From Dyella sp. M7H15-1 (lineage in GTDB: Bacteria > Pseudomonadota > Gammaproteobacteria > Xanthomonadales > Rhodanobacteraceae), in contig NZ_CP035300.1 in assembly GCF_004114615.1 (NCBI RefSeq), positions 310,001-374,000 of the forward strand: a stretch of DNA of 64,000 nt, written 5' to 3'. The translations under genes were made by a program, and so were the position numbers. Shown here one piece after another: positions 1-64,000 of the stretch (position 1 is the first letter of the stretch; every line of letters begins with the position of its first letter). The notes beneath the pieces are model-generated. The model saw nothing but the letters and a program-made list of their open reading frames with translations. It searched no databases and was not told the origin of the DNA.

Positions 1-212
1 TCGTCCATGTTCACGTCGATGATTTGGGCGCCATTGGCAACCTGCTGGCGCGCGACGTCGATCGCTTCTTCGTAGCGCTCTTCTTTGATCAGCTTCTTGA
101 ATTGGGCTGAGCCGGTGACGTTGGTGCGCTCGCCGACGTTGACAAACAGCAGGTCGGGGGTGATGACCAGTGGTTCCAGGCCGGAGAGGCAGGTGTGGCG
201 TGAGGTGTTCAT
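1..212 (-). CDS. metH: Methionine synthase, second part (pterin-binding domain onward), N-terminal fragment
   Basis: Only the first 70 or so residues are inside the window; the gene runs off the left edge. The translation begins [17 protein letters not shown] and carries the [18 protein letters not shown] block, which is the hallmark start of the pterin-binding (methyl-tetrahydrofolate) domain of cobalamin-dependent methionine synthase. It starts inside the stop codon of the preceding gene (ATGA overlap), so the two halves of MetH are translationally coupled. Splitting MetH after the homocysteine domain is usual in Xanthomonadales. The missing part should hold the B12-binding and activation domains. 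Confidence 0.93.
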
Positions 213-1294
213 ACCGCATCTTTCTCTTTGGACGGCATGGCGCGAGGCGCGTATGGGCGCACCGCTTCCGCAATAGCTTTGATATGCGCGGGCGTCGTAC
301 CGCAACAGCCGCCCACCATATTGAGCAGCCCATCGCGCGCAAAACCGCCGATCACCGAGGCCATTTGCGCTGGTGTTTCATCGTATTCGCCAAAGGCATT
401 GGGTAAACCGGCGTTCGGATGTGTGCTGACAAAGCACTCAGCCACATTGGCCAGTGTCTGCAGATGTGGGCGCAGGTCGGCCGCGCCCAGCGCGCAATTC
501 AAGCCCACCGACAACGGACGGATATGTTTGATGGAGTAGTAGAACGCTTCGGCCGTCTGGCCAGACAGTGTGCGGCCGGAGCGATCGGTGATGGTGCCGG
601 AGATCATCACTGGCAGGCGGCGACCGCGTGCACGGAACAGTTCGCTCAGTGCGAACAGGGCCGCTTTGGCATTGAGCGTGTCGAAGATGGTCTCGACCAT
701 GATCATGTCGGCGCCACCATCGACCAGTCCGCAGGCCGCCTCGTTGTAGTTGCTGACCAACTCTTCGAAGGTGACGTTACGAAAGCCTGGATCATTGACG
801 TCCGGTGAAAGTGAAGCGGTGCGGCTGGTGGGGCCGAGGATGCCAATGACGAAGCGCGGCTTGGCCGGTGTTTTGGCGGTAAAGGCATCGCAGGCTGCGC
901 GCGCCAGCTTTGCACCTTCGCGATTTAATTCGTAGGCGAGATGTTCCAGGTGGTAATCCGCTTGACTGATACGCGTAGAGTTGAAGGTGTTGGTTTCGAC
1001 CAGGTCCGCGCCGGCTTCCAGATATGCCTCGTGCACATCGCGGATGATGTCCGGCTGGGTCAGCGTCAGCAGATCGTTGTTGCCTTTCAGGTCGCAAGCA
1101 CCGGGATGATCGTGATGGTGCATGTGGTCGCTGTCGCGTCCATCCACGAAACGCGCACCGCGAAAACCATCTTCGTCCAAGCGATGGCCTTGCAGCATAG
1201 TGCCCATGCCGCCGTCGAGGATCAGGATACGTTCGCGCAAAACGGCTTCGAGCGATGCAACACGGTCAGGATGGAGCCAGGAGAGGGTGCTCAT
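209..1294 (-). CDS. metH: Methionine synthase, homocysteine-binding domain (split MetH part 1)
   Basis: This 361-residue protein is the zinc-dependent homocysteine S-methyltransferase domain of MetH, which activates homocysteine for methyl transfer from methylcobalamin carried by the partner protein. The start DGGMGTMLQ (residues 27-35) is typical. The three zinc-ligand cysteines are visible as C267 (GLNCALG) and C330-C331 (GGCCGTT). A histidine-rich patch at residues 58-63 (HMHHHDH) is a small lineage insertion. It lies 11 bp after sahR and overlaps the second MetH gene by 4 bp, so the three genes form one operon for methionine regeneration. Confidence 0.95.
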
Positions 1295-1305
1295 GAGGAA
1301 ACTCC

Positions 1306-2232
1306 TTACGGCTTGCGCGCAAGCAGGCTGATCACTTCAAAATGCGGCGCCTTGCGTTCGCGGCTGAGTCGATTGCAATGGATGACATCAAGCTTGGCCT
1401 GGGTGGCAAGCTTGGTCAGATCCTGCTGGGTAAAGCCCAGGTTGCGATGATCGAACGGCGCCACGACGGCGGGGTGATCATGCTTGCCGAGCGTCACGGC
1501 CAGCAACCTTCCACCGGGGCGCAGCACGCGTGCAGCTTCGGTGAGTGCCTTGCTGGGATGCTCGGAATAGGTGAGTGCGTGCAGCATCAGCACGAGGTCG
1601 AAGTGATGGGTTTCCAGTGACAGTGCATGCATGTCGCCGTGTCGGACTTCGACGTTGTCGAAATGGGCGAGCCGCTTGGATGCCGCCTCCACCACGCGTT
1701 CGCTCGCGTCCACGCAGACAATGGAACGTGCATGCGGTGCGAGCAATTCCGCCGTGATGCCGTCGCCGGATGCGATGTCCAGCACATCGCCGGTTTCGAG
1801 CAGTTGCAGCAGCGAGCGGGTCAGGGTTTCCCAGGTGCGGCCGGGCGAGTAATGGCGTTCCATGTCACCAGCGACAGTGTCGGCCCAGCCCTCTTCACGT
1901 GCACGTTGGACCAGCACGATGGGCAGGCGTGCGGCGTCTTCGCGCAACAGGGCATCGTCGATGCTTTCGCGCAGCGAGCGGATCAGCGCATGCTGGTGCT
2001 CATCGCTTTCACTATTGGCGCGGTAATAAGCCGAAACGCCTGCCCGGCGATCACGCACCAACTCGGCTTCCTTGAGCTTGGCAAGATGGGTCGATACGCG
2101 TGGCTGTGCAAGGTGCAGGACCGCGGCCAGTTCCGCCACGGTCAATTCCTCGCGTTCCAGCAGGGCCAGCAGCCTTACGCGAGTGGGGTCGGCCAGCAGG
2201 CGCAACACGCTGGAGGCAGTCGCCAGATCCAT
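1306..2232 (-). CDS. sahR: SahR-type regulator: ArsR HTH fused to a SAM-methyltransferase-like domain
   Basis: The protein has an ArsR-type winged helix at residues 1-75 ([13 protein letters not shown], then the recognition region [12 protein letters not shown]) followed by a class I methyltransferase fold (motif [10 protein letters not shown], residues 150-158; motif VLRPGGRLL later). This architecture is that of SahR, a regulator that senses S-adenosylhomocysteine through its methyltransferase-like domain and controls methionine-cycle genes in Proteobacteria. The position directly ahead of metH in one operon supports that role. A palindrome lies just upstream of the start and probably mediates autoregulation. 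It could still act as an enzyme; the sequence alone does not decide this. Confidence 0.78.
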
Positions 2233-2242
2233 CGTGCATCCT

Positions 2243-2256
2243 TATATCGCGATATA
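2243..2256. promoter_or_regulatory. Probable SahR operator, 14-bp perfect palindrome
   Basis: TATATCGCGATATA is a perfect 14-bp palindrome that begins 11 bp upstream of the sahR start codon. ArsR-family dimers bind such AT-flanked inverted repeats close to their own promoters, so this is the likely autoregulatory operator of the sahR-metH operon. The assignment rests on position and symmetry only. Confidence 0.6.
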
Positions 2257-2559
2257 GAGATGAGAAAGGGTAGGCGGGGACGCGAGGGGAGTCAAGGAAG
2301 AGTAAGGAGGGCAGTTACACATATCCGTTTTCGGGGCTGTTGCATTTACTGTGAATGAAGATGCCATGATCTCCGCTGCAGCAATCATTCATAAGCTGAC
2401 AGTCGTTACACGCAACACGCGGGATTTCGAGCGTTTTCAAGTTCCCTTGTGCATGTCTTTCAGGACTACCGCCACAGTTTCTGCTGCCCCGCAACAAGGC
2501 TTGGTTATCCCTCACGCTAAAATAAGGGGCTTTCCCCGTCTTGTTCCCCGGAGCCGCTC
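2257..2559. other. Intergenic region between divergent sahR and acyl-CoA dehydrogenase
   Basis: This stretch separates two divergent genes and should hold both promoters. I see no convincing gene in it. The last bases before the ATG (CCCCGGAGCCGCTC) carry a GGAG ribosome-binding site for the acyl-CoA dehydrogenase. Confidence 0.5.
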
Positions 2560-3720
2560 ATGGATTTCCGTTTCACCGAAGACCAGCTTTCCATCCAGGC
2601 CATTGCCCGCGATTTTGCGCAGAAGCGCATCGTGCCGGTGGCGGCGGAGTTCGATGCCAAGGGCGAGTTTCCGCTGGACAACATCCGGGAGATGGGTCAG
2701 CTCGGCCTGATGGGCATTGAAGTGCCGCATGGGTATGGTGGTGCTGGCATGGATCCGATCAGCTATGTGCTGGCAATGATCGAGATTGCCGCGGCCGATG
2801 CGGCCACTTCCACTGTCATGTCGGTCAACAACTCGCTGTTCTGCAACGGCATCCTCAAGCATGGGACGGAAGAACAGAAGCAGAGATACGTGCGTGCGAT
2901 CGCGCAGGGCGAGGCGATCGGTGCGTATGCGTTGACGGAATCGCAATCGGGTTCGGATGCCTCGGCTATGCACACACGCGCGTCGAAGAATGCCGATGGT
3001 AACTGGGTAATCAACGGCAAGAAGAGCTGGATCACTTCCGGTCCGGTCGCACGCTACATGGTGTTGTTTGCCATCACCACGCCAGGCATCGGCGCCAAAG
3101 GTGTGTCGGCCTTCATTATCGATACGCAGAAGCCGGGCTTTCATGCCGGCAAGATTGAGCCCAAGCTCGGTATTCGCGCATCGGCTACCTGCGAAATCGA
3201 GTTCAGCGAATACGTCTGCTCGAAAGACGACCTGTTGGGTGCCCAGGGCAAGGGTTTCTCCATCGCCATGGGGGTACTCGACGCCGGCCGCATCGGTATT
3301 GCGTCGCAGGCCGTGGGTATTGCGCGCGCCGCATACGAAGCCACGCTGCAGTGGTCGCGCGACCGCAAAGCCTTCGGCCATCCGATCGGCACCTTCCAGA
3401 TGACGCAGACAAAGATCGCCGATATGAAGTGCAAGCTCGATGCGGCCACCTTGCTGACCTTGCGCGCCGCCTGGGCCAAGGACGAGGCGGAAAAGAACGG
3501 TGGTCGTTTTGGTACCGAGGCGTCGGTGGCCAAGCTGGTGGCGTCGGAAGCCGCGATGTGGATCGCGCACCAGGCGGTGCAAATTCATGGCGGCATGGGT
3601 TATTCCAAGGAAATGCCGTTGGAGCGCTACTTCCGCGACGCGAAGATCACCGAAATCTACGAAGGTACCAGCGAGATCCAGCGCATGGTGATTGCGCGTG
3701 CCGAGACCGGTCTGCGTTGA
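2560..3720 (+). CDS. Acyl-CoA dehydrogenase (short/branched-chain type)
   Basis: This 386-residue FAD enzyme catalyses alpha,beta-dehydrogenation of acyl-CoA in fatty-acid or branched-chain amino-acid breakdown. It has the full family layout: helical N-terminal domain, the FAD-binding segment YALTESQSGSDA, the middle beta domain with WITSGP, and the C-terminal helical domain with the signature QIHGGMGY. The catalytic base is the glutamate of YEGTSEIQR (about residue 368), the position used by butyryl-CoA-like members. Length matches the family. It is monocistronic and ends at a strong hairpin. The exact chain-length preference cannot be read from the sequence. Confidence 0.93.
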   Translation: MDFRFTEDQLSIQAIARDFAQKRIVPVAAEFDAKGEFPLDNIREMGQLGLMGIEVPHGYGGAGMDPISYVLAMIEIAAADAATSTVMSVNNSLFCNGILKHGTEEQKQRYVRAIAQGEAIGAYALTESQSGSDASAMHTRASKNADGNWVINGKKSWITSGPVARYMVLFAITTPGIGAKGVSAFIIDTQKPGFHAGKIEPKLGIRASATCEIEFSEYVCSKDDLLGAQGKGFSIAMGVLDAGRIGIASQAVGIARAAYEATLQWSRDRKAFGHPIGTFQMTQTKIADMKCKLDAATLLTLRAAWAKDEAEKNGGRFGTEASVAKLVASEAAMWIAHQAVQIHGGMGYSKEMPLERYFRDAKITEIYEGTSEIQRMVIARAETGLR

Positions 3721-3728
3721 TGGCTCGC

Positions 3729-3758
3729 AGGTTCTGCGGCCATAGGGCCGCAGAACCT
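3729..3758 (+). terminator. Hairpin after the acyl-CoA dehydrogenase gene
   Basis: A perfect 13-bp stem (AGGTTCTGCGGCC and its complement) with a 4-base loop begins 8 bp after the stop codon. It has no long T-tract, only a loose T-rich stretch further on, so it is either a weak intrinsic terminator or an mRNA-stabilising hairpin. Confidence 0.6.
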
Positions 3759-3948
3759 CAGATCCTAGTTTGGACGTTTTAGGTAGTCACCCATCTACCC
3801 AAGTTAACACATAGCCAAATAAGCCGACTACGAGCTCTTCGCCTTCTTGGCACTCTTGCTCAGAAGATCGTAAGCACGTCTGCTTCGCCCAATGATTGAA
3901 GATAACGAAAAGATTGCAAACAGGTTCTTAGCCCCGGTTCTCTACGCC

Positions 3949-5244
3949 TCAAGCGCTTTCCAGCGACTTGTTTTCGTGCACTTCAGGCGTCAGCAGCCGT
4001 TCACGGCCAAAGCAACAGGTGAAGGTGGAGCCTTGGCCCGGGGTGCTGCGGATGTCCAGGCGCGCCTGATGCAGACCCAGCACATGCTTGACAATGGACA
4101 GGCCCAGGCCCGTGCCGCCGCTGTCGCGCGAACGGCTGGACGAGACACGGTAGAAGCGTTCGGTGAGCCGTGACAGATGATCGGCGGGAATGCCATAACC
4201 GGTATCGATCACCGAGTAATTGGCGCCTTCCGCGGTGCGTTCCCAGCGGATGGTAATGCGGCCACCGGTGGGCGTATAGCGCACGGCGTTGCTGACCAGG
4301 TTGGATAGCGCGCTGTGCAGGTCTTTCTGCGAACCCAGCAGATCGAGCTCGGCGGTGGATTCGACAGTGATGCTATGACGGCCCTGACTCAACGCTTCGG
4401 CCTCCTTGCGCAGGGTGGCCAGCAGCGGCGTTATCGGCACGCGTTCTTCGGCGACGTGATCCTGGGTTTCCAGGCGCGACAAGGTCAGCAGATCTTCCAC
4501 AATCTGACCCATGCGCTTGGATTGCGCGCGCATTTCGCTGAGCACCGGCGCCAGGTGCGGTACGTCTTCCGGATCGAGCAGTTCGAGATAACCGTGAATG
4601 ACGGTAAGCGGTGTGCGCAATTCGTGCGACACGTTCGCCACGAAGTCACGGCGGATCTGCTCCAGGCGGGACATATGGCTGATATCGCGTGCTAGCAGCA
4701 GATGCTGGCGCTGACCAAACGGCAGCAAAGTCACGTTGATGTGGCGACTGGGTTGGCCTGGTGCGCTGACATCGTTCAACGGTTCCGGTGAGGGTTCCTG
4801 CAGCCAGCCAGCCAGTTCGGAGTTGTACATCCTGTCTTTTAGCAGCACGCCGCGATCTTGCGGACGGCGCAGGCCAAGCAGGCTTTCCGCAGCATGGTTG
4901 AACCAGTGTACGCGCTGGTCTTGGTCGAGCAGCACGATGGCATCCGGCAGGTTGCCAGCGGCGCGGCGCAGATCATGCAGATTGGCGGCTAGGCGTTGGG
5001 AGCGCATCATGAATCGGTCATGCCGGGATGGGTCGGAGTTTGCTGGTGAAGCGGGGGAGGGTGAACTCATCATGGGCTTAGCAATGTGACGCAAGTGCGT
5101 CAGTAGCAAGACAATCTCTGCTACAGCGGCAAGCGCCACGCTGGTTGCTACGTAGCCGCCGGCAAGCCAACCGGCGAGGCCGCCCACGAACAAGCCGCCG
5201 AACAGGGCAAGCGGGAGTTTCCAGGTGCGTGACGCTGCTGGCAT
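3949..5244 (-). CDS. phoR: Phosphate-regulon sensor histidine kinase PhoR
   Basis: The 431-residue protein has two hydrophobic helices (about residues 10-48) separated by a very short loop, a PAS-like domain (about 92-190), a HisKA domain with phosphoacceptor H207 in NVSHELRTPLT, and an ATPase domain with N-box NLVSNAVRYTP, DTGYGIP and GGTGLGLSIV. The tiny periplasmic loop is typical of PhoR, which senses phosphate through PstSCAB and PhoU. It lies downstream of phoB on the same strand with a 124-bp gap that contains a tandem repeat and a hairpin. The gene ends in the LESA tail without an extra domain. Confidence 0.9.
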   Translation of the reverse strand: MPAASRTWKLPLALFGGLFVGGLAGWLAGGYVATSVALAAVAEIVLLLTHLRHIAKPMMSSPSPASPANSDPSRHDRFMMRSQRLAANLHDLRRAAGNLPDAIVLLDQDQRVHWFNHAAESLLGLRRPQDRGVLLKDRMYNSELAGWLQEPSPEPLNDVSAPGQPSRHINVTLLPFGQRQHLLLARDISHMSRLEQIRRDFVANVSHELRTPLTVIHGYLELLDPEDVPHLAPVLSEMRAQSKRMGQIVEDLLTLSRLETQDHVAEERVPITPLLATLRKEAEALSQGRHSITVESTAELDLLGSQKDLHSALSNLVSNAVRYTPTGGRITIRWERTAEGANYSVIDTGYGIPADHLSRLTERFYRVSSSRSRDSGGTGLGLSIVKHVLGLHQARLDIRSTPGQGSTFTCCFGRERLLTPEVHENKSLESA

Positions 5245-5253
5245 GGCTTGGTC

Positions 5254-5332
5254 AGGAGTGAGCAGGGAGGAGTGAGCAGGGAGGATCGATCAACGAGAGA
5301 GAGGCCGAGCGCAGCGCGTTCTTGCCTCTCTC
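5254..5332. repeat. Tandem 14-bp repeat and hairpin in the phoB-phoR spacer
   Basis: Two head-to-tail copies of AGGAGTGAGCAGGG (5254-5267 and 5268-5281) are followed by an inverted repeat GAGAGAGGC/GCCTCTCTC (5297-5305 and 5324-5332). In the direction of phoB-phoR transcription the hairpin precedes phoR without a T-tract, so it may adjust the phoR:phoB ratio by processing or partial termination. The role is not known. Confidence 0.5.
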
Positions 5333-5368
5333 ATATTTTTCACTTCTCTCCCTCACTCCTCAGCTCTT

Positions 5369-6058
5369 TCAGTGGCTGGTAGAGAATCGATAGCCAGCGC
5401 CCCGGACCGTCTGCACCATGTCCTCGAGCTTCCACGGCTCGAGCGTCTTGCGCAGGCGACGAATGTGCACATCCACCGTGCGCTCTTCCACGTACACGCT
5501 GCCGCCCCACACGTGGTCAAGCAACTGCGCGCGTGAGTAGACGCGTTCCGGATGGGTCATGAAGAAGTACAGCAGACGGTATTCGGTCGGGCCGATCGGT
5601 ACCGGTCCGTCGCCCGCGAACACGCGGTGCGCTGGACCATCGATGCGCAGCCGGCCCAGCTCAACCATACCCGAGCCATCATCGCCCTGGCTGCGGCGCA
5701 GCACGGCCTTGATGCGGGCGATCAGCTCGCGGGTGGAGAAGGGCTTGACCACATAGTCATCGACACCCGCTTCCAGGCCGTTGACGCGGTCCATTTCCTC
5801 GCCGCGCGCGGTCAGCATGATGATGGGGACTTCGCGGCTCAGTTCTTCCTTGCGCAGCCGGCGGGCAAGGTCTAGGCCGCTGGTGCCGGGCAGCATCCAG
5901 TCGAGCAGGATCAGGTCTGGAACCTGTTCGGCAATGGACATCTGGGCCGTGCGTGCGTCCGCGGCTTGCGCGGTATCCATACCGGCTTTGCGCAGGGCGA
6001 AGGCGACCATGTCGCGGATGGAAGCTTCGTCTTCAACAATAAGGATGCGTTTGTGCAC
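5369..6058 (-). CDS. phoB: Phosphate-regulon response regulator PhoB
   Basis: This 229-residue OmpR-family regulator has a receiver domain with D53 (LLDWMLPG) as phosphoacceptor, the conserved acidic pair VEDE at the N-terminus and lysine in VVKPFS, followed by a winged-helix domain ending VRGAGYRFS. Sequence details such as [22 protein letters not shown] and [14 protein letters not shown] are those of PhoB. It precedes phoR in the same orientation, and the pair should control the phosphate-starvation regulon. Confidence 0.93.
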
Positions 6059-6167
6059 GCTAAGTCCGATGAGGTTGGCCTGTGACGCAAATATTGCAGC
6101 GGTGAAATGTTACGTGACAATGACACTGCGTGAAAATCCCGTCCTGATCAGGGGGAAGGCCCCTACG

Positions 6168-7871
6168 TCAAGGCGAACCGTTCCCCAGACCGAAACAAGG
6201 GTGCCCGCTACATGCGCCATGGGAACCGAACTGCTGCTGGGTCTGGTTGTTGCCATCCGGATTGTCATCCGTGGCCACTCGACGCTTGCGCAGTTCCATC
6301 ACCAGCGGGGTGAGTTCGGTGATATGGGCCTGGATGCGAGCCCGGGCGTAATAATCCAGATCGGAGCGCTTGAGCAAGGTCTTGAGCTGTTCCATGGCGT
6401 CGAACGGCCGGCCCGACAGGTAGCTGGCCTGGGCATAGGCTTCGCCGGCCCGCACGCTGTCGCCGGCCTTTTCGCTGGCGCGGGCATAGGCCGTGAAGAG
6501 GTCTGGCTCATCGGTATCCTCCAGCATCGGGCGCAGCATATCGGCGGCCTGGCTGGCCTGGGCCTTGGTGCCGCCGACGGTCAGCGCATTGGCATAGGCG
6601 ACGCCGATCGCCTTGTTGCGCGGCGACTGGGCGTTGAGCGCGGCGTAGATATCCAGCGCGGCGGCCCGCTGGCCGGCCTGGAAGCGGGCGTCGGCCATGG
6701 CCAGACGCAACACCAGGTTGTCCGGGTATTTGTCGAGCAGGGGCTGCAACGGCGGAATCGCCTTGGCGCCTTGGCCGCTGTGGGTAAGGGCCAGCGCATA
6801 GCCGTAATAGTTCTCAAGGGTCTTGAAACTGCCGTCCTTGCGGCCTAGCAGTTCGCTGTAATAGCTGGCCATGCGGTATGGGTCGCCAGACAACACGCGC
6901 ACACGTTCGCGCATCAGCAGGTAGTTGTTGGGGCTGGGCTGGCCATTGCTGGCGGTGAGCAGGGTGGTGGGATCCTTCACGTAGGCGATCGGCGCGGTCT
7001 GCTTGGCCCAACTGGATTTATCGAGCAGATTGCCGGTGGGTAGCGATTTCTGTTCGGTGATCAGCGCGCTGGCGCGTGCCTTGGCATCGGCGATGCGCTG
7101 GGCGGTGACCGGGTGATCCTGCAGTAGCGAAGGCACATTGATGCCGCCAGAGTCGGCGCTCATGACATCTTCCATGCGCCCGAAAAAGCCCGCCATGGCA
7201 TTGGGATCGAAGCCTGCCTTGGACAGCGTCATGATGCCAGTGCGATCCGCCTCGGCTTCATCCTTGCGGGTGAAGTTGATTTCCTTCTGCATGATGGCAC
7301 CCTGCCCACCCAGCAAGGCCGCTGCTGCGGCCTGGCCTCCAGCAGCACCGCCGGCGGCGATCGCACCAAGCGCTACCAGCGCCATGAGTGGGGTGTCTTT
7401 TTTGACCGATTCATACGCGCGCTGCAGATGGTTTTGTGTGATGTGGCCAATTTCGTGCGCCATCACCGCGGCGAGTTCGTCCTCGCTGCGGGTGATGATG
7501 ATCAAGCCAGCATTGACGCCGATATAGCCGCCAGGTGCGGAGAACGCGTTGATCACCGGATCCTTGACGATGAAGAAAGCGAAGTGATCCTTTGGCTTGG
7601 CGGAGTTCGATGCCAGCCGGAAGCCGAGATTGTTGATGTAGTCGTCCAACAGCGGATCGTTCACGACCATGTCCAGCGCACGCATCTGCTGCTGCAGCAT
7701 AGCGCCGTAATCCTGGGCTTCCTGCGGCGAAATCAGTGCATTGGCCGAGCTGCCAAGGTCGGGCAGCCGGACATTGTCAGGCTTGTCCTGGGCGCCGACC
7801 ACAAAGGTCAGCCCAGCCAGCGCGAGCGCGGTCAGCAGGCGTTTACGGAGATGTCGTAGTGCCATGGTCAT
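6168..7871 (-). CDS. bepA: BepA-like periplasmic M48 metalloprotease with TPR domain
   Basis: The protein starts with a signal peptide (RKRLLTALALAGLTFVVGA, cleavage near residue 27). It has an M48 zinc-peptidase domain with HEIGH at residues 139-143 and the third ligand in EAEADR (about E207), then TPR-like helical repeats from about residue 330. This is the layout of BepA/YfgC, which degrades or helps assemble outer-membrane proteins such as LptD. At 567 residues it is somewhat longer than E. coli BepA because of a C-terminal low-complexity tail (DDNPDGNNQTQQQFGSHG). An alternative start two codons downstream is possible. Confidence 0.88.
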   Translation of the reverse strand: MTMALRHLRKRLLTALALAGLTFVVGAQDKPDNVRLPDLGSSANALISPQEAQDYGAMLQQQMRALDMVVNDPLLDDYINNLGFRLASNSAKPKDHFAFFIVKDPVINAFSAPGGYIGVNAGLIIITRSEDELAAVMAHEIGHITQNHLQRAYESVKKDTPLMALVALGAIAAGGAAGGQAAAAALLGGQGAIMQKEINFTRKDEAEADRTGIMTLSKAGFDPNAMAGFFGRMEDVMSADSGGINVPSLLQDHPVTAQRIADAKARASALITEQKSLPTGNLLDKSSWAKQTAPIAYVKDPTTLLTASNGQPSPNNYLLMRERVRVLSGDPYRMASYYSELLGRKDGSFKTLENYYGYALALTHSGQGAKAIPPLQPLLDKYPDNLVLRLAMADARFQAGQRAAALDIYAALNAQSPRNKAIGVAYANALTVGGTKAQASQAADMLRPMLEDTDEPDLFTAYARASEKAGDSVRAGEAYAQASYLSGRPFDAMEQLKTLLKRSDLDYYARARIQAHITELTPLVMELRKRRVATDDNPDGNNQTQQQFGSHGACSGHPCFGLGNGSP

Positions 7872-7987
7872 AGGTCAATGACAGTACCATTTAAGACCTT
7901 TCCGTCGTGTTGCAGTTCAGTATCAAGCGACTTGTTTTCAAAGGTTGTCGCCGCCATTTACGGCGCAAGTAATTTCGGAGTCCTGCA

Positions 7988-8251
7988 ATGCCCAAGATCG
8001 AAGTCTATTCCACCGCAGTATGCCCCTATTGCGTGGTGACCAAGAACCTGCTGAAGGCTAAGGGTCTGAGCTGGGAGGAGGTACGCGTGGATACCGATCT
8101 GGCGCAGCGTGACATCATGCTTGCGCGCAGCGGTGGTCGCCGCAGTGTGCCGCAGATCTTCATCAACAATCAGCACGTTGGCGGGTACGACGATTTGGTC
8201 GCCGCCGATCGCAGTGGCAAGCTGGCGCAATGGCTGGGTGAAGTGGCATGA
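7988..8251 (+). CDS. grxC: Glutaredoxin 3
   Basis: This 87-residue dithiol glutaredoxin has the CPYC active site (C12, C15), the cis-proline segment RSVPQIFIN and the GGYDD glutathione-binding loop. It reduces disulfides with glutathione in the cytoplasm. An AGTCCTGCA region gives only a weak ribosome-binding site. The stop codon overlaps the next start by 4 bp, so it is coupled to the AhpD-like gene. Confidence 0.94.
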   Translation: MPKIEVYSTAVCPYCVVTKNLLKAKGLSWEEVRVDTDLAQRDIMLARSGGRRSVPQIFINNQHVGGYDDLVAADRSGKLAQWLGEVA

Positions 8252-8640
8252 GTACGGAAAAGGATCGCGTCGCCGAATTCACCTCATTCCGCCAGCGCAT
8301 GAACGAGCGCATCCTGGCCGAAGACCACCAGGTGGTGCGTCGCTTCTTCGCGCTTGATACGCAGACGTACAAGGCTGGTGTGCTGGACGTGAAGACCAAG
8401 GAGATGCTTGGCTTGGTCGCCTCGATGGTGCTGCGTTGCGACGATTGCATCAGCTATCACGTGGCGCAGTGCAAGGAGGTGGGCGTAAGTCGCGAGGAAT
8501 TCTTCGAAGTATTTAGCGTGGGGCTGGTGGTGGGTGGTTCAATCGTCATTCCGCATCTGCGCCGGGCCGTGGATTTTCTGGATCGACTGGAGTTGGGTGA
8601 TATGACGGGACAGGGTATTGGGTGCGGCGACCACGCGTAG
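8248..8640 (+). CDS. AhpD-like / carboxymuconolactone decarboxylase-family protein
   Basis: The 130-residue protein carries the AhpD-type redox motif CxxCxxxH as C64-D-D-C67-I-S-Y-H71 in a helical context, which is the signature of alkylhydroperoxidase-like members of the carboxymuconolactone decarboxylase family. ATGA overlap with grxC suggests a shared redox job, with glutaredoxin as a plausible electron partner. This functional pairing is inference. The C-terminal tail (MTGQGIGCGDHA) is not conserved in the family core. Confidence 0.82.
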   Translation: MSTEKDRVAEFTSFRQRMNERILAEDHQVVRRFFALDTQTYKAGVLDVKTKEMLGLVASMVLRCDDCISYHVAQCKEVGVSREEFFEVFSVGLVVGGSIVIPHLRRAVDFLDRLELGDMTGQGIGCGDHA

Positions 8641-8700
8641 GGTGCAAAACCCAACATAACTCTCATCCGTGCCATGTTGGGGTTTGCACCCCAAGCTACG
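8636..8700. repeat. REP-like inverted repeat / terminator hairpin
   Basis: A long imperfect inverted repeat begins inside the stop codon of the AhpD-like gene: CGTAGGGTGCAAAACCCAAC pairs with the mirrored GTTGGGGTTTGCACCCC...CTACG across an 18-base loop. The GTAG...CTAC ends and the lack of a T-tract are typical of repetitive extragenic palindromes. It may also act as a terminator. Confidence 0.55.
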
Positions 8701-8865
8701 ATCGTTCGATTTAAGGCGATGCTCCATACGAGCATTTGCAACGTTTCCAAGTGCCTTCGGGCTGTTCGCCGACAGGCGTATCAGGGATAATTGAGCGGAT
8801 TTCAACCAGGCGCCTCTCTCCCTTGTGCGCCGGTTTCCCAGCTTCATTCCAAGGAGTTCCCTCTC

Positions 8866-9879
8866 ATGAGCAAGACCATTGCGGTGATCCCGGGCGATGG
8901 CATCGGCCCGGAGATCATGACCGCCACGCTGCGCGTGCTCGATGCGATGGAGTGCGGCCTGAGCTACGACACGGTCGAAGCCGGCATGATCGCGCTGGAA
9001 AAGCATGGCGACCTGCTGCCCAAGGCTACGCTCGATACGATCACCAAGCACCAGGTGGCATTGAAGGGTCCGTTGACCACGCCAGTCGGCGGTGGCTTTA
9101 CTTCGATCAATGTCACGTTACGTCGTCATTTTGACCTGTACGCAAACGTGCGTCCGGCCATCAGCTTCCCGGGCACCAAGGCGCGCTATGAGCATGTCGA
9201 TCTGATCACCGTGCGCGAGAATACCGAAGGTGCTTATCTGGCCGAAGGTCAGACGCTGTCGGACGACGGTGAAGTGGCCATTTCGATGATCCGCAACACA
9301 CGTAAGGGCAGTGCGCGCATCGTGCGCTATGCGTTCGAGATAGCGGTGAAGAGGGGCCGCAAGAAAGTCACGGCCGTGCACAAGGCCAACATCATCAAGA
9401 CCGCTTCGGGCCTGTTCCTCAACGTGGCGCGTGACATTGCCAAGGAATACCCGCAGATCGAGTTCAACGAGATGATCGTGGACAACGCCTGCATGCAATT
9501 GGTGATGCGTCCAGAACAGTTCGACGTGATCGTCACCACCAACCTGTTCGGTGACATTCTTTCCGACCTGTGTGCAGGTCTGGTCGGCGGCCTCGGTCTT
9601 GCGCCGGGCGACAACATCGGCGAGCACGCGGCCATTTTCGAAGCCGTACACGGCTCCGCGCCGGACATTGCCGGCAAGGGCATCGCCAATCCGTGCGCGC
9701 TGCTGCTCGCCGCGGCCGATATGCTCGATCACCTGGGCATGGTGGACAAAGGCAGAAAACTGCGCGATGCGATCCGCGACACGATGGCGAACGATCGTGA
9801 GCATGTCACGCCGGATTTGGGCGGCAAAGGCACCACGCAGAGTTTTGGCGAAGCGATTGCGAAACGACTCAAACACTAA
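8866..9879 (+). CDS. NAD-dependent isocitrate dehydrogenase
   Basis: The start is set by AAGGAG ten bases before ATG at 8866 and by the family start MSKTIAVIPGDGIGPEI. The 337-residue protein belongs to the isocitrate/isopropylmalate dehydrogenase family. The substrate loop TSINVTLRRHFDLYANVRP has the serine and arginines of isocitrate enzymes rather than those of LeuB, and the cofactor loop HGSAPDIAGKGIANP has the aspartate-isoleucine pair that favours NAD over NADP. It should work in the TCA cycle. Homoisocitrate dehydrogenase is a less likely alternative. Confidence 0.85.
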   Translation: MSKTIAVIPGDGIGPEIMTATLRVLDAMECGLSYDTVEAGMIALEKHGDLLPKATLDTITKHQVALKGPLTTPVGGGFTSINVTLRRHFDLYANVRPAISFPGTKARYEHVDLITVRENTEGAYLAEGQTLSDDGEVAISMIRNTRKGSARIVRYAFEIAVKRGRKKVTAVHKANIIKTASGLFLNVARDIAKEYPQIEFNEMIVDNACMQLVMRPEQFDVIVTTNLFGDILSDLCAGLVGGLGLAPGDNIGEHAAIFEAVHGSAPDIAGKGIANPCALLLAAADMLDHLGMVDKGRKLRDAIRDTMANDREHVTPDLGGKGTTQSFGEAIAKRLKH

Positions 9880-9929
9880 ATCGAGATGACCGTGTCATCC
9901 ATGATGAAAGTGGCTACAACCTCCGAAGA

Positions 9930-9957
9930 GCGTAGTGCGGGAAAACCGCACGCTACG
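9930..9957. repeat. Imperfect hairpin, REP-like
   Basis: GCGTAGTGCGG and CCGCACGCTACG form an imperfect stem with a two-base bulge and a GAAAA loop, 50 bp after the isocitrate dehydrogenase stop codon. The CGTAG/CTACG arm ends resemble those of the element at 8636-8700. Confidence 0.45.
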
Positions 9958-10061
9958 TTCTGTGGTCGCAGGAGGCGGGCGACCGCCTCCGGCGACCCGG
10001 TCGTGGCGGGGCAACCCTCCGCGCTACTCGGCAGAAGTGCCGCTCCTGGAATATTGAGACT

Positions 10062-11033
10062 ATGCAACCGCAACAAATTCTGGCCATCCTGGCTACCGGC
10101 GAGGCTCTTTCGGGTTCTCGCCTGGCCGCCGAAGCGGGTTTGACCCGGGCCGCCATCTGGAAACAAATCGAAGCTTTGCGCCATCGCGGTGTACCTATCG
10201 AGTCGGTAGGCTCAGCGGGTTACCAGTTGCCGTGGCCGATCCAGATGCTGGATGAGTCGAGCATCCGTGCCGAATTGCCGGTCGTGATAGCACGCCGGAT
10301 CGGTGCGCTGGATCTTTACTGGGAGATCGACTCCACCTCCAGTGAATTGCAGCGCCGCGGCAGCGCCGCTCCAGATTTCAGCATCGTGATGGCTGAGACG
10401 CAGACAGCAGGACGTGGCAGGCGAGGGCGAAGCTGGCTCTCGCCGCCTGGCTTGAATCTGTATGTGTCGTGCCTCAAGCGTTTCGACGCGGGCTTTGCTT
10501 CGCTTTCGGGTTTATCGCTGGCGACTGGCGTAATCGTGTTGCGCGCAGTGCACGCACTGGGCATTGTCGGTCCGCGCCTAAAGTGGCCCAACGATGTGCT
10601 TGCCGAGGGAGGCAAATTGGCGGGCATCCTGGTGGAACTGAGTGGCGAATATCAGGGACCGTGCGCAGCGATTGTCGGGATTGGCCTCAATCTGCGCCTG
10701 ACTGAGGCGCTGCGTGAGCAGGCAAGGCAGCCCGTGAGCGATCTCGCCATGCTCACTCATGGTGTGCCACCCGATCGCAATCGCATGGCGGCAACCCTGA
10801 TTGCCAGCCTGGTTGAAGGTTTGGATCAATTCGAGCGCGCTGGTTTTGCGGCCTTTGTCGACGATTACGCCGAACACGATGCCTTGCATGGTGTCCCGCT
10901 ACGCATCAGTAGTGCGGCTGGTGAATTCGATGGCGTGGGGGCTGGCATTGATGTGCGCGGCGCATTGCAGGTCAGAACGGCAGCCGGCATGCAGCGCATC
11001 GACAGTGCTGACGTAACGGTGCGCCGCGCATGA
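10062..11033 (+). CDS. birA: Bifunctional biotin ligase / biotin operon repressor
   Basis: The 323-residue protein has an N-terminal winged helix (about residues 1-58, SGSRLAAEAGLTRAAIWKQIEALR) and a biotin protein ligase domain with the biotinyl-AMP loop GRGRRGR (117-123), KWPNDV (174-179) and a C-terminal SH3-like domain. It attaches biotin to acetyl-CoA carboxylase and can repress biotin synthesis genes. The start codon of coaX overlaps its stop by 4 bp, the usual birA-coaX arrangement. Confidence 0.95.
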   Translation: MQPQQILAILATGEALSGSRLAAEAGLTRAAIWKQIEALRHRGVPIESVGSAGYQLPWPIQMLDESSIRAELPVVIARRIGALDLYWEIDSTSSELQRRGSAAPDFSIVMAETQTAGRGRRGRSWLSPPGLNLYVSCLKRFDAGFASLSGLSLATGVIVLRAVHALGIVGPRLKWPNDVLAEGGKLAGILVELSGEYQGPCAAIVGIGLNLRLTEALREQARQPVSDLAMLTHGVPPDRNRMAATLIASLVEGLDQFERAGFAAFVDDYAEHDALHGVPLRISSAAGEFDGVGAGIDVRGALQVRTAAGMQRIDSADVTVRRA

Positions 11034-11788
11034 AACTCCTGCTCGATCTTGGCAATACCCGCTTGAAATGGGCCATGGCAAAGGGCGATGGCTGGTCCGC
11101 ACACGGCGCTGTGGGATGGAATGAAGGTGTTACCGCAGTGCTCATTCCAGCTTGGAAGTCCCTGGCATCACCACGATGTGTATTGGGCGCATCGGTGGTG
11201 GATACAGCACGCGAAGCACAGCTTGAAGCCATCGTCAAAGATATTTTTGCGCGCGACATCGCATGGGTGCAGACACCCACCGAAGCATGCGGCGTGCACA
11301 ACGCGTATGCCGAACCTCAGAACCTTGGCGTGGATCGCTTCCTGGCGATGGTTGCGGCTTATGCGTCGGGGCACGCACCTTGTATCATGGCAGGCATCGG
11401 TACAGCACTTACACTTGATGCGCTGACCGCAGACGGCCAGCATTTGGGCGGCTTGATTGCGCCGGGTCCATGGTTGATGCAGCAATCCCTGCTCGGCGCG
11501 ACTGCACGGGTACGCCCCGAACATCCCGGCGCGATACGCTATGTGGCGAATAACACCGCTGATGCCGTGATGTCGGGTTGTTGGCACGCCGCGGCCGCGC
11601 TGATCGAACGCTTCGCGAGAAATATCGCCAGCCAGTATCCGCACGGCGCACTGCGCCTGCTGCTGGATGGTGGGGGTGCCGATGCACTGCTGCCCTTGCT
11701 GGATATGCCCGCTGAGGTTGCCGTCGATAGCGTGTTGCGTGGCCTGCTTGTGTGGGTCGAATCACACCCGGTTCCCGGCTCGCCCTAA
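11030..11788 (+). CDS. coaX: Type III pantothenate kinase
   Basis: This 252-residue ASKHA-fold enzyme phosphorylates pantothenate, the first step of coenzyme A synthesis. The start LLLDLGNTRLKW is the phosphate-1 motif, GVDRFLAMVAA and GIGTALTLDAL the further family motifs, and GGLIAPG a conserved loop. It is translationally coupled to birA. Confidence 0.94.
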   Translation: MKLLLDLGNTRLKWAMAKGDGWSAHGAVGWNEGVTAVLIPAWKSLASPRCVLGASVVDTAREAQLEAIVKDIFARDIAWVQTPTEACGVHNAYAEPQNLGVDRFLAMVAAYASGHAPCIMAGIGTALTLDALTADGQHLGGLIAPGPWLMQQSLLGATARVRPEHPGAIRYVANNTADAVMSGCWHAAAALIERFARNIASQYPHGALRLLLDGGGADALLPLLDMPAEVAVDSVLRGLLVWVESHPVPGSP

Positions 11789-11818
11789 AATCGATCGCCC
11801 CAAGACGGTGGATGGCCG

Positions 11819-12511
11819 ATGTTCTTTCGCCTGTTGTTCGTGGTGCTGATTGCCCTCAATATTGCCGTCGGCGCATGGCTGCTGCTGGGCCAGAACGAAA
11901 CGCATGCCCATTTCGCCACCGATCCAGGCGTGCCGAAACTGCGACTCCTGTCCGAATTGCCAGCGCCCGCGGTGACGTCGGCGCACACAGCTTTCGTCGT
12001 GGCATCCGCATCAGCGGCCACGAATACGTCAAGCTCGGCGTCCCCGAATGCGCTCAGTTACGCCTGCATGGCCTTGGGGCCGTTCGCAACCCAAGAAGAC
12101 CTGCGCATCGCCCGCAACGCGCTAGGTTCGCAAGTGCAGCGCATGCGCACACGGCAGGAACAGGCCACCCAGACCAAGGGTTGGTGGGTCCATCTGCCGC
12201 CCAGCCCGAATCATGCGATGGCACTGGCCCGGGCGCGTCAGCTCGGCGCGCACAACATCCAAGATTACTTCGTGGTGGGCTCCGGCGATAACCAGAACAC
12301 TGTGTCATTGGGCTTGTTCAAGGATCCTGCTAACGCACGCAAGCGGCGCGATGACATCGACGCAGCCGGTTTTCAAGTTCAGATGAGCGAGCGCACCGAA
12401 ACCGTGCTGGAATACTGGCTGGACCTGATCCCGGTCGACAGCAACCACTTCGACTGGCGCAGCCAGATTCACGATCCGGGCATCGGTTTGCACAGTACTG
12501 GCTGTTTTTGA
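11819..12511 (+). CDS. SPOR-domain membrane protein
   Basis: The protein has one N-terminal transmembrane helix (residues 3-24, RLLFVVLIALNIAVGAWLLLG) and a periplasmic part with a SPOR-like repeat region (about residues 78-155; CMALGPFATQEDLRIARNAL and VSLGLFKDPANARKRRDDI are the two half repeats). SPOR domains bind denuded peptidoglycan at division sites. It follows birA-coaX by 30 bp and probably shares their transcript. The residues after about 185 are not assigned. Confidence 0.75.
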   Translation: MFFRLLFVVLIALNIAVGAWLLLGQNETHAHFATDPGVPKLRLLSELPAPAVTSAHTAFVVASASAATNTSSSASPNALSYACMALGPFATQEDLRIARNALGSQVQRMRTRQEQATQTKGWWVHLPPSPNHAMALARARQLGAHNIQDYFVVGSGDNQNTVSLGLFKDPANARKRRDDIDAAGFQVQMSERTETVLEYWLDLIPVDSNHFDWRSQIHDPGIGLHSTGCF

Positions 12512-12644
12512 GGCGAGCTGCTGCCCTCGATATCTTTGCATACTTACAAACCAGGTGTGACGGAGGACATGCGCTAGTTTCGCCCTGGCCGTCGAGGATG
12601 ACGGGCGGACAGATGCCATAAGATCGCATAAACTGTTGGGCCGT

Positions 12645-12720
12645 GCCGGCATAGCTCAGTTGGTAGAGCAACCGCCTTGTAAGCGGTAGGTCGTCTGTTC
12701 GAGTCAGACTGTCGGCACCA
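12645..12720 (+). tRNA. tRNA-Thr (anticodon TGT)
   Basis: The 76-base sequence folds into a full cloverleaf: acceptor GCCGGCA/TGTCGGC, D-arm AGCTCAGTTGGTAGAGC, anticodon stem ACCGC/GCGGT with loop CTTGTAA (anticodon TGT at 12678-12680), T-arm GTTCGAGTC and encoded CCA. The 3' part from 12676 onward comes from the prophage attachment site but restores the same sequence, so the tRNA remains functional. Confidence 0.97.
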
Positions 12721-12722
12721 GT
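12676..12722 (+). repeat. attL core (47-bp direct repeat with attR)
   Basis: The 47 bases from the anticodon loop of tRNA-Thr through CCA plus GT are repeated exactly at 52223-52269. This is the common core left by site-specific integration; the integrase gene ends 68 bp away. Confidence 0.95.
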
Positions 12723-12768
12723 TTTTTCAGTGGGTTAGGGTTGGCGCAGGTTCAAGAAACCGTCTCAA

Positions 12769-12790
12769 CCGTAAAATTACCCGTAAAATT
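12769..12790. promoter_or_regulatory. Possible integrase arm-type sites, left end
   Basis: Two copies of CCGTAAAATT (12769-12778 and 12781-12790) lie between the attL core and the integrase gene. Related copies CCGTAAAAAT occur just inside attR. Short direct repeats flanking the core on the phage side are what tyrosine integrases use as arm-binding sites. The role is inferred. Confidence 0.5.
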
Positions 12791-13926
12791 CAATCCGGTA
12801 CCGATGGGTCTACGACGGGCAAACTCAGGTCGTACACGTCGAGCATGGATTGGTCCCGGTGGCCGCTGGCAAGCTGCTTATCGGCGCGTGTGCCAGGCGT
12901 GTCGGTGATGCCTTTGCGCTTTAGGTCATGGAGGGAGAAGCGCTGCTCGGCAGTGAGGATGCCTTCGCGCATGGCTGTGATCATGAGCCGTTGCCAGGCG
13001 GTGTCCAAGCTTGATTTGCGTAGCGGCGTACCCTTCTGCGAGACCAGCAAGAAATGATCTCTGGGCAATAGCGGCGTCGGGCGCGCGTGTTTCGTCACCG
13101 CCTGTTTTCTATATGCCACGGCCGCATCCCATACGCTGCGCAGTCGCGGTGACCACCGCACTACGTTATCGCGACTGCCTTTGCGCCGGTTGGTGGTGAC
13201 ACCTTCCTGGGATGCGTTGGCGTCGGTCAACGTAATAACCTCAATGCCCCGCAGCCTCAACAGGTACGCCAGCTCCATGGCGATCCACAGGTAGGGCGCC
13301 ACGCTACCCTCAGAGTGCGCAGCGCGCTCCCCGCGCGCCTGCGCAAATTGCAGCACGCGCGCATAGACCTCGGCGGCTGGCAGACGACGCTGTTGGCGCT
13401 CTTTGGCCTGTTCGACCCCCTGTGCAGGGTTGTGATTGCAGTGGCCGCGGTTGACACCCCAGCGAAACACGCGGCGCACGTAACGCAGGATCTGGTTAGC
13501 TTGGGTCGGGGTGTCGTTGGCGATGCGATCAACCAGGCGCTGCCAAAATTCGGGGGTCATGCGGGCGACGTCGAGCGTGCCAAGCGGCCCGATTGCGGTC
13601 GTGGTGGCCTTCGTGATGCGAGCGAGATAGGTGTAATTGGCCTGCGTGCGCGCTGCAAGCTCTTTGAACTGTCGGCTTCCGTGAAATTGCTCCAGCAGCC
13701 AAGCAAGGCTCTTTTTGTTGACGCCTGAAAGCTCTTCGCTGATTTTGTGCAACTCGGAAAGAAGCGCATTTGGCCCGGTGACACGTTGACGACGCGCCTT
13801 CGGGGTGTGTTGAATGGTGTACCAAACCTTGTCGCGTCGATCCCAATAGATTCCCTTCGGGATCTTCTTTTGATCGATGTGCCCCGGAATGGTGGGCTCG
13901 TGCTTTCGCTTTCTGCCACGGGTCAT
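12790..13926 (-). CDS. int: Phage tyrosine recombinase (integrase)
   Basis: I place the start at 13926 (MTRGRKRKHEP), because it overlaps the stop of the upstream gene as ATGA; a 27-residue longer version is open but would overlap that gene fully. The protein has an N-terminal arm-binding region, a SAM-like core-binding domain, and a catalytic domain with arginine in YLLRLRGIEV, the SLHDLKRKG motif (HxLK/R), SGHRDQS and tyrosine in LDVYD. It inserts and excises the prophage at tRNA-Thr and points toward the attL core. Confidence 0.93.
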   Translation of the reverse strand: MTRGRKRKHEPTIPGHIDQKKIPKGIYWDRRDKVWYTIQHTPKARRQRVTGPNALLSELHKISEELSGVNKKSLAWLLEQFHGSRQFKELAARTQANYTYLARITKATTTAIGPLGTLDVARMTPEFWQRLVDRIANDTPTQANQILRYVRRVFRWGVNRGHCNHNPAQGVEQAKERQQRRLPAAEVYARVLQFAQARGERAAHSEGSVAPYLWIAMELAYLLRLRGIEVITLTDANASQEGVTTNRRKGSRDNVVRWSPRLRSVWDAAVAYRKQAVTKHARPTPLLPRDHFLLVSQKGTPLRKSSLDTAWQRLMITAMREGILTAEQRFSLHDLKRKGITDTPGTRADKQLASGHRDQSMLDVYDLSLPVVDPSVPD

Positions 13927-14135
13927 AGGATGTCGGGGCTGTAGGCCTGGTCGTTGCTTGCTTCTTTCACGCCAAGGGCTGCATTTAGCGCCTCGATTGT
14001 CGTCCATGGGCCTTCTGCCCCATCGAGCACGCGAATGCCTTGCTGGCTCGCCCAGCGCTTTATCGCGGTTGCCGTGCTCTTACCAGAAAGCTCGCGCAGT
14101 TGCTTTGCTGGGACGATGTGATGATTGGGGCTCAT
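13923..14135 (-). CDS. DUF4224-like small phage protein upstream of integrase
   Basis: This 70-residue protein (VPAKQLRELSGKSTATAIKRWASQ, then a GPWTTIEALNAALG tail) matches the pattern of DUF4224 proteins, which commonly sit directly upstream of phage integrases. The short helix-turn-helix look suggests an excisionase-like or integrase-assisting DNA-binding role, which is not proven. Its stop codon overlaps the integrase start. Confidence 0.65.
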   Translation of the reverse strand: MSPNHHIVPAKQLRELSGKSTATAIKRWASQQGIRVLDGAEGPWTTIEALNAALGVKEASNDQAYSPDIL

Positions 14136-14152
14136 AACGTAAGTCTTATGAC

Positions 14153-14314
14153 TTATTGGCTTCCACTATCTGTAGGCGGGTTGCAAATAGCCATTGCGGT
14201 GTCGATTACGCCGTCAACAGCGCACTCAGTCAAAGCGCGGCATGGGTGAGCGTGGGGGTGGCAGTGGTTGGTGTGGCTGTCGCAATTGTTCCGCTGTTCC
14301 ATCATTAAGCTCAT
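14153..14314 (-). CDS. Possible small Cys/His-rich protein
   Basis: A 53-codon frame starts with ATG at 14314 nine bases after a good ribosome-binding site (CCGGAG). The product is rich in cysteine and histidine (NNCDSHTNHCHPHAHPC) and could bind metal. There is no recognisable family. It may be a real small phage gene or a chance frame; the rest of 14136-14530 holds no other convincing gene. Confidence 0.33.
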   Translation of the reverse strand: MSLMMEQRNNCDSHTNHCHPHAHPCRALTECAVDGVIDTAMAICNPPTDSGSQ

Positions 14315-14530
14315 GCCAATTACTCCGGATAAGCGTTGTGTTTGACGCCATCGAGGAGGCGGTCGGCGGCGTGCTCGGCACAGCAATGCGTGCATCCCTC
14401 CGAAAATCGCGAGCAGCCGCGCAATGAGTTCCAAGTGACATCGGTCCATTCAATTTTGCTCTGATCAGCCATTGAATCCTCGCAAGGTGGAGTTCATTGT
14501 TGGCAGCACAATCTGAGCGAGGATAGGTAT

Positions 14531-14815
14531 ATGTTTGCGCGCATAATTGTCGACGAATGGCACTTCAAGGTTTTCGAGTTCCCAGATGGCAAGCAGGTGC
14601 TTGTGACCGTTAACGAAATAGCAGTGACTCCTAGTCATCAACACGTTTTTAGTGCGAAATGGAAGCTGTATGAAGGCGCAGCTGATGCCTCGCGCACGCC
14701 GCTTCACCAAGGAGTTACTGATGATAGAAGTTCTGCCGAAACGGCCATCGGCAACGCAATGGGTGCCGTTCACGAGTGGTTGAGGCGGAACGGAATGGAT
14801 CCCTGCGACATCTAG
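14531..14815 (+). CDS. Hypothetical protein, isolated plus-strand gene
   Basis: This 94-residue protein is preceded by GAGCGAGGATAGG, an adequate ribosome-binding site. It begins MFARIIVDEWHFKVFEF and ends in an amphipathic segment (AIGNAMGAVHEWLRRNG). I do not recognise a family. It is the only plus-strand gene among the leftward early genes and converges on the DNA methyltransferase, whose stop codon lies 12 bp away, so it may be a separately controlled cargo gene. Confidence 0.55.
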   Translation: MFARIIVDEWHFKVFEFPDGKQVLVTVNEIAVTPSHQHVFSAKWKLYEGAADASRTPLHQGVTDDRSSAETAIGNAMGAVHEWLRRNGMDPCDI

Positions 14816-14826
14816 CGATAGCGAAT

Positions 14827-16548
14827 TCATGCGTCCTCCATCAGCGCACGAAACAGCGCGGCCGCGGTGCGGCATGGCACGGCGTTACCGATTTGCTTGG
14901 TGATTTCGGTGTTGTTGCCGGCGAAGTCGTACACTTCATCGCCATCATCGAATGACATCGCGCGTGCGAGCTCTCGGTAGTTGAGCATCCGGTAGAGGAT
15001 GTCGATGCGGTACGTGTCGGCAGCAGGCCGGGCGATAGCCAACTCGCCACGGTTGGCGCCTGTAACTGTGCGGAGAGGATCGTCTACGCTGTAGACGCGG
15101 CATTCGCCGTGATGCGTGAGGGGAAATACGAACGGCTGGGCCACGCCGGCGTTCTGCTTGCTCACAACCGTGTGCACGGGGTCGTTGGCGCTACGTACGG
15201 CATTCGGTCCGCTGCCGGTCTGGTCGGTGCGGATCATCACAGGCTCGGCCATGCCGAACCGTCCCTTGGTGGTGATGGCTGGCACAGGTTGTTGCACGGA
15301 TTGCGCAGTGAGGCCGCTGCCGCTGCTGTAGTAAGGCGCCAGGATGGAAGTGGTCATGTAGCCGGCGCCGCGTGTGGTGGCTGCTGGTACAGGCTGCTCC
15401 GTGCTCTGGGCTCCGCGAATCTGGAAGCCATTGGGCGGCGACACCAGTAGCGGCTCAATGAAATGCGGTGATGCGCCGTTCCCACCTGTGGTGATCGTGG
15501 GCACTGGTTCTGAAAGCTCCCGCGCAGTGCCGCCGGAGCCGAACGCCATGACCAGACCGACATGCTCGCCGCCGGCCGTGAGTGTGGGTATCGGCTGACT
15601 GATGTCCTTCGCCGATCGCTGCAACTGCTCGGGGCGCGTACCGCGTAAGTGCAACAGGATCGGGTCTACCGCTTCGCCCGGTACGTCCAATACGGGCTCG
15701 TGACCATCCAGCAGTGCTTGCAGTGCTTCGATGTATGGCTCAGGCCACTGGTATCGCTTCGCACCTGCGAGAATGCGGCGCAGCGTGTTGGGTGCCAGGG
15801 GCTTCTTGCGCCTGAATATGGATTTGCCCGGCGTCGACCAGTCGATGATTTCGACGGCACCGCGCCATTGCTGGCGGGAGCCGAGTAGATCGGCGGTGGC
15901 GCTTCGGGCGTGCGTGGGCTCAGGCCAGCGCAGCGGTTTAGCGTCGCTGCACCCGATCAGAAAGAACCGTTCGCGTGTCGTGGCGTCGCCGTAATTGGCG
16001 CAGCAGATAACGCGATAGTCGAGGCGAAAGCCGATCGCGCGCAGTGCGTCACACCAAGCGCGGAAGTATTCGCCTTCACGGGAAGGAATCGGCCGCCCGG
16101 TGACCAGGCTGCACGGACCCCATTTCATGAATTCGGGCACGTTCTCAACCATGATCCGCTTCACCCGCAGTTCGGTACACCAGCGCACGACGTGCCACGG
16201 GTCCATGCGCTGCTGATCGTTCACGGGCTTGCCGCCACGTGCACGGCTGTGGAACGTGCATGCGGGTGAAGCGATCAATGCATCCAGGTAGCCTTCCGGG
16301 ACCAGTTCCAAAGGCCGGGCGTTTTCAAGATCGGCGCAGTGATGGCGGCAGCCAGGATAGTTGCGTGCATGCGTCTCGATAGCCGTGGGCCAATGGTTGA
16401 CCGACACGACTTCCAATTGCATGCCCATCTGCTTTGCCGCGCGCACGGCGCCGGTGATGGTGCCACCCGCGCCGCACCACAGGTCGGCGATCAGCGTCTT
16501 GCGCACCTTTGTCTTTGTGCGAGCGGTGGTGATATTGCCGTCTGCCAT
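14827..16548 (-). CDS. Phage DNA cytosine-5 methyltransferase
   Basis: The 573-residue enzyme has motif I (ADLWCGAGG, residues 21-29), a variant motif IV ASPAC (C97 is the predicted nucleophile; the usual PPC is PAC here), motif VI VENVPEF, motif VIII in the CCANYGDATTRERFF region and a C-terminal motif X region with QIGNAVP. Between them, about residues 310-510, six repeats of the type P-[VI]-P-T-[IL]-T-T-x-G occur in the target-recognition region. No restriction endonuclease is adjacent, so it probably protects phage DNA from host restriction. Target sequence cannot be read off. Confidence 0.9.
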   Translation of the reverse strand: MADGNITTARTKTKVRKTLIADLWCGAGGTITGAVRAAKQMGMQLEVVSVNHWPTAIETHARNYPGCRHHCADLENARPLELVPEGYLDALIASPACTFHSRARGGKPVNDQQRMDPWHVVRWCTELRVKRIMVENVPEFMKWGPCSLVTGRPIPSREGEYFRAWCDALRAIGFRLDYRVICCANYGDATTRERFFLIGCSDAKPLRWPEPTHARSATADLLGSRQQWRGAVEIIDWSTPGKSIFRRKKPLAPNTLRRILAGAKRYQWPEPYIEALQALLDGHEPVLDVPGEAVDPILLHLRGTRPEQLQRSAKDISQPIPTLTAGGEHVGLVMAFGSGGTARELSEPVPTITTGGNGASPHFIEPLLVSPPNGFQIRGAQSTEQPVPAATTRGAGYMTTSILAPYYSSGSGLTAQSVQQPVPAITTKGRFGMAEPVMIRTDQTGSGPNAVRSANDPVHTVVSKQNAGVAQPFVFPLTHHGECRVYSVDDPLRTVTGANRGELAIARPAADTYRIDILYRMLNYRELARAMSFDDGDEVYDFAGNNTEITKQIGNAVPCRTAAALFRALMEDA

Positions 16549-16768
16549 GGGTCCGTTCTGTTCAGTATCAGGGGCCGGTTACTCTCGTCCGGCGCTGGCG
16601 TTCTCTTGTCCAGCAGGTGAGCGCACTCTGCGCACTGTCACCGGCTATCTGCTCCGGTCGCGATCCAGCCTTGTGCCGCTGGCGGCTGCCACCACATGCC
16701 GCGCTCGGGTCCCGGGTGGCGGGGATTCCTCTGCGCCGCCCTCGCGGGCGCTTCGGGATTGCCTCCTG

Positions 16769-17104
16769 TTATCCGCCCTGTAAGCAGCGGATTGCAGTGT
16801 CATCCGGTACATCGATTTCCAGCGCAAACTCAAAGGGACGCGTAGGGTTTGGCTTGATGCGGATAGGCCACGCCGGTACCGGCAAGTCATCCCCGGCTTG
16901 GTCACGCGGCGCCACACCTACAAGCCAACCGGTTGCATGAGAGGGCGTGTATTGGCCGAACACGATCAGACTGCTGCATTCGCTGACGGACTCCACCAGC
17001 CATTCAATGGGGTCGCCGCTGGCGCAGTTGTCGTAGTCGTCGCCACCTGGTGTCAGTTCGCCGAAGGTGTCATCGCCATATCCGCCGAAGATGAGTGTTT
17101 TCAT
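16769..17104 (-). CDS. Hypothetical phage protein
   Basis: The 111-residue acidic protein starts MKTLIFGGYGDDTFGEL and has a good ribosome-binding site (AAGGG eight bases before ATG). It contains an WLVGVAP core and a C-terminal FEFALEIDVPDD strand region. No family recognised. It lies between the methyltransferase and the DUF2303 gene in the leftward early cluster. The 220 bp between it and the methyltransferase show no further gene. Confidence 0.6.
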   Translation of the reverse strand: MKTLIFGGYGDDTFGELTPGGDDYDNCASGDPIEWLVESVSECSSLIVFGQYTPSHATGWLVGVAPRDQAGDDLPVPAWPIRIKPNPTRPFEFALEIDVPDDTAIRCLQGG

Positions 17105-17317
17105 GGAGAAACCCTTACTGGGATTGGAGAGGGTGCCGGTCTCTCCCGGCTGTCACGTCTAGGTTTTGGGGCCTGCTGAGTGGACCGACGTTCCGCACCC
17201 TTCTCCCCGTGGCCCTTGGGGGGCTGTGCTATCCGGTTTGCATCAGCCAGAAAACGAGGGTCGAAGCCCTGCCGGATTTTCAGAAGTGGCCGGATATGCC
17301 GCCGGCCTCGGCGCCGC

Positions 17318-18109
17318 CTACGGTTGAAATGTGCCGATAGTCAGCACAGCGGCATCGCCAAGTTGCTCTGCCAGCACCGACTTGAACTCCTTCGCGATCT
17401 TTTCGATCGTTGCTTCACGCTGCTGCCAGCGCATGGCGAACACGGGTTTGTCGTCTTTGGTGATGACGGAAAAAACCAGGCGGAACGTACGCGGGGTGAG
17501 ACCGAGATACGGTTCGCATACGAAGTTGAAGCCGGCCGGTAAGCCGTTGTCGGACTTCGCTTCGATTTCTTCCATGGTCGAGCGCGCCGACGAGACATTG
17601 GTCACGGTGGTGCTGTTTTCGGTGATGGATTTGACGGTGACCTTGCGCACGGCGGTAATGGCGCGGGCCAGCGTTGCGTCACCTTCCGCATACTCGGCGG
17701 TCAGAAATTCGTGCCAGTCTTCGAGCCATTCGGCCAGGTCTTTCTGCGTCAGCTTTTGGCCGTCGATCCGGTTGAGTGCGGAAAAGGCAGCGGTGGGCGG
17801 CAATTTGAGGGTTGCGGTGTAGTCGCCGTGGCCGGACATGTCGGATGTGCCCAGATTGAAAAAAGCGGTGGCCGCCATGTGGTCGATATCCACAAACGCA
17901 TCGGCAGGCGCGTGCGCTTTGACATAAGACACGAAGTCGGCAAGGGTGCTTGTGACGAGTTTGCCGCGGTAGCGCGAGCGACCCACCATCAAATGTTCGA
18001 GGCTCTTTACCTCGCAGCCCTGGGGAAGGATCACGGCGCGATCTTCGCCAGCCAGGCGGTTGGCGCGGGCCGCATCCACGGCGGTCTGTTGAATCAGTTG
18101 GATATCCAT
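17318..18109 (-). CDS. DUF2303 (YfdQ-like) phage protein
   Basis: The start is placed at MDIQLIQQ because AAAGGA lies ten bases before that ATG; the six upstream codons include the ribosome-binding site. The protein resembles YfdQ/DUF2303 proteins from prophages: the N-terminal VILPQGCEVKSLEHL, a HMAATAFFNLG segment and the C-terminal WQQREATIEKIAKEF region. Function is unknown; these proteins are usually encoded with early recombination or replication genes. Confidence 0.72.
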   Translation of the reverse strand: MDIQLIQQTAVDAARANRLAGEDRAVILPQGCEVKSLEHLMVGRSRYRGKLVTSTLADFVSYVKAHAPADAFVDIDHMAATAFFNLGTSDMSGHGDYTATLKLPPTAAFSALNRIDGQKLTQKDLAEWLEDWHEFLTAEYAEGDATLARAITAVRKVTVKSITENSTTVTNVSSARSTMEEIEAKSDNGLPAGFNFVCEPYLGLTPRTFRLVFSVITKDDKPVFAMRWQQREATIEKIAKEFKSVLAEQLGDAAVLTIGTFQP

Positions 18110-18123
18110 CAATGGGGTTCCTT

Positions 18124-18486
18124 TCAATGGGCCGCGTCGCTAGCGGACGGTGAGCCATGACCTTGCCGGTCGAATAATTCGGGCTGCGATTCCGGGAACA
18201 GTGAAAGCTTGCCGCGCACACCTACGTGCATGGGTGTTTCGGTGGTGTTTTCTTCCCGCGACTTGCCGTTTTTGGTGGGCTTGAGGAATTCCAGCTTGTG
18301 CTTGACCGCCACCTGATTACTGCTGGCAATCCGCTTGAATTCGAACGAGATGGTGACCTTGCCGCTCTTGCTGGTGTCGATGACGCCTTGTGCCACGTCG
18401 AACATGGCGCGTTCCATTTTTTGCGCGAACACGCCTGCGTCAAGGTCGTTGATGATGTCCACAAGGTTATTTGCTGTATTAGACAT
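18124..18486 (-). CDS. Hypothetical phage protein
   Basis: The preferred start gives MSNTANNLVDIINDLDAG, 120 residues. It has an N-terminal helix region and a beta-rich middle (GKVTISFEFKRI) reminiscent of small phage proteins that accompany DUF2303 genes. No function recognised. It overlaps the upstream gene by 8 bp. Confidence 0.6.
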   Translation of the reverse strand: MSNTANNLVDIINDLDAGVFAQKMERAMFDVAQGVIDTSKSGKVTISFEFKRIASSNQVAVKHKLEFLKPTKNGKSREENTTETPMHVGVRGKLSLFPESQPELFDRQGHGSPSASDAAH

Positions 18487-18712
18487 GATGGGTTTCCGCA
18501 TTGGCTTTTGGTGTGGGCTGGTCGTCCAGTGCTATCAGCACCAAGCGACCATCGATGACGCGGGCGCGCGGTGGCGCCACGCTCTGGTTCTCGCGCTGCC
18601 GGATCTCGGCGGCATAACGTCCGCTGTAGCGGGCCATACGTTCGGCGGGTGTCGGTGGCGTGCAGCCGTCCATGCGCCGGTGATGAGTGTGGAAAATGGG
18701 TAGGGCCATCAC
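18479..18712 (-). CDS. Small hypothetical phage protein
   Basis: The 77-residue product contains PPTPAERMARYSGRYAAEI and a central VIDGRLVLIALDD strand. It fits the tight overlap pattern of the leftward early operon (8 bp with the next gene, 4 bp with the previous gene). No family recognised. Confidence 0.5.
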   Translation of the reverse strand: MMALPIFHTHHRRMDGCTPPTPAERMARYSGRYAAEIRQRENQSVAPPRARVIDGRLVLIALDDQPTPKANAETHHV

Positions 18713-18930
18713 GTTGCTTGCTCCAGAAGAGGGCCAGCCGCAGAGGCATACACTTCAGGAGTAAGCGCATGGTGGAGAGAGGGGAGGGAGCCCTCTGCGA
18801 CTAGCGTAACCAGTGAATGGATGACATCCCACTCGCGCACGGCATCACGCATGCGTAGAATGCATTCGCGCTGCAATAGTTTTATCCGTTCGCCGGGTGG
18901 GTAGTCGTAAAGGTCACTGTAGACACTCAT
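18709..18930 (-). CDS. Small hypothetical phage protein (MSVYSDLYD)
   Basis: This 73-residue protein starts at an ATG that overlaps the previous stop as TAATG. It contains PPGERIKLLQRECILRMRDA and a leucine-rich C-terminal helix. Its first residues MSVY match those of the neighbouring gene, which may reflect a shared translation-start segment. Function unknown. Confidence 0.55.
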   Translation of the reverse strand: MSVYSDLYDYPPGERIKLLQRECILRMRDAVREWDVIHSLVTLVAEGSLPSLHHALTPEVYASAAGPLLEQAT

Positions 18931-19136
18931 TACGCAGCATCTCCGCGTGAGCGCTCGCGCACTGTGCGCCGGATGTAGGCCGTGCCGGCCGTGATGGACT
19001 CCGCGCGGCTGCGGCCATGCTCCAGGCAATCCATCGCGATGCGTTCGCCACGGCGTATCGTGTCGCGGCTGGCGCCATTCGTGGCGCGACGCACAGAGCG
19101 CCGCATAATGAATAGGTCGTAGGGATAAACGCTCAT
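18930..19136 (-). CDS. Small basic hypothetical phage protein (MSVYPYDLF)
   Basis: The 68-residue arginine-rich product (RRSVRRATNGASRDTIRRGERIA) could bind nucleic acid. It overlaps its neighbours by 1 and 4 bp and so belongs to the leftward early operon. No family recognised. Confidence 0.5.
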   Translation of the reverse strand: MSVYPYDLFIMRRSVRRATNGASRDTIRRGERIAMDCLEHGRSRAESITAGTAYIRRTVRERSRGDAA

Positions 19137-19429
19137 GATCCACTCCGAATGCGTGTAATGGCCGCCTTGCGTACCACATTGGCGGCGTGGATGCGTGCCT
19201 GGCTGAGGGCCGCGTGGCCGTTGCTGAAGGCGTAGTCGTTACCTCTCAAAAGCTGCGTGTGCGCTTCTTGGGCAGCAACGAGAACCTTGTCTGCGAAGAT
19301 CAGTTCGGCGATGGCTTCGCGGGCATTTTTGAATGTGCATTCATCGGTGATGGATGCCCTTTCACCGGCGAGGCGGCGGAAATGATCCATCACCGCCAGC
19401 ACATCTATCGTCTGCGACTGTGTGGTCAT
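19133..19429 (-). CDS. Hypothetical phage protein
   Basis: The 98-residue, mostly helical protein (AREAIAELIFADKVLVAAQ and ALSQARIHAANVVRKAAI) has no recognised family. It overlaps both neighbours by 4 bp (ATGA), which indicates translational coupling within the early operon. Confidence 0.6.
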   Translation of the reverse strand: MTTQSQTIDVLAVMDHFRRLAGERASITDECTFKNAREAIAELIFADKVLVAAQEAHTQLLRGNDYAFSNGHAALSQARIHAANVVRKAAITRIRSGS

Positions 19430-19827
19430 GCAAAGTCCTTTTCAGCGATAGAGCATGCCGCGTGCATTTGCGCCTGTTCCGGCGTGGCAGGTTCAAAGCA
19501 GGGATGCACGACACCATCATCGGTTACCACTTCCAACCGATGCAGCGAGAACAATCCACCCAGCGTCCAATCACACGGGTTGCCATCTGGCACGTTGCGC
19601 GGTCCTGGTGCGCCAGTAAAGCGGCCGACACAGGAAAACCCAAAATAGCGTGCGACTGCTGCAGGTGTTGCCCCGGCCCCGGCGGTAATCAGGTCACGTG
19701 CGGATTGCACGCATTCGCACCTTGGACAGATAAGGGCGATGTCTTCTTCAGCGACACCCTGGCCGTCCAGCAAGGAATGAAACTCGTCAAGAGAGAGGCG
19801 CTTAAGAGTGCGGGCTGGCTTAGTCAT
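19426..19827 (-). CDS. Hypothetical phage protein with CxxC motif
   Basis: The 133-residue protein has an N-terminal helix, then CPRCECVQSARDL, a probable zinc knuckle, and a conserved-looking core GFSCVGRFTGAPGPR followed by GGLFSLHRLEVV. Proteins with this core occur in prophage early regions, but I know no function for them. Overlaps both neighbours by 4 bp. Confidence 0.6.
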   Translation of the reverse strand: MTKPARTLKRLSLDEFHSLLDGQGVAEEDIALICPRCECVQSARDLITAGAGATPAAVARYFGFSCVGRFTGAPGPRNVPDGNPCDWTLGGLFSLHRLEVVTDDGVVHPCFEPATPEQAQMHAACSIAEKDFA

Positions 19828-20099
19828 ACAAACCCCCGCGCATCAATCAGCGCCATACGCAACGCATGCACATCCGACATGCGTACCACGCGTGCGTGTT
19901 CGGTGATGGGATCGTTGATGGTGTTCGCGTGTTTACCGAACAGGTCGGCGAAGGGCTCGGCAGCTTTCAGTACGGCTTGGACGGTTTGGCGGGCGCCGTT
20001 GGCGAGTGCTTCGTCTGTTTCACCCCACCAGCTTGCGGTACCGGTTTTGGCGTTGGTGTGCAGGTGGTCGAAAACGGTAATGACTTCAGGTGTGTTCAT
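19824..20099 (-). CDS. First gene of the leftward early operon, hypothetical
   Basis: The 91-residue protein (ITVFDHLHTNAKTGTASWW, later AEPFADLFGKHANTIND) is the promoter-proximal gene of the leftward operon running to the methyltransferase. The start lies 60 bp downstream of the PL promoter. No family recognised. Confidence 0.6.
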   Translation of the reverse strand: MNTPEVITVFDHLHTNAKTGTASWWGETDEALANGARQTVQAVLKAAEPFADLFGKHANTINDPITEHARVVRMSDVHALRMALIDARGFV

Positions 20100-20158
20100 G
20101 AGCGTTCCTACTGTTGGCCACGGGGTCGCTAAGTCATCTCCAGCGCGACCGCGAGCAA

Positions 20159-20200
20159 AAGTTACCTGTGAGGTATATTTGTGTCAATACCTAAAAGGTA
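20159..20200 (-). promoter_or_regulatory. Leftward early promoter PL with two repressor operators
   Basis: Two perfect operators of the form TACCT-N3-AGGTA lie at 20163-20175 (spacer GTG) and 20188-20200 (spacer AAA), centres 25 bp apart. On the minus strand a consensus -35 TTGACA (20182-20187) sits between them and, 17 bases on, a -10 TAACTT (20159-20164) overlaps the proximal operator. Repressor binding would block this promoter. The region 20100-20407 otherwise holds no gene. Confidence 0.75.
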
Positions 20201-20407
20201 AATTTATCTCGCCAAGTTGACCTGGCCATCAGCCCAACGGCTCGCCTACACGAACATGGTGTTGGCCTACACGAAGCTTGTATTGGCTCCGACATTTTGC
20301 GGTCGGTTCACATGCTAGAAACGCAATGACTTCGAGTGATCGCGAAGCATCGCAGCAGTTTTTGCGCGAAACAGTCACAACGGGGCCACCTTAAACAAGG
20401 AAGCACT

Positions 20408-21535
20408 ATGCGCGACGTACTAGCCTTCGTATGTATCTTGAGTGCCGTGGGCAGTATTGCTGCCGCACTGATAGGAGTTATCCGCCCTTCTGTTTTCGCC
20501 AAGAAGGGGGCGCCACCACCCGGACGCTTGCGGTTGCTCGGCGCTGGTGTCTCAGCGTTCGTCGGCTTTTCCATACTCGGCGGCTTTTTTATCGAAACAA
20601 CCGAGAAGGCTCAATCTGCTGGACCGCTACCTTCGCAGACGCCTACAAGTCAAAGCCTGCAGGCACAGGGGGCGTCCCATGCGTCGGACACTTCAACGCA
20701 AAAGCCGGCCGTACCCGCATACCGGCCCAATGCTGAGGCCTTGGCATTCTTGCAAGACGTCATCCGGCAAGACATCAATCAGTATGTCGCTGGCAAGAAG
20801 TCGCGCATCGACTGGAGTGAATTGTCGTCCATCCGCGCGTTCACTAGCGCTGGCGACCTGCTGGCGGAATACCATACGAATGAGGTCGCCGCCGATAACA
20901 ACTACATGGGGCAACGTATCGCTATCGCCGGGCGCATTGCTACGGTGAGCAAATCCGTGAGTGGAACGCCTTTTGTGGCAATGATTGCCGGTAATGGTGC
21001 TGTCGGTAACGGTGTTATTCGCGCCGATTTGTCTCCGATTACCGCCGCTCAAGCCGAGATGTTGAAGCGTGGTGGCACGGCAACCCTGGCTTGCATCGTT
21101 GCCGGTATGAATAAGGAAATGCTGGGAAACGAGTTGCCTGAATACCTGCATGTAGGCGAATGCCAATCGATGGACTGGATCGCGTCCGGGGTGCAGGAAA
21201 AGGCCGATAAGGCCATTGAGAGATGGTTCAAGTGGGGCGGCCACCTCGGCATCGACTACTACCCCACATCATTTCTTGGCAGGTCTGATGTGAACGATGC
21301 GGCATTGATGCGAGATGCTTACGTTATTCCAGCCGTGCTCGGAGTACCTGGCAGCTGCAGTGATGGGGCTACCCCGTCTTGCCTTAGTGCTTGGCTGCAA
21401 CAGGTGAAGCTGGTCGCAAAAGTCTCTGCCGAGAAGAAGGATCAGCTGCGCAGTGAAGCTAAGGTGGTCGCCGATTGGCTTCAACTCCCAGAGCTACCGG
21501 ATGCCATGGACGCAGTGCTCGCAGGTCAATCATGA
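20408..21535 (+). CDS. Membrane protein with OB-fold (tRNA_anti-like) domain, prophage cargo
   Basis: The start follows AAGGAAG (spacing 6) at MRDVLAFVCIL. The 375-residue protein has two transmembrane helices (about residues 2-24 and 44-62), a low-complexity linker, and a central region YHTNEVAADNNYMGQRIAIAG that matches the tRNA_anti-like OB-fold pattern. The C-terminal part is helical and unassigned. It lies in the cargo zone between the leftward operon and the repressor, so it is probably a lysogenic-conversion gene. Function unknown. Confidence 0.6.
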   Translation: MRDVLAFVCILSAVGSIAAALIGVIRPSVFAKKGAPPPGRLRLLGAGVSAFVGFSILGGFFIETTEKAQSAGPLPSQTPTSQSLQAQGASHASDTSTQKPAVPAYRPNAEALAFLQDVIRQDINQYVAGKKSRIDWSELSSIRAFTSAGDLLAEYHTNEVAADNNYMGQRIAIAGRIATVSKSVSGTPFVAMIAGNGAVGNGVIRADLSPITAAQAEMLKRGGTATLACIVAGMNKEMLGNELPEYLHVGECQSMDWIASGVQEKADKAIERWFKWGGHLGIDYYPTSFLGRSDVNDAALMRDAYVIPAVLGVPGSCSDGATPSCLSAWLQQVKLVAKVSAEKKDQLRSEAKVVADWLQLPELPDAMDAVLAGQS

Positions 21536-21662
21536 TTTTTCACGGGATGCCTGTCTGGTCTGCTTAGTTGCGGTTCGCTGATGCGTGAATTGACAAAGTT
21601 ACTATTAAAGCGCTCTGCGCAACATATGAGAATCGAACTGTTCTTTAGACGGATCACGTGTC

Positions 21663-22097
21663 ATGTTTGTTCGCATAAGTAGCGTGCACCTATGGGGACT
21701 CGCACTAGCCATTGTCTCCTATGTGAGTCCCGTCTGCGCCGATGCTCAGCAAGGCTTGGGGTCGGGCGTGCCTGGTGCCCCTGACGTAAGCGTGAACCCT
21801 AATTATCACGTCTACCGTTGGGTAAAGGATGGAATCTCTTACCTTCAGCTCAACGATCTCAAAGGGGGTGTGTTGATGGCGGTGGAGGTGGTGCAGGATC
21901 AGCTGATTGTGCTGCCGATGGGAAGTCTCCGTGCCGTGCCAAAGAATGGTCGCGCGGTGGATCAATTGGAAGAAGGCGAGCTTGTTTACGGTAACAGCGA
22001 TGCGACCATTAGCGTAAAGGGCGATACTTTTGAAGTGACCGTGGCTTGCGGAAATCCCGCAGATTGTTCAACTGCAATGATGCAGCCAAGTCCGTAA
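21663..22097 (+). CDS. Secreted hypothetical protein, prophage cargo
   Basis: The 144-residue protein starts with a clear signal peptide (hydrophobic LWGLALAIVSYVSPVC followed by ADA). The mature part is beta-rich (YHVYRWVKDGISYLQLND, LIVLPMGSL) and contains two cysteines near the C-terminus (ACGNPADC) that could form a disulfide. No family recognised. Its 3' end overlaps the convergent MASE1 gene by 30 bp. Confidence 0.6.
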   Translation: MFVRISSVHLWGLALAIVSYVSPVCADAQQGLGSGVPGAPDVSVNPNYHVYRWVKDGISYLQLNDLKGGVLMAVEVVQDQLIVLPMGSLRAVPKNGRAVDQLEEGELVYGNSDATISVKGDTFEVTVACGNPADCSTAMMQPSP

Positions 22098-23627
22098 AAT
22101 AATGCTAATGGAGCGCCGTGGTCCAGCTCTATCGTCATGTATGCGCCCGTGGAACGTTCGGACGATTGCGTCTACTTCCTCATCATCGAGGTATGTGTCT
22201 GGAAGCTCGCGTCGTTTCTCATGCCAACGCGCTGGGCGGGCACGAATGGCGAGAATCGCCGAGGCGCTATGCCTGGGCACTGACAGCCTGACAGCGATGC
22301 GTGCGGCGTTGTGGTCGCGCGCTAGGCTCACAGTAAATGAGTAGCATAGCCGGTAGATGACAAGTTGCAGGTCGCGCGGTAGAGAAGCGGCGTTTGACGA
22401 CAGCCTTGCGGCGAATGAGATATTCTCTTCAAAAAGAAGCTTTGCGAGCGGCCCGTACGTGAGTGCGCTTATGATGCCGCGCGATTCGATCATGCTCAAG
22501 TCCATCGCATCAATGGTTCGCTGAACCTCGGTTCTCTTGGTGGTTCGAAACCATCGTGCTGCCGCCGCCGCAGTTGCATGCGAAGCGCTGGACGAGTCGA
22601 ATAGACATGAAGGGTCACCGACACGGTTGTTCATACCATGTCTGTGCTGCATGTCCTTTGCAAGACGATGTGCGCGCATGTCGGCTTGAAGCAAGTTTCT
22701 GCGGGCAAGTTGCAAATAAGACCCGCTCTGCACTTGATGCAGCGTTGCTACTGTGCGAAGCCGCGTAATGATGGCGCCGAAGACGAGTAGCATTGAGCTG
22801 CAGAGGGCGAGAAGCACCTGCGACTCCAGGAGATTGAGGTCGCTTACCTGAATCAAAGTAAGGCGTAGTGCAATGTTTCCGAGCACCGTCAAGGCAACGG
22901 CGCCCACCCATCCATATCTACAGGTCATCCACACGGCAGGGACGAGCATCAGCAATCGGGCAATGTCCTGATTTTGCGCTGATTCAAGCGAGTAGTATGC
23001 GTAAATAAGCCCCGCCAGTAAGGTGATGCTGGCGGCGATCTCATGGCCGAAGCCGGCATTGATATTGCCAATGAGCTGTCTTGCGCGCCTCCTTCGTGCA
23101 AGCAGCAGCAGAAGCCCAGCAGGGGCAATGACGAGCGCGCCCATGAGGTTGCCGAGCATGAAAATGCCGTAATAGTAAATAGGGCCTTCTGGCATTCGAA
23201 CGGTACTGGCCGAATAATGGACTAGCTCCATTGCACCCACGCTGACGGCTGCATTCAAAGCCGCGGCGGCTGCCATGGCATTGAGCAATCTCAGCGTCAG
23301 CTTGGGAAGCTGCAAGTCACCCGCGAGCCAGCGAATTTTGCGTAAGGCGATAACCGGTATGAGAGTCGCTATGGGAGGCAGCGCCACCGCTGTGAAAAGC
23401 CATGCAAAGCCATACTCGTCCAGGCGGTAGCTGCGATAGTACAGGGAACCGATGAGGTCGCCAGCAATAACGAAAGGCCACATGCGTGCCGGGAGGAAAA
23501 GCATAGCGGTGAACCGCAGGCCAGCTGACAATACCCAGTGCGTAACCGATGCTTCCCGCGCGGCGATATATAAGGCGGTATAGCCGAGTATGACAAGCAC
23601 GCCCCGCAAAAATGTGATCCCTTGCAT
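22068..23627 (-). CDS. MASE1-domain membrane sensor with degenerate kinase-like C-terminus
   Basis: Residues 1-300 contain about eight hydrophobic helices in the pattern of the MASE1 sensory domain (for example LRFTAMLFLPARMWPFVIAG and YYYGIFMLGNLMGALVIAP). The cytosolic part has a segment LPRDLQLVIYRLCYSFTVS that resembles the N-box helix of sensor kinase ATPase domains, but I see no standard phosphoacceptor histidine box or glycine-rich ATP lid, so kinase activity is doubtful. It lies 33 bp behind the repressor gene on the same strand and is probably expressed in the lysogen. A GTG two codons upstream is an alternative start. Confidence 0.7.
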   Translation of the reverse strand: MQGITFLRGVLVILGYTALYIAAREASVTHWVLSAGLRFTAMLFLPARMWPFVIAGDLIGSLYYRSYRLDEYGFAWLFTAVALPPIATLIPVIALRKIRWLAGDLQLPKLTLRLLNAMAAAAALNAAVSVGAMELVHYSASTVRMPEGPIYYYGIFMLGNLMGALVIAPAGLLLLLARRRRARQLIGNINAGFGHEIAASITLLAGLIYAYYSLESAQNQDIARLLMLVPAVWMTCRYGWVGAVALTVLGNIALRLTLIQVSDLNLLESQVLLALCSSMLLVFGAIITRLRTVATLHQVQSGSYLQLARRNLLQADMRAHRLAKDMQHRHGMNNRVGDPSCLFDSSSASHATAAAAARWFRTTKRTEVQRTIDAMDLSMIESRGIISALTYGPLAKLLFEENISFAARLSSNAASLPRDLQLVIYRLCYSFTVSLARDHNAARIAVRLSVPRHSASAILAIRARPARWHEKRRELPDTYLDDEEVDAIVRTFHGRIHDDRAGPRRSISIILRTWLHHCS

Positions 23628-23660
23628 AGCCACTCACTGTACGGGGCGGCACGGGATGCT

Positions 23661-24377
23661 TTAAAACTTCCTGTAGCCTAGACGACCAATCACGCGTCCG
23701 CCGATGTGCAAATCGTTAAGGCTCTCCCCAGAGAGCACGAAATTTTCTTCGTAGGATCGGGTTCCCACAAAGCGCAGCTGTCCACCTCCCATATCCTGGA
23801 TGCGCCTGATGTGAGGAATGTCGCCAAGCTTGTACGCGTAAATGCCATCCCGTTCGAACTTGCGAACTGCCGCATTGACGAACACTAGGTCGTACTGCTC
23901 GATTTCCCCGGCCATGTTGTCTTCAGGGTTTATAAGAGCGCGAATGTCCCGAGACATCAAAGTGGGGTCGTGCTGCAAAAGTTGTAAGGGAATAGTGATG
24001 CTCCCTGTGCGTTGGGAATCGTAACCTTCGAGATAAGGTATCTGTACGTGCTGCGGAAGCGTGGTTGGCTGTTTCGTTGCAACGTACTCGGAGCTTGAGC
24101 GATCCGCTGCGGCGATGTACTCGGACTCCTGCCAATGCGGAGTATCTAGCCAGCCGGGTGGGTGGCCGAAGGCGCTATCGACTTCTCGGGCAATCTTGCT
24201 GCCGATGCGCTTTATGGGTCTTGCGCCGGCAAAGTGAGTTACCTGGGCCGGCTGCTTTTGCAGGCGGTCGGCAAACATGGCCATGCCACCGGAACGCTTG
24301 CCGGTGCCACCGGCTTCTTTATCCAGCGCCTGCACAAGAAGCCGCACATTTCGATGTCGAATGTCAAAGATATCCAT
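23661..24377 (-). CDS. CI-like repressor with S24 fold lacking the catalytic Ser and Lys
   Basis: The 238-residue protein has an N-terminal DNA-binding region (about residues 30-75) and a C-terminal S24/LexA-like domain. In the segment aligned with the usual GDSM-E motif the protein has EDNMAGEI, so the catalytic serine is N154; where the general-base lysine is expected (VKRLQ-like) it has HIRRIQ, R191. It should therefore repress but not cleave itself after RecA activation. It is divergent from the cro-like gene across operators of the TACCT-N3-AGGTA type. Confidence 0.82.
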   Translation of the reverse strand: MDIFDIRHRNVRLLVQALDKEAGGTGKRSGGMAMFADRLQKQPAQVTHFAGARPIKRIGSKIAREVDSAFGHPPGWLDTPHWQESEYIAAADRSSSEYVATKQPTTLPQHVQIPYLEGYDSQRTGSITIPLQLLQHDPTLMSRDIRALINPEDNMAGEIEQYDLVFVNAAVRKFERDGIYAYKLGDIPHIRRIQDMGGGQLRFVGTRSYEENFVLSGESLNDLHIGGRVIGRLGYRKF

Positions 24378-24397
24378 AAGGCAATTGTCCCCAGCTT

Positions 24398-24463
24398 TAC
24401 CTAAATGGTAAACGTCCGTTCAGGTAAATTACCCTTGCGATAAATATACCTCTCAGGTAAATT
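24398..24463 (+). promoter_or_regulatory. Repressor/cro intergenic operators and rightward promoter PR
   Basis: Operators TACCTAAATGGTA (24398-24410, one mismatch) and TACCTCTCAGGTA (24447-24459, perfect) flank a weaker half-matching site (24414-24426). A promoter TTGCGA (24435-24440), 17-base spacer, TAAATT (24458-24463) overlaps the last operator in the same geometry as PL. The expected transcription start falls on or next to the ATG at 24470, so the cro-like mRNA may be leaderless. Confidence 0.72.
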
Positions 24464-24469
24464 TTCGAC

Positions 24470-24751
24470 ATGGATGCCAAAACCTACTTTCTCCAAGCCG
24501 ATGGGAAGCTCTCGCGAAAGTGCGGGGAGCTGCGTCGGGTGGCCGGCCTGTGCAAGGTCACCCCGTATTACCTGTACATGGTGATCAGTGGCCACAAAAC
24601 CGCGAGCCCCGAACTCGCGGCCAACCTCGAACATGCAACCAAGGGGCAGGTGGACCGTCGTATCACCCTCCCTGACTTTCCGTGGGACCCACCTGAACAT
24701 CAAAAGGCAGGCCATGACGCTCCTGGTTCTACGTGTCAGCGGGCTGCCTAA
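24470..24751 (+). CDS. Cro/YdaS-like transcriptional regulator
   Basis: The 93-residue protein contains a helix-turn-helix (GLCKVTPYYLYMVISGHKTAS) followed by ELAANLEHATKGQVDRRITLPDF, the pattern of YdaS/Cro-type regulators that recognise a promoter opposite the repressor. It is the first gene transcribed rightward and would shift the switch to lytic growth. No ribosome-binding site is visible, in line with a leaderless transcript. Confidence 0.75.
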   Translation: MDAKTYFLQADGKLSRKCGELRRVAGLCKVTPYYLYMVISGHKTASPELAANLEHATKGQVDRRITLPDFPWDPPEHQKAGHDAPGSTCQRAA

Positions 24752-24854
24752 AGCCCCCTTAGCAATGAAGGCCAAGCTCGATTGCTTGACCTGATGTGAG
24801 CGCGCCTCGCGCGCGTACCTTTTGTGAAGCATAGAAACACCCTGGTACATCGTC

Positions 24855-25055
24855 ATGGCCTATAAAAATCGTCTTTTTCTACGTCAGCCCGAAAAGCTCT
24901 ACCTCAACGAACTCGAACGCGAGGATGGCGAGCGTGCGGCGTCGCTGGTGGGCAAGGAGTGGGGCGAACTCAAGCGTGAGCTGATCAACGATGGCGTTCG
25001 TCGCCTGCTTCGCCAGCTTGGTGAACAGATTACGGCCGCACCGTATGAGGTCTGA
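24855..25055 (+). CDS. Small hypothetical phage protein
   Basis: The 66-residue charged helical protein (MAYKNRLFLRQPEKLYLNEL ... ELKRELINDGVRRLL) has no recognised family. It overlaps the next gene by 11 bp and precedes the replication module. Confidence 0.55.
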   Translation: MAYKNRLFLRQPEKLYLNELEREDGERAASLVGKEWGELKRELINDGVRRLLRQLGEQITAAPYEV

Positions 25056-25278
25056 AGAGCCCGAATCCGACCTGATTGAGGGGCCTGTTACAGCCGATTC
25101 AGTCGGTGGCGTCGCGAATTTTGGGCGACTCGTCGGGTGCGCGGCGCTCAGTGGCTTGTCGGTACGCCAGGCCGCGGAGAAAGCGGCCGTCACCGAGTTG
25201 GCGGCGCGGGCGGGTGTGTCGTATGCGCAAGCTGAAACCCTTTTAAGGGGCCTGAAAAAGGAGCGAAACAAGACATGA
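25045..25278 (+). CDS. Small helical phage protein, possible DNA-binding
   Basis: The 77-residue protein starts MRSEEPESDLIEG and has a C-terminal helix-turn-helix-like region (SVRQAAEKAAVTELAARAG). The ATG chosen overlaps the upstream stop; a longer frame is open but would overlap that gene. It overlaps the initiator gene by 4 bp. Confidence 0.5.
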   Translation: MRSEEPESDLIEGPVTADSVGGVANFGRLVGCAALSGLSVRQAAEKAAVTELAARAGVSYAQAETLLRGLKKERNKT

Positions 25279-26015
25279 GCACGGTCATCATGTCCCAATG
25301 CTGGCCGCTTCAGATGCCGCCCACTCCTAAGGCTGTGTTGATTTCGCTTGCGGACAACGCGAACGACCACGGCGAATGCTGGCCGTCGATACCCAAGATA
25401 TGCGAGCGCACCTGCTTTAGCGAACGTGCGGTGCACGGTGCCATCAAATGGCTGGAATCGGTGCAGTTGTTGAAGGCCGATCGGTCGAACGGCCGGCACA
25501 CGCGATACAGCATCACGCCGACTTCATTCGAACCCCCGCAGGAGCTGCACCCCCGCAGCTCCTGCGCCACCGCAGCAGATGCAGAGGAACCCCCGCAGCA
25601 GATGCAGTCACCCCCGCAGCAGGTGCAGTCACCCCCGCAGGAGATGCGGTCTAACCGTCAAGAACCATCAAGAACCGTCAAGAGCAACCGTCAGCGCGCA
25701 CGTGCGGATGGGTCGATGACCTTTCGAGGATGGATGGAGAGCTTGCCGCCAGAAGTGCTGGCGATTCCCGAAGACGATCCCGTGTTCGCCTACGCCAAGC
25801 GGGTTGGGTTGCCGATCGAATTCGTTGCGCTCGAATGGGGTTGGTTCAAGGCGAAATACGGCCAGTCATCGAAACGCTATACCCGTTGGCCGCAGACGTT
25901 TCGCAACGCCGTCGAGGGAGCATGGGGCAATCTTTGGCGCATTGGCGCGGATGGGAGCTACCAGCTCACCACGCAAGGCATGCAGTTGCAGCGCTCGCTG
26001 GAGGTGGCCGAATGA
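25275..26015 (+). CDS. Phage replication initiator (O-like, N-terminal winged helix)
   Basis: The 246-residue protein begins with a winged-helix domain typical of phage O-like initiators (LQMPPTPKAVLISLADNAND, then GECWPSIPKICERTCFSERAV). A proline/glutamine-rich linker (residues 85-125) is encoded by direct repeats that look like an origin. The C-terminal part (residues 150-246) should contact the helicase, whose gene follows with ATGA overlap. The arrangement matches lambda O-P, with a DnaB-like helicase in place of P. Confidence 0.78.
   Translation: MSTVIMSQCWPLQMPPTPKAVLISLADNANDHGECWPSIPKICERTCFSERAVHGAIKWLESVQLLKADRSNGRHTRYSITPTSFEPPQELHPRSSCATAADAEEPPQQMQSPPQQVQSPPQEMRSNRQEPSRTVKSNRQRARADGSMTFRGWMESLPPEVLAIPEDDPVFAYAKRVGLPIEFVALEWGWFKAKYGQSSKRYTRWPQTFRNAVEGAWGNLWRIGADGSYQLTTQGMQLQRSLEVAE
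25532..25649 (+). other. Putative phage replication origin: six iterons inside the initiator gene
   Basis: Six copies of a repeat with consensus ACCCCCGCAGSAGVTGCRG start at 25532, 25549, about 25567 (degenerate), 25589, 25610 and 25631; the last three are spaced by exactly 21 bp. An A-rich stretch with direct repeats of CAAGAACC follows at 25656-25690. Iterons plus an AT-richer block within the initiator gene is the arrangement of lambda ori in gene O. Function is inferred. Confidence 0.6.
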
Positions 26016-27433
26016 ACACCGCTTTCGCACCCGAACGCGTCCCTCCTGACGTGGGCGCTCTACGCATGCCACCACAGGCGATCGATGCCGAGCAAGCCGT
26101 GCTTGGCGGGTTGATGCTCGATGCTTCCGCGCTGACGAAAATCAGCGATTGGCTTGGCGAGGGTGATTTCTATCGTCGCGATCATCAGTTGATTTATCGA
26201 GCGATCTGCGCGCTGGTCGAACGTGGTGCGCCGGTGGACGCGGTGACGTTGGGTTATTGGTTCGAAGCGGCCGGGCTGGATGCATTGGCCGGTGGCCCGG
26301 GTTACCTGATTGAGGTGGCCGACGCCACGCCCAGCGCAGCGAACATCGTGGCCTATGCGGAAATCGTTGTGGAGAAGGCACGCCTTCGCCAGGCGATCGG
26401 CGTGGGTCAAGCCATCGCAGCCAAGGCGTTCGAGTTCAGCGCGGATTCGCAGCAGATTGTGGCCGAAGCGCAGCACGCGCTGGCGCAGATGCAGGTGAGC
26501 AAGCTGCGCGGCGCGTTGGAGCCGGTGAAAGACGCCATGCGCGAGATGTATGCGGATCTGCTGGCGCGCTATCAGCAAGGGCAGGGCATCGGCGGTATCC
26601 CTACGCCATGGGATGCCTTCAATGATTGGACGGACGGCCTGCAGCGACAGACGCTATACCTGATGGGCGCAAGGCCAAGCATGGGGAAGAGTGCTTTCGC
26701 CATTCAACTGGCGTTGCATGCCGCCGGGCTGGGTTTCCATACCGCCGTATTTACTGTGGAAATGAGCGCTAAGCAGTGCATGGCACGTGCTGTGTCGTGC
26801 CAGGGGCGCATTCCCTTCGGATGGGTGCTCAAGCCCAACGACAGCGACCCGGATGCGGCGCTGTACTGGTCGCGCCTGGAACAAGCAACCGCCGCCATTT
26901 TGGGTATGCCGCTGCTCTTTGACGCGACACCGGCCCTTACGCGGGCACAGCTGGAAGCCCGCTGCCGACGTGCGCACCTGCATCGCAAGCTGGATTTGAT
27001 TGTGGTGGATCACATCCACGATATGTACATCGATCCGGAGCGTGCGCGCTTCGAATACGAGGCCATCGCGCAGACGGGCAAAACGCTGGCGAAAGAGCTG
27101 GATTGCGCCGTACTGATGTTCTGCCAGCTTAGTCGCAAGCTGGAATTGCGTGCGGACAAGCGGCCGATGATGTCGGATCTGCGCGAATCGGGCGGTCTGG
27201 AGCAGAAGGGCGACGTGATCGCGTTTCTGTACCGCGATGAGGTGTATCACCCCGATTCACCGCTGAAAGGCAGCACGGAAATTATCCGCGGCAAAGGTCG
27301 TGATCGCGGTACCGGCGCACCGCTGGTGCTGCAAACCGCCCTGGACATGATGCGCCTGGAAAACTGGATCGGCCCACTGCCGGTGGACGACCGCCAAACA
27401 CACACACGCCCCTCGCATGGAGGTTTTCGATGA
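26012..27433 (+). CDS. DnaB-like replicative helicase
   Basis: The 473-residue protein has the DnaB N-terminal domain (PPQAIDAEQAVLGGLMLDA) and a RecA-like ATPase domain with Walker A GARPSMGKS, Walker B region LDLIVVDHIHDM, and the C-terminal LRESGGLEQKGDVIAFLYR motif with the arginine-finger region GKGRDRGTG. It unwinds DNA at the phage fork. The chosen start overlaps the initiator stop (ATGA). Having its own helicase means the phage need not recruit host DnaB. Confidence 0.93.
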   Translation: MNTAFAPERVPPDVGALRMPPQAIDAEQAVLGGLMLDASALTKISDWLGEGDFYRRDHQLIYRAICALVERGAPVDAVTLGYWFEAAGLDALAGGPGYLIEVADATPSAANIVAYAEIVVEKARLRQAIGVGQAIAAKAFEFSADSQQIVAEAQHALAQMQVSKLRGALEPVKDAMREMYADLLARYQQGQGIGGIPTPWDAFNDWTDGLQRQTLYLMGARPSMGKSAFAIQLALHAAGLGFHTAVFTVEMSAKQCMARAVSCQGRIPFGWVLKPNDSDPDAALYWSRLEQATAAILGMPLLFDATPALTRAQLEARCRRAHLHRKLDLIVVDHIHDMYIDPERARFEYEAIAQTGKTLAKELDCAVLMFCQLSRKLELRADKRPMMSDLRESGGLEQKGDVIAFLYRDEVYHPDSPLKGSTEIIRGKGRDRGTGAPLVLQTALDMMRLENWIGPLPVDDRQTHTRPSHGGFR

Positions 27434-27642
27434 CCACACCCCGCACCGGTGCCCATCAACGCATCTTGGCTGCCCTGGGTTCGCAGTGGCTTACCGCCGG
27501 GCAGCTTCGCGCGTGCACGGGTATGTCGAATATTGGCATCAAGTCCACCTTGCTGGGCATGCAGCGGAGGGGCGAACTGCGCCGGCGCAAGCTCAATGAT
27601 GGTTGCGTGGTGTATGCCGTCGCCAAAGGGAACAAAGCATGA
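27430..27642 (+). CDS. Small winged-helix phage protein
   Basis: The 70-residue protein is a compact winged helix (HQRILAALGSQWLTAGQLRA, then GIKSTLLGMQRRGELRRR) with a basic wing. It overlaps both neighbours by 4 bp, so it is coupled to the helicase. It may act as a local regulator or replication accessory. Confidence 0.6.
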   Translation: MTTPRTGAHQRILAALGSQWLTAGQLRACTGMSNIGIKSTLLGMQRRGELRRRKLNDGCVVYAVAKGNKA

Positions 27643-27869
27643 ACGCGTCCGGTGCAAAGTCGATGCCGCTTCGCTTCGAGTCGCGCGCTGATGGTGAATA
27701 CCGTCGCTGTACCCGGTGCACGCACCTGGGCTACGGCGCGGACGCCTGGCATCCGGCGACGCGCGAGTTTTGGCCAGTGGTGAAAAGGCGCATTTGGTTT
27801 GGGCGCTGTTCGGCGTGCTGTAGCGAACTGGCGGCACGGCGGCATGGTGTGGTGACGGAGGCAGCATGA
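27639..27869 (+). CDS. Small zinc-finger phage protein
   Basis: The 76-residue protein has two cysteine pairs, RRCTRCTHLGYG and RCSACCSEL, which could form a zinc ribbon. It is coupled to both neighbours by ATGA overlaps. No family recognised. Confidence 0.55.
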   Translation: MNASGAKSMPLRFESRADGEYRRCTRCTHLGYGADAWHPATREFWPVVKRRIWFGRCSACCSELAARRHGVVTEAA

Positions 27870-28168
27870 GTACCGAAAATCAAACCTACCGCGGCGCGCA
27901 TCAGCGCCAAGTTGGCGGTAGCCATTACCTGGACTGCACCATCCAGCCGGTGCAGTACATCGAGGCGAACGCACTGGGTTTTCTGGAGGGGTGTGTGGTG
28001 AAGCGCGTGACGCGTCACGCCAAGCCTACGGGCAAAGGCCGGCAGGACCTGGAGAAGGCGATCCACGAGTTGCAGTTGCTGATTGAGCATCGTTATGGCG
28101 ATGCGCCGTTGTCGGCCGAAGTGATCGATGCGGACGAGTTGGCCGCCGCGCTGCGGGGTGGTCGGTGA
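27866..28168 (+). CDS. DUF3310 family phage protein
   Basis: The 100-residue protein carries the DUF3310 core: VGGSHYLDCTIQPVQYIE, a KRVTRHAKPTGKGRQDLEKA segment and the helix IHELQLLIE. This family is common in phage replication regions; a nucleotide-metabolism role has been suggested but is not established. It overlaps the VRR-NUC gene start (TGATG). Confidence 0.8.
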   Translation: MSTENQTYRGAHQRQVGGSHYLDCTIQPVQYIEANALGFLEGCVVKRVTRHAKPTGKGRQDLEKAIHELQLLIEHRYGDAPLSAEVIDADELAAALRGGR

Positions 28169-28560
28169 TGCGCACGTCGTTGGCACGTCGCCGCAACGTC
28201 ACGCCGATCGAGCACGATGAGCAGGTGATGCTTATCCGGTGGACGCGCCTTGCGACGGTGGCGCACCCGGAACTGGATTTGCTGTACGCCATCCCCAACG
28301 GTGGTGAACGCAACAAAATCATTGCGGCCAAGCTCAAGGCTGAAGGGGTGCGCAAGGGTGTGCCGGATCTGCACCTGCCGGTACCGCGCGCTGGCTACTG
28401 CGGCTTGTACGTGGAAATGAAACGGCGCAAGGGTGGTGTGGTGAGTGAAGAGCAGCGGGTGTGGATCGCGCGGCTGGCCGAGCAGGGGCATCGCGTGGAG
28501 GTGTGCAAGGGATGGGAGCAGGCGCGGGATGTGATCGTGTCGTATCTGGCGGCAGCTTGA
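28168..28560 (+). CDS. VRR-NUC domain nuclease
   Basis: The 130-residue protein has the standalone phage VRR-NUC pattern: EHDEQVMLIRW, YAIPNGGERN, GVPDLHLPVPR with the catalytic aspartate, and YVEMKRRKGG with the catalytic glutamate and lysine. Such proteins are Holliday-junction-type or structure-specific nucleases used in recombination or DNA processing. A GTG one codon earlier is an alternative start. Confidence 0.87.
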   Translation: MRTSLARRRNVTPIEHDEQVMLIRWTRLATVAHPELDLLYAIPNGGERNKIIAAKLKAEGVRKGVPDLHLPVPRAGYCGLYVEMKRRKGGVVSEEQRVWIARLAEQGHRVEVCKGWEQARDVIVSYLAAA

Positions 28561-28565
28561 CCGCG

Positions 28566-29084
28566 ATGCAAGCCATGGCGCGCACCCTTCGACCACACCG
28601 ACGTTTTTACCCGGCGCGGTCCTGCCTGGATCACGCCGAGCGTGCCATGCAGCTGGCGTTGCCGTGGCACGTGCTCGATGACGATCCGAATGACGTGTCA
28701 CTGCCGCGCAGTGTGCAGCAGGTGGCCGACGTTATCGGGCGTGATAAGGCGCTGTATCTGGTTAGCCAGTTGCCGCGAACCTATTCGCGCAACCATCCCA
28801 ATGGGCAGGTGTGGCTGTATGTGCCGTGCGTGCTTGACGCGGACCACCGGCTGGCGCGGTGGCTGGGGCTGGCGGAAGCGGCGGCGTTGGTGGCGGCCTT
28901 TCGCGGTGAAATTCTGGAGCTGGCGCGGTGCGCACAGTTGTCACGCGCGGTGCGCAATCAAGGCGTGCTGCGATTGCTGCTGCAAGGGTATGCCGTGGAT
29001 AGGGTCGCAAGCGTGTTCGGCTTGTCGTCGCGGATGGTGCGGAACATCTGGAAATCACGCCAGAGGAAGGCGCCGACAGGCTAG
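28566..29084 (+). CDS. Mor-family-like transcriptional activator
   Basis: The 172-residue protein shows the Mor/C layout: a dimerisation region with SVQQVADVIGRDKALYLVSQ, a YVP-type strand (QVWLYVPCVLDADHRLARW), and a C-terminal helix-turn-helix (LLQGYAVDRVASVFGLSSRMV). In phage Mu, Mor turns on middle genes. Here it lies just before the lysis and head genes and is the best candidate for the late-gene activator. An ATG three codons later is an alternative start. Confidence 0.72.
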   Translation: MQAMARTLRPHRRFYPARSCLDHAERAMQLALPWHVLDDDPNDVSLPRSVQQVADVIGRDKALYLVSQLPRTYSRNHPNGQVWLYVPCVLDADHRLARWLGLAEAAALVAAFRGEILELARCAQLSRAVRNQGVLRLLLQGYAVDRVASVFGLSSRMVRNIWKSRQRKAPTG

Positions 29085-29123
29085 GGGAAGCTCGCGTCTA
29101 CTTTGCTACGTAGGGCGCTTCCC

Positions 29124-29570
29124 ATGTCCACCCTGACCACCAGCGCAAACGGCATGGCGCTGATCAAGAAATTCGAGGGGTGTCGCCTGACCGCGTACCG
29201 TTGCCCCGTTGGCATCTGGACCGTTGGCTATGGCCATACCGGCCCAGACGTGCACGAAGGCACGGTGATCACGCAGGCGGATGCGGATCGGTTGCTGAGC
29301 GAGCGGCTTCGCAAAGAATTCGAGCCGGGCGTTTCGGCGGCCGTTACGGTACCGCTGGAGCCAGACCAGTTCGATGCATTGGTAAGTCTGGCTTACAACA
29401 TCGGGCTGGGAAATCTGCGCAGCTCCACGCTGCTGCGCAAGCTCAATGCTGGCGACTATGCCGGCGCCGCCGCGCAGTTCGATGTATGGAACAAGGCCGG
29501 TGGCAGCGTGCTGCCCGGGCTGGTGAACCGTCGCAGTGTCGAGCGTCAATTGTTCGAGTTGTCGCTGTGA
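29124..29570 (+). CDS. Endolysin, GH24 lysozyme
   Basis: The 148-residue protein has the GH24 catalytic pattern E-x8-C/D-x5-T as E18, C27 and T33 (FEGCRLTAYRCPVGIWTVG), with Cys instead of Asp at the second position, a known variant. The core AYNIGLGNLRSSTLLRKLN and the final RRSVERQLF are typical. It has no signal-anchor helix, so export depends on the holin encoded next. Confidence 0.9.
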   Translation: MSTLTTSANGMALIKKFEGCRLTAYRCPVGIWTVGYGHTGPDVHEGTVITQADADRLLSERLRKEFEPGVSAAVTVPLEPDQFDALVSLAYNIGLGNLRSSTLLRKLNAGDYAGAAAQFDVWNKAGGSVLPGLVNRRSVERQLFELSL

Positions 29571-29869
29571 ATCGCGCGGAAGACTGGCTCGACGCGATCG
29601 GCCTGCTGGTGATCGGCGCCTTCGTCACGCTGGGCAAAGAACTTTCCGCCGCGGAGAAACCCTCGCTGCGCGTGTGCATTGGCCGCGTGATTATCGGATC
29701 GTCCACCTCGCTGGTCGCGGGGCTTGTGCTGATGCAGTTCCCGAACCTCAATTTTCTGGCGGTGCTGGGACTGGGGTCGGCATTCGGCATTGCCGGTTCG
29801 CAGGTGATCGAAATGGCGGTGCGCGGTGTGACCAAGCGTGCGGCCGGATCGTCGGGAGAATCGACATGA
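29567..29869 (+). CDS. Holin
   Basis: The start is a GTG that overlaps the endolysin stop. The 100-residue protein has three hydrophobic segments (about 8-24, 36-58, 62-82) and a basic C-terminus (RGVTKRAAGSSGES), the usual plan of small phage holins. It lies between the endolysin and the Rz gene. Confidence 0.75.
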   Translation: MNRAEDWLDAIGLLVIGAFVTLGKELSAAEKPSLRVCIGRVIIGSSTSLVAGLVLMQFPNLNFLAVLGLGSAFGIAGSQVIEMAVRGVTKRAAGSSGEST

Positions 29870-30228
29870 AGTCGGCACTGCTGGGTTTGGTGAGCGGTGC
29901 GGTCGCCGCTGGCTTCATCCTGATGTACCGGTTTGGTGTGAGCACGCAGAGCGATCGCGATGCGGTGGTGATCCATCGCTTGACCATCGAGCGCGACACC
30001 GCTTGGACCACCCTTCAAACGTTACAGGAGGCCGCCGAACGTGACGCGGAGGAAGCGACGCAACGGCAAGCCAACGCCGACTGGCTGGTGGCAAACCTGG
30101 CCCAAGAGCGCCAGAAAGCCCAAGAGCAGGCGGTCGAATGGGGTCGCCGTTTCGAGCAAGCCGCCAAGCGCCCCGATTGTGCGGCCGTGTTGGAGCAGAC
30201 GATATGTCCCGCCGTCTTCAAGGATTGA
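29866..30228 (+). CDS. Rz-like inner-membrane spanin
   Basis: The 120-residue protein has an N-terminal membrane anchor (LLGLVSGAVAAGFILMY) and a long periplasmic coiled coil (ERDAEEATQRQANADW, AQERQKAQEQAVEWG). It pairs with the Rz1 lipoprotein encoded in a shifted frame at its 3' end to fuse the two membranes at lysis. ATGA overlap with the holin gene. Confidence 0.82.
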   Translation: MKSALLGLVSGAVAAGFILMYRFGVSTQSDRDAVVIHRLTIERDTAWTTLQTLQEAAERDAEEATQRQANADWLVANLAQERQKAQEQAVEWGRRFEQAAKRPDCAAVLEQTICPAVFKD

Positions 30229-30485
30229 TCGCCTTCGTGTTGCTCGCCACCGGTTGCACGCGCAACGTGCAGCTGCCGACGCCGGCCGTGGTGCCGAAGG
30301 TGGTCACGCGCAACGTCACGCAATTCGTGCCGGTACCGGCCGCGCTCACGGCGCCTTGCCATAAAACCCCGCGCCGCAGTAACAGCGTGCTGGATGTGGT
30401 GGACGCTTACAACGCGCGCGGGGATGACATCGACGAGTGCAATGCGCGCATGCAAGCCATCCGCGACCTGGGCGCCTTGCCGTAA
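30204..30485 (+). CDS. Rz1-like outer-membrane spanin lipoprotein
   Basis: The 93-residue protein has a lipoprotein signal (LIAFVLLATGC, lipid on C18) and proline-containing mature sequence (VQLPTPAVVPK). Its start lies inside the Rz gene in another frame, overlapping 25 bp, the typical partially embedded Rz/Rz1 layout. It is longer than lambda Rz1, with a helical tail (SVLDVVDAYNARGDD). Confidence 0.82.
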   Translation: MSRRLQGLIAFVLLATGCTRNVQLPTPAVVPKVVTRNVTQFVPVPAALTAPCHKTPRRSNSVLDVVDAYNARGDDIDECNARMQAIRDLGALP

Positions 30486-30488
30486 GCG

Positions 30489-31013
30489 ATGGCCAAGCGC
30501 GCCGGCAAGCAGGTCAACCGCAGCGAATTGGCCGACACCTTCGGTGTGTCGCTGCCCACGATTGATGACTGGGTACGCAATGGCTGTCCGTGGGTGCAGC
30601 GTGGCGGCCGTGGTGTGGAGTGGGTGTTCGACACGGCCGCGGTGGCGCGCTGGTTGCGCGACAAGGCAGCCGAGGCAGCCGTGGGCGATATCTCCGGCGA
30701 TGCCGAGGAATGGAAGCGGCGCAAGATCGCGGCCGAGGCGCAACGCGAGGAATTGAAGCTGGCCGCCGATCGCAAGCTGGTGGCGCCGGTGGAGCAGATG
30801 GAACGGCAACTGGCGCGCGTGTTCGCGGAGATCCGGGCGAAGCTGCGCAACATCCCCGGCCGCACCGTCACCACGTTGATCGGCATGACGGACGAACGCA
30901 AGTTCAAGCAGATTTTGCTGGCGGAAATCGATGACACGCTGACCAGCCTGGCCGAGCTGGATTTGTCTGCCGGCGAAGACAGTGACGACGATGAGCCTGA
31001 CGCCGACGAGTGA
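30489..31013 (+). CDS. Terminase small subunit (Nu1-like)
   Basis: The 174-residue protein begins with a winged helix-turn-helix of the Nu1 type (VNRSELADTFGVSLPTIDDW, then the wing RGGRGVEWVF), followed by a coiled-coil region and an acidic tail (ELDLSAGEDSDDDEPDADE). It recognises the packaging site and recruits the large subunit, whose gene overlaps its end. Confidence 0.85.
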   Translation: MAKRAGKQVNRSELADTFGVSLPTIDDWVRNGCPWVQRGGRGVEWVFDTAAVARWLRDKAAEAAVGDISGDAEEWKRRKIAAEAQREELKLAADRKLVAPVEQMERQLARVFAEIRAKLRNIPGRTVTTLIGMTDERKFKQILLAEIDDTLTSLAELDLSAGEDSDDDEPDADE

Positions 31014-32976
31014 CGCGGAGCGGTTCCGCAATACGGCCGGCGTTCGCTACGCGTTGCACAGCGCCTTGCAGCAGTTGCGGCCACCGCCGAAGTTCGCGCC
31101 ATCGGAGTGGGCCGAGAAACACGTCTACGTGCCGGAAGGCAACAAGATTCCCGGCTTGCTGCGCCTGGATAACGCGCCGTACCAGCGCGAACCGATGGAC
31201 ATGCTGGTGAATCCGGATTGCTACCGCGTCACCCTGGAATGGGGAGCGCAGGTGGGCAAGACCATGCTGGCGCTGTGCGTGCAGGGCTATTGCATCGACG
31301 TGATGCCGCGCTCGCAAATGATGATGCAGCCCTCGCAGGGTGATCTGCAGATGTGGCTGGAAACCAAGTTCACGCCACTGGTGGAAGCGAACGACCGCTT
31401 GCAGCGCTTGATTGCCAAGCCGCGCGGGCGCGAGGGCGTGAACAATCAAAAAATGAAGTCGTACCCCGGCGGCTTCATCATGTTTTCGTGGGCGGGCAGC
31501 CCACGCACGATGCGCGGGCGCAGCGCGCCGGTGATCGTATGCGATGAAGTGGACGGCTACGAGCGCACCAGCGAAGGCGGCCCGGTCAGCCTGCTATGGC
31601 AGCGCGCCGCTACCTTCGACGACGACCGCTTTTTGCTGGAAATCAGTACGCCCACCATCGAGGGGCAGAGCTACATCGACAAGAGCTTTCAGGCCGGCGA
31701 TCAGCGCCGGTTCCATGTGCCTTGTCATGCCTGCGGTACCGAACAGGTATTGCGCTGGGAAAACGTGTCATGGGTGGGCCGCGGCGAGACGCATGAAGAC
31801 ACGCTGATGGCGATCGATGACCAGCAGCCGGAAACAGCGCTGTACGTGTGCGAGTGCTGCGGCGTGACGTGGAACGATGGCCAGCGCATTGCCGCCATTC
31901 GTGCCGGTCGCTGGATGGCAACCAAACCGTTCCGTGGGCATGCGTCGTATCACTTGAGCGAGTTCTATTCGACCTTCCGCCGTTTGAGCAGCATCGTGCT
32001 CGATTACCTGGACCGCCTGAAGAACGACGACCTGCAAACGTTCGTCAACGTGACGCAGGCCGAGGTGTGGACCGAAAGCGGCGAGCAGGTCGATGCCAAC
32101 GCGATCGAGCAGCGGGCAGAAACCTATGCGGCAGAAGTGCCGGCCGGCGGCGTGTACCTGACCCTTGGCGGAGATATGCAGATCGACCGCCTGGAAGCTG
32201 AGGTGGTGGCACATGGACCGGGGGAGGAATCGTGGTCCATCGGTTATTACGTGCTGTGGGGTGATCCCCTACAAAGGGAGGTGTGGGACGAACTGGACGA
32301 TTTGCTGGCCACCACCTTCACCCACGAGAGCGGCGCCACGCTGCGCATCGAATCGGCTTGCATCGACACCGGCGGCACCAAGGGCTATACGCAGGCCGCC
32401 TACGACTACCTGCGCGGGAAGACCGGCCGCCGGCTGTTCGGTGTGAAAGGCGTGGGCGGGTGGAATCGGCCGATCGTGGAGAAATCCGAGCGCAAGCAAA
32501 GCGGCAAGAACGCGCGCAAGGTGGATCTGTTCCGCGTGGGTGTGGACGAAGCGAAGAAGATCATCATGCGCCGCCTGACCATCGACGCGCCGGGCCCGGG
32601 TTACATGCATACCCCCGTCGGGCGCTCGCGTGATTGGTACGACCAGCTCACCGCCGAAAAGCTGGTGACGCGCTATGTCAAAGGTCAGCCCGTGCGCGAA
32701 TGGCGCAAGTCGGACAAGGCGCGCAATGAAGCTCTGGACTGTCGCGTTTACGCGTATGCGGCATTGAAGATCGCCCAGCCGAATCTGGCCAAGCGCGCCG
32801 AGCGCCTGGCCATGCTGACGCCAGGCACGCCGCCACCACGCCAACGTGCTGCACCTCAGCCGGAAATCCCGCCAGAGGCTGCGCAAGACACCGCCCAGAA
32901 CAATGCGGGCAAAACTCGGCCAGCACGCACCCGCAGTGCAAAACGAAGAGCGGGGACGTGGGCCACGAACTGGTGA
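30991..32976 (+). CDS. Terminase large subunit, GpA family
   Basis: The protein has a Walker A-type motif EWGAQVGKT, Walker B VIVCDEVDG with the catalytic acid, a zinc-like CHACG...CECCG pair of motifs in the middle and a nuclease domain with LTLGGDMQIDRLE and CIDTGGTKGY. This is the lambda GpA family, which packages from cos sites. A GTG start three codons earlier is possible. The C-terminal 60 residues are proline- and basic-rich. Confidence 0.94.
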   Translation: MSLTPTSDAERFRNTAGVRYALHSALQQLRPPPKFAPSEWAEKHVYVPEGNKIPGLLRLDNAPYQREPMDMLVNPDCYRVTLEWGAQVGKTMLALCVQGYCIDVMPRSQMMMQPSQGDLQMWLETKFTPLVEANDRLQRLIAKPRGREGVNNQKMKSYPGGFIMFSWAGSPRTMRGRSAPVIVCDEVDGYERTSEGGPVSLLWQRAATFDDDRFLLEISTPTIEGQSYIDKSFQAGDQRRFHVPCHACGTEQVLRWENVSWVGRGETHEDTLMAIDDQQPETALYVCECCGVTWNDGQRIAAIRAGRWMATKPFRGHASYHLSEFYSTFRRLSSIVLDYLDRLKNDDLQTFVNVTQAEVWTESGEQVDANAIEQRAETYAAEVPAGGVYLTLGGDMQIDRLEAEVVAHGPGEESWSIGYYVLWGDPLQREVWDELDDLLATTFTHESGATLRIESACIDTGGTKGYTQAAYDYLRGKTGRRLFGVKGVGGWNRPIVEKSERKQSGKNARKVDLFRVGVDEAKKIIMRRLTIDAPGPGYMHTPVGRSRDWYDQLTAEKLVTRYVKGQPVREWRKSDKARNEALDCRVYAYAALKIAQPNLAKRAERLAMLTPGTPPPRQRAAPQPEIPPEAAQDTAQNNAGKTRPARTRSAKRRAGTWATNW

Positions 32977-32979
32977 ATC

Positions 32980-33534
32980 ATGGCTTGCTGTTCCGGGTCG
33001 AACTCTTTTCCTGCAGTCATCGTCAGCGGTATGCCGCTGGCGCTTACCCTGATGCTCGATGCGTACGCGGCGCCCGATTGGTTGGCGCAGTGGGTGTTGC
33101 GCGGACCGCAAGCGATCGATATCGATGCGGCGCCTGACGGTCGCGCACATGTGTTCCGCGCGTCGGCGGATGAAACGGCCCCCTGGAGATCCGGGCGCTA
33201 CTGGTACCGTTTGCGTATGCGCCGTGGCGAGGAACTGCGCGAGGTCGAGCGCGGCGACATCGATATCGAACCGGATTTCGCACAGTTGCCGGAAGGCTAC
33301 GATGGCCGCTCGCCGTTCGAGCTGGCGCTGGCGGCAATCGATGCCGTGCTGGCCAAGCGCGCCACGCAGGATCAGCTGCGTTATCGCATCAACAATCGCG
33401 AACTGTGGCGCACACCGATCCCGGACCTGATTGCACTGCGTACGTACTACGCCGCGCGCGTGCGGCATGAATGCGCCAAGCGCAAGGGTCAGAGCCGTTT
33501 CGGGCGCAACATCGTCGTGAGGTTTTCGTCGTGA
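32980..33534 (+). CDS. Probable head-tail connector protein (gpW-position)
   Basis: The 184-residue protein lies between terminase and portal, where lambda encodes gpW. The N-terminal half is beta-rich (a YWYRLRMRRGEELREVERG segment) and the C-terminal half is helical (SPFELALAAIDAVLAKRAT, IPDLIALRTYYAARVRHE) and resembles a gpW-like unit. The assignment is positional and structural rather than by clear homology. Confidence 0.5.
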   Translation: MACCSGSNSFPAVIVSGMPLALTLMLDAYAAPDWLAQWVLRGPQAIDIDAAPDGRAHVFRASADETAPWRSGRYWYRLRMRRGEELREVERGDIDIEPDFAQLPEGYDGRSPFELALAAIDAVLAKRATQDQLRYRINNRELWRTPIPDLIALRTYYAARVRHECAKRKGQSRFGRNIVVRFSS

Positions 33535-35162
33535 GGGTGTGGGGGCGGTCATCGGCCGCGGCCACCACCTTGGCAACATCGCAGCTAGGCGTGGCGGTGG
33601 AGCGTGCCATGCAAGCCGCGGTCGCACCGGCACCATCGCCGCCGCGCCGGATGGCGCGCAACGTCGGCCGTGTGCCAGGTGCCGCGGGCGGCATGTTCAA
33701 AGGCAGCCAGGTTGACCCGAACGACCGTTGGGCCAGCATCGCCGTATCGCCCGATCAGTGGCTGACGTGGCGCCAGCCGGTGCTGGTGGCGCGCATGCGC
33801 GAGCAGTGGTCGAACAACGACCACGTGAAGCGCTATGTGGACATGTGCCGACAGAACATCGTCGGGCCACTGGGTATCCTGCTGCAGGCCAAAGCGAAGA
33901 AGCGGGGCGGGCAGTTGGACACGGAGTCCAACGACGCGATCGAGGCGTGGTGGGCACAGTGGGGGCGTACCGGGCATTGCGATGTCACCGGCACCTATTC
34001 CTGGCGCGAGATCCAAGACGTATGCGTGGCCACCTGCGTGCGCGATGGTGAATTTCTCGCGCGCAAGATTTACGGCAAGCACGCTGGGCCAATGGGTTTT
34101 TCCTTGCAACTGATCGACCCAGCGCGCTTGCCGATTCGGTATGAGGCGTTGAAGTGGGGCGACGAGGGCGGTTTTGTTCGCCAGGGCATTGAGTTCAACC
34201 GCTACGGGCGACCGGTGGCCTATCACTTTTCCTCGCTGGATGAGCGCGACGCGTACTACTACACCCTCAACGGCAAGGGTTATGTGCGCGTGCCGGCCGA
34301 AGAGGTGATTCACGTTTTCAAAAAGGAAATGGTGGGGCAGCGCCGCGGGTTGCCGTGGGCGGCGACATCGCTGTTTGGTCTGCACCACCTGCAGGGTTTT
34401 CAGGATGCCGCCGTGCAGAACGCACGCGCGTCCGCCGCCAAGATGGGCTTTTTCGAGTGGGACGCCGGCATGGGGCCGGATTGCGACGGTGACGACGAAG
34501 GCGAAATCTACGTCGATGCCGAACCGCTGTCGTTCCACGAACTGCCACCCGGTGCGCGGTTGAAGGATTGGAACCCGACGTATCCGTCCGGCGAATACGC
34601 CGTGTTCGCCAAGCAGGTGCTGCGCAGCATCGCCGCCGGCATGAATGTGTCGTATCACTCGCTGACGGGTGATCTGGAAAAGGTGAATTTCAGCAGCATT
34701 CGCAGCGGCACGCTGGAAGAGCGCGAGCGCTGGAAGCAAGACCAGCAGTTTGTGATCGAGCAATTGTGCACGCCGGTGTTCGAGGAAGCGCTGAAGCTGG
34801 CGCTGCTCGCTGGCCGCATCACCGTGCGCGGGCGTCCTTTATCGGCGGAGAAATACGCCGAATACCGCAAGGTGAGCTGGCAGGGCCGGCGCTGGGCGTG
34901 GGTTGACCCGCGCGCGGATGTGGAAAGCGCGCTGTCGTCGATTCGTGGCGGGCTGACGTCGGTCAGCCAGGTGATCCGCGAACAAGGCCGCGACCCGCAG
35001 GAGGTGTTCCGCGAGTTGGCGGAGGATCTGGTGGCGATGCGCGAGGCGGGATTGCCCGAAGCGTTCATTACGCAGGTGTTGATCGGCAAGGTGACGGGCG
35101 GCAACGCGCCACCGGCCAATGATGAAAACGATGAGGACAACGACCATGCCGATGCTGCGTGA
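33531..35162 (+). CDS. Portal protein, lambda family
   Basis: The GTG start overlaps the upstream stop. The 543-residue protein has the lambda portal signatures: WSNNDHVKRYVDMCRQNIVG, a central EVIHVFKKEMVGQRRGLPW and the GMNVSYHSLTGDLEKVNFSS segment with conserved SSIRSG. It forms the dodecameric ring through which DNA is packaged. The acidic tail (NDENDEDNDHADAA) overlaps the next gene by 17 bp. Confidence 0.93.
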   Translation: MRVWGRSSAAATTLATSQLGVAVERAMQAAVAPAPSPPRRMARNVGRVPGAAGGMFKGSQVDPNDRWASIAVSPDQWLTWRQPVLVARMREQWSNNDHVKRYVDMCRQNIVGPLGILLQAKAKKRGGQLDTESNDAIEAWWAQWGRTGHCDVTGTYSWREIQDVCVATCVRDGEFLARKIYGKHAGPMGFSLQLIDPARLPIRYEALKWGDEGGFVRQGIEFNRYGRPVAYHFSSLDERDAYYYTLNGKGYVRVPAEEVIHVFKKEMVGQRRGLPWAATSLFGLHHLQGFQDAAVQNARASAAKMGFFEWDAGMGPDCDGDDEGEIYVDAEPLSFHELPPGARLKDWNPTYPSGEYAVFAKQVLRSIAAGMNVSYHSLTGDLEKVNFSSIRSGTLEERERWKQDQQFVIEQLCTPVFEEALKLALLAGRITVRGRPLSAEKYAEYRKVSWQGRRWAWVDPRADVESALSSIRGGLTSVSQVIREQGRDPQEVFRELAEDLVAMREAGLPEAFITQVLIGKVTGGNAPPANDENDEDNDHADAA

Positions 35163-37161
35163 CAAGATCGCCACCCGCCTGCAGGAAATCCAACAAAAGG
35201 GCGGCTTGTGGCGCGAGGCGGAGGTGCTGGGCGTCGATGTGGAAGCCCGCACGGTTGAGCTGTCGTTTTCCAGTGAAGTAGAGGTGGAGCGCTGGTTCGG
35301 CATCGAGGTTCTGGGCCACGACCGGGGCGAATATGACTTTGCCCGCTTGAACGACAGCGCACCGATTCTGTGGAACCACGATTTGGACGACATGCGCGGG
35401 GTGGTGGAGCCGGGCAGCGCACGGGTGGACGTGGACCGCAAGGGCCGCCTGCTGGCGCGCTATGCCAAGGATGAAGCGGGCGAGCAGATGCTGCAGCGGA
35501 TCAACGACCGCATCGTGACCAAGGTCAGTGTGGGTTATCGCGTGAAGGGCATGAAGCTGGTGGAGGAACGCAACGATGTGGATGTGTATCGCATCAATGC
35601 CTGGGAACCGTTCGAGGTGTCGATGGTGAGCGTGCCGGCGGATATCACGGTAGGCGTGGGGCGGTCGCTGGTGGCACGCGGGGAGGGGCCATGGACGGAC
35701 CCGGGTTTGAGGAGCGAGGAAATGCCGCCAGAGGATGCTGCTCCGTCGAGCGGGAACACTGCGCCCGTTGCAGCCGATACCGGTACACGGGCGAGAAACA
35801 TCATGATTGAGAAAGTGACGCGGGATGCAAAGGGCAACCTGGTGCGTGCGCACGTTGACGAAAATGGCGCGATTGTGGAAGTGCTCGAAGTGATCGAGCC
35901 GGCCACGGATGAGGTACGCCAAGGTCAGCAGCGAGGGCAAGAGGCCGAGCGCACGCGCATGCGCTCGATTACTGAACTCGGGCGCCAGTACGGCCAGACC
36001 GAGCTGGCGCTGCAGGCCATTGCCGACGGCAACACGGCCGAAGAATTCCAGCGCATGCTGCTGCAGAAAGTGACCGAACGGTCCGGTCAGCCGCTGGGCG
36101 AGCAGATGCGCGATGCCGAGATCGGTTTGTCCAACCAGGAGGTTCGACAGTTCAGCTTTATCCGTGCGATTCGCGCGCTACTGCCGAACGCGACGGCGGA
36201 CGACCGGAAAGCGGCTGCGTTTGAGTTGGAGTGTTCGCGCGCTGCCGAACAGAAATACACCAAGCGCGCCAAGGGCATTCTGGTGCCCGCTGACGTGCTC
36301 AACCGTGCGTTCTCGACCACCAACCCGGACGCCGGCCCGGGCTCCAACATTGTGGCGCAGCAATTGCTGGCCAGCAGCTTTATCGAGCTGTTGCGTAACC
36401 GTGCGTGGGTGATGCGTCGTGCCACCACACTGGGCGGCCTGGTCGGCAATATCGACATCCCGCGACAGAAGGGCGCCGCGCAAGCGTATTGGGTCGGCGA
36501 GGGTGGTGCACCCAACTCGTCTGAGCCGGCACTCGATCAGGTGTCCTTCACCCCCAAGTCGCTGGCCGCCTTCACCGACATTACCCGCCGCCTGATGCTG
36601 CAATCGACACCGGATGCGGAGTTGATTGTGCGCGCCGATTTGCTACAGGTGATGGCGCTGCAAATCGACCGCGCTGCGATCTACGGCAACGGCAGCACCA
36701 ACCAGCCAAAGGGTGTGACGCTGCAAACCGGCATCAATGCGGTGCCCTTTGCCGCTGCCGGCAAGCCCACGTTCGAAGAGCTGGTGGAGATGGAAACCAA
36801 GATTGCCTTGGGGAATGCCGACGTGGAATCGATGGCGTATGCCTTCAACGCGGGTATTCGTGGTTACGCCAAGACCGCGCTTAAATTTCCGGGCACGGCG
36901 GCCAGTGGCACGATCTGGGAGCAGGGCAACACGGTCAATGGCTACGCCACCAGCGTGTCCAACCAGATTGAGCCGGGCGATGTGCTGTTTGGTAACTGGG
37001 CGGACCTGATCATTGCGATGTGGGGCGGCCTGGATCTGACCGTGGACCCGTACAGCCTGAGCACCAGCGGCGGTACGCGCATCGTGGTGTTCCAAGATGT
37101 GGACTTCAACATCCGCCACCCCGAAAGCTTCTGCTACGGCACGGCTGCGGCGGCGCACTGA
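35146..37161 (+). CDS. Prohead protease fused to HK97-fold major capsid protein
   Basis: The start is set by TGAGGA before ATG at 35146. Residues 1-200 form a U35-type HK97 prohead protease (catalytic His in ILWNHDLDD, Ser in TKVSVGYRV, and FEVSMVSVPAD). Residues 200-280 form the scaffold-like delta region with coiled coil. From about residue 290 to 671 an HK97-type capsid follows (FSFIRAIRALLPN, YWVGEGGAPNSSEP, YGNGSTNQPKG). One 671-residue gene thus supplies protease, scaffold and shell subunit, a known alternative to separate genes. Confidence 0.93.
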   Translation: MPMLRDKIATRLQEIQQKGGLWREAEVLGVDVEARTVELSFSSEVEVERWFGIEVLGHDRGEYDFARLNDSAPILWNHDLDDMRGVVEPGSARVDVDRKGRLLARYAKDEAGEQMLQRINDRIVTKVSVGYRVKGMKLVEERNDVDVYRINAWEPFEVSMVSVPADITVGVGRSLVARGEGPWTDPGLRSEEMPPEDAAPSSGNTAPVAADTGTRARNIMIEKVTRDAKGNLVRAHVDENGAIVEVLEVIEPATDEVRQGQQRGQEAERTRMRSITELGRQYGQTELALQAIADGNTAEEFQRMLLQKVTERSGQPLGEQMRDAEIGLSNQEVRQFSFIRAIRALLPNATADDRKAAAFELECSRAAEQKYTKRAKGILVPADVLNRAFSTTNPDAGPGSNIVAQQLLASSFIELLRNRAWVMRRATTLGGLVGNIDIPRQKGAAQAYWVGEGGAPNSSEPALDQVSFTPKSLAAFTDITRRLMLQSTPDAELIVRADLLQVMALQIDRAAIYGNGSTNQPKGVTLQTGINAVPFAAAGKPTFEELVEMETKIALGNADVESMAYAFNAGIRGYAKTALKFPGTAASGTIWEQGNTVNGYATSVSNQIEPGDVLFGNWADLIIAMWGGLDLTVDPYSLSTSGGTRIVVFQDVDFNIRHPESFCYGTAAAAH

Positions 37162-37170
37162 GATATCGAT

Positions 37171-37431
37171 ATGACGCAGACCACGAAGGAAACCGTACGT
37201 ATCACCAGCGCCATCATGCTGCTTGGCAAGCTGTGCGATGCTGGCGCTGTGATGGACTTGCCTGCGCGCGATGCGCAGGAGTTGTATCGCTGTCGCGTGG
37301 CGGAGCCGTTCAAGGTGTCACAGGCGCCCAACGATCTGCCGCCGGCCGCCGAGGTCGATGCTCAGACGGGCGAGCCTAACGCCGAGCCGACCGACACCGC
37401 GCAGACGGTGGCTAAACGCCCGCGCAAATGA
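37171..37431 (+). CDS. Small hypothetical protein after the capsid gene
   Basis: The 86-residue protein has a short folded part (ITSAIMLLGKLCDAGAVMDL) and a long polar tail. It may be a head-decoration or completion factor by position. It overlaps the next gene by 4 bp. Confidence 0.55.
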   Translation: MTQTTKETVRITSAIMLLGKLCDAGAVMDLPARDAQELYRCRVAEPFKVSQAPNDLPPAAEVDAQTGEPNAEPTDTAQTVAKRPRK

Positions 37432-37769
37432 CCCACCCCGCCTGGGACAATCTCGACGAGTTCCTGGACCCGGACGATTTCGCCATCATGGTGACGTTCG
37501 TGTCCACGCCGGACGGCAGCGCGACCGGCGTGCAGCGCAAGCTGCCGGTGATCTTCGATGACCCCCATTACGATCAGGATCTGGGCGAGTATCTGATGAA
37601 TGCCAGCGAGCCGCGTTGCACCTGCAAGGCGGTGGATGTGATCGGCTTCAAGAAGCGCGACCGGGCGATGATCGACGGCCGTGCGTATCTGCTTGAACAC
37701 GACCCGCAACCCGATGGTGTGGGCATGGCCGTGGTCACGTTTGCGCCGGACCTGGACGACGTGCCGTGA
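37428..37769 (+). CDS. Probable head-tail joining protein
   Basis: The 113-residue protein (LDEFLDPDDFAIMVTF ... RDRAMIDGRAYLLEHD) has the length, position and strand pattern of lambda FII-like head-tail joining proteins. The match is by pattern, so the name is tentative. Confidence 0.5.
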   Translation: MTHPAWDNLDEFLDPDDFAIMVTFVSTPDGSATGVQRKLPVIFDDPHYDQDLGEYLMNASEPRCTCKAVDVIGFKKRDRAMIDGRAYLLEHDPQPDGVGMAVVTFAPDLDDVP

Positions 37770-38314
37770 TTGATGTCGATATCCGTGCCGAGGGCATGCA
37801 GACGCTGATTCGCGAATTGCGCGCCACTGAATCGCAAGCGGAGCGAGCGTTGCGTTCCACCATGTCGAAAATGGCGGCGTGGTTGCGCGTGCGTTCGGTG
37901 AAGGGCCTTTCAGGCCATCTAAAGATTCAGCAGAAGGTGCTGCGTCGCCGTCTGCGCACCTATCGCATGCAGTCGAGCCTGGGTTCGGCATGGCGTACCG
38001 GCAATATGAAAGTGTGGTACGGCCTGAATCCCATCCCGTTCGCGGATCTGCATCCCAAGCAAACGGCCACCGGTGTGCGTGCCGATGGCGGCCGGGAGGT
38101 GAAGGGGGCGTTTATCGCGCGTGTGCGTGGCAGGCCGCGGGTGTTCAAGCGAACAGGCACCGCGCGCTTGCCGTTGGTGGAAGAAAAGGTGCCGCTTTAC
38201 GATCCGGCCATCGTCTATATCGAGGATGTGCTGATCGGTACAGCGCTGTTCGATGCGCACTTCATGACACTTTTCGAGCATGAGTTGACATGGCGGACCT
38301 CGACACGCACGTAA
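37766..38314 (+). CDS. Tail completion protein (minor tail protein Z / gpS type)
   Basis: The GTG start overlaps the upstream gene by 4 bp. The 182-residue protein begins with a helical region (ALRSTMSKMAAWLRVRSVKG) and continues through WYGLNPIPFADLHPKQTATG to GAFIARVRGRPRVFKRTG, the usual core of phage Z-type minor tail proteins that finish the tail tube end. Confidence 0.75.
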   Translation: MIDVDIRAEGMQTLIRELRATESQAERALRSTMSKMAAWLRVRSVKGLSGHLKIQQKVLRRRLRTYRMQSSLGSAWRTGNMKVWYGLNPIPFADLHPKQTATGVRADGGREVKGAFIARVRGRPRVFKRTGTARLPLVEEKVPLYDPAIVYIEDVLIGTALFDAHFMTLFEHELTWRTSTRT

Positions 38315-38841
38315 CCCTGGACGCCTTGCACGCGGCAATGCGCGAGCAGCTGGCGGAGCAATTTCCCGGCTTTCGCCTGGTCGCGTTTTACCGTGAGGAT
38401 GAAAGCGAAAAATTGCCGGCGCCGGCATGTCTACTCGAACTAACCGAAATTGAGCCCGCACCGGTAGACGATGCCGGTACCGGCCAGTTTCCCGCCTTGC
38501 TGCGCTGGGAAGCGCACGTGGTGCTGGGGTTTGCCGACCCCGCCGTGCAGCTGGAAGTGCGCAAGGCTGCGGCTGCATTGGCGACGTGGCTGCATTTGCG
38601 GCGCTGGAAGGGGATTCGCGCCGATGCGTGCCAGGTGATCGGGTGCTACAAGGACGAGTTCAAGCCGGGCCTGGACCGCTACGCGGTGTGGACGGTCGAA
38701 TGGGTGCAGTGGGTGTTCCTGGGCGAAAGCGCGTGGGACAACGACGGGGTGATTCCCGAGCACGTGTATTTTTCGTTTGCGCCGGATGTTGGCGAGGCGC
38801 ATCGCGAGAGCTATCAGCCGGCCGTGCCTGATGAGCGCTGA
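38290..38841 (+). CDS. Probable tail terminator/completion protein (gpR/gpU-like)
   Basis: The 183-residue protein overlaps the Z-like gene by 25 bp. It has FPGFRLVAFYREDES and PACLLELTEIEPA, a pattern of tail-terminator-type alpha/beta folds, then a helical LEVRKAAAALATWLHLRRW. By position between the Z-like protein and baseplate gpV it should be the second tail completion protein of P2-like tails. Confidence 0.6.
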   Translation: MADLDTHVTLDALHAAMREQLAEQFPGFRLVAFYREDESEKLPAPACLLELTEIEPAPVDDAGTGQFPALLRWEAHVVLGFADPAVQLEVRKAAAALATWLHLRRWKGIRADACQVIGCYKDEFKPGLDRYAVWTVEWVQWVFLGESAWDNDGVIPEHVYFSFAPDVGEAHRESYQPAVPDER

Positions 38842-39433
38842 GATTCTGGGCGAGTTGCAGCGGCGCCTGTGCAATCTGTTGCAGCAGGGCACGGTGCAGG
38901 AGGTGGATGATCAGCAGGGTTTTGTGCGCGTGGCGTGCGGCGAATTGCTCACGCCGTGGCTGCGCTGGTTTGTGCCGGCGGCCGGTGAAGACAGCGCCTG
39001 GTGCGTGCCATCAGTCGGCGAGCAGGTGATGGTGCTGTGTCCGTTTGGCGACCCCGCTTTGGGCTGGGTGTTGCGCGGGATTTACAGCGATGCATTCCCG
39101 CCGCCGGCTGATAAGGTAACGCTACAGCGCGCGCGGTACCGCGATGGCACGTTGATTACCTACGACAGCGCCGCGCACGTGTTGACGGTGGATGCTTCGC
39201 AGTCATCGGCGACGGTGACGGTGGTGTGCAAGGCCGCCACCGTGAAGGCGGACGACAGCATTACGCTGGATACGCCGAGTGTGCATTGCACGCAGGATCT
39301 GTGGGTGGAGGGCAGCGTGTATGCCGATAGCGTGGCCGCAAAAACCGAAGTCAGCGCCGGCAACGTGAAGCTGACGCAGCACGATCACGTCAGCGGCGAG
39401 CCCGGGCAGCCGACTTCGCCGCCGCGCGCTTAG
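38831..39433 (+). CDS. Baseplate assembly protein V (tail spike)
   Basis: The 200-residue protein has the gpV layout: an N-terminal OB-type domain (VQEVDDQQGFVRVACGEL, CVPSVGEQVMVLCPFGDP, GWVLRGIYSD) followed by a beta-helical repeat tip (THE SATVTVVCKAATVKADDSI region) and a C-terminal KLTQHDHVSG motif that may bind the apical metal ion. It forms the trimeric membrane-piercing spike. Confidence 0.88.
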   Translation: MSAEILGELQRRLCNLLQQGTVQEVDDQQGFVRVACGELLTPWLRWFVPAAGEDSAWCVPSVGEQVMVLCPFGDPALGWVLRGIYSDAFPPPADKVTLQRARYRDGTLITYDSAAHVLTVDASQSSATVTVVCKAATVKADDSITLDTPSVHCTQDLWVEGSVYADSVAAKTEVSAGNVKLTQHDHVSGEPGQPTSPPRA

Positions 39434-39439
39434 TGCCGC

Positions 39440-39733
39440 TCACGCTGCGGCCAGTTCGATTTTTACGCGGTAACCTAGCGCTTGCGCGGCCCGGCTCAAG
39501 GTTTCCACCGTGAGCCCGGTGTCATCTTCGTCCAGCAGGCGATCCAGTAGCGAACGGCTGGTGTGCATGCGCTCGGCCAGTGCCTTTTTGGTCATACCTC
39601 GCGCTTTCATGGCTTGGGCAATTTGCCAGGCAATGACGCGCTTGATGGCCACGGCGCTGCTCGCTTCGAGCATCCCTTCTTCTGCCAGGAATTCATCGAA
39701 GTCAGAGCCGATATGGGGGTTGTGCTTAGTCAT
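39440..39733 (-). CDS. XRE-family antitoxin of a HigBA-like pair
   Basis: The 97-residue protein has an XRE helix-turn-helix (RGMTKKALAERMHTSRSLLDRLLD, then LTVETLSRAAQALG). It follows the toxin gene on the minus strand within the plus-strand tail operon. A tandem duplication of the toxin-antitoxin junction separates the two genes. Confidence 0.82.
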   Translation of the reverse strand: MTKHNPHIGSDFDEFLAEEGMLEASSAVAIKRVIAWQIAQAMKARGMTKKALAERMHTSRSLLDRLLDEDDTGLTVETLSRAAQALGYRVKIELAAA

Positions 39734-39822
39734 CGTGCACCTCTTGCTTGCATTTCCACTATCGGTCCAAATTGAGCCGATAGGTACAGGTTGTGCTTAG
39801 TCATCATGCACCTCTTGCTTGC
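39719..39822. repeat. Tandem duplication of the toxin-antitoxin junction
   Basis: A 33-bp segment at 39719-39751 recurs at 39790-39822 with one mismatch (period 71 bp). One copy holds the antitoxin start ATGACTAAGCAC; the other holds the toxin stop within the same bases (GATGACTAA). The genes evidently overlapped before the duplication and now lie 63 bp apart. Confidence 0.7.
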
Positions 39823-40153
39823 GTTGCTGTGCCAGCTTCAGGTCTGCCTTGGGTGTCTTGTCTGACTTCTTAACAAAGCCGTGCAGTAGCACCATCGTGG
39901 CGCCCACGGTGGTGAATAGCACACGGGCGATGCCGTCAGAGATATGGCTGCGCACTTCCCACAACCCTGCCTCCATCTTGCGCACCAGCGGCATGCCCAG
40001 CGGCCAGCCGTACTGCACGGTTTTGATGTCCTCGCCGATCGCCTTGCGATCTTCGGCCCGCAGGCTCTTTAGCCAATCACGGACTGGCTCGTTGCCTTGG
40101 CCGGAGACGTAAAAGCGGACGGAGAGGGTTATGGATATGGGCAGGGTTGGCAT
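39797..40153 (-). CDS. HigB/RelE-type toxin (Gp49-like)
   Basis: The start is placed at MPTLPISIT; a longer frame is open but would run through the operator-like palindrome. The 118-residue protein has the Gp49-like HigB core (VRDWLKSLRAEDRKAIGEDI, GLWEVRSHISDGIARVLF, VLLHGFVKKSDKTP). Such toxins cleave mRNA on the ribosome. It is transcribed opposite to the tail genes and would stabilise the prophage or act in phage exclusion. Confidence 0.85.
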   Translation of the reverse strand: MPTLPISITLSVRFYVSGQGNEPVRDWLKSLRAEDRKAIGEDIKTVQYGWPLGMPLVRKMEAGLWEVRSHISDGIARVLFTTVGATMVLLHGFVKKSDKTPKADLKLAQQRKQEVHDD

Positions 40154-40161
40154 GGGTGCAG

Positions 40162-40179
40162 TGTACCTAAAAAAGTACA
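40162..40179. promoter_or_regulatory. Inverted repeat upstream of the toxin gene
   Basis: TGTAC and GTACA arms separated by 8 A/T-rich bases lie just upstream of the toxin start. Toxin-antitoxin complexes usually bind such a site to autoregulate the operon. Confidence 0.5.
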
Positions 40180-40263
40180 TTTGTCTAGCCCCCTCCACTC
40201 GCTTTTTAGGGCGCGGAAATATCGCCAGAGGCTGCCAGAGGGCGCCATTTCGATACTCCCCGC

Positions 40264-40596
40264 ATGCTTGGTACCGACGCGAACACAGGTAAACCGCTGG
40301 AAGGGCTGGCGCATTTGCGCCAGTCCGTGCGCGATATTTTGACCACGCCGCTAGGCAGCCGGGTGATGCGCCGCGATTACGGCAGTGAGTTGTTTGCGCT
40401 GGTGGATAAGCCGCTGACGCGCTCCACCGTAATGGATATCTACGGCGCCACGGCGAAGGCGCTGGCCAAGTGGGAGCCGCGCATGCGGCTTAAGGCGGTG
40501 AGTGCCGATGTGCCGGCGCCGGGTGAGTTGGTGATTTCCATCACTGGCGTGGTGGATGGCCGGCTGGTGCGCCTGGATGGCTTGCAGGTGGCGTAA
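40264..40596 (+). CDS. Baseplate wedge protein W (gp25-like)
   Basis: The 110-residue protein carries the gp25/gpW signature: HLRQSVRDILTTPLGSRVMRRDYG, with conserved PLGSR and RRDYGS, and the strand LVISITGVVDGRLV. It forms the wedge that links baseplate and sheath. It is separated from gpV by the antisense toxin-antitoxin cassette. Confidence 0.92.
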   Translation: MLGTDANTGKPLEGLAHLRQSVRDILTTPLGSRVMRRDYGSELFALVDKPLTRSTVMDIYGATAKALAKWEPRMRLKAVSADVPAPGELVISITGVVDGRLVRLDGLQVA

Positions 40597-41495
40597 TGGA
40601 TTACACGCCTACCACGTCGGCCATCGATATCTCCAAGCTGCCGCCGCCGGATGTGGTGGAGCCGCTGGATTACGCGACGATTCGCGAGCAATACATCACG
40701 GACCTCTTGGCGCGTGATGTGGATTTTGATGCGCTGGTGGAGTCGGACCCGGCCATCAAGATTCTGGAAGTGGCCGCGTATCGGGAAATGATGCTGCGCC
40801 AGCGCGTGAACGATGGGGCACGCAGCGTGATGCTGGCGTACGCGATGGGCAACGACCTGGAAAACCTGGGTGCGTTGTTTGGGGTGCCACGCTGGGTGCT
40901 CGATCCGGGTGATCCGCAGCACGGCATCGCGCCCACGCTGGAAGATATCGAGGATTACCGCCGCCGCATTGTGCTGGGCGTGCAGGGGTATTCGGTGGCG
41001 GGGCCGGAAGGGGCGTATATCATCCACACGCTCAATGCCGATAAGCGCGTGCTGGATGCCAGCGCGTACAGCCCTGCGCCGGGCGTGGTGGTGGTGACGG
41101 TGTTGTCACGCGAAGGGGATGGCACCGCACCGCCGGATCTGCTGAACGTGGTCGCCGCGGCCGTCAATGGCCAGTACGTGCGACCGATGACCGATCAGGT
41201 GTTGGTGCAAAGTGCGCAGATTGTGCGCTACGCGATCGAGGGCACGGTCTATACCTACGGTGGTCCGGATAGCGACCTAGTGATGGATGAATCGCGGCGC
41301 CGCGCGCGGAAATATGCCGACAAGACGTGCCGGCTCGGGCGCAGCGTTGCCCTGAGCGGCGTGTATGCCGCCGCGCACGGCGATGGTGTGCAAGACGTTG
41401 AACTGCAACAGCCCGCCGCCAACATGCCGATCGATCGCACGCAGGCGGCGTATTGCACCGACATCGTTTTGCAGTGGGGTGGCGTGAGTGAATGA
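40596..41495 (+). CDS. Baseplate assembly protein J
   Basis: The 299-residue protein is the P2 gpJ homologue: MLRQRVNDGARSVMLAYA, NLGALFGVPR, VLGVQGYSVAGPEGAY and GVVVVTVLSREGDGT in the usual order. It starts inside the gpW stop (TAATG). Confidence 0.93.
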   Translation: MDYTPTTSAIDISKLPPPDVVEPLDYATIREQYITDLLARDVDFDALVESDPAIKILEVAAYREMMLRQRVNDGARSVMLAYAMGNDLENLGALFGVPRWVLDPGDPQHGIAPTLEDIEDYRRRIVLGVQGYSVAGPEGAYIIHTLNADKRVLDASAYSPAPGVVVVTVLSREGDGTAPPDLLNVVAAAVNGQYVRPMTDQVLVQSAQIVRYAIEGTVYTYGGPDSDLVMDESRRRARKYADKTCRLGRSVALSGVYAAAHGDGVQDVELQQPAANMPIDRTQAAYCTDIVLQWGGVSE

Positions 41496-42096
41496 TGCGC
41501 TGCTGAACAACGCGCGCGCGGTGACGAACGAACCGTTCGGTACCGGCGCCAGCCTGCTGCCGCCGAACGCCACGAAAGCCGAACGCGCGCTGGAAGCGGT
41601 ACCGGCGCGCATCGACGCTATCCCCACCGCGTTTCGCGATCTGTGGAATCCGCAGACATGCCCCGTCGACCTGCTGCCCTGGCTGGCCTGGGCGGTGTCG
41701 GTGGATACGTGGGATGCGGCGTGGCCGGAGCATACCAAGCGTGCCCATGTTGCCGCGGCGATTGAGATTGCGCGGCACAAAGGCACCGTGGGCAGCATTC
41801 ACGATGTGGTGGCCGCTTTTGGCGGGCGTGTAGACATTAAAGAGTGGTGGGAAATGGACCCGCCCGGCCCGCCGCACACCTTTGCCTTGCAGCTGGTGCT
41901 GTCCGGCGTCGGCGTGGACGACAGCGCCAAGTATGTGGATGACGTGATTGCGGCGATCTGGCGCACCAAGCCGGTGCGCGCGCATTTCGAATTTACCCAG
42001 CTCGCCACGCTTGGCGCGAAGGTGGGCGTAGCCGCGGTGCTGCGTCCGCTGGTGTTTGCGCGGCTGGTGTTGCAAGCGGACGCGGAGGCCGCATGA
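41488..42096 (+). CDS. Tail protein I
   Basis: The GTG start overlaps gpJ by 8 bp. The 202-residue protein has the gpI core: LWNPQTCPVDLLPWLAWAVS, WPEHTKRAHVAAAIEIARHKG and VHDVV-like GSIHDVVAAFG. It completes the baseplate and anchors the fibres. Confidence 0.92.
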   Translation: MNDALLNNARAVTNEPFGTGASLLPPNATKAERALEAVPARIDAIPTAFRDLWNPQTCPVDLLPWLAWAVSVDTWDAAWPEHTKRAHVAAAIEIARHKGTVGSIHDVVAAFGGRVDIKEWWEMDPPGPPHTFALQLVLSGVGVDDSAKYVDDVIAAIWRTKPVRAHFEFTQLATLGAKVGVAAVLRPLVFARLVLQADAEAA

Positions 42097-42097
42097 C

Positions 42098-43417
42098 ATG
42101 GCGGGTTTGACGATGATCGTGACCAAGGCCGGCCGTGCCGCCTTGGTGAATGCGCGAAGCGATGGCACCAAGGCGGTAACGGTGGTGTCGGTCGGCGTGA
42201 CCGCGCAGGTGTTCACCCCGGACCCGAACATGACCACGCTGCCCGGTGAAAGCAAGCGGCTGGCGACCATCAGCGGCGGCGCGACGGCACCGGATACCAT
42301 CCATGTCACAGTGCGCGACGATAGCAGCGATGCGTACGATGTGCGCGGTATCGCCTTGTATCTGGCCGATGGGACGTTGTTTGCGTTGTACGGGCAGTCG
42401 GCGGTGCTGGTCCAGAAATCGGCACAGGCGGTGATGCTGCTGGCGACGGATACACAGTTTGCGGATATCGATGCGACGCAATTGGTGTTGGGTGATACTG
42501 ATTTCCAATTGAACATGGCGACGGAGCAGACGCCCGGCGTGGTGCAGCTGGCGGCCGTGGAAGAAGTGTTGCAAGGGCTTGAGGGCGACAAGGCGATCAC
42601 ACTGACCACGTTGATCCACGCGCTGCTGGCGCACCCGCGTTATGCGTCCGGGCAAATCGTGTGGACGGCTGGGCGGCGGGCGCTGCCGGGCACGCTGTTG
42701 TGTGATGGCTCGGCGGTTTCGCGGGTGCAGTTTGCGAACCTATTTGCCGAGATTGGTGTGACGTACGGTGTGGGGGATGGATCGTCCACGTTCAGCCTGC
42801 CGAATCTGGCGGAGGATGTGACGGTTGTCCATGCCGGCATGCCAGACAAGGTGGGTACGTTCACGGGCGGGTCGATCTTGTCGCATGGACATGCCGCAAG
42901 CGTTGGGGCCGTGACCGATCATGCCCACGTGATCACCGTGGAGGCGGGGGGCGACCATGGGCATAACGCCAACACGGACGCGCAAGGTAATCACGCGCAC
43001 GTTACATGGACAGATGCGCAAGGCAGTCACGCGCACAGCGGGAATACCGGCGGGCAAAGTGTCGATCACAGCCACCAATTTGAAATGCGATCGATGGCCC
43101 TCACGTCAGGTGGCCCCAGTGTCAACGTGTTGCAGACGGGGGGTATTGTGTCGGCGAAGTGGAGTACATCTGGTGCTTCGAATGACCATTATCATGGATT
43201 CGTCACGGATTGGCAGGGCATTCACGCCCACAACATCGGCATGAGTGACGCGGGTAATCACGCGCATAACGTGTTTGTGGCCATGGGCGGCAATCATTCC
43301 CATGTGGCAAATAGTCAAGCGGCGGGTGGGCACACGCATCCCATCACGGTGAATAACACGGGTAGCCAATACAACCTGGCGGCCGGTGTGCGCATGTTGG
43401 CCTGCATCGCGTATTGA
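42098..43417 (+). CDS. Tail fibre with collar domain and repeated HxH motifs
   Basis: The 439-residue protein has a gpH-type N-terminal domain (MIVTKAGRAALVNARSDG), a phage tail-collar domain (GTLLCDGSAVSRVQFANLF, SSTFSLPNLAEDV), and a C-terminal shaft with eleven HxH motifs (HGH, HAH, HSH, HYH, HTH). In T4-like fibres trimers coordinate iron through HxH pairs, so this shaft is probably metal-stabilised. The final GVRMLACIAY is a usual fibre end. It determines host binding. Confidence 0.87.
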   Translation: MAGLTMIVTKAGRAALVNARSDGTKAVTVVSVGVTAQVFTPDPNMTTLPGESKRLATISGGATAPDTIHVTVRDDSSDAYDVRGIALYLADGTLFALYGQSAVLVQKSAQAVMLLATDTQFADIDATQLVLGDTDFQLNMATEQTPGVVQLAAVEEVLQGLEGDKAITLTTLIHALLAHPRYASGQIVWTAGRRALPGTLLCDGSAVSRVQFANLFAEIGVTYGVGDGSSTFSLPNLAEDVTVVHAGMPDKVGTFTGGSILSHGHAASVGAVTDHAHVITVEAGGDHGHNANTDAQGNHAHVTWTDAQGSHAHSGNTGGQSVDHSHQFEMRSMALTSGGPSVNVLQTGGIVSAKWSTSGASNDHYHGFVTDWQGIHAHNIGMSDAGNHAHNVFVAMGGNHSHVANSQAAGGHTHPITVNNTGSQYNLAAGVRMLACIAY

Positions 43418-43426
43418 GGGCGGCTT

Positions 43427-43858
43427 ATGAGCGAGCGCAAAGTGATCGAAGGCGGTATGTATGACCCGGCGACGCGTGAGTGGTTGGGGGCGGTGCGGTT
43501 GAAGGCGGAGCCTGACGGGCGTTATGCCTTGCCGGATAACGTGGTTGCACATACGCCGCCAGGATCGGCACCCACGCATCATGTGTATGTGCTCAATGCG
43601 GCTGGTGATGCGTGGGAGCTGCATGCGGATTATCGGCGCATTCTGCTGTGGGACACGGCGATGGTGATGCCGGTACCCAATAGGCTTGCGCTGGGTGATG
43701 ACGTGCCTGCGGGATTCACCATCTTGCCGCCGCCACCGATTCCGCCGGGTGAACGCAAGCGGCATGTATGGAGCGGTGCGCGCCAGGCGTGGGATGTTGA
43801 GGACCTGCCGCCGCTGCCCATGCCTGCCACGGAAATGCCGCCAGAGGATCAGCCCTAA
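43427..43858 (+). CDS. Putative tail fibre assembly/chaperone protein
   Basis: The 143-residue protein sits directly after the fibre gene, in the place of P2 gpG. It has a proline-rich C-terminus (LPPPPIPPGERKRHVW and PPLPMPATEMPPED) and a W-rich middle, as fibre assembly proteins often do. Assignment is mainly positional. Confidence 0.6.
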   Translation: MSERKVIEGGMYDPATREWLGAVRLKAEPDGRYALPDNVVAHTPPGSAPTHHVYVLNAAGDAWELHADYRRILLWDTAMVMPVPNRLALGDDVPAGFTILPPPPIPPGERKRHVWSGARQAWDVEDLPPLPMPATEMPPEDQP

Positions 43859-43902
43859 CCCGTACGCCATGCTGCACCCGACTTGTAGCAATCGGGTGAA
43901 CC

Positions 43903-45108
43903 ATGGCGGTGGATCAGTTTCTGCACGGGGTCGAGGTGGTGGATGTCGATGATGGTGTGCGCACCATCTCGACCGCATCGAGCAGTGTTATCGGCATCGT
44001 AGGCACCGCGCCCTGGGCAGACCCGGCGGTGTTTCCGCTCAATACGCCGGTGCTGGTGGCCGGCAGCGAAGCCAAGCTGGCGGCACTGGTGGCGAACCCC
44101 GAAGCGGGTGCGTCGCGCGGCAGTCTGCCTTACCAATGCGCCAAGCTCTACGATCAGGCCAAGGCGGTGCTGGTGGTGGTGCGTGTGGCGGATGCCGGCG
44201 AATGGGACGATACCGTTCGGAATGTGGCCGGCGGTGCGGGGATGTTTGGCCAATTCAGCGGCGTGTATGCGCTGTTGCTGGCGCAGAGTGTGACAGGTGT
44301 GAAGCCGCGTATTCTGATTGCGCCTGGCTGGACGGCACCCGCTTTCGGCGTGCCGGGAATGCCGATGCTTAACGAGGTGGTTTCGGCGCTGCAGGTCGTG
44401 GCTGGCCGATTGCGTGCGGTGTATGTGCATGATGGCCCCAATACCACCGACGAGGATGCGCTCAAGCTGGCGCAGCTCGCAGCGCACCACCGCGGCTACA
44501 TGGTGGAGTCGGTGGGGCTCAACGGTCGCGATGGCGAGCCGGCATGGGGCAGCACGCTGGCGGCGGGTGTGATGGCAGCCACGGACAATAACCTGGGCTG
44601 GTGGCACTCGCCGTCGAACAAGATTGTTTCGGGTATCACGGAGATTTCGCGACCGGTGGCGTTTGCCATGGGGGATACGGCGTGCTCGGCGAATGTGCTC
44701 AATGCGGGCAATGTGACGTGCCTGATTCAGCAGGATGGTTTTCGCTTGTGGGGCAATCGGGTGACGGGCGCGCAAGCGGACCCGAAGTGGAAATACCTAT
44801 GTGTGGTGCGCACGGCGGACATTATCGCCGACAGTCTGCAGGCGGCCCATCTCTGGGCGGTGGATCGCGGCATTACCAAGAATTATGTGACGGACGTGCA
44901 GGAGGGCGTGAACGCGTTCCTGCGTCGCTTGAAATCCCTGGGTGCGATTGTCGGTGGCATGTGCTGGTACGACGCGGCGTTGAATACCCCCGAATCCATC
45001 GCGGATGGCAATTTCTACTGGGACTTTGATTTCACACCGACCTACCCGGGCGAACACCTGACCTTCCGCAGTCACCTGGTGAATAACTACCTGACGGAGA
45101 TTGTGTAA
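43903..45108 (+). CDS. Contractile tail sheath protein FI
   Basis: The 401-residue protein is the P2 FI homologue: TASSSVIGIVGTAPWADP, PKILIAPGWT-like PRILIAPGWTAPAFG, YMVESVGLNGRDGEPAWG and the C-terminal FTPTYPGEHLTFRSHLVNNY. It shows the phage to be contractile-tailed. Confidence 0.95.
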   Translation: MAVDQFLHGVEVVDVDDGVRTISTASSSVIGIVGTAPWADPAVFPLNTPVLVAGSEAKLAALVANPEAGASRGSLPYQCAKLYDQAKAVLVVVRVADAGEWDDTVRNVAGGAGMFGQFSGVYALLLAQSVTGVKPRILIAPGWTAPAFGVPGMPMLNEVVSALQVVAGRLRAVYVHDGPNTTDEDALKLAQLAAHHRGYMVESVGLNGRDGEPAWGSTLAAGVMAATDNNLGWWHSPSNKIVSGITEISRPVAFAMGDTACSANVLNAGNVTCLIQQDGFRLWGNRVTGAQADPKWKYLCVVRTADIIADSLQAAHLWAVDRGITKNYVTDVQEGVNAFLRRLKSLGAIVGGMCWYDAALNTPESIADGNFYWDFDFTPTYPGEHLTFRSHLVNNYLTEIV

Positions 45109-45617
45109 TGGGTGCTCCGCGCAGTGTGCTCAAGAATCTGAATCTGTTTGTGGATGGCCGTGGCTATGCCGGCCAGGTGGAAGATATCAACCTGCCCAAG
45201 CTCTCGTTGAAGACAGAGGAGTTCCGCGGCGGTGGTATGGATGCGCCGGTCGAGCTGACCATGGGCATGGAAAAGCTGGAGATGGATTTTTCCCTTATTT
45301 GCTACGACCGCGATCTGTTGATGCTGTTTGGCGTGGTGGAGGGCAAGCAGGTGCAATGCACGGTGCGTGGCTTTCTGGAATCGTTCGACGGCAGCACCAG
45401 CGCGGTGATGATCAATGTGCGCGGCAAGGTGAAGGAGATCGACCGCGGCACATGGAAGCCGGGCGACAAGGCGTCGCTGAAGATCAGCATGGCGCTGTCG
45501 TATTACAAGGAAGCGCACGATGCTGCGGTGATTAGCGAAGTGGATGTGGAAAACATGGTTTACAACAGCGGCGGCGTGGATCTGTTGCAGGCTGCGCGCC
45601 AGGCATTGGGGATGTGA
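45108..45617 (+). CDS. Tail tube protein FII
   Basis: The 169-residue protein matches P2 FII (VLKNLNLFVDGRGYAGQVED, MGMEKLEMDFSLICYD, FDGSTSAVMINVRGK, WKPGDKASLKISMAL). It starts in the stop of the sheath gene (TAATG). Confidence 0.95.
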   Translation: MGAPRSVLKNLNLFVDGRGYAGQVEDINLPKLSLKTEEFRGGGMDAPVELTMGMEKLEMDFSLICYDRDLLMLFGVVEGKQVQCTVRGFLESFDGSTSAVMINVRGKVKEIDRGTWKPGDKASLKISMALSYYKEAHDAAVISEVDVENMVYNSGGVDLLQAARQALGM

Positions 45618-45618
45618 C

Positions 45619-45921
45619 GTGAGTGACGATTATCAGAAACCGGATTACATCGAGGAAGTGGACGGCGGCGTGGTGATTACGCTGGCGGCGCCGGCCACGA
45701 TCAACGGGCAGAGCGTGCAAACGCTGTCGATGCGCGAGCCGTGCGGCCGTGACCTGAAGGCGGCGCAAAATGCCAAGGGCACGGATGCGGATAAGGAGTT
45801 TCGCCTATTCGCGAACTTGTTGGAGTGCACGCCGGCCGATGTGGAGGAACTGACGCTGCGCAATTTGCGCCGAGTGCAGGAGGCGTTCAAGTTTTTTCGC
45901 GGTAGCGATCAGTCTGAATGA
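45619..45921 (+). CDS. Tail assembly chaperone, short form (gpE)
   Basis: The GTG start is chosen because it lies one base after the FII stop codon. The 100-residue protein (VVITLAAPATINGQSVQTL, LTLRNLRRVQEAFKFF) is the gpE equivalent that binds the tape measure during assembly. It ends after a T6 run where ribosomes can change frame to make the longer product. Confidence 0.82.
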   Translation: MSDDYQKPDYIEEVDGGVVITLAAPATINGQSVQTLSMREPCGRDLKAAQNAKGTDADKEFRLFANLLECTPADVEELTLRNLRRVQEAFKFFRGSDQSE

Positions 45922-46039
45922 TCTGCGCCAGGGAGTGATTGCCCTGGCCTCTTATACCGGATGGGGGCGCGCCGAGATTATGGCGATGCCGCTTTCCGAA
46001 TTGCTCTGGTGGGTGGAAGGGTTGCCGCGCGATGGCTAG
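45619..46039 (+). CDS. Tail assembly chaperone, frameshifted long form (gpE-E')
   Basis: The E' part lies in another frame from about 45899 to the TAG at 46037-46039 and encodes 46 residues, AVAISLNDLRQGVIALASYT and further to a W-W-rich end. It has no good start of its own. The overlap contains AAG TTT TTT CGC. The E' frame is +1 (equivalently -2) relative to E: the -1 frame has a stop (TAG, 45903-45905) at once. P2 uses -1; Mu uses -2 for the same kind of gene. Confidence 0.75.
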
Positions 46040-48257
46040 CACGAAGCAATTTCATGCCAGCATAGTTCTTGGCGGCCTGGTTTCCGGGGCGCTGAAAAAT
46101 GCGTTTCGCACGACCGAAAGCGCGCTGGGCAAACTCGGTACCGAACTGAAGACGCTCAGCAACCGGCAGAAGTTGCTGGGCGATTCCATCCGCACGTTCG
46201 GCCGCATGGGCAAGGACGTGGAGAGTTTGCGCAGCAAGTATGCGCAGGTGACGGGCGAGGTGGATCGATTGGCCACCGCGCACAAGCGTTTGCAGGCGGC
46301 CCAGAAGACTGCCACGGCCATGCGCGATGCGGGGCGTGGTCTTCAACATGCGGGCTTTTCGGCGGGCGTGGCTGGCGCTGCGGGGGCGGTACCGTTGGGT
46401 TTGATGCTGCGCGAATCCAACCAATACCAGACCGAGATGGCGCGCGTGCGTGCGTTGGGCTTTGGCGAGCAGGCGGGGCGTGATGCGCAGGCGTTTTCGT
46501 CGTCGTTGAAAACCGCCGGCACCAGTAAGTTGGAGAACCTGACGCTGATGCGCGATGCGATGAGCGTGTTTGGCGATGAGCACCATGCGCAGATGGTGTT
46601 GCCGTTGTTGGCCAAGATGAAGTATGGCAATGAAGCGGTGTTCGGCGCGGAGCAGGGGGCTCAGAACGAACAGGCGTTTATGAATATGCTCAAGACCATC
46701 GAGCTGCGCGGCGGTCTGGCCAGCCCGGTTGCGTTCGCCAAGCAGGCAAATATGGTGCAGCAGGTGATCGCTGCCACGGGTGGCCGGGTGAGCGCGGAGG
46801 ACTGGATCGAGGTGATCAAGCGCGGCGGCTTGGCGGCCAAGGGGATGGACGATAAATCTTTCTATTACGGGCTGGAGCCGCTGGTGCAGGAGCTGGGCGG
46901 CTCGGCGGTGGGTACGGCACTCAATTCCGCGTACCAGAATTTGTATCAGGGGCGCACATCGGTGCGTGCCGCGCGCAACCTGGAAGACCTGGGGCTGATT
47001 GGCGATAAGAGCAAGGTGGTGGCGGACAAGGCGGGCCAGGTGAAGTTTCTGGACCCGGGGGCGCTGAAGGGTGCGGACTTGTTCCGCACGTCGCAATACG
47101 AGTGGATGAAACAGGTGTTGCTGCCGACGCTGGCTGAGAAGGGCATTACGTCCAAGGATCAGGTGCTGGATGCGATTGGCTCGATTTTCACCAACCGCAA
47201 GGCCGCCGATTTGTTCGGGACGATGTATCTGCAGCAAGCGAATATCGACAAGAGCGCGCGTGTTAACGCGGAGGCGTATGACATCGACCAATTGAGCAAG
47301 GAGGGCGCGCAGACGGCCGAGGGCAAGCAGCTGATGGCCATGAGCAAGCTGCATGATGCCTGGCTGGTGACGGGTGAAAAGGTGCTGCCGTTGTGGACGC
47401 GGGCGATCGAGCTGGCGTCGGGTGTGCTGGATCGGTTCAACGTGTTTGCGCAGAATAATCCGGGGACGGTGAAGGCGATTGCGGTGGGGCTAGGGCTGGT
47501 GTCGGGTGCGTTGCTTACGCTGTCGCCGGTGTTGCTTACGCTGGGTGCTGGCCTGCGCGTGTTTGCGTTCTTTCATGTGTCGGTGGTGCGGTTTTTGCCG
47601 GTGTTGCGGTTGTTGGGTAGTGCCCTGGGTTTGGTTGGGCAGGGTGTGCTGTGGTTGGGCCGCGCGTTCTTGATGAACCCGATAGGGCTCGCGATCACGG
47701 CTATCGCGCTGGGTGCGTATTTGATCATTAAGCATTGGGATGCAATCAGCGCGTTTATGGCGACGCTATGGCAGGGCATCACGCAGATTTTTCGTGGTGC
47801 GTGGGACGTAATTGCCGGCATCTTCACCTTGGATGGTGCGCGCATCAGCCAGGGCTGGAACACGATGTGCGACGGCTTCAAAAGCTACTTGTCGCACGTG
47901 TGGGAAGGCATCAAGGGCGTGTTTCAGGCGGGCATCGACTGGGTGGTGAGCAAGGTCGATTGGGTGTCGACCAAGTACCGAAGCTTCAAAAAGTTTCTGG
48001 GCATGGATTCGGGGCCAGCCGATATCAAGTGGTACACGGGAGCGCCGGGCGAGGAGGCGCCACGGTCTGGTGCCCCTGCTTTGGCACCCGTGGCGATGCG
48101 TGGCCGAGGTGCGATGACGCAGACCAATACGTTCAACATCGTGCAGCAGCCGGGTGAATCAAGCGATGCGTTGGCGCGCCGTGTGGCGGCGTTGACGAAG
48201 ATGGAGCACCAGCAGTATCAGCGCACGGGCATGATGGATCCGGCGTGGGATGGGTGA
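46032..48257 (+). CDS. Tail tape measure protein T
   Basis: The start (MASTKQFHASIVLGG) overlaps the E' stop by 8 bp. The 741-residue protein has an N-terminal coiled coil (about residues 30-90), a central region AGRGLQHAGFSAGVAGAAG, and a hydrophobic membrane-like block (about residues 475-580) with a channel-like LNPIGLAITAI-type segment. Length sets the tail length. Confidence 0.92.
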   Translation: MASTKQFHASIVLGGLVSGALKNAFRTTESALGKLGTELKTLSNRQKLLGDSIRTFGRMGKDVESLRSKYAQVTGEVDRLATAHKRLQAAQKTATAMRDAGRGLQHAGFSAGVAGAAGAVPLGLMLRESNQYQTEMARVRALGFGEQAGRDAQAFSSSLKTAGTSKLENLTLMRDAMSVFGDEHHAQMVLPLLAKMKYGNEAVFGAEQGAQNEQAFMNMLKTIELRGGLASPVAFAKQANMVQQVIAATGGRVSAEDWIEVIKRGGLAAKGMDDKSFYYGLEPLVQELGGSAVGTALNSAYQNLYQGRTSVRAARNLEDLGLIGDKSKVVADKAGQVKFLDPGALKGADLFRTSQYEWMKQVLLPTLAEKGITSKDQVLDAIGSIFTNRKAADLFGTMYLQQANIDKSARVNAEAYDIDQLSKEGAQTAEGKQLMAMSKLHDAWLVTGEKVLPLWTRAIELASGVLDRFNVFAQNNPGTVKAIAVGLGLVSGALLTLSPVLLTLGAGLRVFAFFHVSVVRFLPVLRLLGSALGLVGQGVLWLGRAFLMNPIGLAITAIALGAYLIIKHWDAISAFMATLWQGITQIFRGAWDVIAGIFTLDGARISQGWNTMCDGFKSYLSHVWEGIKGVFQAGIDWVVSKVDWVSTKYRSFKKFLGMDSGPADIKWYTGAPGEEAPRSGAPALAPVAMRGRGAMTQTNTFNIVQQPGESSDALARRVAALTKMEHQQYQRTGMMDPAWDG

Positions 48258-48261
48258 TGGC

Positions 48262-48744
48262 ATGGCGACGAACTGGACAGAGCTGCGCACGGGTTTGCTG
48301 GATCTGACGATCGATACGTTTGTGCGCAACGACAGCGGCAATGTGCCGGTGTTGATGATGTTGGGCGGCTTTAAGTTCTCGATCGCCACGGCTGTGTATT
48401 CGGAGCTGTCGCGACATACGCAGTTCAGGTGGCCGAAGATGGAGCGCTACGGGAGGTTGGCCACGCGCCAGTACACGGGGCCGGATGAGGACAGCGTGAC
48501 GTTGCCGGGTGTGTTGTTTCCGGATTGGCGCGGTGGCCATGGGCAACTGGATGATTTGCGCGTGCTGGCGGCGAAGGGGGAGCCGTTGCAGTGGATCGAC
48601 AGTTTTGGCCGGGTGCTGGGCTGGTGGGTGATCGAGGGTATCGAGGAAAAGCAGGCGTTGCACAAGCAGGATGGCACACCGCGCAAGGTGGAGTTCACGT
48701 TGTCGATCACCCGCGTTCCAGACGATCAGATGGTGCCGGCATGA
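48262..48744 (+). CDS. Tail protein U
   Basis: The preferred start gives MATNWTELRTGLLDLT; an ATG four codons earlier overlaps the tape-measure stop and is also possible. The 160-residue protein is the P2 gpU homologue (VLMMLGGFKFSIATAVYSEL, LPGVLFPDWRGGHGQLDDLR). Confidence 0.9.
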   Translation: MATNWTELRTGLLDLTIDTFVRNDSGNVPVLMMLGGFKFSIATAVYSELSRHTQFRWPKMERYGRLATRQYTGPDEDSVTLPGVLFPDWRGGHGQLDDLRVLAAKGEPLQWIDSFGRVLGWWVIEGIEEKQALHKQDGTPRKVEFTLSITRVPDDQMVPA

Positions 48745-48755
48745 GACGCGAAGGG

Positions 48756-49061
48756 CTAGCCGTTGGATGCGCGCGGAATCACACGGCGCAGGATGTCGTC
48801 GTGGGTGGGCAGTGTTTTGAGATCGTAGGCGGCTTGCAGCGCCAGCCAGCTTGCGGCATCGCCGCCGAAGTAACGGGCGAGCCGCTCGGCTGTGTCGGCG
48901 GTGACGGCGCGGCGTTCGTTGACGATTTCATGTATGCGGGTGGCGGGCACACCAAGCGCCAGAGAAAGGGCGTTGACGCTCATGCTGATGGGGGCCAGGA
49001 AATCTTCCCGAAGGATCTCGCCGGGGTGCACGGGGCGCATGCGGTTGATGGGCTTGGTCAT
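48756..49061 (-). CDS. higA: HigA antitoxin
   Basis: The 101-residue XRE protein has the HigA start MRPVHPGEILREDFL, HTH region SVNALSLALGVPATRIHEIV and the AERLARYFGGDAASWL signature. It follows higB on the minus strand with a 12-bp gap, inside the plus-strand tail operon between genes U and X. Confidence 0.93.
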   Translation of the reverse strand: MTKPINRMRPVHPGEILREDFLAPISMSVNALSLALGVPATRIHEIVNERRAVTADTAERLARYFGGDAASWLALQAAYDLKTLPTHDDILRRVIPRASNG

Positions 49062-49073
49062 GGTGTTGCCTGC

Positions 49074-49355
49074 TTAGTGGTAGTCGACAATTTCAACGTG
49101 GGTAGGGCCTGCCTGGATCCACACGAAGCACAGCCGAAATTGGCCGTTGATGCGGATGCTGTGCTGGCCTTTGCGATCACCTTTGAGGGCTTCGAGCATG
49201 TTGCCGGGCGGGGAGCGCAGGAAGTCCAGTGTCAAGGCGGCGTCCAGTTGGCTGAGCTTGCGGATAGCAGCGTCTTCGAACGCCCGAAATTTGCGCGGGT
49301 GGCCGCCTTCGAACAGGGCTTGCGTGTGTTTGCAGGCGAAGGATTGGATAGCCAT
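49074..49355 (-). CDS. higB: HigB toxin
   Basis: The start at MAIQSFACKHTQALFEGG gives 93 residues, matching the family length; a longer frame is open. It has the HigB core (RKFRAFEDAAIRKLSQLDAA, PPGNMLEALKGDRKGQHSIR, VEIVDYH). It is a ribosome-dependent mRNA endonuclease. Second toxin-antitoxin pair within the tail genes. Confidence 0.92.
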   Translation of the reverse strand: MAIQSFACKHTQALFEGGHPRKFRAFEDAAIRKLSQLDAALTLDFLRSPPGNMLEALKGDRKGQHSIRINGQFRLCFVWIQAGPTHVEIVDYH

Positions 49356-49365
49356 GTTGCGCATG

Positions 49366-49386
49366 GTATTGCGTGTTGCGTAATAC
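49366..49386. promoter_or_regulatory. Possible HigBA operator
   Basis: Arms GTATT and AATAC, 11 bases apart, lie 10 bp upstream of the higB start codon. Autoregulation by HigA through such a repeat is usual, but the arms are short. Confidence 0.35.
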
Positions 49387-49417
49387 GTCAAGCGGATAAC
49401 GTGTGCGGAGGGGCGCT

Positions 49418-49630
49418 ATGGCCGCATACGTGACGCGCCAAGGTGATGTGCTGGATGTGGTGGCGCTCAAGCATTACGGCCGGGTGTCGTCGAGCATTGT
49501 GACGGCGATTTTGGAGGCCAATTATGATTTGTCGGAGCATGGGCCGATCTTGCCCGGCGGGCTGGCCATTGATCTACCCGATATGACCTTGCCCAGCAGC
49601 GTGCAAAACGGGGTGTCGTTATGGGATTGA
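49418..49630 (+). CDS. Tail protein X (LysM-like)
   Basis: The 70-residue protein is P2 gpX-like: AAYVTRQGDVLDVVALKHYG with the LysM-type start, NYDLSEHGPILPGGLAIDLP. It overlaps gene D by 10 bp. It is cut off from gene U by the higBA cassette. Confidence 0.9.
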   Translation: MAAYVTRQGDVLDVVALKHYGRVSSSIVTAILEANYDLSEHGPILPGGLAIDLPDMTLPSSVQNGVSLWD

Positions 49631-50703
49631 TGCCGGCGTTTCGGGTGACGGCGAACGGCCAGGACATCACCGATACGATCCGCGCGCGGTTTGTCAGCTT
49701 GTCGTTGAACGATGCGACCGGCGTGGAGGGGGATTCGCTCGAACTGGTGTTGGATGACAGCCAGCCGGCGTGGCCGGTGCGCATCCCACCCACCGGCGCC
49801 GAGCTCGAAGTATGGCTGGGGTACGACGATACGGTGCGGCGCATGGGGCTGTATGTGTGCGACGGCGTGACGCTGCGGGGCTGGCCGGGTGAGATGGTGC
49901 TGCAGGCGCATGCGGCGCCGTGGGATGGCACGCCGAAGGGCAAGAGCGATCTGCAAAGCCAGAAAACGCGCAGTTGGCCGGATAACACCACCCTTGGTGA
50001 CATGGTGACGCTTATGGCCGGCGAGCATGGTTTGGAGTCGGCCGTTTCGCCGTCGCTGGCGGAGGTGAAGTTGCCGCACACCGATCAGACCGACGAGAGC
50101 GACATCAATCTGTTATTGCGCCTGGCCAAGCGTTACGACGCGATCGCCAAGCCGGCCGGCGGCCGGTTGATCTTCGCCAAGCGCGGCGAATCCAAAAGCG
50201 TGACGGGTATTGAGCTGCCGCGCATTGTGTTGACGCCCGGTGATATCGATCAATGGGAGATGTCGCAAACCACCCGCGAGTCACCCGGCACGGTGGTGGC
50301 CTATTACCACCTCACCCGCGCGGCGGAACGCCATCAGGTGAGCGCCGGCAGCGGCGATCCGGTGACGCGCATTCGCATCCACTTCAGCGATGCGGATGCT
50401 GCCGCGGCGGCCGTGCGCGCCGAGTTGGCGCGCCGGGCGCGCAGGGAAATCCGCTTTTCCATCCACGACATGGCTGGCCGCCCGGATCTGACCGGCGAGG
50501 CGATGCTGGTGCTGCAAGGCTGGCGCGAGGATGTGGCCGGCGAATGGCTGGTATCGCACGTGCGACATAGCCTGGACACGCGCGGTTATCGTTGCGGCGT
50601 GGAAGCGGAGCGGCCGAATAGTAATCAGGAGGTGGCGGGGTTGATCAATGTGGAGGTGCGGGATGTGGTGGTTGGGCCTGAAGCGGGGTATGCGGCGGCG
50701 TAA
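49621..50703 (+). CDS. Late control / baseplate hub protein D
   Basis: The 360-residue protein matches P2 gpD, the hub at the tube end: FRVTANGQDITDTIRARFVSL, LELVLDDSQPAWPVRIPPTG, IGL-type VWLGYDD, and the C-terminal WLVSHVRHSLDTRGY. It ends the tail operon and is followed by a terminator. Confidence 0.92.
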   Translation: MGLMPAFRVTANGQDITDTIRARFVSLSLNDATGVEGDSLELVLDDSQPAWPVRIPPTGAELEVWLGYDDTVRRMGLYVCDGVTLRGWPGEMVLQAHAAPWDGTPKGKSDLQSQKTRSWPDNTTLGDMVTLMAGEHGLESAVSPSLAEVKLPHTDQTDESDINLLLRLAKRYDAIAKPAGGRLIFAKRGESKSVTGIELPRIVLTPGDIDQWEMSQTTRESPGTVVAYYHLTRAAERHQVSAGSGDPVTRIRIHFSDADAAAAAVRAELARRARREIRFSIHDMAGRPDLTGEAMLVLQGWREDVAGEWLVSHVRHSLDTRGYRCGVEAERPNSNQEVAGLINVEVRDVVVGPEAGYAAA

Positions 50704-50871
50704 GGCGTCTTGCGGGCTTTTTAAGCCATGCCAGCCGATGCTGACGCCAAGATACGGTGCTCACCGCTTTGATCGCTACGCGGTGCGGGCTAGCCTGCTT
50801 GTGTCGAGGGTGTTCTTCCCTCGGCAGCTAACCCTAGACCGCCTTCCCCCCTGTAGGCGGTGTAGTACCCC

Positions 50872-50894
50872 AAGGCCCCCGCAAAGGGGGCCTT
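50872..50894. terminator. Bidirectional terminator after gene D
   Basis: A 9-bp GC-rich stem AAGGCCCCC/GGGGGCCTT with loop GCAAA is followed by TCT on the plus strand and A-to-T-rich ends on both sides. It separates the tail operon from the convergent cargo gene. A second small hairpin (CCGCC/GGCGG) lies at 50840-50860. Confidence 0.75.
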
Positions 50895-50908
50895 TCTATC
50901 TCGATGAG

Positions 50909-51874
50909 TCAGTTTTCGACACGTAAGCGTTCAAATAGGCTCACTTGGTGAACGTCCATCATGTCCAAGCTTTCGATGTTGAAGTTGATGAAGTACTGCT
51001 GCTGTGATTCGGGAGCCGCTGCGTATTTGGGGTTGGGGACGACTTCCGGCGCGCCGTACACAAACAGGATGCAGTAGCCGCTGTCCTCTTTGACGGCCTT
51101 TTCAAGTCTTGTGGTAATGCGCTTCTTGTACGGGCACGATTCGATGATGTCATCACGCAGCAACAGAGAAGGGCTGTAAGCGGCGCCTTCTACCAGCATC
51201 TTGCTACTGAACGCCATGCGATATCCAAACTCTAGGCGGCGGGCACGTGCCTTTCCCCAATAGACGAGTTGCACCCCCGCATACCTGCTGGCGTCCTGAT
51301 TGAAAATGCCCTTGAATAACTGCCCGTAGGCCAGCGTTTGCTGCACAAGCTGCACGCTTTCATCGTATAAACGCCCTTCATCGCGCAGGTGAAGCCAGCG
51401 CGATACTAGATTGCTGACCGCGTAGTGATGTCGGCGCCGGCTGCCGGACACTCCGGACGATGCCTCGGTGCGTGATCCCGCTGCGCCAGAGCTGCTGGTG
51501 CGGCTCAATGTTCTTTCCGTCGTGCGCACGACGAAATGGTCCTTGGGTCTGGCTGTATGAAATACGTCAGGTATGGCGGGGTTAAGGCTGGATGTCGGGT
51601 TGCCCTCTCTTGTCGAGCCGCTGCTGGTGGATGGCGCTTTGATATCGAATCGGCAGTCCTCGATATGGTCGCCATAGGGTCGATAATGCGGCTGGACCTT
51701 CAAGTCCTGTTCCGACGCATCCAAGTTGGCGCAGGTCACTTGTGCCGCGCAGCCGTCGCCGGGGCACCGAAAAGCGCGCTTATCATCGATGATCCCAGCC
51801 CAAAACAGCTCATAAGCCCGTTCGGCGCTGATGATCTCCCCAAACTGCATGCTGAAAGCTTCCTCAAGCCTCAT
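50909..51874 (-). CDS. Cargo protein with CoiA-like zinc motif, next to attR
   Basis: The start is set by GGAGG eight bases before ATG at 51874 (MRLEEAFSMQFGEIIS); an 18-codon longer frame lacks one. The N-terminal part has RCPGDGCAAQVTC, then QPHYRPYGDHIEDC, the same order of cysteines and histidines as the N-terminal zinc region of CoiA-like proteins. A serine-rich linker (about 80-150) and a C-terminal alpha/beta domain of unknown type follow. It lies in the place of P2 ogr, a hotspot for defence or conversion genes, so an anti-phage role is possible but unproven. Confidence 0.6.
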   Translation of the reverse strand: MRLEEAFSMQFGEIISAERAYELFWAGIIDDKRAFRCPGDGCAAQVTCANLDASEQDLKVQPHYRPYGDHIEDCRFDIKAPSTSSGSTREGNPTSSLNPAIPDVFHTARPKDHFVVRTTERTLSRTSSSGAAGSRTEASSGVSGSRRRHHYAVSNLVSRWLHLRDEGRLYDESVQLVQQTLAYGQLFKGIFNQDASRYAGVQLVYWGKARARRLEFGYRMAFSSKMLVEGAAYSPSLLLRDDIIESCPYKKRITTRLEKAVKEDSGYCILFVYGAPEVVPNPKYAAAPESQQQYFINFNIESLDMMDVHQVSLFERLRVEN

Positions 51875-52222
51875 CCTCTTGACCCTCCACCTGTCTATGT
51901 TGGACAGCTTGCCAGTGCCTCGCCACAAACACTCTCCCCAGCAGCGGCCACGCCGTCATCCCTCACCCCCGCACCGTGTCAGAATTCCACGGGTCCTTCC
52001 CAAAGGGGAGGGGCATGCGGGGGCCGTGACACCGCACCGTTTCAAGTGTGCGTGGCCGGTTGAAGTGGACTTTATTATTACTTCTGACTATTCATCTCCT
52101 GCAGGGCGGCTTTCACCCCGTAAAAATGGTGCCTAACTCTTTGATTGGATGATGCCCAAAGGCGCGTTTTTCCGTAAAAATAACGCGCGTAACTCTATGA
52201 ATTGCCGCCAAAGTCTAACTAA
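51875..52222. other. Right end of the prophage, non-coding
   Basis: No convincing gene lies here. It carries the upstream region of the cargo gene and two spaced copies of a longer direct repeat (CCGTAAAAAT followed about 10-12 bases later by TAACTCT, 52118 and 52172), which may be integrase or host-factor binding sites. Confidence 0.5.
52118..52181. promoter_or_regulatory. Possible integrase arm-type sites, right end
   Basis: CCGTAAAAAT occurs at 52118-52127 and 52172-52181, each followed by a TAACTCT block. The core CCGTAAAA also occurs twice next to attL. The pattern fits arm-type sites used for prophage excision. Confidence 0.5.
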
Positions 52223-52269
52223 CTTGTAAGCGGTAGGTCGTCTGTTCGAGTCAGACTGTCGGCACCAGT
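52223..52269 (+). repeat. attR core (47-bp direct repeat, remnant 3' end of tRNA-Thr)
   Basis: The sequence is identical to 12676-12722. It is the original host 3' half of tRNA-Thr, now separated from its 5' half by the prophage; it is not a functional tRNA. Confidence 0.95.
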
Positions 52270-52275
52270 ATTTCC

Positions 52276-52303
52276 AAAAAGCCCGCTGCAAAGCGGGCTT
52301 TTT
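52276..52303 (+). terminator. Displaced terminator of the tRNA-Thr gene
   Basis: AAAAAGCCCGC/GCGGGCTTTTT forms an 11-bp stem with loop TGCAAA and a T5 tract, a strong rho-independent terminator. It starts 7 bp after attR and was the original terminator of the tRNA before integration. Confidence 0.9.
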
Positions 52304-52415
52304 GCTGCTGATGGCCCGCTGGAAGGGTGCTGAATGGCCTCCTGCAAACGTGCCGATGGCGCTGTCGAGCAGCTAAACTTGGGGTTCTGAGTAGGAAAAA
52401 TACGAGAAAAGCGGT

Positions 52416-53339
52416 ATGAACAAGCAGGTGATTGCATTGGTCGGCGTGCCGACCGATATCGGCGCCGGGCACCGTGGCGCCTCGATGGGACCGGAAGCCT
52501 TGCGTGTGGCACAGCTTGGGGAGAAGCTGCGCCGTCGGGGTCTGGAGGTGATCGATCGCGGCAATCTGCATGGTCCGATGAATCCCTGGCTACCGCCTGA
52601 AAACGGTTATCGGCACCTATCTGAAGTGATCGCCTGGAACACGGCCGTGCACGTGGCCATCCGCCACGAACTGCAGGCCGATCGCTTGCCGATCATGCTG
52701 GGTGGTGACCATTGCTTGGCCATTGGTTCGATCAGCGCCGTGGCGCGCCATTGCCGCGAGCAGGGTCGTAAGCTACGCGTGTTGTGGTTGGATGCACACG
52801 CCGATTTCAACACCTCGCAGGTCACGCCTTCGGGCAATATCCACGGCATGCCGGTCGCTTGCCTTTGCGGCAACGGACCGCGTGAGCTGGTGGAGATTGG
52901 CAAGCGTGTGCCGGCCACCACGCCGGACGTGTTTCGCCAAATCGGTATCCGCTCGGTTGATGAAGGCGAAAAGCGGCTGGTGCGTGAGGCACAGGTGGAT
53001 ATTTACGATATGCGCCACATCGACGAGGTGGGCATGAAACGGACGATGGAAGAGGCGCTCGACGGCCTCGACGCCGATACCCATCTGCACGTGAGCTTCG
53101 ACGTCGATTTCCTCGATCCCTCCATCGCTCCAGGTGTCGGCACCACCGTGCGTGGCGGCCCGACCTATCGTGAAGCGCAGCTTTGCATGGAAATGATGGC
53201 TGACACGGGGCGATTGGGTTCACTGGATATCGTCGAGCTGAACCCCGCTTACGACAAGCGCAACCAGACCGCGAAGCTGGCGGTCGAGCTGGTCGAATCG
53301 CTGTTTGGCAAGTCCACGCTGATGCGCGGACCGGATTGA
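52416..53339 (+). CDS. rocF: Arginase
   Basis: The 307-residue enzyme splits arginine to ornithine and urea. Manganese ligands are visible in GGDHC (96-100), DAHADFNT (126-133) and SFDVDFLDP. The substrate loop SGNIHGMPVA is present, and VGVPTDIGAGHRGASMGP is the arginase start. No other arginine-degradation gene is adjacent. Confidence 0.93.
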   Translation: MNKQVIALVGVPTDIGAGHRGASMGPEALRVAQLGEKLRRRGLEVIDRGNLHGPMNPWLPPENGYRHLSEVIAWNTAVHVAIRHELQADRLPIMLGGDHCLAIGSISAVARHCREQGRKLRVLWLDAHADFNTSQVTPSGNIHGMPVACLCGNGPRELVEIGKRVPATTPDVFRQIGIRSVDEGEKRLVREAQVDIYDMRHIDEVGMKRTMEEALDGLDADTHLHVSFDVDFLDPSIAPGVGTTVRGGPTYREAQLCMEMMADTGRLGSLDIVELNPAYDKRNQTAKLAVELVESLFGKSTLMRGPD

Positions 53340-53453
53340 AGTTGTAAAACGCTGATCACTTCGAAGATGCTTTACTCGTACACTGCTTGAATCGATGTCC
53401 GCGCGACGCTTGCGCGGACGTGTCATCTTCTTCGGCAGGAGCCTACTCCGCGC

Positions 53454-54827
53454 ATGCAAACACGCGTCCTTACAGGTATCACCACGACCGGTACGCCGCA
53501 TCTTGGTAATTATGTCGGTGCGATTCGGCCGGCGATTGCAGCAAGCCGCCGTGCGGATGTCGATGCCTTCTTCTTCATGGCCGACTATCACGCACTGATC
53601 AAGAGTGATGATCCGGCCCGCATCGAACGCTCGCGCCTGGAAATTGCCGCCACCTGGTTGGCTGCCGGGCTGGATCCGAACAAGGTCACCTTCTACCTGC
53701 AATCGGATATTCCGGAAATTCCTGAGCTCGCATGGATGCTGACCTGCGTCACGGCCAAGGGCCTGCTCAACCGCGCACATGCCTACAAGGCAGCGGTAGA
53801 CAAGAACAGCGAAGAAGGGCAAGACCCGGATGCGGGTATAACGGCCGGCCTCTACATGTACCCGGTGCTGATGGCAGCCGACATCCTGGCGTTCAACGCG
53901 CAGCAGGTGCCGGTGGGCCGCGATCAGATCCAGCACATCGAAATGGCGCGCGATATCGCCCAGCGCTTCAATCATATTTATGGGCGTGAATTCTTCGTGC
54001 TGCCTGAGGTGTTGATCGAGGAGCAAGTGGCGACACTGCCGGGCCTGGATGGTCGCAAGATGTCCAAGAGTTACGACAACACCATTCCGCTGTTTTCCGG
54101 TGGGGTCAGGCAATTGCGCGAAACCATCATGCGTATCGTCACGGATTCGCGCGTGCCGGGTGAGCCGAAGGATCCAGACAGTTCCTCGCTCTTCACCATT
54201 TTTCGCGCCTTCGCCAGCGAGGCAGAGAGTACCGCGTTCCGTCTTGCGCTTGAGGAAGGCATCGGTTGGGGTGAAGCCAAGCAAGTGCTGTATGAACGTA
54301 TCGAAGCGGACGTGGCGCCGATGCGCGAACGTTACGAGAGCCTGATTGCACGCCCTGCCACCATTGAGGAAATCTTGCGTGACGGTGCACGCAAGGCACG
54401 TGCCATCGCCGCGTCGAAGCTGTCCGAACTGCGTGAGGCGATCGGCTTGCGCGCAATGTCCTCGGTTACCGTGAATACGGGCAAGGCAAGGCAGGCTTCG
54501 AAAGCGGTGAAGTCACCGCGTTTTGCTAGCTTCCGCGATACGGATGGCAGCTTCCGTTTCCGCCTATTCTCTTCCGATGGCGACGAGTTGCTGCTGTCCA
54601 AATCTTTCCAGGATCCCAAGGCTGCTGGCGCTGTGCAGAAGAAGCTGAAAACGCTGGGAGGCACAGCCGCCACTTTGCACGCTCTGCCGCTTTCGCTAGT
54701 GCTGGAACTGGATGGCGAACCCGTTGCCAATACCCCGGACTACGTGGACGAGCCGACCCGCGACCATGCTCTTCAATACTTGCGGGGAGCGCTGGACGTA
54801 CTTGCCGCACAGGAGAGTGAATACTAG
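53454..54827 (+). CDS. trpS: Tryptophanyl-tRNA synthetase with C-terminal extension
   Basis: Residues 1-335 are a class I synthetase with the HIGH-like motif TGTPHLGNYVG and the KMSKS motif (RKMSKSYDN). Residues 355-457 form an added domain: SFRDTDGSFRFRLFSSDGDELL resembles YegP/DUF1508-type repeats. Extended TrpS of this kind is typical of Xanthomonadales. It charges tRNA-Trp. Confidence 0.94.
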   Translation: MQTRVLTGITTTGTPHLGNYVGAIRPAIAASRRADVDAFFFMADYHALIKSDDPARIERSRLEIAATWLAAGLDPNKVTFYLQSDIPEIPELAWMLTCVTAKGLLNRAHAYKAAVDKNSEEGQDPDAGITAGLYMYPVLMAADILAFNAQQVPVGRDQIQHIEMARDIAQRFNHIYGREFFVLPEVLIEEQVATLPGLDGRKMSKSYDNTIPLFSGGVRQLRETIMRIVTDSRVPGEPKDPDSSSLFTIFRAFASEAESTAFRLALEEGIGWGEAKQVLYERIEADVAPMRERYESLIARPATIEEILRDGARKARAIAASKLSELREAIGLRAMSSVTVNTGKARQASKAVKSPRFASFRDTDGSFRFRLFSSDGDELLLSKSFQDPKAAGAVQKKLKTLGGTAATLHALPLSLVLELDGEPVANTPDYVDEPTRDHALQYLRGALDVLAAQESEY

Positions 54828-54898
54828 AACTGCATGCGCAGAAAATGAATTGCGCGCATGCAGGCGTATCGCGATCGATCCGTGCTCTGATTAAAAAA

Positions 54899-54924
54899 GC
54901 GATCGCCGATGCAGCGGCGATCGC
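54899..54924 (-). terminator. Terminator of the Spy-like gene
   Basis: GCGATCGCCG/CGGCGATCGC makes a 10-bp stem with loop ATGCAG; on the minus strand it is followed by TTTTTT. It ends transcription of the Spy-like gene. Confidence 0.85.
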
Positions 54925-54980
54925 CAAGCTCATTCAGGTTAGAACGTCCGCTAAGTGCGGCTAACCGTGAGGCTTCATGG

Positions 54981-55478
54981 TTATGACTGAGAGGAACGGG
55001 TTGACGACACCGGGTGCTGCGCCTTGAACTGCTGCCATTGCGCCTTGCGGGCCTGGAAAGCAGCCTTCTGAGCGATGTACTGGCTCTGCTGGGCATTAGT
55101 CAGCACTGTGGTGTAGATCTGGGTGGTCACCGAAGCACGTGCCGTGATACGGGCCTGGGTGAGGCTAGCTTCAGCCTGGGCCAGGCTGGCGGCGGCGGCC
55201 TGGTAGCCCGAGGAGTTCGGGGCCAAGGCTTCAAACGCTTGGCGCTGTTGGCGGACCGCCTGGAACTGCGGCTTCAACTGAGTGAAACTCTGCCGCACGA
55301 TCTGCTTGACCTGGGCCTTCTGGGCATCGGTCAGGTTCAGGCCGCGGAGTGCCATGAAACCGCCACCGTGATGGCCATGGAAGCCGGGGCCACCCTGTCC
55401 ACCCGGGCCGGCGAGTGCCAGCGTGGAGCAGCCAAGGGCTGCGGCCAGGATAATCGACAGGGTCATTGTCTTGCGCAT
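54981..55478 (-). CDS. Spy/CpxP-like periplasmic protein
   Basis: The 165-residue protein has a signal peptide (LSIILAAALGCSTLALAGP), a glycine/histidine-rich segment (GPGFHGHHGGG) that may bind metal, and two LTxxQ motifs (NLTDAQKAQ and VLTNAQQSQ) in a helical mature part. This is the Spy/CpxP family of periplasmic chaperones and envelope-stress sensors. It is divergent from a CpxR-like regulator, as in many Proteobacteria, so it is probably its target. Confidence 0.85.
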   Translation of the reverse strand: MRKTMTLSIILAAALGCSTLALAGPGGQGGPGFHGHHGGGFMALRGLNLTDAQKAQVKQIVRQSFTQLKPQFQAVRQQRQAFEALAPNSSGYQAAAASLAQAEASLTQARITARASVTTQIYTTVLTNAQQSQYIAQKAAFQARKAQWQQFKAQHPVSSTRSSQS

Positions 55479-55652
55479 ATCAAGCTCCTGCTTGTTGGGG
55501 GTTGTTGGTGACTATTGGATAGCATGGGCGCGTTTAAGATCTTTGCGGTCGTGTAAAGAAGGGTAAAGTCAAGCTTGCGCAAACACCTTGAAACCAATTG
55601 CAGCGGGTAATGAGATAGTAAGCACGTTCTTTTCCAAGGCTTGCTGCTGTCC

Positions 55653-56348
55653 ATGTCCCGAATCCTGATTGGCGATGACGACCGCGAACTGTGCGCGCTG
55701 CTTTCCGAATACCTGCGCCGTGAAGGCCTGAAGGTGGATGTGGTGCACAATGGCGAGGCCGTGCTGGCGCAATTGCGTGATCCGGCATTGCGCCCAGATC
55801 TATTGATTCTCGATGTGATGCTGCCCGGTCGCAGTGGTCTGGATACCTTGCGCGAGTTGCGTGCGCAGCATCGCTTGCCGGTGATCATGCTGTCCGGGCG
55901 TGGGGAACCGGTGGACCGCGTGGTGGGCTTGGAACTGGGCGCAGACGACTATCTCTCCAAACCCTGCTTGCCGCGTGAACTGCTGGCTCGTGTGCGTGCC
56001 CAGTTGCGCCGGCATACGATGGAAGGTGCGGGTGTGCTCACGGCAGGTGTGTTGCGTCTTCTGCCGGGTGAGCGTCGCGCCTATGCGGGCGAGCACGAGC
56101 TCAACCTCACCGGTGCCGAATTCGCACTGCTGCTGATGCTGGTGCAGCGCGCCGGGGAGGTCATCGACAAAACCTCGCTCACACGTGTGGCACTGGGACG
56201 TGAGCTGGAGCGCTTCGATCGCAGCATCGATGTGCATGTCAGCCGTCTGCGTCACAAGCTGGCGGAGGCATCGCCGCACTCACCGCGTATCGATTCCATC
56301 CGCGGGGCGGGCTACGTGCTGTTGTCCAACGGCGGAGGGCTGACATGA
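55653..56348 (+). CDS. CpxR-like response regulator
   Basis: The 231-residue OmpR-family protein has a receiver with D54 (LILDVMLPGRSG) and the N-terminal GDDD acid cluster, and a winged helix ending in RGAGYVLLS. The HTH part with LNLTGAEFALLLMLV and DVHVSRLRHKL resembles CpxR. It is divergent from the Spy-like gene and overlaps the kinase gene by 4 bp, so it forms an envelope-stress system. Confidence 0.85.
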   Translation: MSRILIGDDDRELCALLSEYLRREGLKVDVVHNGEAVLAQLRDPALRPDLLILDVMLPGRSGLDTLRELRAQHRLPVIMLSGRGEPVDRVVGLELGADDYLSKPCLPRELLARVRAQLRRHTMEGAGVLTAGVLRLLPGERRAYAGEHELNLTGAEFALLLMLVQRAGEVIDKTSLTRVALGRELERFDRSIDVHVSRLRHKLAEASPHSPRIDSIRGAGYVLLSNGGGLT

Positions 56349-57717
56349 ATTCGTTCAAGAGCCCCTTCCGAAGCCCACTTTTCTGGCATCTGTTGATCTT
56401 CTTTTGCATCGCCAATCTGCTGGTGTTGGTGCTGGGAAGCTGGTTGACCAGCCGATTCATCGCGTTTTCGGCGGAGCAGCGCATCGACTGGCCGGCCATT
56501 GCGCAGGCGGCTGAAAATGCTTACCACACAGGTGGCGCTGACGGTCTTGACGCCTGGGTGCAACAGCAGCATGCCGAAGGTATTGAAGCGACGCTCTACG
56601 AAAATGGTCTGCCATTGCGCGAGATCCACCTGCCTCCTGCGATACGCGAGGCCTTGCCAGGGTGGCTGGCGGCGGGGAACAGCATCGAACTAAATCCGAT
56701 GCATGGTTTCTACATCGCAGTGGAAGAAGTGAAAGAGCGTGACGGACAGGCACGGCAATTGGTCGCCATCAGCAGTTCACGTGCGCGCATTCCGCGTCAC
56801 ATGCGGGAAAAATCTTGCTTGGCGTGCAATTGGTGCTTTCGTTACTGCTGATCATTGCCATTGGTTGGTGGGTGGCGCGCAGTGTGTCGCGCCCCGTGGA
56901 GGCGATACGCGGCGCGACGCGCAAGATGGCCGCCGGTGAATTTGCGACGCGTGTCGACGAGCGCTGGAGCAGCGCGCATGACGAGCTGGGCCAGCTTGCT
57001 CGTGATTTCAATAGCATGGCCGAGCGCATCGAGGTCCTAGTTGCGCATGATCGTGGTGTGCTACAGGACCTTTCGCATGAGCTGCGTTCGCCACTGACGC
57101 GTCTGCACCTGCTTCTGGATCTCGCGCAGCACAGCCATGATCCCAAGGAGGCGGCGGCGCACTTCAAGCGGGCCGAGCGGGAGATCGCACGCATGGATCG
57201 TATGACCGCGGAAATGCTGGCGTTGTCGCGGCTTGAAGGCGATCTGCCTGGCATGGAACGGGAGTCAGTGGATTTAGTCAATCTTGCCCGGGAACGGTTG
57301 GATGCAGCACGCATCGAAGCCGAAGCAAGGAACGTACGGCTGCATTGGATCGACCATGGACCGGTGACGGTGTTGGGCAGTGGCATTTTGCTTGAGCGTG
57401 CGCTGGATAACGTGATCGCCAACGCGATCAAATTCAGTCCGGCGGGCGGCGATGTTGAAGTCAGAGTAGGTCATCATCGGGGACAGACCGAAATGCAAGT
57501 CCGCGATCACGGCCCTGGTGTTCCTGTCAACGAGCTGGAGTTGCTGTTCCGGCCTTTCTATCGCGGTACCAACGCCGTACATGCAAATGGCCACGGTTTG
57601 GGCCTGACCATCGTGCGGCGCGTCATGCACGTGCACGGTGGCGAAGTCAGCGCCAGGAATGGTGAAGGCGGTGGACTATGGGTCACCATGCGATTGTCGG
57701 GAAGCGTGACCTCGTAA
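56345..57717 (+). pseudogene. CpxA-like sensor histidine kinase interrupted by a -1 frameshift
   Basis: The first frame (56345-56851) encodes TM1 (residues 11-38) and the periplasmic sensor, then ends off-frame. A second frame, from about 56809 to 57717, encodes TM2 (LVLSLLLIIAIGWWVA), HAMP, HisKA (LSHELRSPLT) and the ATPase domain (NVIANAIKFSP, GHGLGLTIV). The join is at the A5 run 56808-56812; one extra A would restore a full 458-residue kinase. It may be a true loss of function, phase variation, programmed shift or sequence error. A TTG at 56815 could start a truncated kinase. Confidence 0.8.
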
Positions 57718-57973
57718 GAGACGTAGCCGGGCGGTGAACTATGAAATCGTCGCCAGGCTCGCGTACGTGATGCGGTGCATGCGGCGATATCTGTTGCCTC
57801 AATGTGCTGCAAAGCAGCGGTAATAGTACGAAATTATTAGCATGTAATGTAGGTGTTTCAGTACATCGAGTGCTGAGTTTTACTCATGCCCATCTCAGAA
57901 AACCTCGATTCATCCGAGCACCACAACAAAAGCAAAATCGGTATATCGATAGATGGCTGAGTGGTAGGAAGAG

Positions 57974-58495
57974 ATGAGCACGTCGGAAGGCAAGACGCTT
58001 TACATAGGTGAAGGATTCGAAGGTCCGGGCGTCAATCTCGCTCACATCAATGTGCTAATGGGGCCGCGCAATGGTCCGGTGGGCCAGGCATTTTCGACTG
58101 CGCTGGCGACCCCATCGGCAGGTCACGCACCGTTTGTCATCATCGCCAGGCCAGGGGTGCCGACTAAGCCGTTGACGCTGTATGTGAACAAAGCGCAGAT
58201 CGCCAACGACTTTCACGGCAATGCAACGTGGGGCGCTTCGCAGGCAGGCATCGCAAAGGCTGTAGCGGAATCGCTGGAAGAAGGCGTGTTGCCGCCGGAG
58301 GCTGAAAACGACTGGGTCGTCGTGTCGGCCAACTGGGTCAATCCTGCCTGTGACGATTTGGACGCGGTCTACGAAAACAATTACCACGCCTGCAAGAACG
58401 CCATCCGCGCAGCCATGCTCAGTTTGCCACATCGCGATGAGGTGTTCGCCGCTGCGGCTGACGTCAGCAATCCGTTCTATACACCGAAAGTCTGA
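57974..58495 (+). CDS. Formaldehyde-activating enzyme (Fae) homologue
   Basis: The 173-residue protein follows AGGAAGAG. It matches Fae almost throughout: GEGFEGPGVNLAHINVLMG with the catalytic histidine (H24), GPVGQAFSTALATP, PGVPTKPLTLYVNKA and TWGASQAGIAKAVAES, VSANWVNPACDD. Fae speeds the condensation of formaldehyde with tetrahydromethanopterin in methylotrophs. No methanopterin gene is in this window, and the operon partners are an aldo-keto reductase, an aldehyde dehydrogenase and a transporter, so it may act on a different aldehyde or acceptor. Confidence 0.87.
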   Translation: MSTSEGKTLYIGEGFEGPGVNLAHINVLMGPRNGPVGQAFSTALATPSAGHAPFVIIARPGVPTKPLTLYVNKAQIANDFHGNATWGASQAGIAKAVAESLEEGVLPPEAENDWVVVSANWVNPACDDLDAVYENNYHACKNAIRAAMLSLPHRDEVFAAAADVSNPFYTPKV

Positions 58496-58528
58496 ACGGC
58501 CGCACCCGACAGATCAGGAATCAATCGT

Positions 58529-59566
58529 ATGGAATATGTGCGTCTTGGCCAATCTGGCCTGAAAGTATCGCGTCTGTGCCTTGGCACCATGAACATGGGC
58601 ACGCCACGCTGGAAGCCGTGGATTTTCGATGAAGCGCAGAGCGAGCCGATTGTGCGTCATGCATTGGAAGCGGGCGTCAACTTCATCGATCTGGCGGATT
58701 TCTATTCCACGGGCGTGGGCGAAGAAGTAGTCGGTCGCATCCTCAATCGCCTGGTGCGTCGCGAGGAAGTCGTGATCACCACCAAGGTCGGCTACGACAT
58801 GGGCGCCTATCCCAATGCGGGTGGTCATTCGCGCAAGCACATCATGGACGGTATCCATGGCTCGCTGCAGCGCCTGGATATGGACTATGTCGATATCTAC
58901 ATGCTGCATTTCTTCGACGTGAACACGCCCGTTGAAGAAACCATGGGGGCGTTGGACGAGGTCGTCCGTTCCGGCAAGGCACGTTATATCGGCGTATCCA
59001 CCATGTACACCTGGCAGCTTGCCAAAATCATGCAGGTGTGCGAACGCAACGGCTGGCACAAGCCGGTCAACATGCAGCTCCAGCTCAATCTCGCCTACCG
59101 CGAGGAGGAGCGAGAGATGATTCCGTACTGCGCCGACCAAGGGATGGGTGTGTCGGTGTTCAGCCCGCTTGCGCGCGGATTGCTTACTGGCGATGCGAAG
59201 TCCACGCGCAACCAAACTGACTTCTTCACCTCTCAGATGTATGGCGACAAGGCCTCGCAGGAAATCGCTGCCTCGACGGCACGGGTCGCTGCGCGTCGCG
59301 GTGTATCTGCTGCTCAAGTAGCCCAGGCTTGGGTGCTGGGGCATTCGCATATCAACTGCATGCTGGTAGGCGCGGATAGCGCGGCGCAGTTCGACAGCGC
59401 ACTGGCTGCCCTCGAAATGCATCTGGATGGGGATGAGCTGCACGAGCTCGAACGCAACTACACACCCTGTGACTTGATCAACGACTACACCGCAGGTCGC
59501 CGCATTCCGCGCGAATCGCGCGATGCCATGGGTGTGTTCGCGGCTGTAAAAGGAAACGCTGCATGA
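58529..59566 (+). CDS. Aldo-keto reductase
   Basis: The 345-residue protein is a (beta/alpha)8 aldo-keto reductase with the catalytic tetrad D54, Y59, K86 and H127 (NFIDLADFYS, TTKVGYD, YMLHFFD). GVSTMYTWQLAKI and VGADSAAQFDSALAAL form the NADPH-binding end. It follows fae by 33 bp and overlaps the next gene by 4 bp. It would reduce an aldehyde or ketone, or run in reverse; substrate unknown. Confidence 0.9.
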   Translation: MEYVRLGQSGLKVSRLCLGTMNMGTPRWKPWIFDEAQSEPIVRHALEAGVNFIDLADFYSTGVGEEVVGRILNRLVRREEVVITTKVGYDMGAYPNAGGHSRKHIMDGIHGSLQRLDMDYVDIYMLHFFDVNTPVEETMGALDEVVRSGKARYIGVSTMYTWQLAKIMQVCERNGWHKPVNMQLQLNLAYREEEREMIPYCADQGMGVSVFSPLARGLLTGDAKSTRNQTDFFTSQMYGDKASQEIAASTARVAARRGVSAAQVAQAWVLGHSHINCMLVGADSAAQFDSALAALEMHLDGDELHELERNYTPCDLINDYTAGRRIPRESRDAMGVFAAVKGNAA

Positions 59567-60999
59567 GCAATTTTTTACGTAACGGGAACTACATCAATGG
59601 CCAGTGGATGACGAGCAACGAAACCTATCCGGTTCGCAATCCTGCCACGGGTGTGGTGATTGTCGATGTGGCGAAAGGTGGTGCCGCCGAAGCAGAACAG
59701 GCGGTAGCCGCGGCGGCGGCTGCATTTCCTGCGTGGCGCGCGTTGACGGCCAAAGAGCGCAGTATCAAGGTTCGCCGCTGGGGCGAGCTGATGCTGGAGC
59801 ACCGCGATGCGCTGGCCGAATTGCTCACGCGTGAGCAAGGCAAGCCCATCGCTGAGGCTCGCGGCGAAGTGGCCTATGCGGCGAGTTTCATGGAATGGTT
59901 TGCCGAGGAAGCCAAACGGGCCTATGGCGACGTCATTCCCAGCCCCTTTCCGCATAGCAAAATTGTGGTGACGCGCGAGCCGGTCGGCGTGGTCGCGGCC
60001 ATTACACCATGGAATTTCCCGCTTGCGATGATTACGCGCAAGGCAGCGCCAGCGCTGGCGGCTGGTTGCACCATGATGTTGAAGCCCTCGGAAGAGACGC
60101 CTCTTTCAGCCTTTGCGCTGGCGGTGCTGGCTGAACAGGCAGGCATTCCCGCGGGTGTGTTCAACATCGTTTCCGGCGATGCGGTGGCCATTGGCGGCGT
60201 CATGACCGGCTCGGACATCGTGCGCAAACTGTCATTCACCGGTTCGACGCGCGTCGGCAAGCTGCTCGCCGCGCAGAGCGCCGATACGCTGAAGAAGCTT
60301 TCGCTGGAGCTGGGCGGCAACGCGCCATTCATCGTATTCGACGATGCGGATGTCGATGCCGCGGTGCGCGGCGCGATGGCGTCGAAATTCCGCAACACGG
60401 GACAGACCTGTGTCTGCGTCAATCGTTTCTACGTACAGAGTGGCATCTACGATGCATTCACCAAGGCGCTCGCCGACGCCGTTGGTAAACTACGTGTTGG
60501 CGATGCGCTGGCTGGTGAAGTGGATCAGGGACCACTGATCAACCAGGCTGCGCTCGGCAAGGTACAGGCGCACATCGCGGACGCTTTGGACAAAGGCGCC
60601 AAGGTGTTGACCGGTGGCAAGGAGAGTGCACTCGGCGGCACCTTCTATGAACCTACCGTATTGACGGACACCAAGCCTGCCATGTTGATCGCGCAAGAAG
60701 AAACGTTCGGTCCGGTTGCAGCATGCTTCCGTTTCGACACCGAACAAGAAGCGATTGTCGCCGCCAACAGTACACCCTTTGGTCTTGCCGCCTACTTCTA
60801 TACCCGCGACATGGCACGCGCGTGGCGTGTTGCCGAGGCGCTGGAAAGCGGAATGGTTGGTATCAACGAGGGAATTCTCTCAACCGAAGTCGCACCGTTC
60901 GGTGGCGTCAAGCAGTCAGGCCTTGGGCGCGAAGGCTCCAAATATGGGCTCGATGAATACCTCGAGCTCAAGTACCTGATGATGGGCGGTTTGAATTGA
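59563..60999 (+). CDS. NAD(P)-dependent aldehyde dehydrogenase (succinate-semialdehyde type)
   Basis: The 478-residue enzyme has the aldehyde dehydrogenase signatures TPWNFPLAM, FTGSTRVGK, the catalytic E249 (LELGGNAPF) and C283 (NTGQTCVCVNRF), and the end PFGGVKQSGLGREG. It is closest in pattern to GabD-type enzymes. ATGA overlap with the reductase gene shows a common operon; the true substrate may be another semialdehyde. Confidence 0.9.
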   Translation: MSNFLRNGNYINGQWMTSNETYPVRNPATGVVIVDVAKGGAAEAEQAVAAAAAAFPAWRALTAKERSIKVRRWGELMLEHRDALAELLTREQGKPIAEARGEVAYAASFMEWFAEEAKRAYGDVIPSPFPHSKIVVTREPVGVVAAITPWNFPLAMITRKAAPALAAGCTMMLKPSEETPLSAFALAVLAEQAGIPAGVFNIVSGDAVAIGGVMTGSDIVRKLSFTGSTRVGKLLAAQSADTLKKLSLELGGNAPFIVFDDADVDAAVRGAMASKFRNTGQTCVCVNRFYVQSGIYDAFTKALADAVGKLRVGDALAGEVDQGPLINQAALGKVQAHIADALDKGAKVLTGGKESALGGTFYEPTVLTDTKPAMLIAQEETFGPVAACFRFDTEQEAIVAANSTPFGLAAYFYTRDMARAWRVAEALESGMVGINEGILSTEVAPFGGVKQSGLGREGSKYGLDEYLELKYLMMGGLN

Positions 61000-61121
61000 T
61001 CTAGATGCAGAGTCTTGAAGGCTCTGCAAGAAGGAGTCGTGTCGCGCGGCAAGTGAAAAAAGCGTTGCAGACAGATGATCCGTGAGCGGGTGACGCTCAC
61101 TCAGGAAGCTAAGGAGACGGT

Positions 61122-62510
61122 ATGGCAAGTGGCGACGGACAGGCAAGTTCGGTGCAAGCGTTGAGGGGCGCAGCAGCGAAACTTTCGAAGCGCGATTACA
61201 CGTTCCTGGACGATGTGCCACTCAATGGCTTTCACTGCAAAATGGCAGGCCTGACCTTCGGTGCTCATTTCACCGAAGGATATGCGTTGGGTACGATAGG
61301 TTATGCATTGCCTTCATTGAGTGCCCAGATGGAGCTGGACGCGTTCTGGCATGGCCTGATCGGCAGTTCTGCGTTGGCTGGTATTTTCATCGGCAGCCTG
61401 CTGTTTGGGTGGTTGTCGGATCGTGTCGGACGGCAGAAGATCTTCCTGCTCAGCTTCCTGATCATCACCACGACGGCGTTTGCCCAATTCTTTGTTGATT
61501 CGCCGCTTCAGCTATGCATCATGCGTGTGTTGCTCGGTTTCGGCATGGGCGGTGATTTTGCCGTTGGACACGCCATTCTGGCCGAGTTCTCACCACGCAA
61601 GCATCGTGGCATGTTGCTGGGATCGTTCAGTGTGATATGGACGATCGGTTATGTGGCCGCCAATCTCATCGGTATGCAATATGGACATGTTTCGCCCGAT
61701 GCATGGCGCTGGTTGCTGGCTTCGGCTGGCCTCCCCGCGTTGATCGTGCTGATTCTGCGCATGGGGACGCCCGAATCGCCGCGCTGGTTGCTGGGCCAGG
61801 GGCGGCTTGGTGAAGCGCAAGCGATCGTTCGTCGCTATTTCGGTGCCAAGGTGCGCCTGGACACCAGCAAGATGCATGAGCATGGCGAACATGCGCATTC
61901 AGGTGGCTATGCACGCTTGTTCAAGAGGGACCTGATTCGCCGCACGCTGTTCAATTGCATCTTCTTCGTTTGCTTGGTCATTCCGTATTTCGCGATCTAT
62001 ACGTTTCTTCCGGGCATTCTCAAGATGCTTCACCTGGAGGACGGGCACGTTGCAGATTTGCTGCTTAACGGTTTTCTGATCCTTGGTGCAGTGATTGGCA
62101 TCTGGCTTACCATCGTGCTGCCACGGCGGGTATTTTTGATCACTTCCTTTTTCGCTACTGGTGTCGCCTTGCTGGCCCTCGGATTGCTACCGGAATCTTC
62201 TGCAGCGGCGCTGATCGCCGTCTTTGCATTGTTCACCCTGGTCATGTCCGCAGTGTCGAACCTGGTGGGAGTCTTCCCGCCAGAATGTTTTCCGACCGAG
62301 GTGCGTGCGTGCGGCGTAGGACTGGCAGTGGCATGCAGTCGCCTCGGTTCGGCAGTGGGAACATTCCTGTTGCCTATCGGCGTGGCGCATTTCGGATTCC
62401 AGCCGGCGATCATTGTGCTGGGCGTGATCCTGTTTGCCGGCATGGCCGTGTCGATGGTATGGGCGCCGGAAACACGCAATTTGCGCCTTAACGAGGCCGC
62501 CAGGGCCTGA
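61122..62510 (+). CDS. MFS transporter (sugar/aromatic-acid symporter type)
   Basis: The 462-residue protein follows AAGGAG and has twelve hydrophobic helices. Loop 2-3 has the MFS motif GWLSDRVGRQK, helix 4 GFGMGGDFAVGHAILAEF and helix 6 loop PESPRWLLGQGR. A histidine-rich central loop (HEHGEHAHSGG) is notable. It lies 122 bp after the dehydrogenase and probably imports the substrate of the fae-reductase-dehydrogenase operon. Confidence 0.88.
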   Translation: MASGDGQASSVQALRGAAAKLSKRDYTFLDDVPLNGFHCKMAGLTFGAHFTEGYALGTIGYALPSLSAQMELDAFWHGLIGSSALAGIFIGSLLFGWLSDRVGRQKIFLLSFLIITTTAFAQFFVDSPLQLCIMRVLLGFGMGGDFAVGHAILAEFSPRKHRGMLLGSFSVIWTIGYVAANLIGMQYGHVSPDAWRWLLASAGLPALIVLILRMGTPESPRWLLGQGRLGEAQAIVRRYFGAKVRLDTSKMHEHGEHAHSGGYARLFKRDLIRRTLFNCIFFVCLVIPYFAIYTFLPGILKMLHLEDGHVADLLLNGFLILGAVIGIWLTIVLPRRVFLITSFFATGVALLALGLLPESSAAALIAVFALFTLVMSAVSNLVGVFPPECFPTEVRACGVGLAVACSRLGSAVGTFLLPIGVAHFGFQPAIIVLGVILFAGMAVSMVWAPETRNLRLNEAARA

Positions 62511-62528
62511 GCAGCGCACCAAAAAATC

Positions 62529-62549
62529 GAGGCGCCCTTTGAGCGCCTC
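62529..62549. terminator. Bidirectional terminator between MFS and E2 genes
   Basis: GAGGCGC/GCGCCTC makes a 7-bp stem, flanked by AAAAAAT on the left and TTTACA on the right, so it can end transcripts from both convergent genes. Confidence 0.75.
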
Positions 62550-62575
62550 TTTACATGTCATGTTCTGGCCGGAAA

Positions 62576-63952
62576 TCAGTTCGGCAAGGACAAATTGTCC
62601 AGCAGCGCCTTGAGGAAGCGCGCCGCTTCGCCACCGGTGGTAGCACGGTGATCGAAGGTGAGGCTGATTGGCATGCGGCGATGTACTTCGATACCGCCCA
62701 TCACGGCCACCACGTCATGACTGAGCTTGCCGGCGCCAATAATCGCAACGCACGGCGGCACCACCACCGGGGTGGCATAGCGGCCGGCGAACATGCCGAA
62801 GTTGGACAGGCTGATGGTGTAGCCAGACAGTTCCGATGACGGAATCGTGCGGTCTTCCACCTGCGTACGCAGACGCTGAATGCCGGCGCGGATGCCTGCG
62901 CCATCGAGCACATCGGCATTGCGCAGGGCCGGCACGAACAAGCCATCTTCGGTATCAACGGCGATGCCGATGTCGACATGCGGATGCAGCGTGCGCGTGA
63001 GGTTCTTGCCGTCGAACCAGGCGTTGAGCGCGGGCACGGTCTTGCAGGCGACGACGATGGCGCGGATCAGGCGCGCGGTGATGTCCTGCTTGCCGATCCA
63101 TGCATGCAGATCGGCATCGTCCACCAAGGTGGTCGGCACGACGTTGGCGTGTGCTTCGGCCATGACGCGGGCCATGTTGCGACGAACGCCTTTGAGTTGT
63201 TCCAGCTGGCCGCTGGCTTGCACGCTTGGCGGGGCCGTGCGCACCGGCTTGCCGGCTTGCGACATCGGCGTGCGGGCCGGTTCCGGCTGCGGCAGTTCGG
63301 GGGCGAGATGGCGTCCGGCGCTGGGCGATACCGCCCGTGCCGGTGCAGCGTCGAGCGCGGCGGTGCCTTGTGCGGCAGCGTTCTTCACGTCCTGCATGGT
63401 CACCACGCCGTCGGCGCCGGTCGGGCGTACGCGGGTGAGGTCCACCTTCAGTTTCTTGGCGAGTGCGCGCACGGCCGGCACGGCCTTCACGCCGCCCACG
63501 CTCGCGGCTTGTTCGACGTGCACATGGCTGCCGCTGATCATCGCGCCGACCACGGTGCCTTCGTCTTCGCGATCGGCGGTCTTGCCGTTGTCGGATTCGA
63601 TTTCGCCGCCTTCATCGGAGGCGACCACTTTCTTCGCTTCGGGCGCGGCTTTCCTCGGGCCGTGATGGTGGCCGGTGGCTTCGGCTTCGGCGCGCTGCTT
63701 GGCGTTCGGGTCAGGCTCGAATTCGGCCAGCGCGGCGCCGGTTTCGATCACGTCGCCGGCGGCGCCGTGCAGTTTGGTGACTTTACCGGTGTAGGGCGAG
63801 GGTACGTCGACCACCGCCTTGGCGGTTTCCATCGACACTAGCGGCGCATCGAGCTTGATGCTGTCGCCTTCCTTGACATGCCATTCGACGATGGTGGCGT
63901 CGGGCAGGCCTTCGCCAAGGTCCGGCAGGTAGAACGTCTTGATGTTGGTCAT
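62576..63952 (-). CDS. 2-oxoacid dehydrogenase E2 (lipoyl acyltransferase)
   Basis: The 458-residue protein has one lipoyl domain (lipoylated K45 in VSMETAKA), a peripheral subunit-binding domain (about 155-190, AVPAVRALAKKLKVDLTRV), a proline/alanine linker and an acyltransferase domain with the catalytic TFDHRATTGG motif. It is the core of a pyruvate or branched-chain 2-oxoacid complex. One lipoyl domain and the sequence style favour the branched-chain type, but this is not certain. E1 genes should lie beyond the right edge. Confidence 0.87.
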   Translation of the reverse strand: MTNIKTFYLPDLGEGLPDATIVEWHVKEGDSIKLDAPLVSMETAKAVVDVPSPYTGKVTKLHGAAGDVIETGAALAEFEPDPNAKQRAEAEATGHHHGPRKAAPEAKKVVASDEGGEIESDNGKTADREDEGTVVGAMISGSHVHVEQAASVGGVKAVPAVRALAKKLKVDLTRVRPTGADGVVTMQDVKNAAAQGTAALDAAPARAVSPSAGRHLAPELPQPEPARTPMSQAGKPVRTAPPSVQASGQLEQLKGVRRNMARVMAEAHANVVPTTLVDDADLHAWIGKQDITARLIRAIVVACKTVPALNAWFDGKNLTRTLHPHVDIGIAVDTEDGLFVPALRNADVLDGAGIRAGIQRLRTQVEDRTIPSSELSGYTISLSNFGMFAGRYATPVVVPPCVAIIGAGKLSHDVVAVMGGIEVHRRMPISLTFDHRATTGGEAARFLKALLDNLSLPN

Positions 63953-64000
63953 TGGCTTTGAATCCGAGATTTAAAGAATGAGGTTCGTTGGCCGTAAATC

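Follow-up and report, generated by a model that had tools for sequence, protein, structure and literature searches.

The CI-like repressor of a prophage in Dyella sp. M7H15-1 keeps the S24 fold, appears to have lost the capacity for self-cleavage, and is encoded in a conserved cassette together with a membrane-bound MASE1 pseudokinase and a small, presumably exported protein. We consider it rather probable that these three genes constitute an SOS-independent switch, in which an envelope signal or the exported protein itself would act through the MASE1 pseudokinase on a cleavage-dead repressor. The stretch of DNA analysed (the window) comprises 64,000 nucleotides, and its relevant features are collected in Table 1.

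Table 1. Features of the prophage and of the repressor cassette in the window
Feature	Position	Strand	Remarks
attL, 47-bp repeat, tRNA-Thr 3' end	12676..12722	.	
'OL' operator-like palindrome	20162..20176	.	upstream of leftward early operon
'OL' cluster, second palindrome	20187..20201	.	
Small exported protein ('SEC'), 144 aa	21663..22097	+	signal-peptide-like start; convergent, overlaps MASE1 3' end
MASE1 membrane protein with degenerate histidine-kinase domains, 521 aa	22068..23633	-	PF05231, 60.3 bits (cut-off 29.8)
CI-like repressor, 238 aa	23661..24377	-	ORF; alignment and predicted structure
Repressor, N-terminal DNA-binding domain	residues about 1-93	-	
Repressor, linker	residues 87-105	-	low model confidence
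Repressor, S24/LexA-type C-terminal domain without catalytic dyad	residues about 107-238	-	
Arg191 codon (AGG)	23805..23807	-	general-base Lys column (alignment and profile)
Asn154 codon (AAC)	23916..23918	-	nucleophile Ser column (alignment and profile)
'OR' operator-like palindrome TTACCTAAATGGTAA	24397..24411	.	between repressor and Cro-like gene
'OR' palindrome, weaker	24429-24443	.	same gap; 2 mismatches
'OR' palindrome, second	24446..24460	.	same gap; 1 mismatch
YdaS/Cro-like divergent gene	24470..24751	+	phrog_35; below Pfam cut-off
attR, identical 47-bp repeat	52223..52269	.	prophage about 39.6 kb

The preliminary description had placed Asn and Arg at the positions of the catalytic serine and the general-base lysine, and had argued that SOS-driven autocleavage should therefore be impossible. 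The substitutions are borne out by a profile and by an alignment to canonical S24 repressors from this bacterial family, which define the catalytic columns: the nucleophile column holds Asn154 and the general-base column Arg191. Because the other lysines of the C-terminal domain (173, 183 and 237) all lie outside the catalytic column, alignment gives no alternative Ser-Lys dyad in this domain. Where canonical relatives show FAGMG, which contains the Ala-Gly cleavage site, the window repressor reads YDSQR, and no Ala-Gly or Cys-Gly pair ([AC]G) occurs 24-62 residues ahead of its Ser column. The model (mean pLDDT 88.7) has the C-terminal fold of LexA and CI, with matches to LexA (1jhf_B; Z 12.8, rmsd 2.7, 110 residues) and to the lambda-186 hybrid repressor (7jvt_D; Foldseek E 9e-8), although a profile of the domain had no match among PDB sequences. 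The prediction that RecA-type autocleavage cannot occur is strongly supported, as sequence and fold show neither of the two catalytic residues nor the scissile dipeptide. Like lambda and P22 CI and LexA, the protein combines a helix-turn-helix domain with an S24 C-terminal fold; unlike them, it lacks the serine, the lysine and the Ala-Gly site. Its DNA-binding domain resembles that of Rep, which we take to be the repressor of Salmonella phage SPC32H, in the Rep-Ant complex 5d50 (Z 10.8, rmsd 1.9, 75 residues, 27% identity). This match is limited to residues 1-86, and the window repressor possesses the S24 C-terminal domain in addition.

By its position the protein is probably the immunity repressor of the prophage and one arm of the three-gene cassette. 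The prophage looks intact from its gene content, which includes an integrase, a DNA methyltransferase, O-like and DnaB-like replication genes and an endolysin, as well as terminase, portal, capsid, sheath, tape measure and tail genes. A megablast search of its left 24 kb against phage records returned only short conserved pieces. The phage and plasmid matches of the repressor are distant CI proteins, mostly enterobacterial, and one IMG/VR contig of 39,085 bases carries an identical repressor (100% identity). Sites of the TTACCT-N4-GGTAA type with at most 2 mismatches number 18 against 3.4 expected, a count reached in none of 100 shuffles, near-palindromic sites being scored on both strands. 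The clusters at 24397-24460 and 20162-20201 are putative operators in an OR/OL layout, and operator-like clusters thus flank the immunity region on both sides, as in lambda and P22. The exported-protein gene has no operator-like site in front of it.

As the source of induction the preliminary description had suggested another factor, such as an antirepressor or the neighbouring MASE1 sensor. The first of these found no support: a PHROGs scan of 27 prophage ORFs gave no antirepressor match (small unknown ORFs remain), no LexA box pattern occurs in the prophage, and PADLOC returned nothing for seven proteins. The MASE1 sensor fared better, being linked to the repressor at all 30 loci and co-inherited with its C-terminal domain, as set out below. 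Two neighbouring genes may be mentioned here. In Dyella japonica an Ant-type antirepressor gene (L080:8223-8972) adjoins the cassette, so that one prophage may hold two possible induction routes. In the window, the product of a gene at 20336-21535, upstream of the exported-protein gene and on the same strand, contains a tRNA_anti-like (OB) domain and weakly matches the superinfection-exclusion-like family phrog_8545.

The loss of the dyad is a family trait, a point that the preliminary description had missed. Searches over the family, the order, the class and viral contigs yielded, once duplicates were taken out, 70 distinct C-terminal domains, which split by profile score into 30 at 73 bits or more and 40 at 67 bits or less. 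Although this gap was noticed after scoring, clade support was computed separately, and in a tree from which the two catalytic columns were left out, a branch with support 99/97 separates the 30 high-scoring domains from the rest. The dyad is intact in 2 of the 30 (L005 and L014) versus 34 of the 40 outside the clade, the latter being a non-random sample of the best-scoring stored loci with about 1.5 kb of flank each. If loss is irreversible, at least five losses are needed among the clade's 30 members, five among 19 divergent controls, and none among the other 21. A second relative in the Dyella sp. M7H15-1 genome (G000:C1:5629-6141) carries Val and Arg at the dyad positions; given this copy and the 28 clade members without an intact dyad, the missing residues of the window repressor are not a chance event. 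Outside the order, nothing above 54 bits to the C-terminal domain was found in 369 genomes of the class apart from Dyella sp. M7H15-1, and the L015 repressor had no relative among viral contigs.

The second copy belongs to another complete cassette (L078:3555-6435, that is G000:C1:3555-6435) accompanied by YdaS-like Cro and DUF1376 genes. This locus would represent another prophage or a remnant in the same cell, and its sensor and exported protein are different alleles from those in the window. In genus g22 (L007-L012 and L025), larger proteins end in a fused DNA-binding domain that is 40-51% identical to residues 1-86 of the repressor. By eye the fusion partners look PAS-like, which would make them a second kind of sensor joined to this DNA-binding domain.

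What sets the clade apart is its neighbour. A MASE1 gene lies directly 3' of the repressor gene on the same strand in 30 of 30 clade members versus 0 of 40 other S24 domains; the first test counted 29, and in the thirtieth (L161) the gene was masked by a long ORF start. In the window the two genes are separated by 27 nt. The link between MASE1 and repressor has a single origin, and hence the contrast of 30 against 0 does not represent 30 independent events; when MASE1 linkage was set against dyad loss in an independent-pairs test, there was a single pair and hence no power. Among all MASE1 matches in 233 genomes of the family, the four genes of the closest cassettes ranked as the top four.

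On its sequence the window MASE1 protein is a pseudokinase, as it keeps the kinase fold and has lost the H box and the ATP-binding motifs. The phospho-acceptor His is kept in none of 32 repressor-linked MASE1 rows, some of which are near-identical, and is present in UhpB and in L093, a kinase of Dyella sp. M7H15-1. The window protein reads QHRHG in this region, with His residues adjoining the H-box position. The N, G1 and G2 motifs for ATP binding are absent from it and from the other repressor-linked rows, with the exception of a G2-like GLG remnant in the L081 protein. The model (pLDDT 90.1) contains a kinase catalytic-domain fold at residues 377-517, which align to VraS (4gt8; Z 14.3, rmsd 2.5, 122 residues), and the kinase part also matches DesK (3ehh; Z 14.0). 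No response-regulator gene is adjacent, the neighbours being the repressor and exported-protein genes. Against a viral structure library the model gave weak matches, of which the named ones were mostly generic histidine kinases, and the MASE1 proteins of the window and of L085 had no match in phage records. The MASE1 domain occurs in quorum-sensing kinases (PMC8895600), and a biofilm defect of a Xanthomonas MASE1 mutant has been described (PMC3130047).

The third gene, which the preliminary description did not mention, encodes a protein whose export is predicted from its signal-peptide-like start. Its family shares a motif of approximately GLG..WP...D(V/L)...VY.F..(D/N)G..Y.Q.ND. The gene is present in 29 of the 30 cassettes, convergent in every one. 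Among 31 host MASE1 loci, which were among the best-scoring of the 233-genome search together with the Dyella sp. M7H15-1 loci, 26 also have an exported-protein gene. Most of these pairs have no repressor, so that the output of MASE1 must be different there. All five exported-protein genes of Dyella sp. M7H15-1 stand beside its five pseudo-MASE1 genes, and the only motif-bearing MASE1 kinase of this genome has none. A sample of 184 other genomes of the class yielded no member, none of the matches in Pfam, NCBIfam or PDB was convincing, and phage records gave no match.

Several members of this family deserve a separate remark. The exported protein of the Dyella japonica cassette (L080:11694-12380) ends in a duplicated C-x-D-P-x-E-C motif; a single copy is common in host exported proteins and absent in members from genus g374. 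Of the alignments used, A9 has sixteen rows and leaves out L164 and L120. In the one cassette lacking a recognisable exported-protein gene (L175; G911:C2, around 608740-610992), the gene of another signal-peptide-like protein comes next, on the same strand.

Comparison of distance matrices suggests that the C-terminal domain and MASE1 travel together, and that the DNA-binding domain has been swapped between loci. In 22 non-redundant cassettes, C-terminal-domain distances correlate with those of the membrane part (rho 0.85) and of the kinase part (rho 0.82) of MASE1, whereas the DNA-binding and C-terminal domains of the repressor give rho 0.54 (22 loci) and a partial correlation of 0.03. As shared linkage alone would raise all of these values, it is the contrast between them that informs; the correlations of the DNA-binding domains, which are short, could be depressed by poor alignment. 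Five cassettes that were compared differ, too, in the palindromes next to the repressor gene.

The repressor shows dN/dS ratios of 0.02-0.23 across 11 close pairs; the ranges for MASE1 and the exported protein are 0.06-0.39 and 0.14-0.36, with one exported-protein value not computable. These low values imply that all three genes are under purifying selection and that cleavage-dead repressors are maintained. Against this background one stretch varies strongly. In L159 and L166 the repressors are 99% identical, the MASE1 kinase parts 87% and the sensor cores 35%. DNA identity falls from above 90% to 42-60% at the sensor core and then recovers, and the differences between the exported proteins are confined to the N-terminal part. 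Across six close cassette pairs, sensor-core divergence exceeds kinase-part divergence by a mean of 0.21 versus 0.09 in 63 host pairs, of which those with L122 have a truncated exported-protein row. With six pairs only, the correlations give no clear picture: sensor-core divergence has r 0.52 with that of the exported N-part and r -0.75 with that of the exported core, and the MASE1 kinase part gives r 0.58 with the exported N-part. Co-variation of signal and sensor with a constant output part is clear in L159/L166 and weaker in the other five close pairs; mainly on the strength of that one pair, the variation looks like pheromone-receptor polymorphism.

Taken as a switch, the cassette could operate as follows. 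MASE1 would sense a signal in the envelope, for which the exported protein or its cargo is the likeliest candidate, and the cytoplasmic pseudokinase domain of MASE1 would contact the C-terminal domain of the repressor, which in the CI/LexA fold is the dimerisation domain, so as to hold or release the repressor. Induction would then be a matter of protein-protein contact at the membrane, in place of RecA-stimulated cleavage. The direction we favour is that the signal leads to sequestration of the repressor at the membrane and frees the operators, since the sensor gene shares the transcription unit of the repressor and should be made in the lysogen. Alternatively, the sign may be the opposite, with MASE1 propping up repression until the signal arrives. 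Several observations count against such a switch: L005 and L014 keep both Ser and Lys, the Dyella japonica cassette adjoins an Ant-type gene, L175 has no recognisable exported-protein gene, most host pairs of MASE1 and exported protein stand without a repressor, the exported-protein gene has no operator-like site before it, the MASE1-repressor link arose once, and the co-variation of sensor core and exported protein is drawn from six close pairs.

An alternative that we regard as unlikely is that the MASE1 and exported proteins are of benefit to the lysogen, by superinfection exclusion or lysogenic conversion, and merely ride in the repressor operon, while an unrecognised antirepressor inactivates the repressor. 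A position behind cI is classic for lysogen-benefit genes, as with the rex genes of lambda, and the MASE1 gene occupies just that position in the cI operon. The weak superinfection-exclusion-like match of the gene at 20336-21535, near the exported-protein gene, fits this idea, as does the Ant-type gene in Dyella japonica, and non-cleavable repressors with antirepressors are known (PMC3121763). However, the MASE1 linkage is restricted to one clade of C-terminal domains, it outlasts exchange of the DNA-binding domain, and the trio is also found at chromosomal, non-prophage sites by CsrA-type, UvrC or sulfate-assimilation genes. The antirepressor itself found no candidate among the 27 ORFs scanned, and there was no LexA box and no PADLOC match.

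It is improbable, in our judgement, that the MASE1 and exported proteins stabilise or strengthen the repressor, as a co-repressor or quality sensor, with induction following from dilution or host proteolysis: the shared operon would suit an accessory to repression equally well, but a hypervariable sensor core and exported protein beside a constant repressor would by itself be left unexplained. Very improbable is a decayed, constitutively active remnant that locks the prophage in a non-inducible state, for although the loss of both catalytic residues would by that alone produce a non-inducible repressor, the att sites and the integrase, replication, packaging and tail genes are intact, dyad-less relatives are under strong purifying selection, and the loss is common to 28 of 30 relatives.

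The proposed membrane switch can be set beside several known systems. Gifsy repressors, which are short, lack a C-terminal domain and are not cleaved, are inactivated by an antirepressor with a LexA-controlled gene (PMC3121763), and the N15 repressor is non-proteolytic (PMC10432266). The window repressor would share with the Gifsy, 186 and N15 repressors the absence of cleavage and the need for another protein in induction (PMC3121763 and PMC10432266), but it has as its candidate partner a pseudokinase that is a polytopic membrane protein, and not an antirepressor. In the TF-smORF modules of polylysogens, cI is cleavable and is inactivated by a small protein whose synthesis is switched on by a transcription factor (Silpe et al., 2023; PMC10432266). 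These would have phage-encoded, SOS-independent induction in common with the cassette; they include no membrane receptor as far as the main text goes, where the word 'membrane' is absent (PMC10432266). UhpB of the Escherichia coli UhpB-UhpC-UhpA system has a MASE1 domain and a histidine-kinase region as the window protein does, but it also has H, N and G boxes and a response regulator, all of which are missing from the cassette, where an S24-like repressor is the neighbour instead. In Agr and ComX-ComP, a small exported product is encoded beside a membrane receptor, and the sensor is polymorphic while the output part is constant. The cassettes repeat the first arrangement wherever the exported-protein gene is present (export being predicted); they differ in that no processing gene was seen, the product is a protein of about 120 residues, and no kinase activity is expected. 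Arbitrium likewise controls lysogeny, and its receptor is cytoplasmic.

Full-text literature, with subscription papers and preprints outside the search, gave no report of MASE1 proteins in prophage control and no account of a module of this kind. Because the module passes neither as a self-cleaving S24 repressor nor as a two-component kinase, we rate it as new in kind, with a function that is putative and read from sequence.

If the switch operates as proposed, a lysogeny repressor would be wired to a membrane receptor and not to RecA, and the prophage would listen to the envelope or to its neighbours. It would account for the induction of uncleavable repressors where no classical antirepressor exists, assign a role to a family of MASE1 pseudokinases and to a so far nameless family of exported proteins, and imply that an S24 domain can be converted from a self-protease into a docking module. 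Since the DNA-binding domain is freely swapped, the claim is readily testable with a reporter.

The cassette is not confined to prophages. Genus g374 holds 17 of the 30 cassettes, and those examined are chromosomal, surrounded by UvrC, sulfate-assimilation protein, P-type ATPase or RHS genes; L175, from a different genus, is also chromosomal by its neighbours. CsrA-domain genes stand beside the g374 regulator, over the Pfam CsrA cut-off in L158, L160, L162, L169 and L173 and below it in L166, with further cases detected by a home-made profile. In this genus the cassette would govern CsrA-type genes and not lytic genes. A broader scheme, which we put forward only tentatively, is that of a dead kinase talking to a dead protease: an exported, allele-specific signal would reach an S24-derived transcription factor through the MASE1 core, prophages using it to sense lysogen density or kinship and bacteria to steer CsrA-type regulators.

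Two minor observations may be added. Residues 6-179 of the MASE1 protein align to S-components of ECF transporters for thiamin (ThiT, 4tkr; Z 13.1) and biotin (Z 11.3), a likeness of the model that may hint at small-molecule binding or may reflect a common helical arrangement. The CsrA-type proteins adjoining the g374 cassettes L158, L160, L162, L164, L166, L169 and L173 are unusual in their length of 130-220 residues, and some g374 CsrA-type proteins have two CsrA matches or are encoded by tandem gene pairs.
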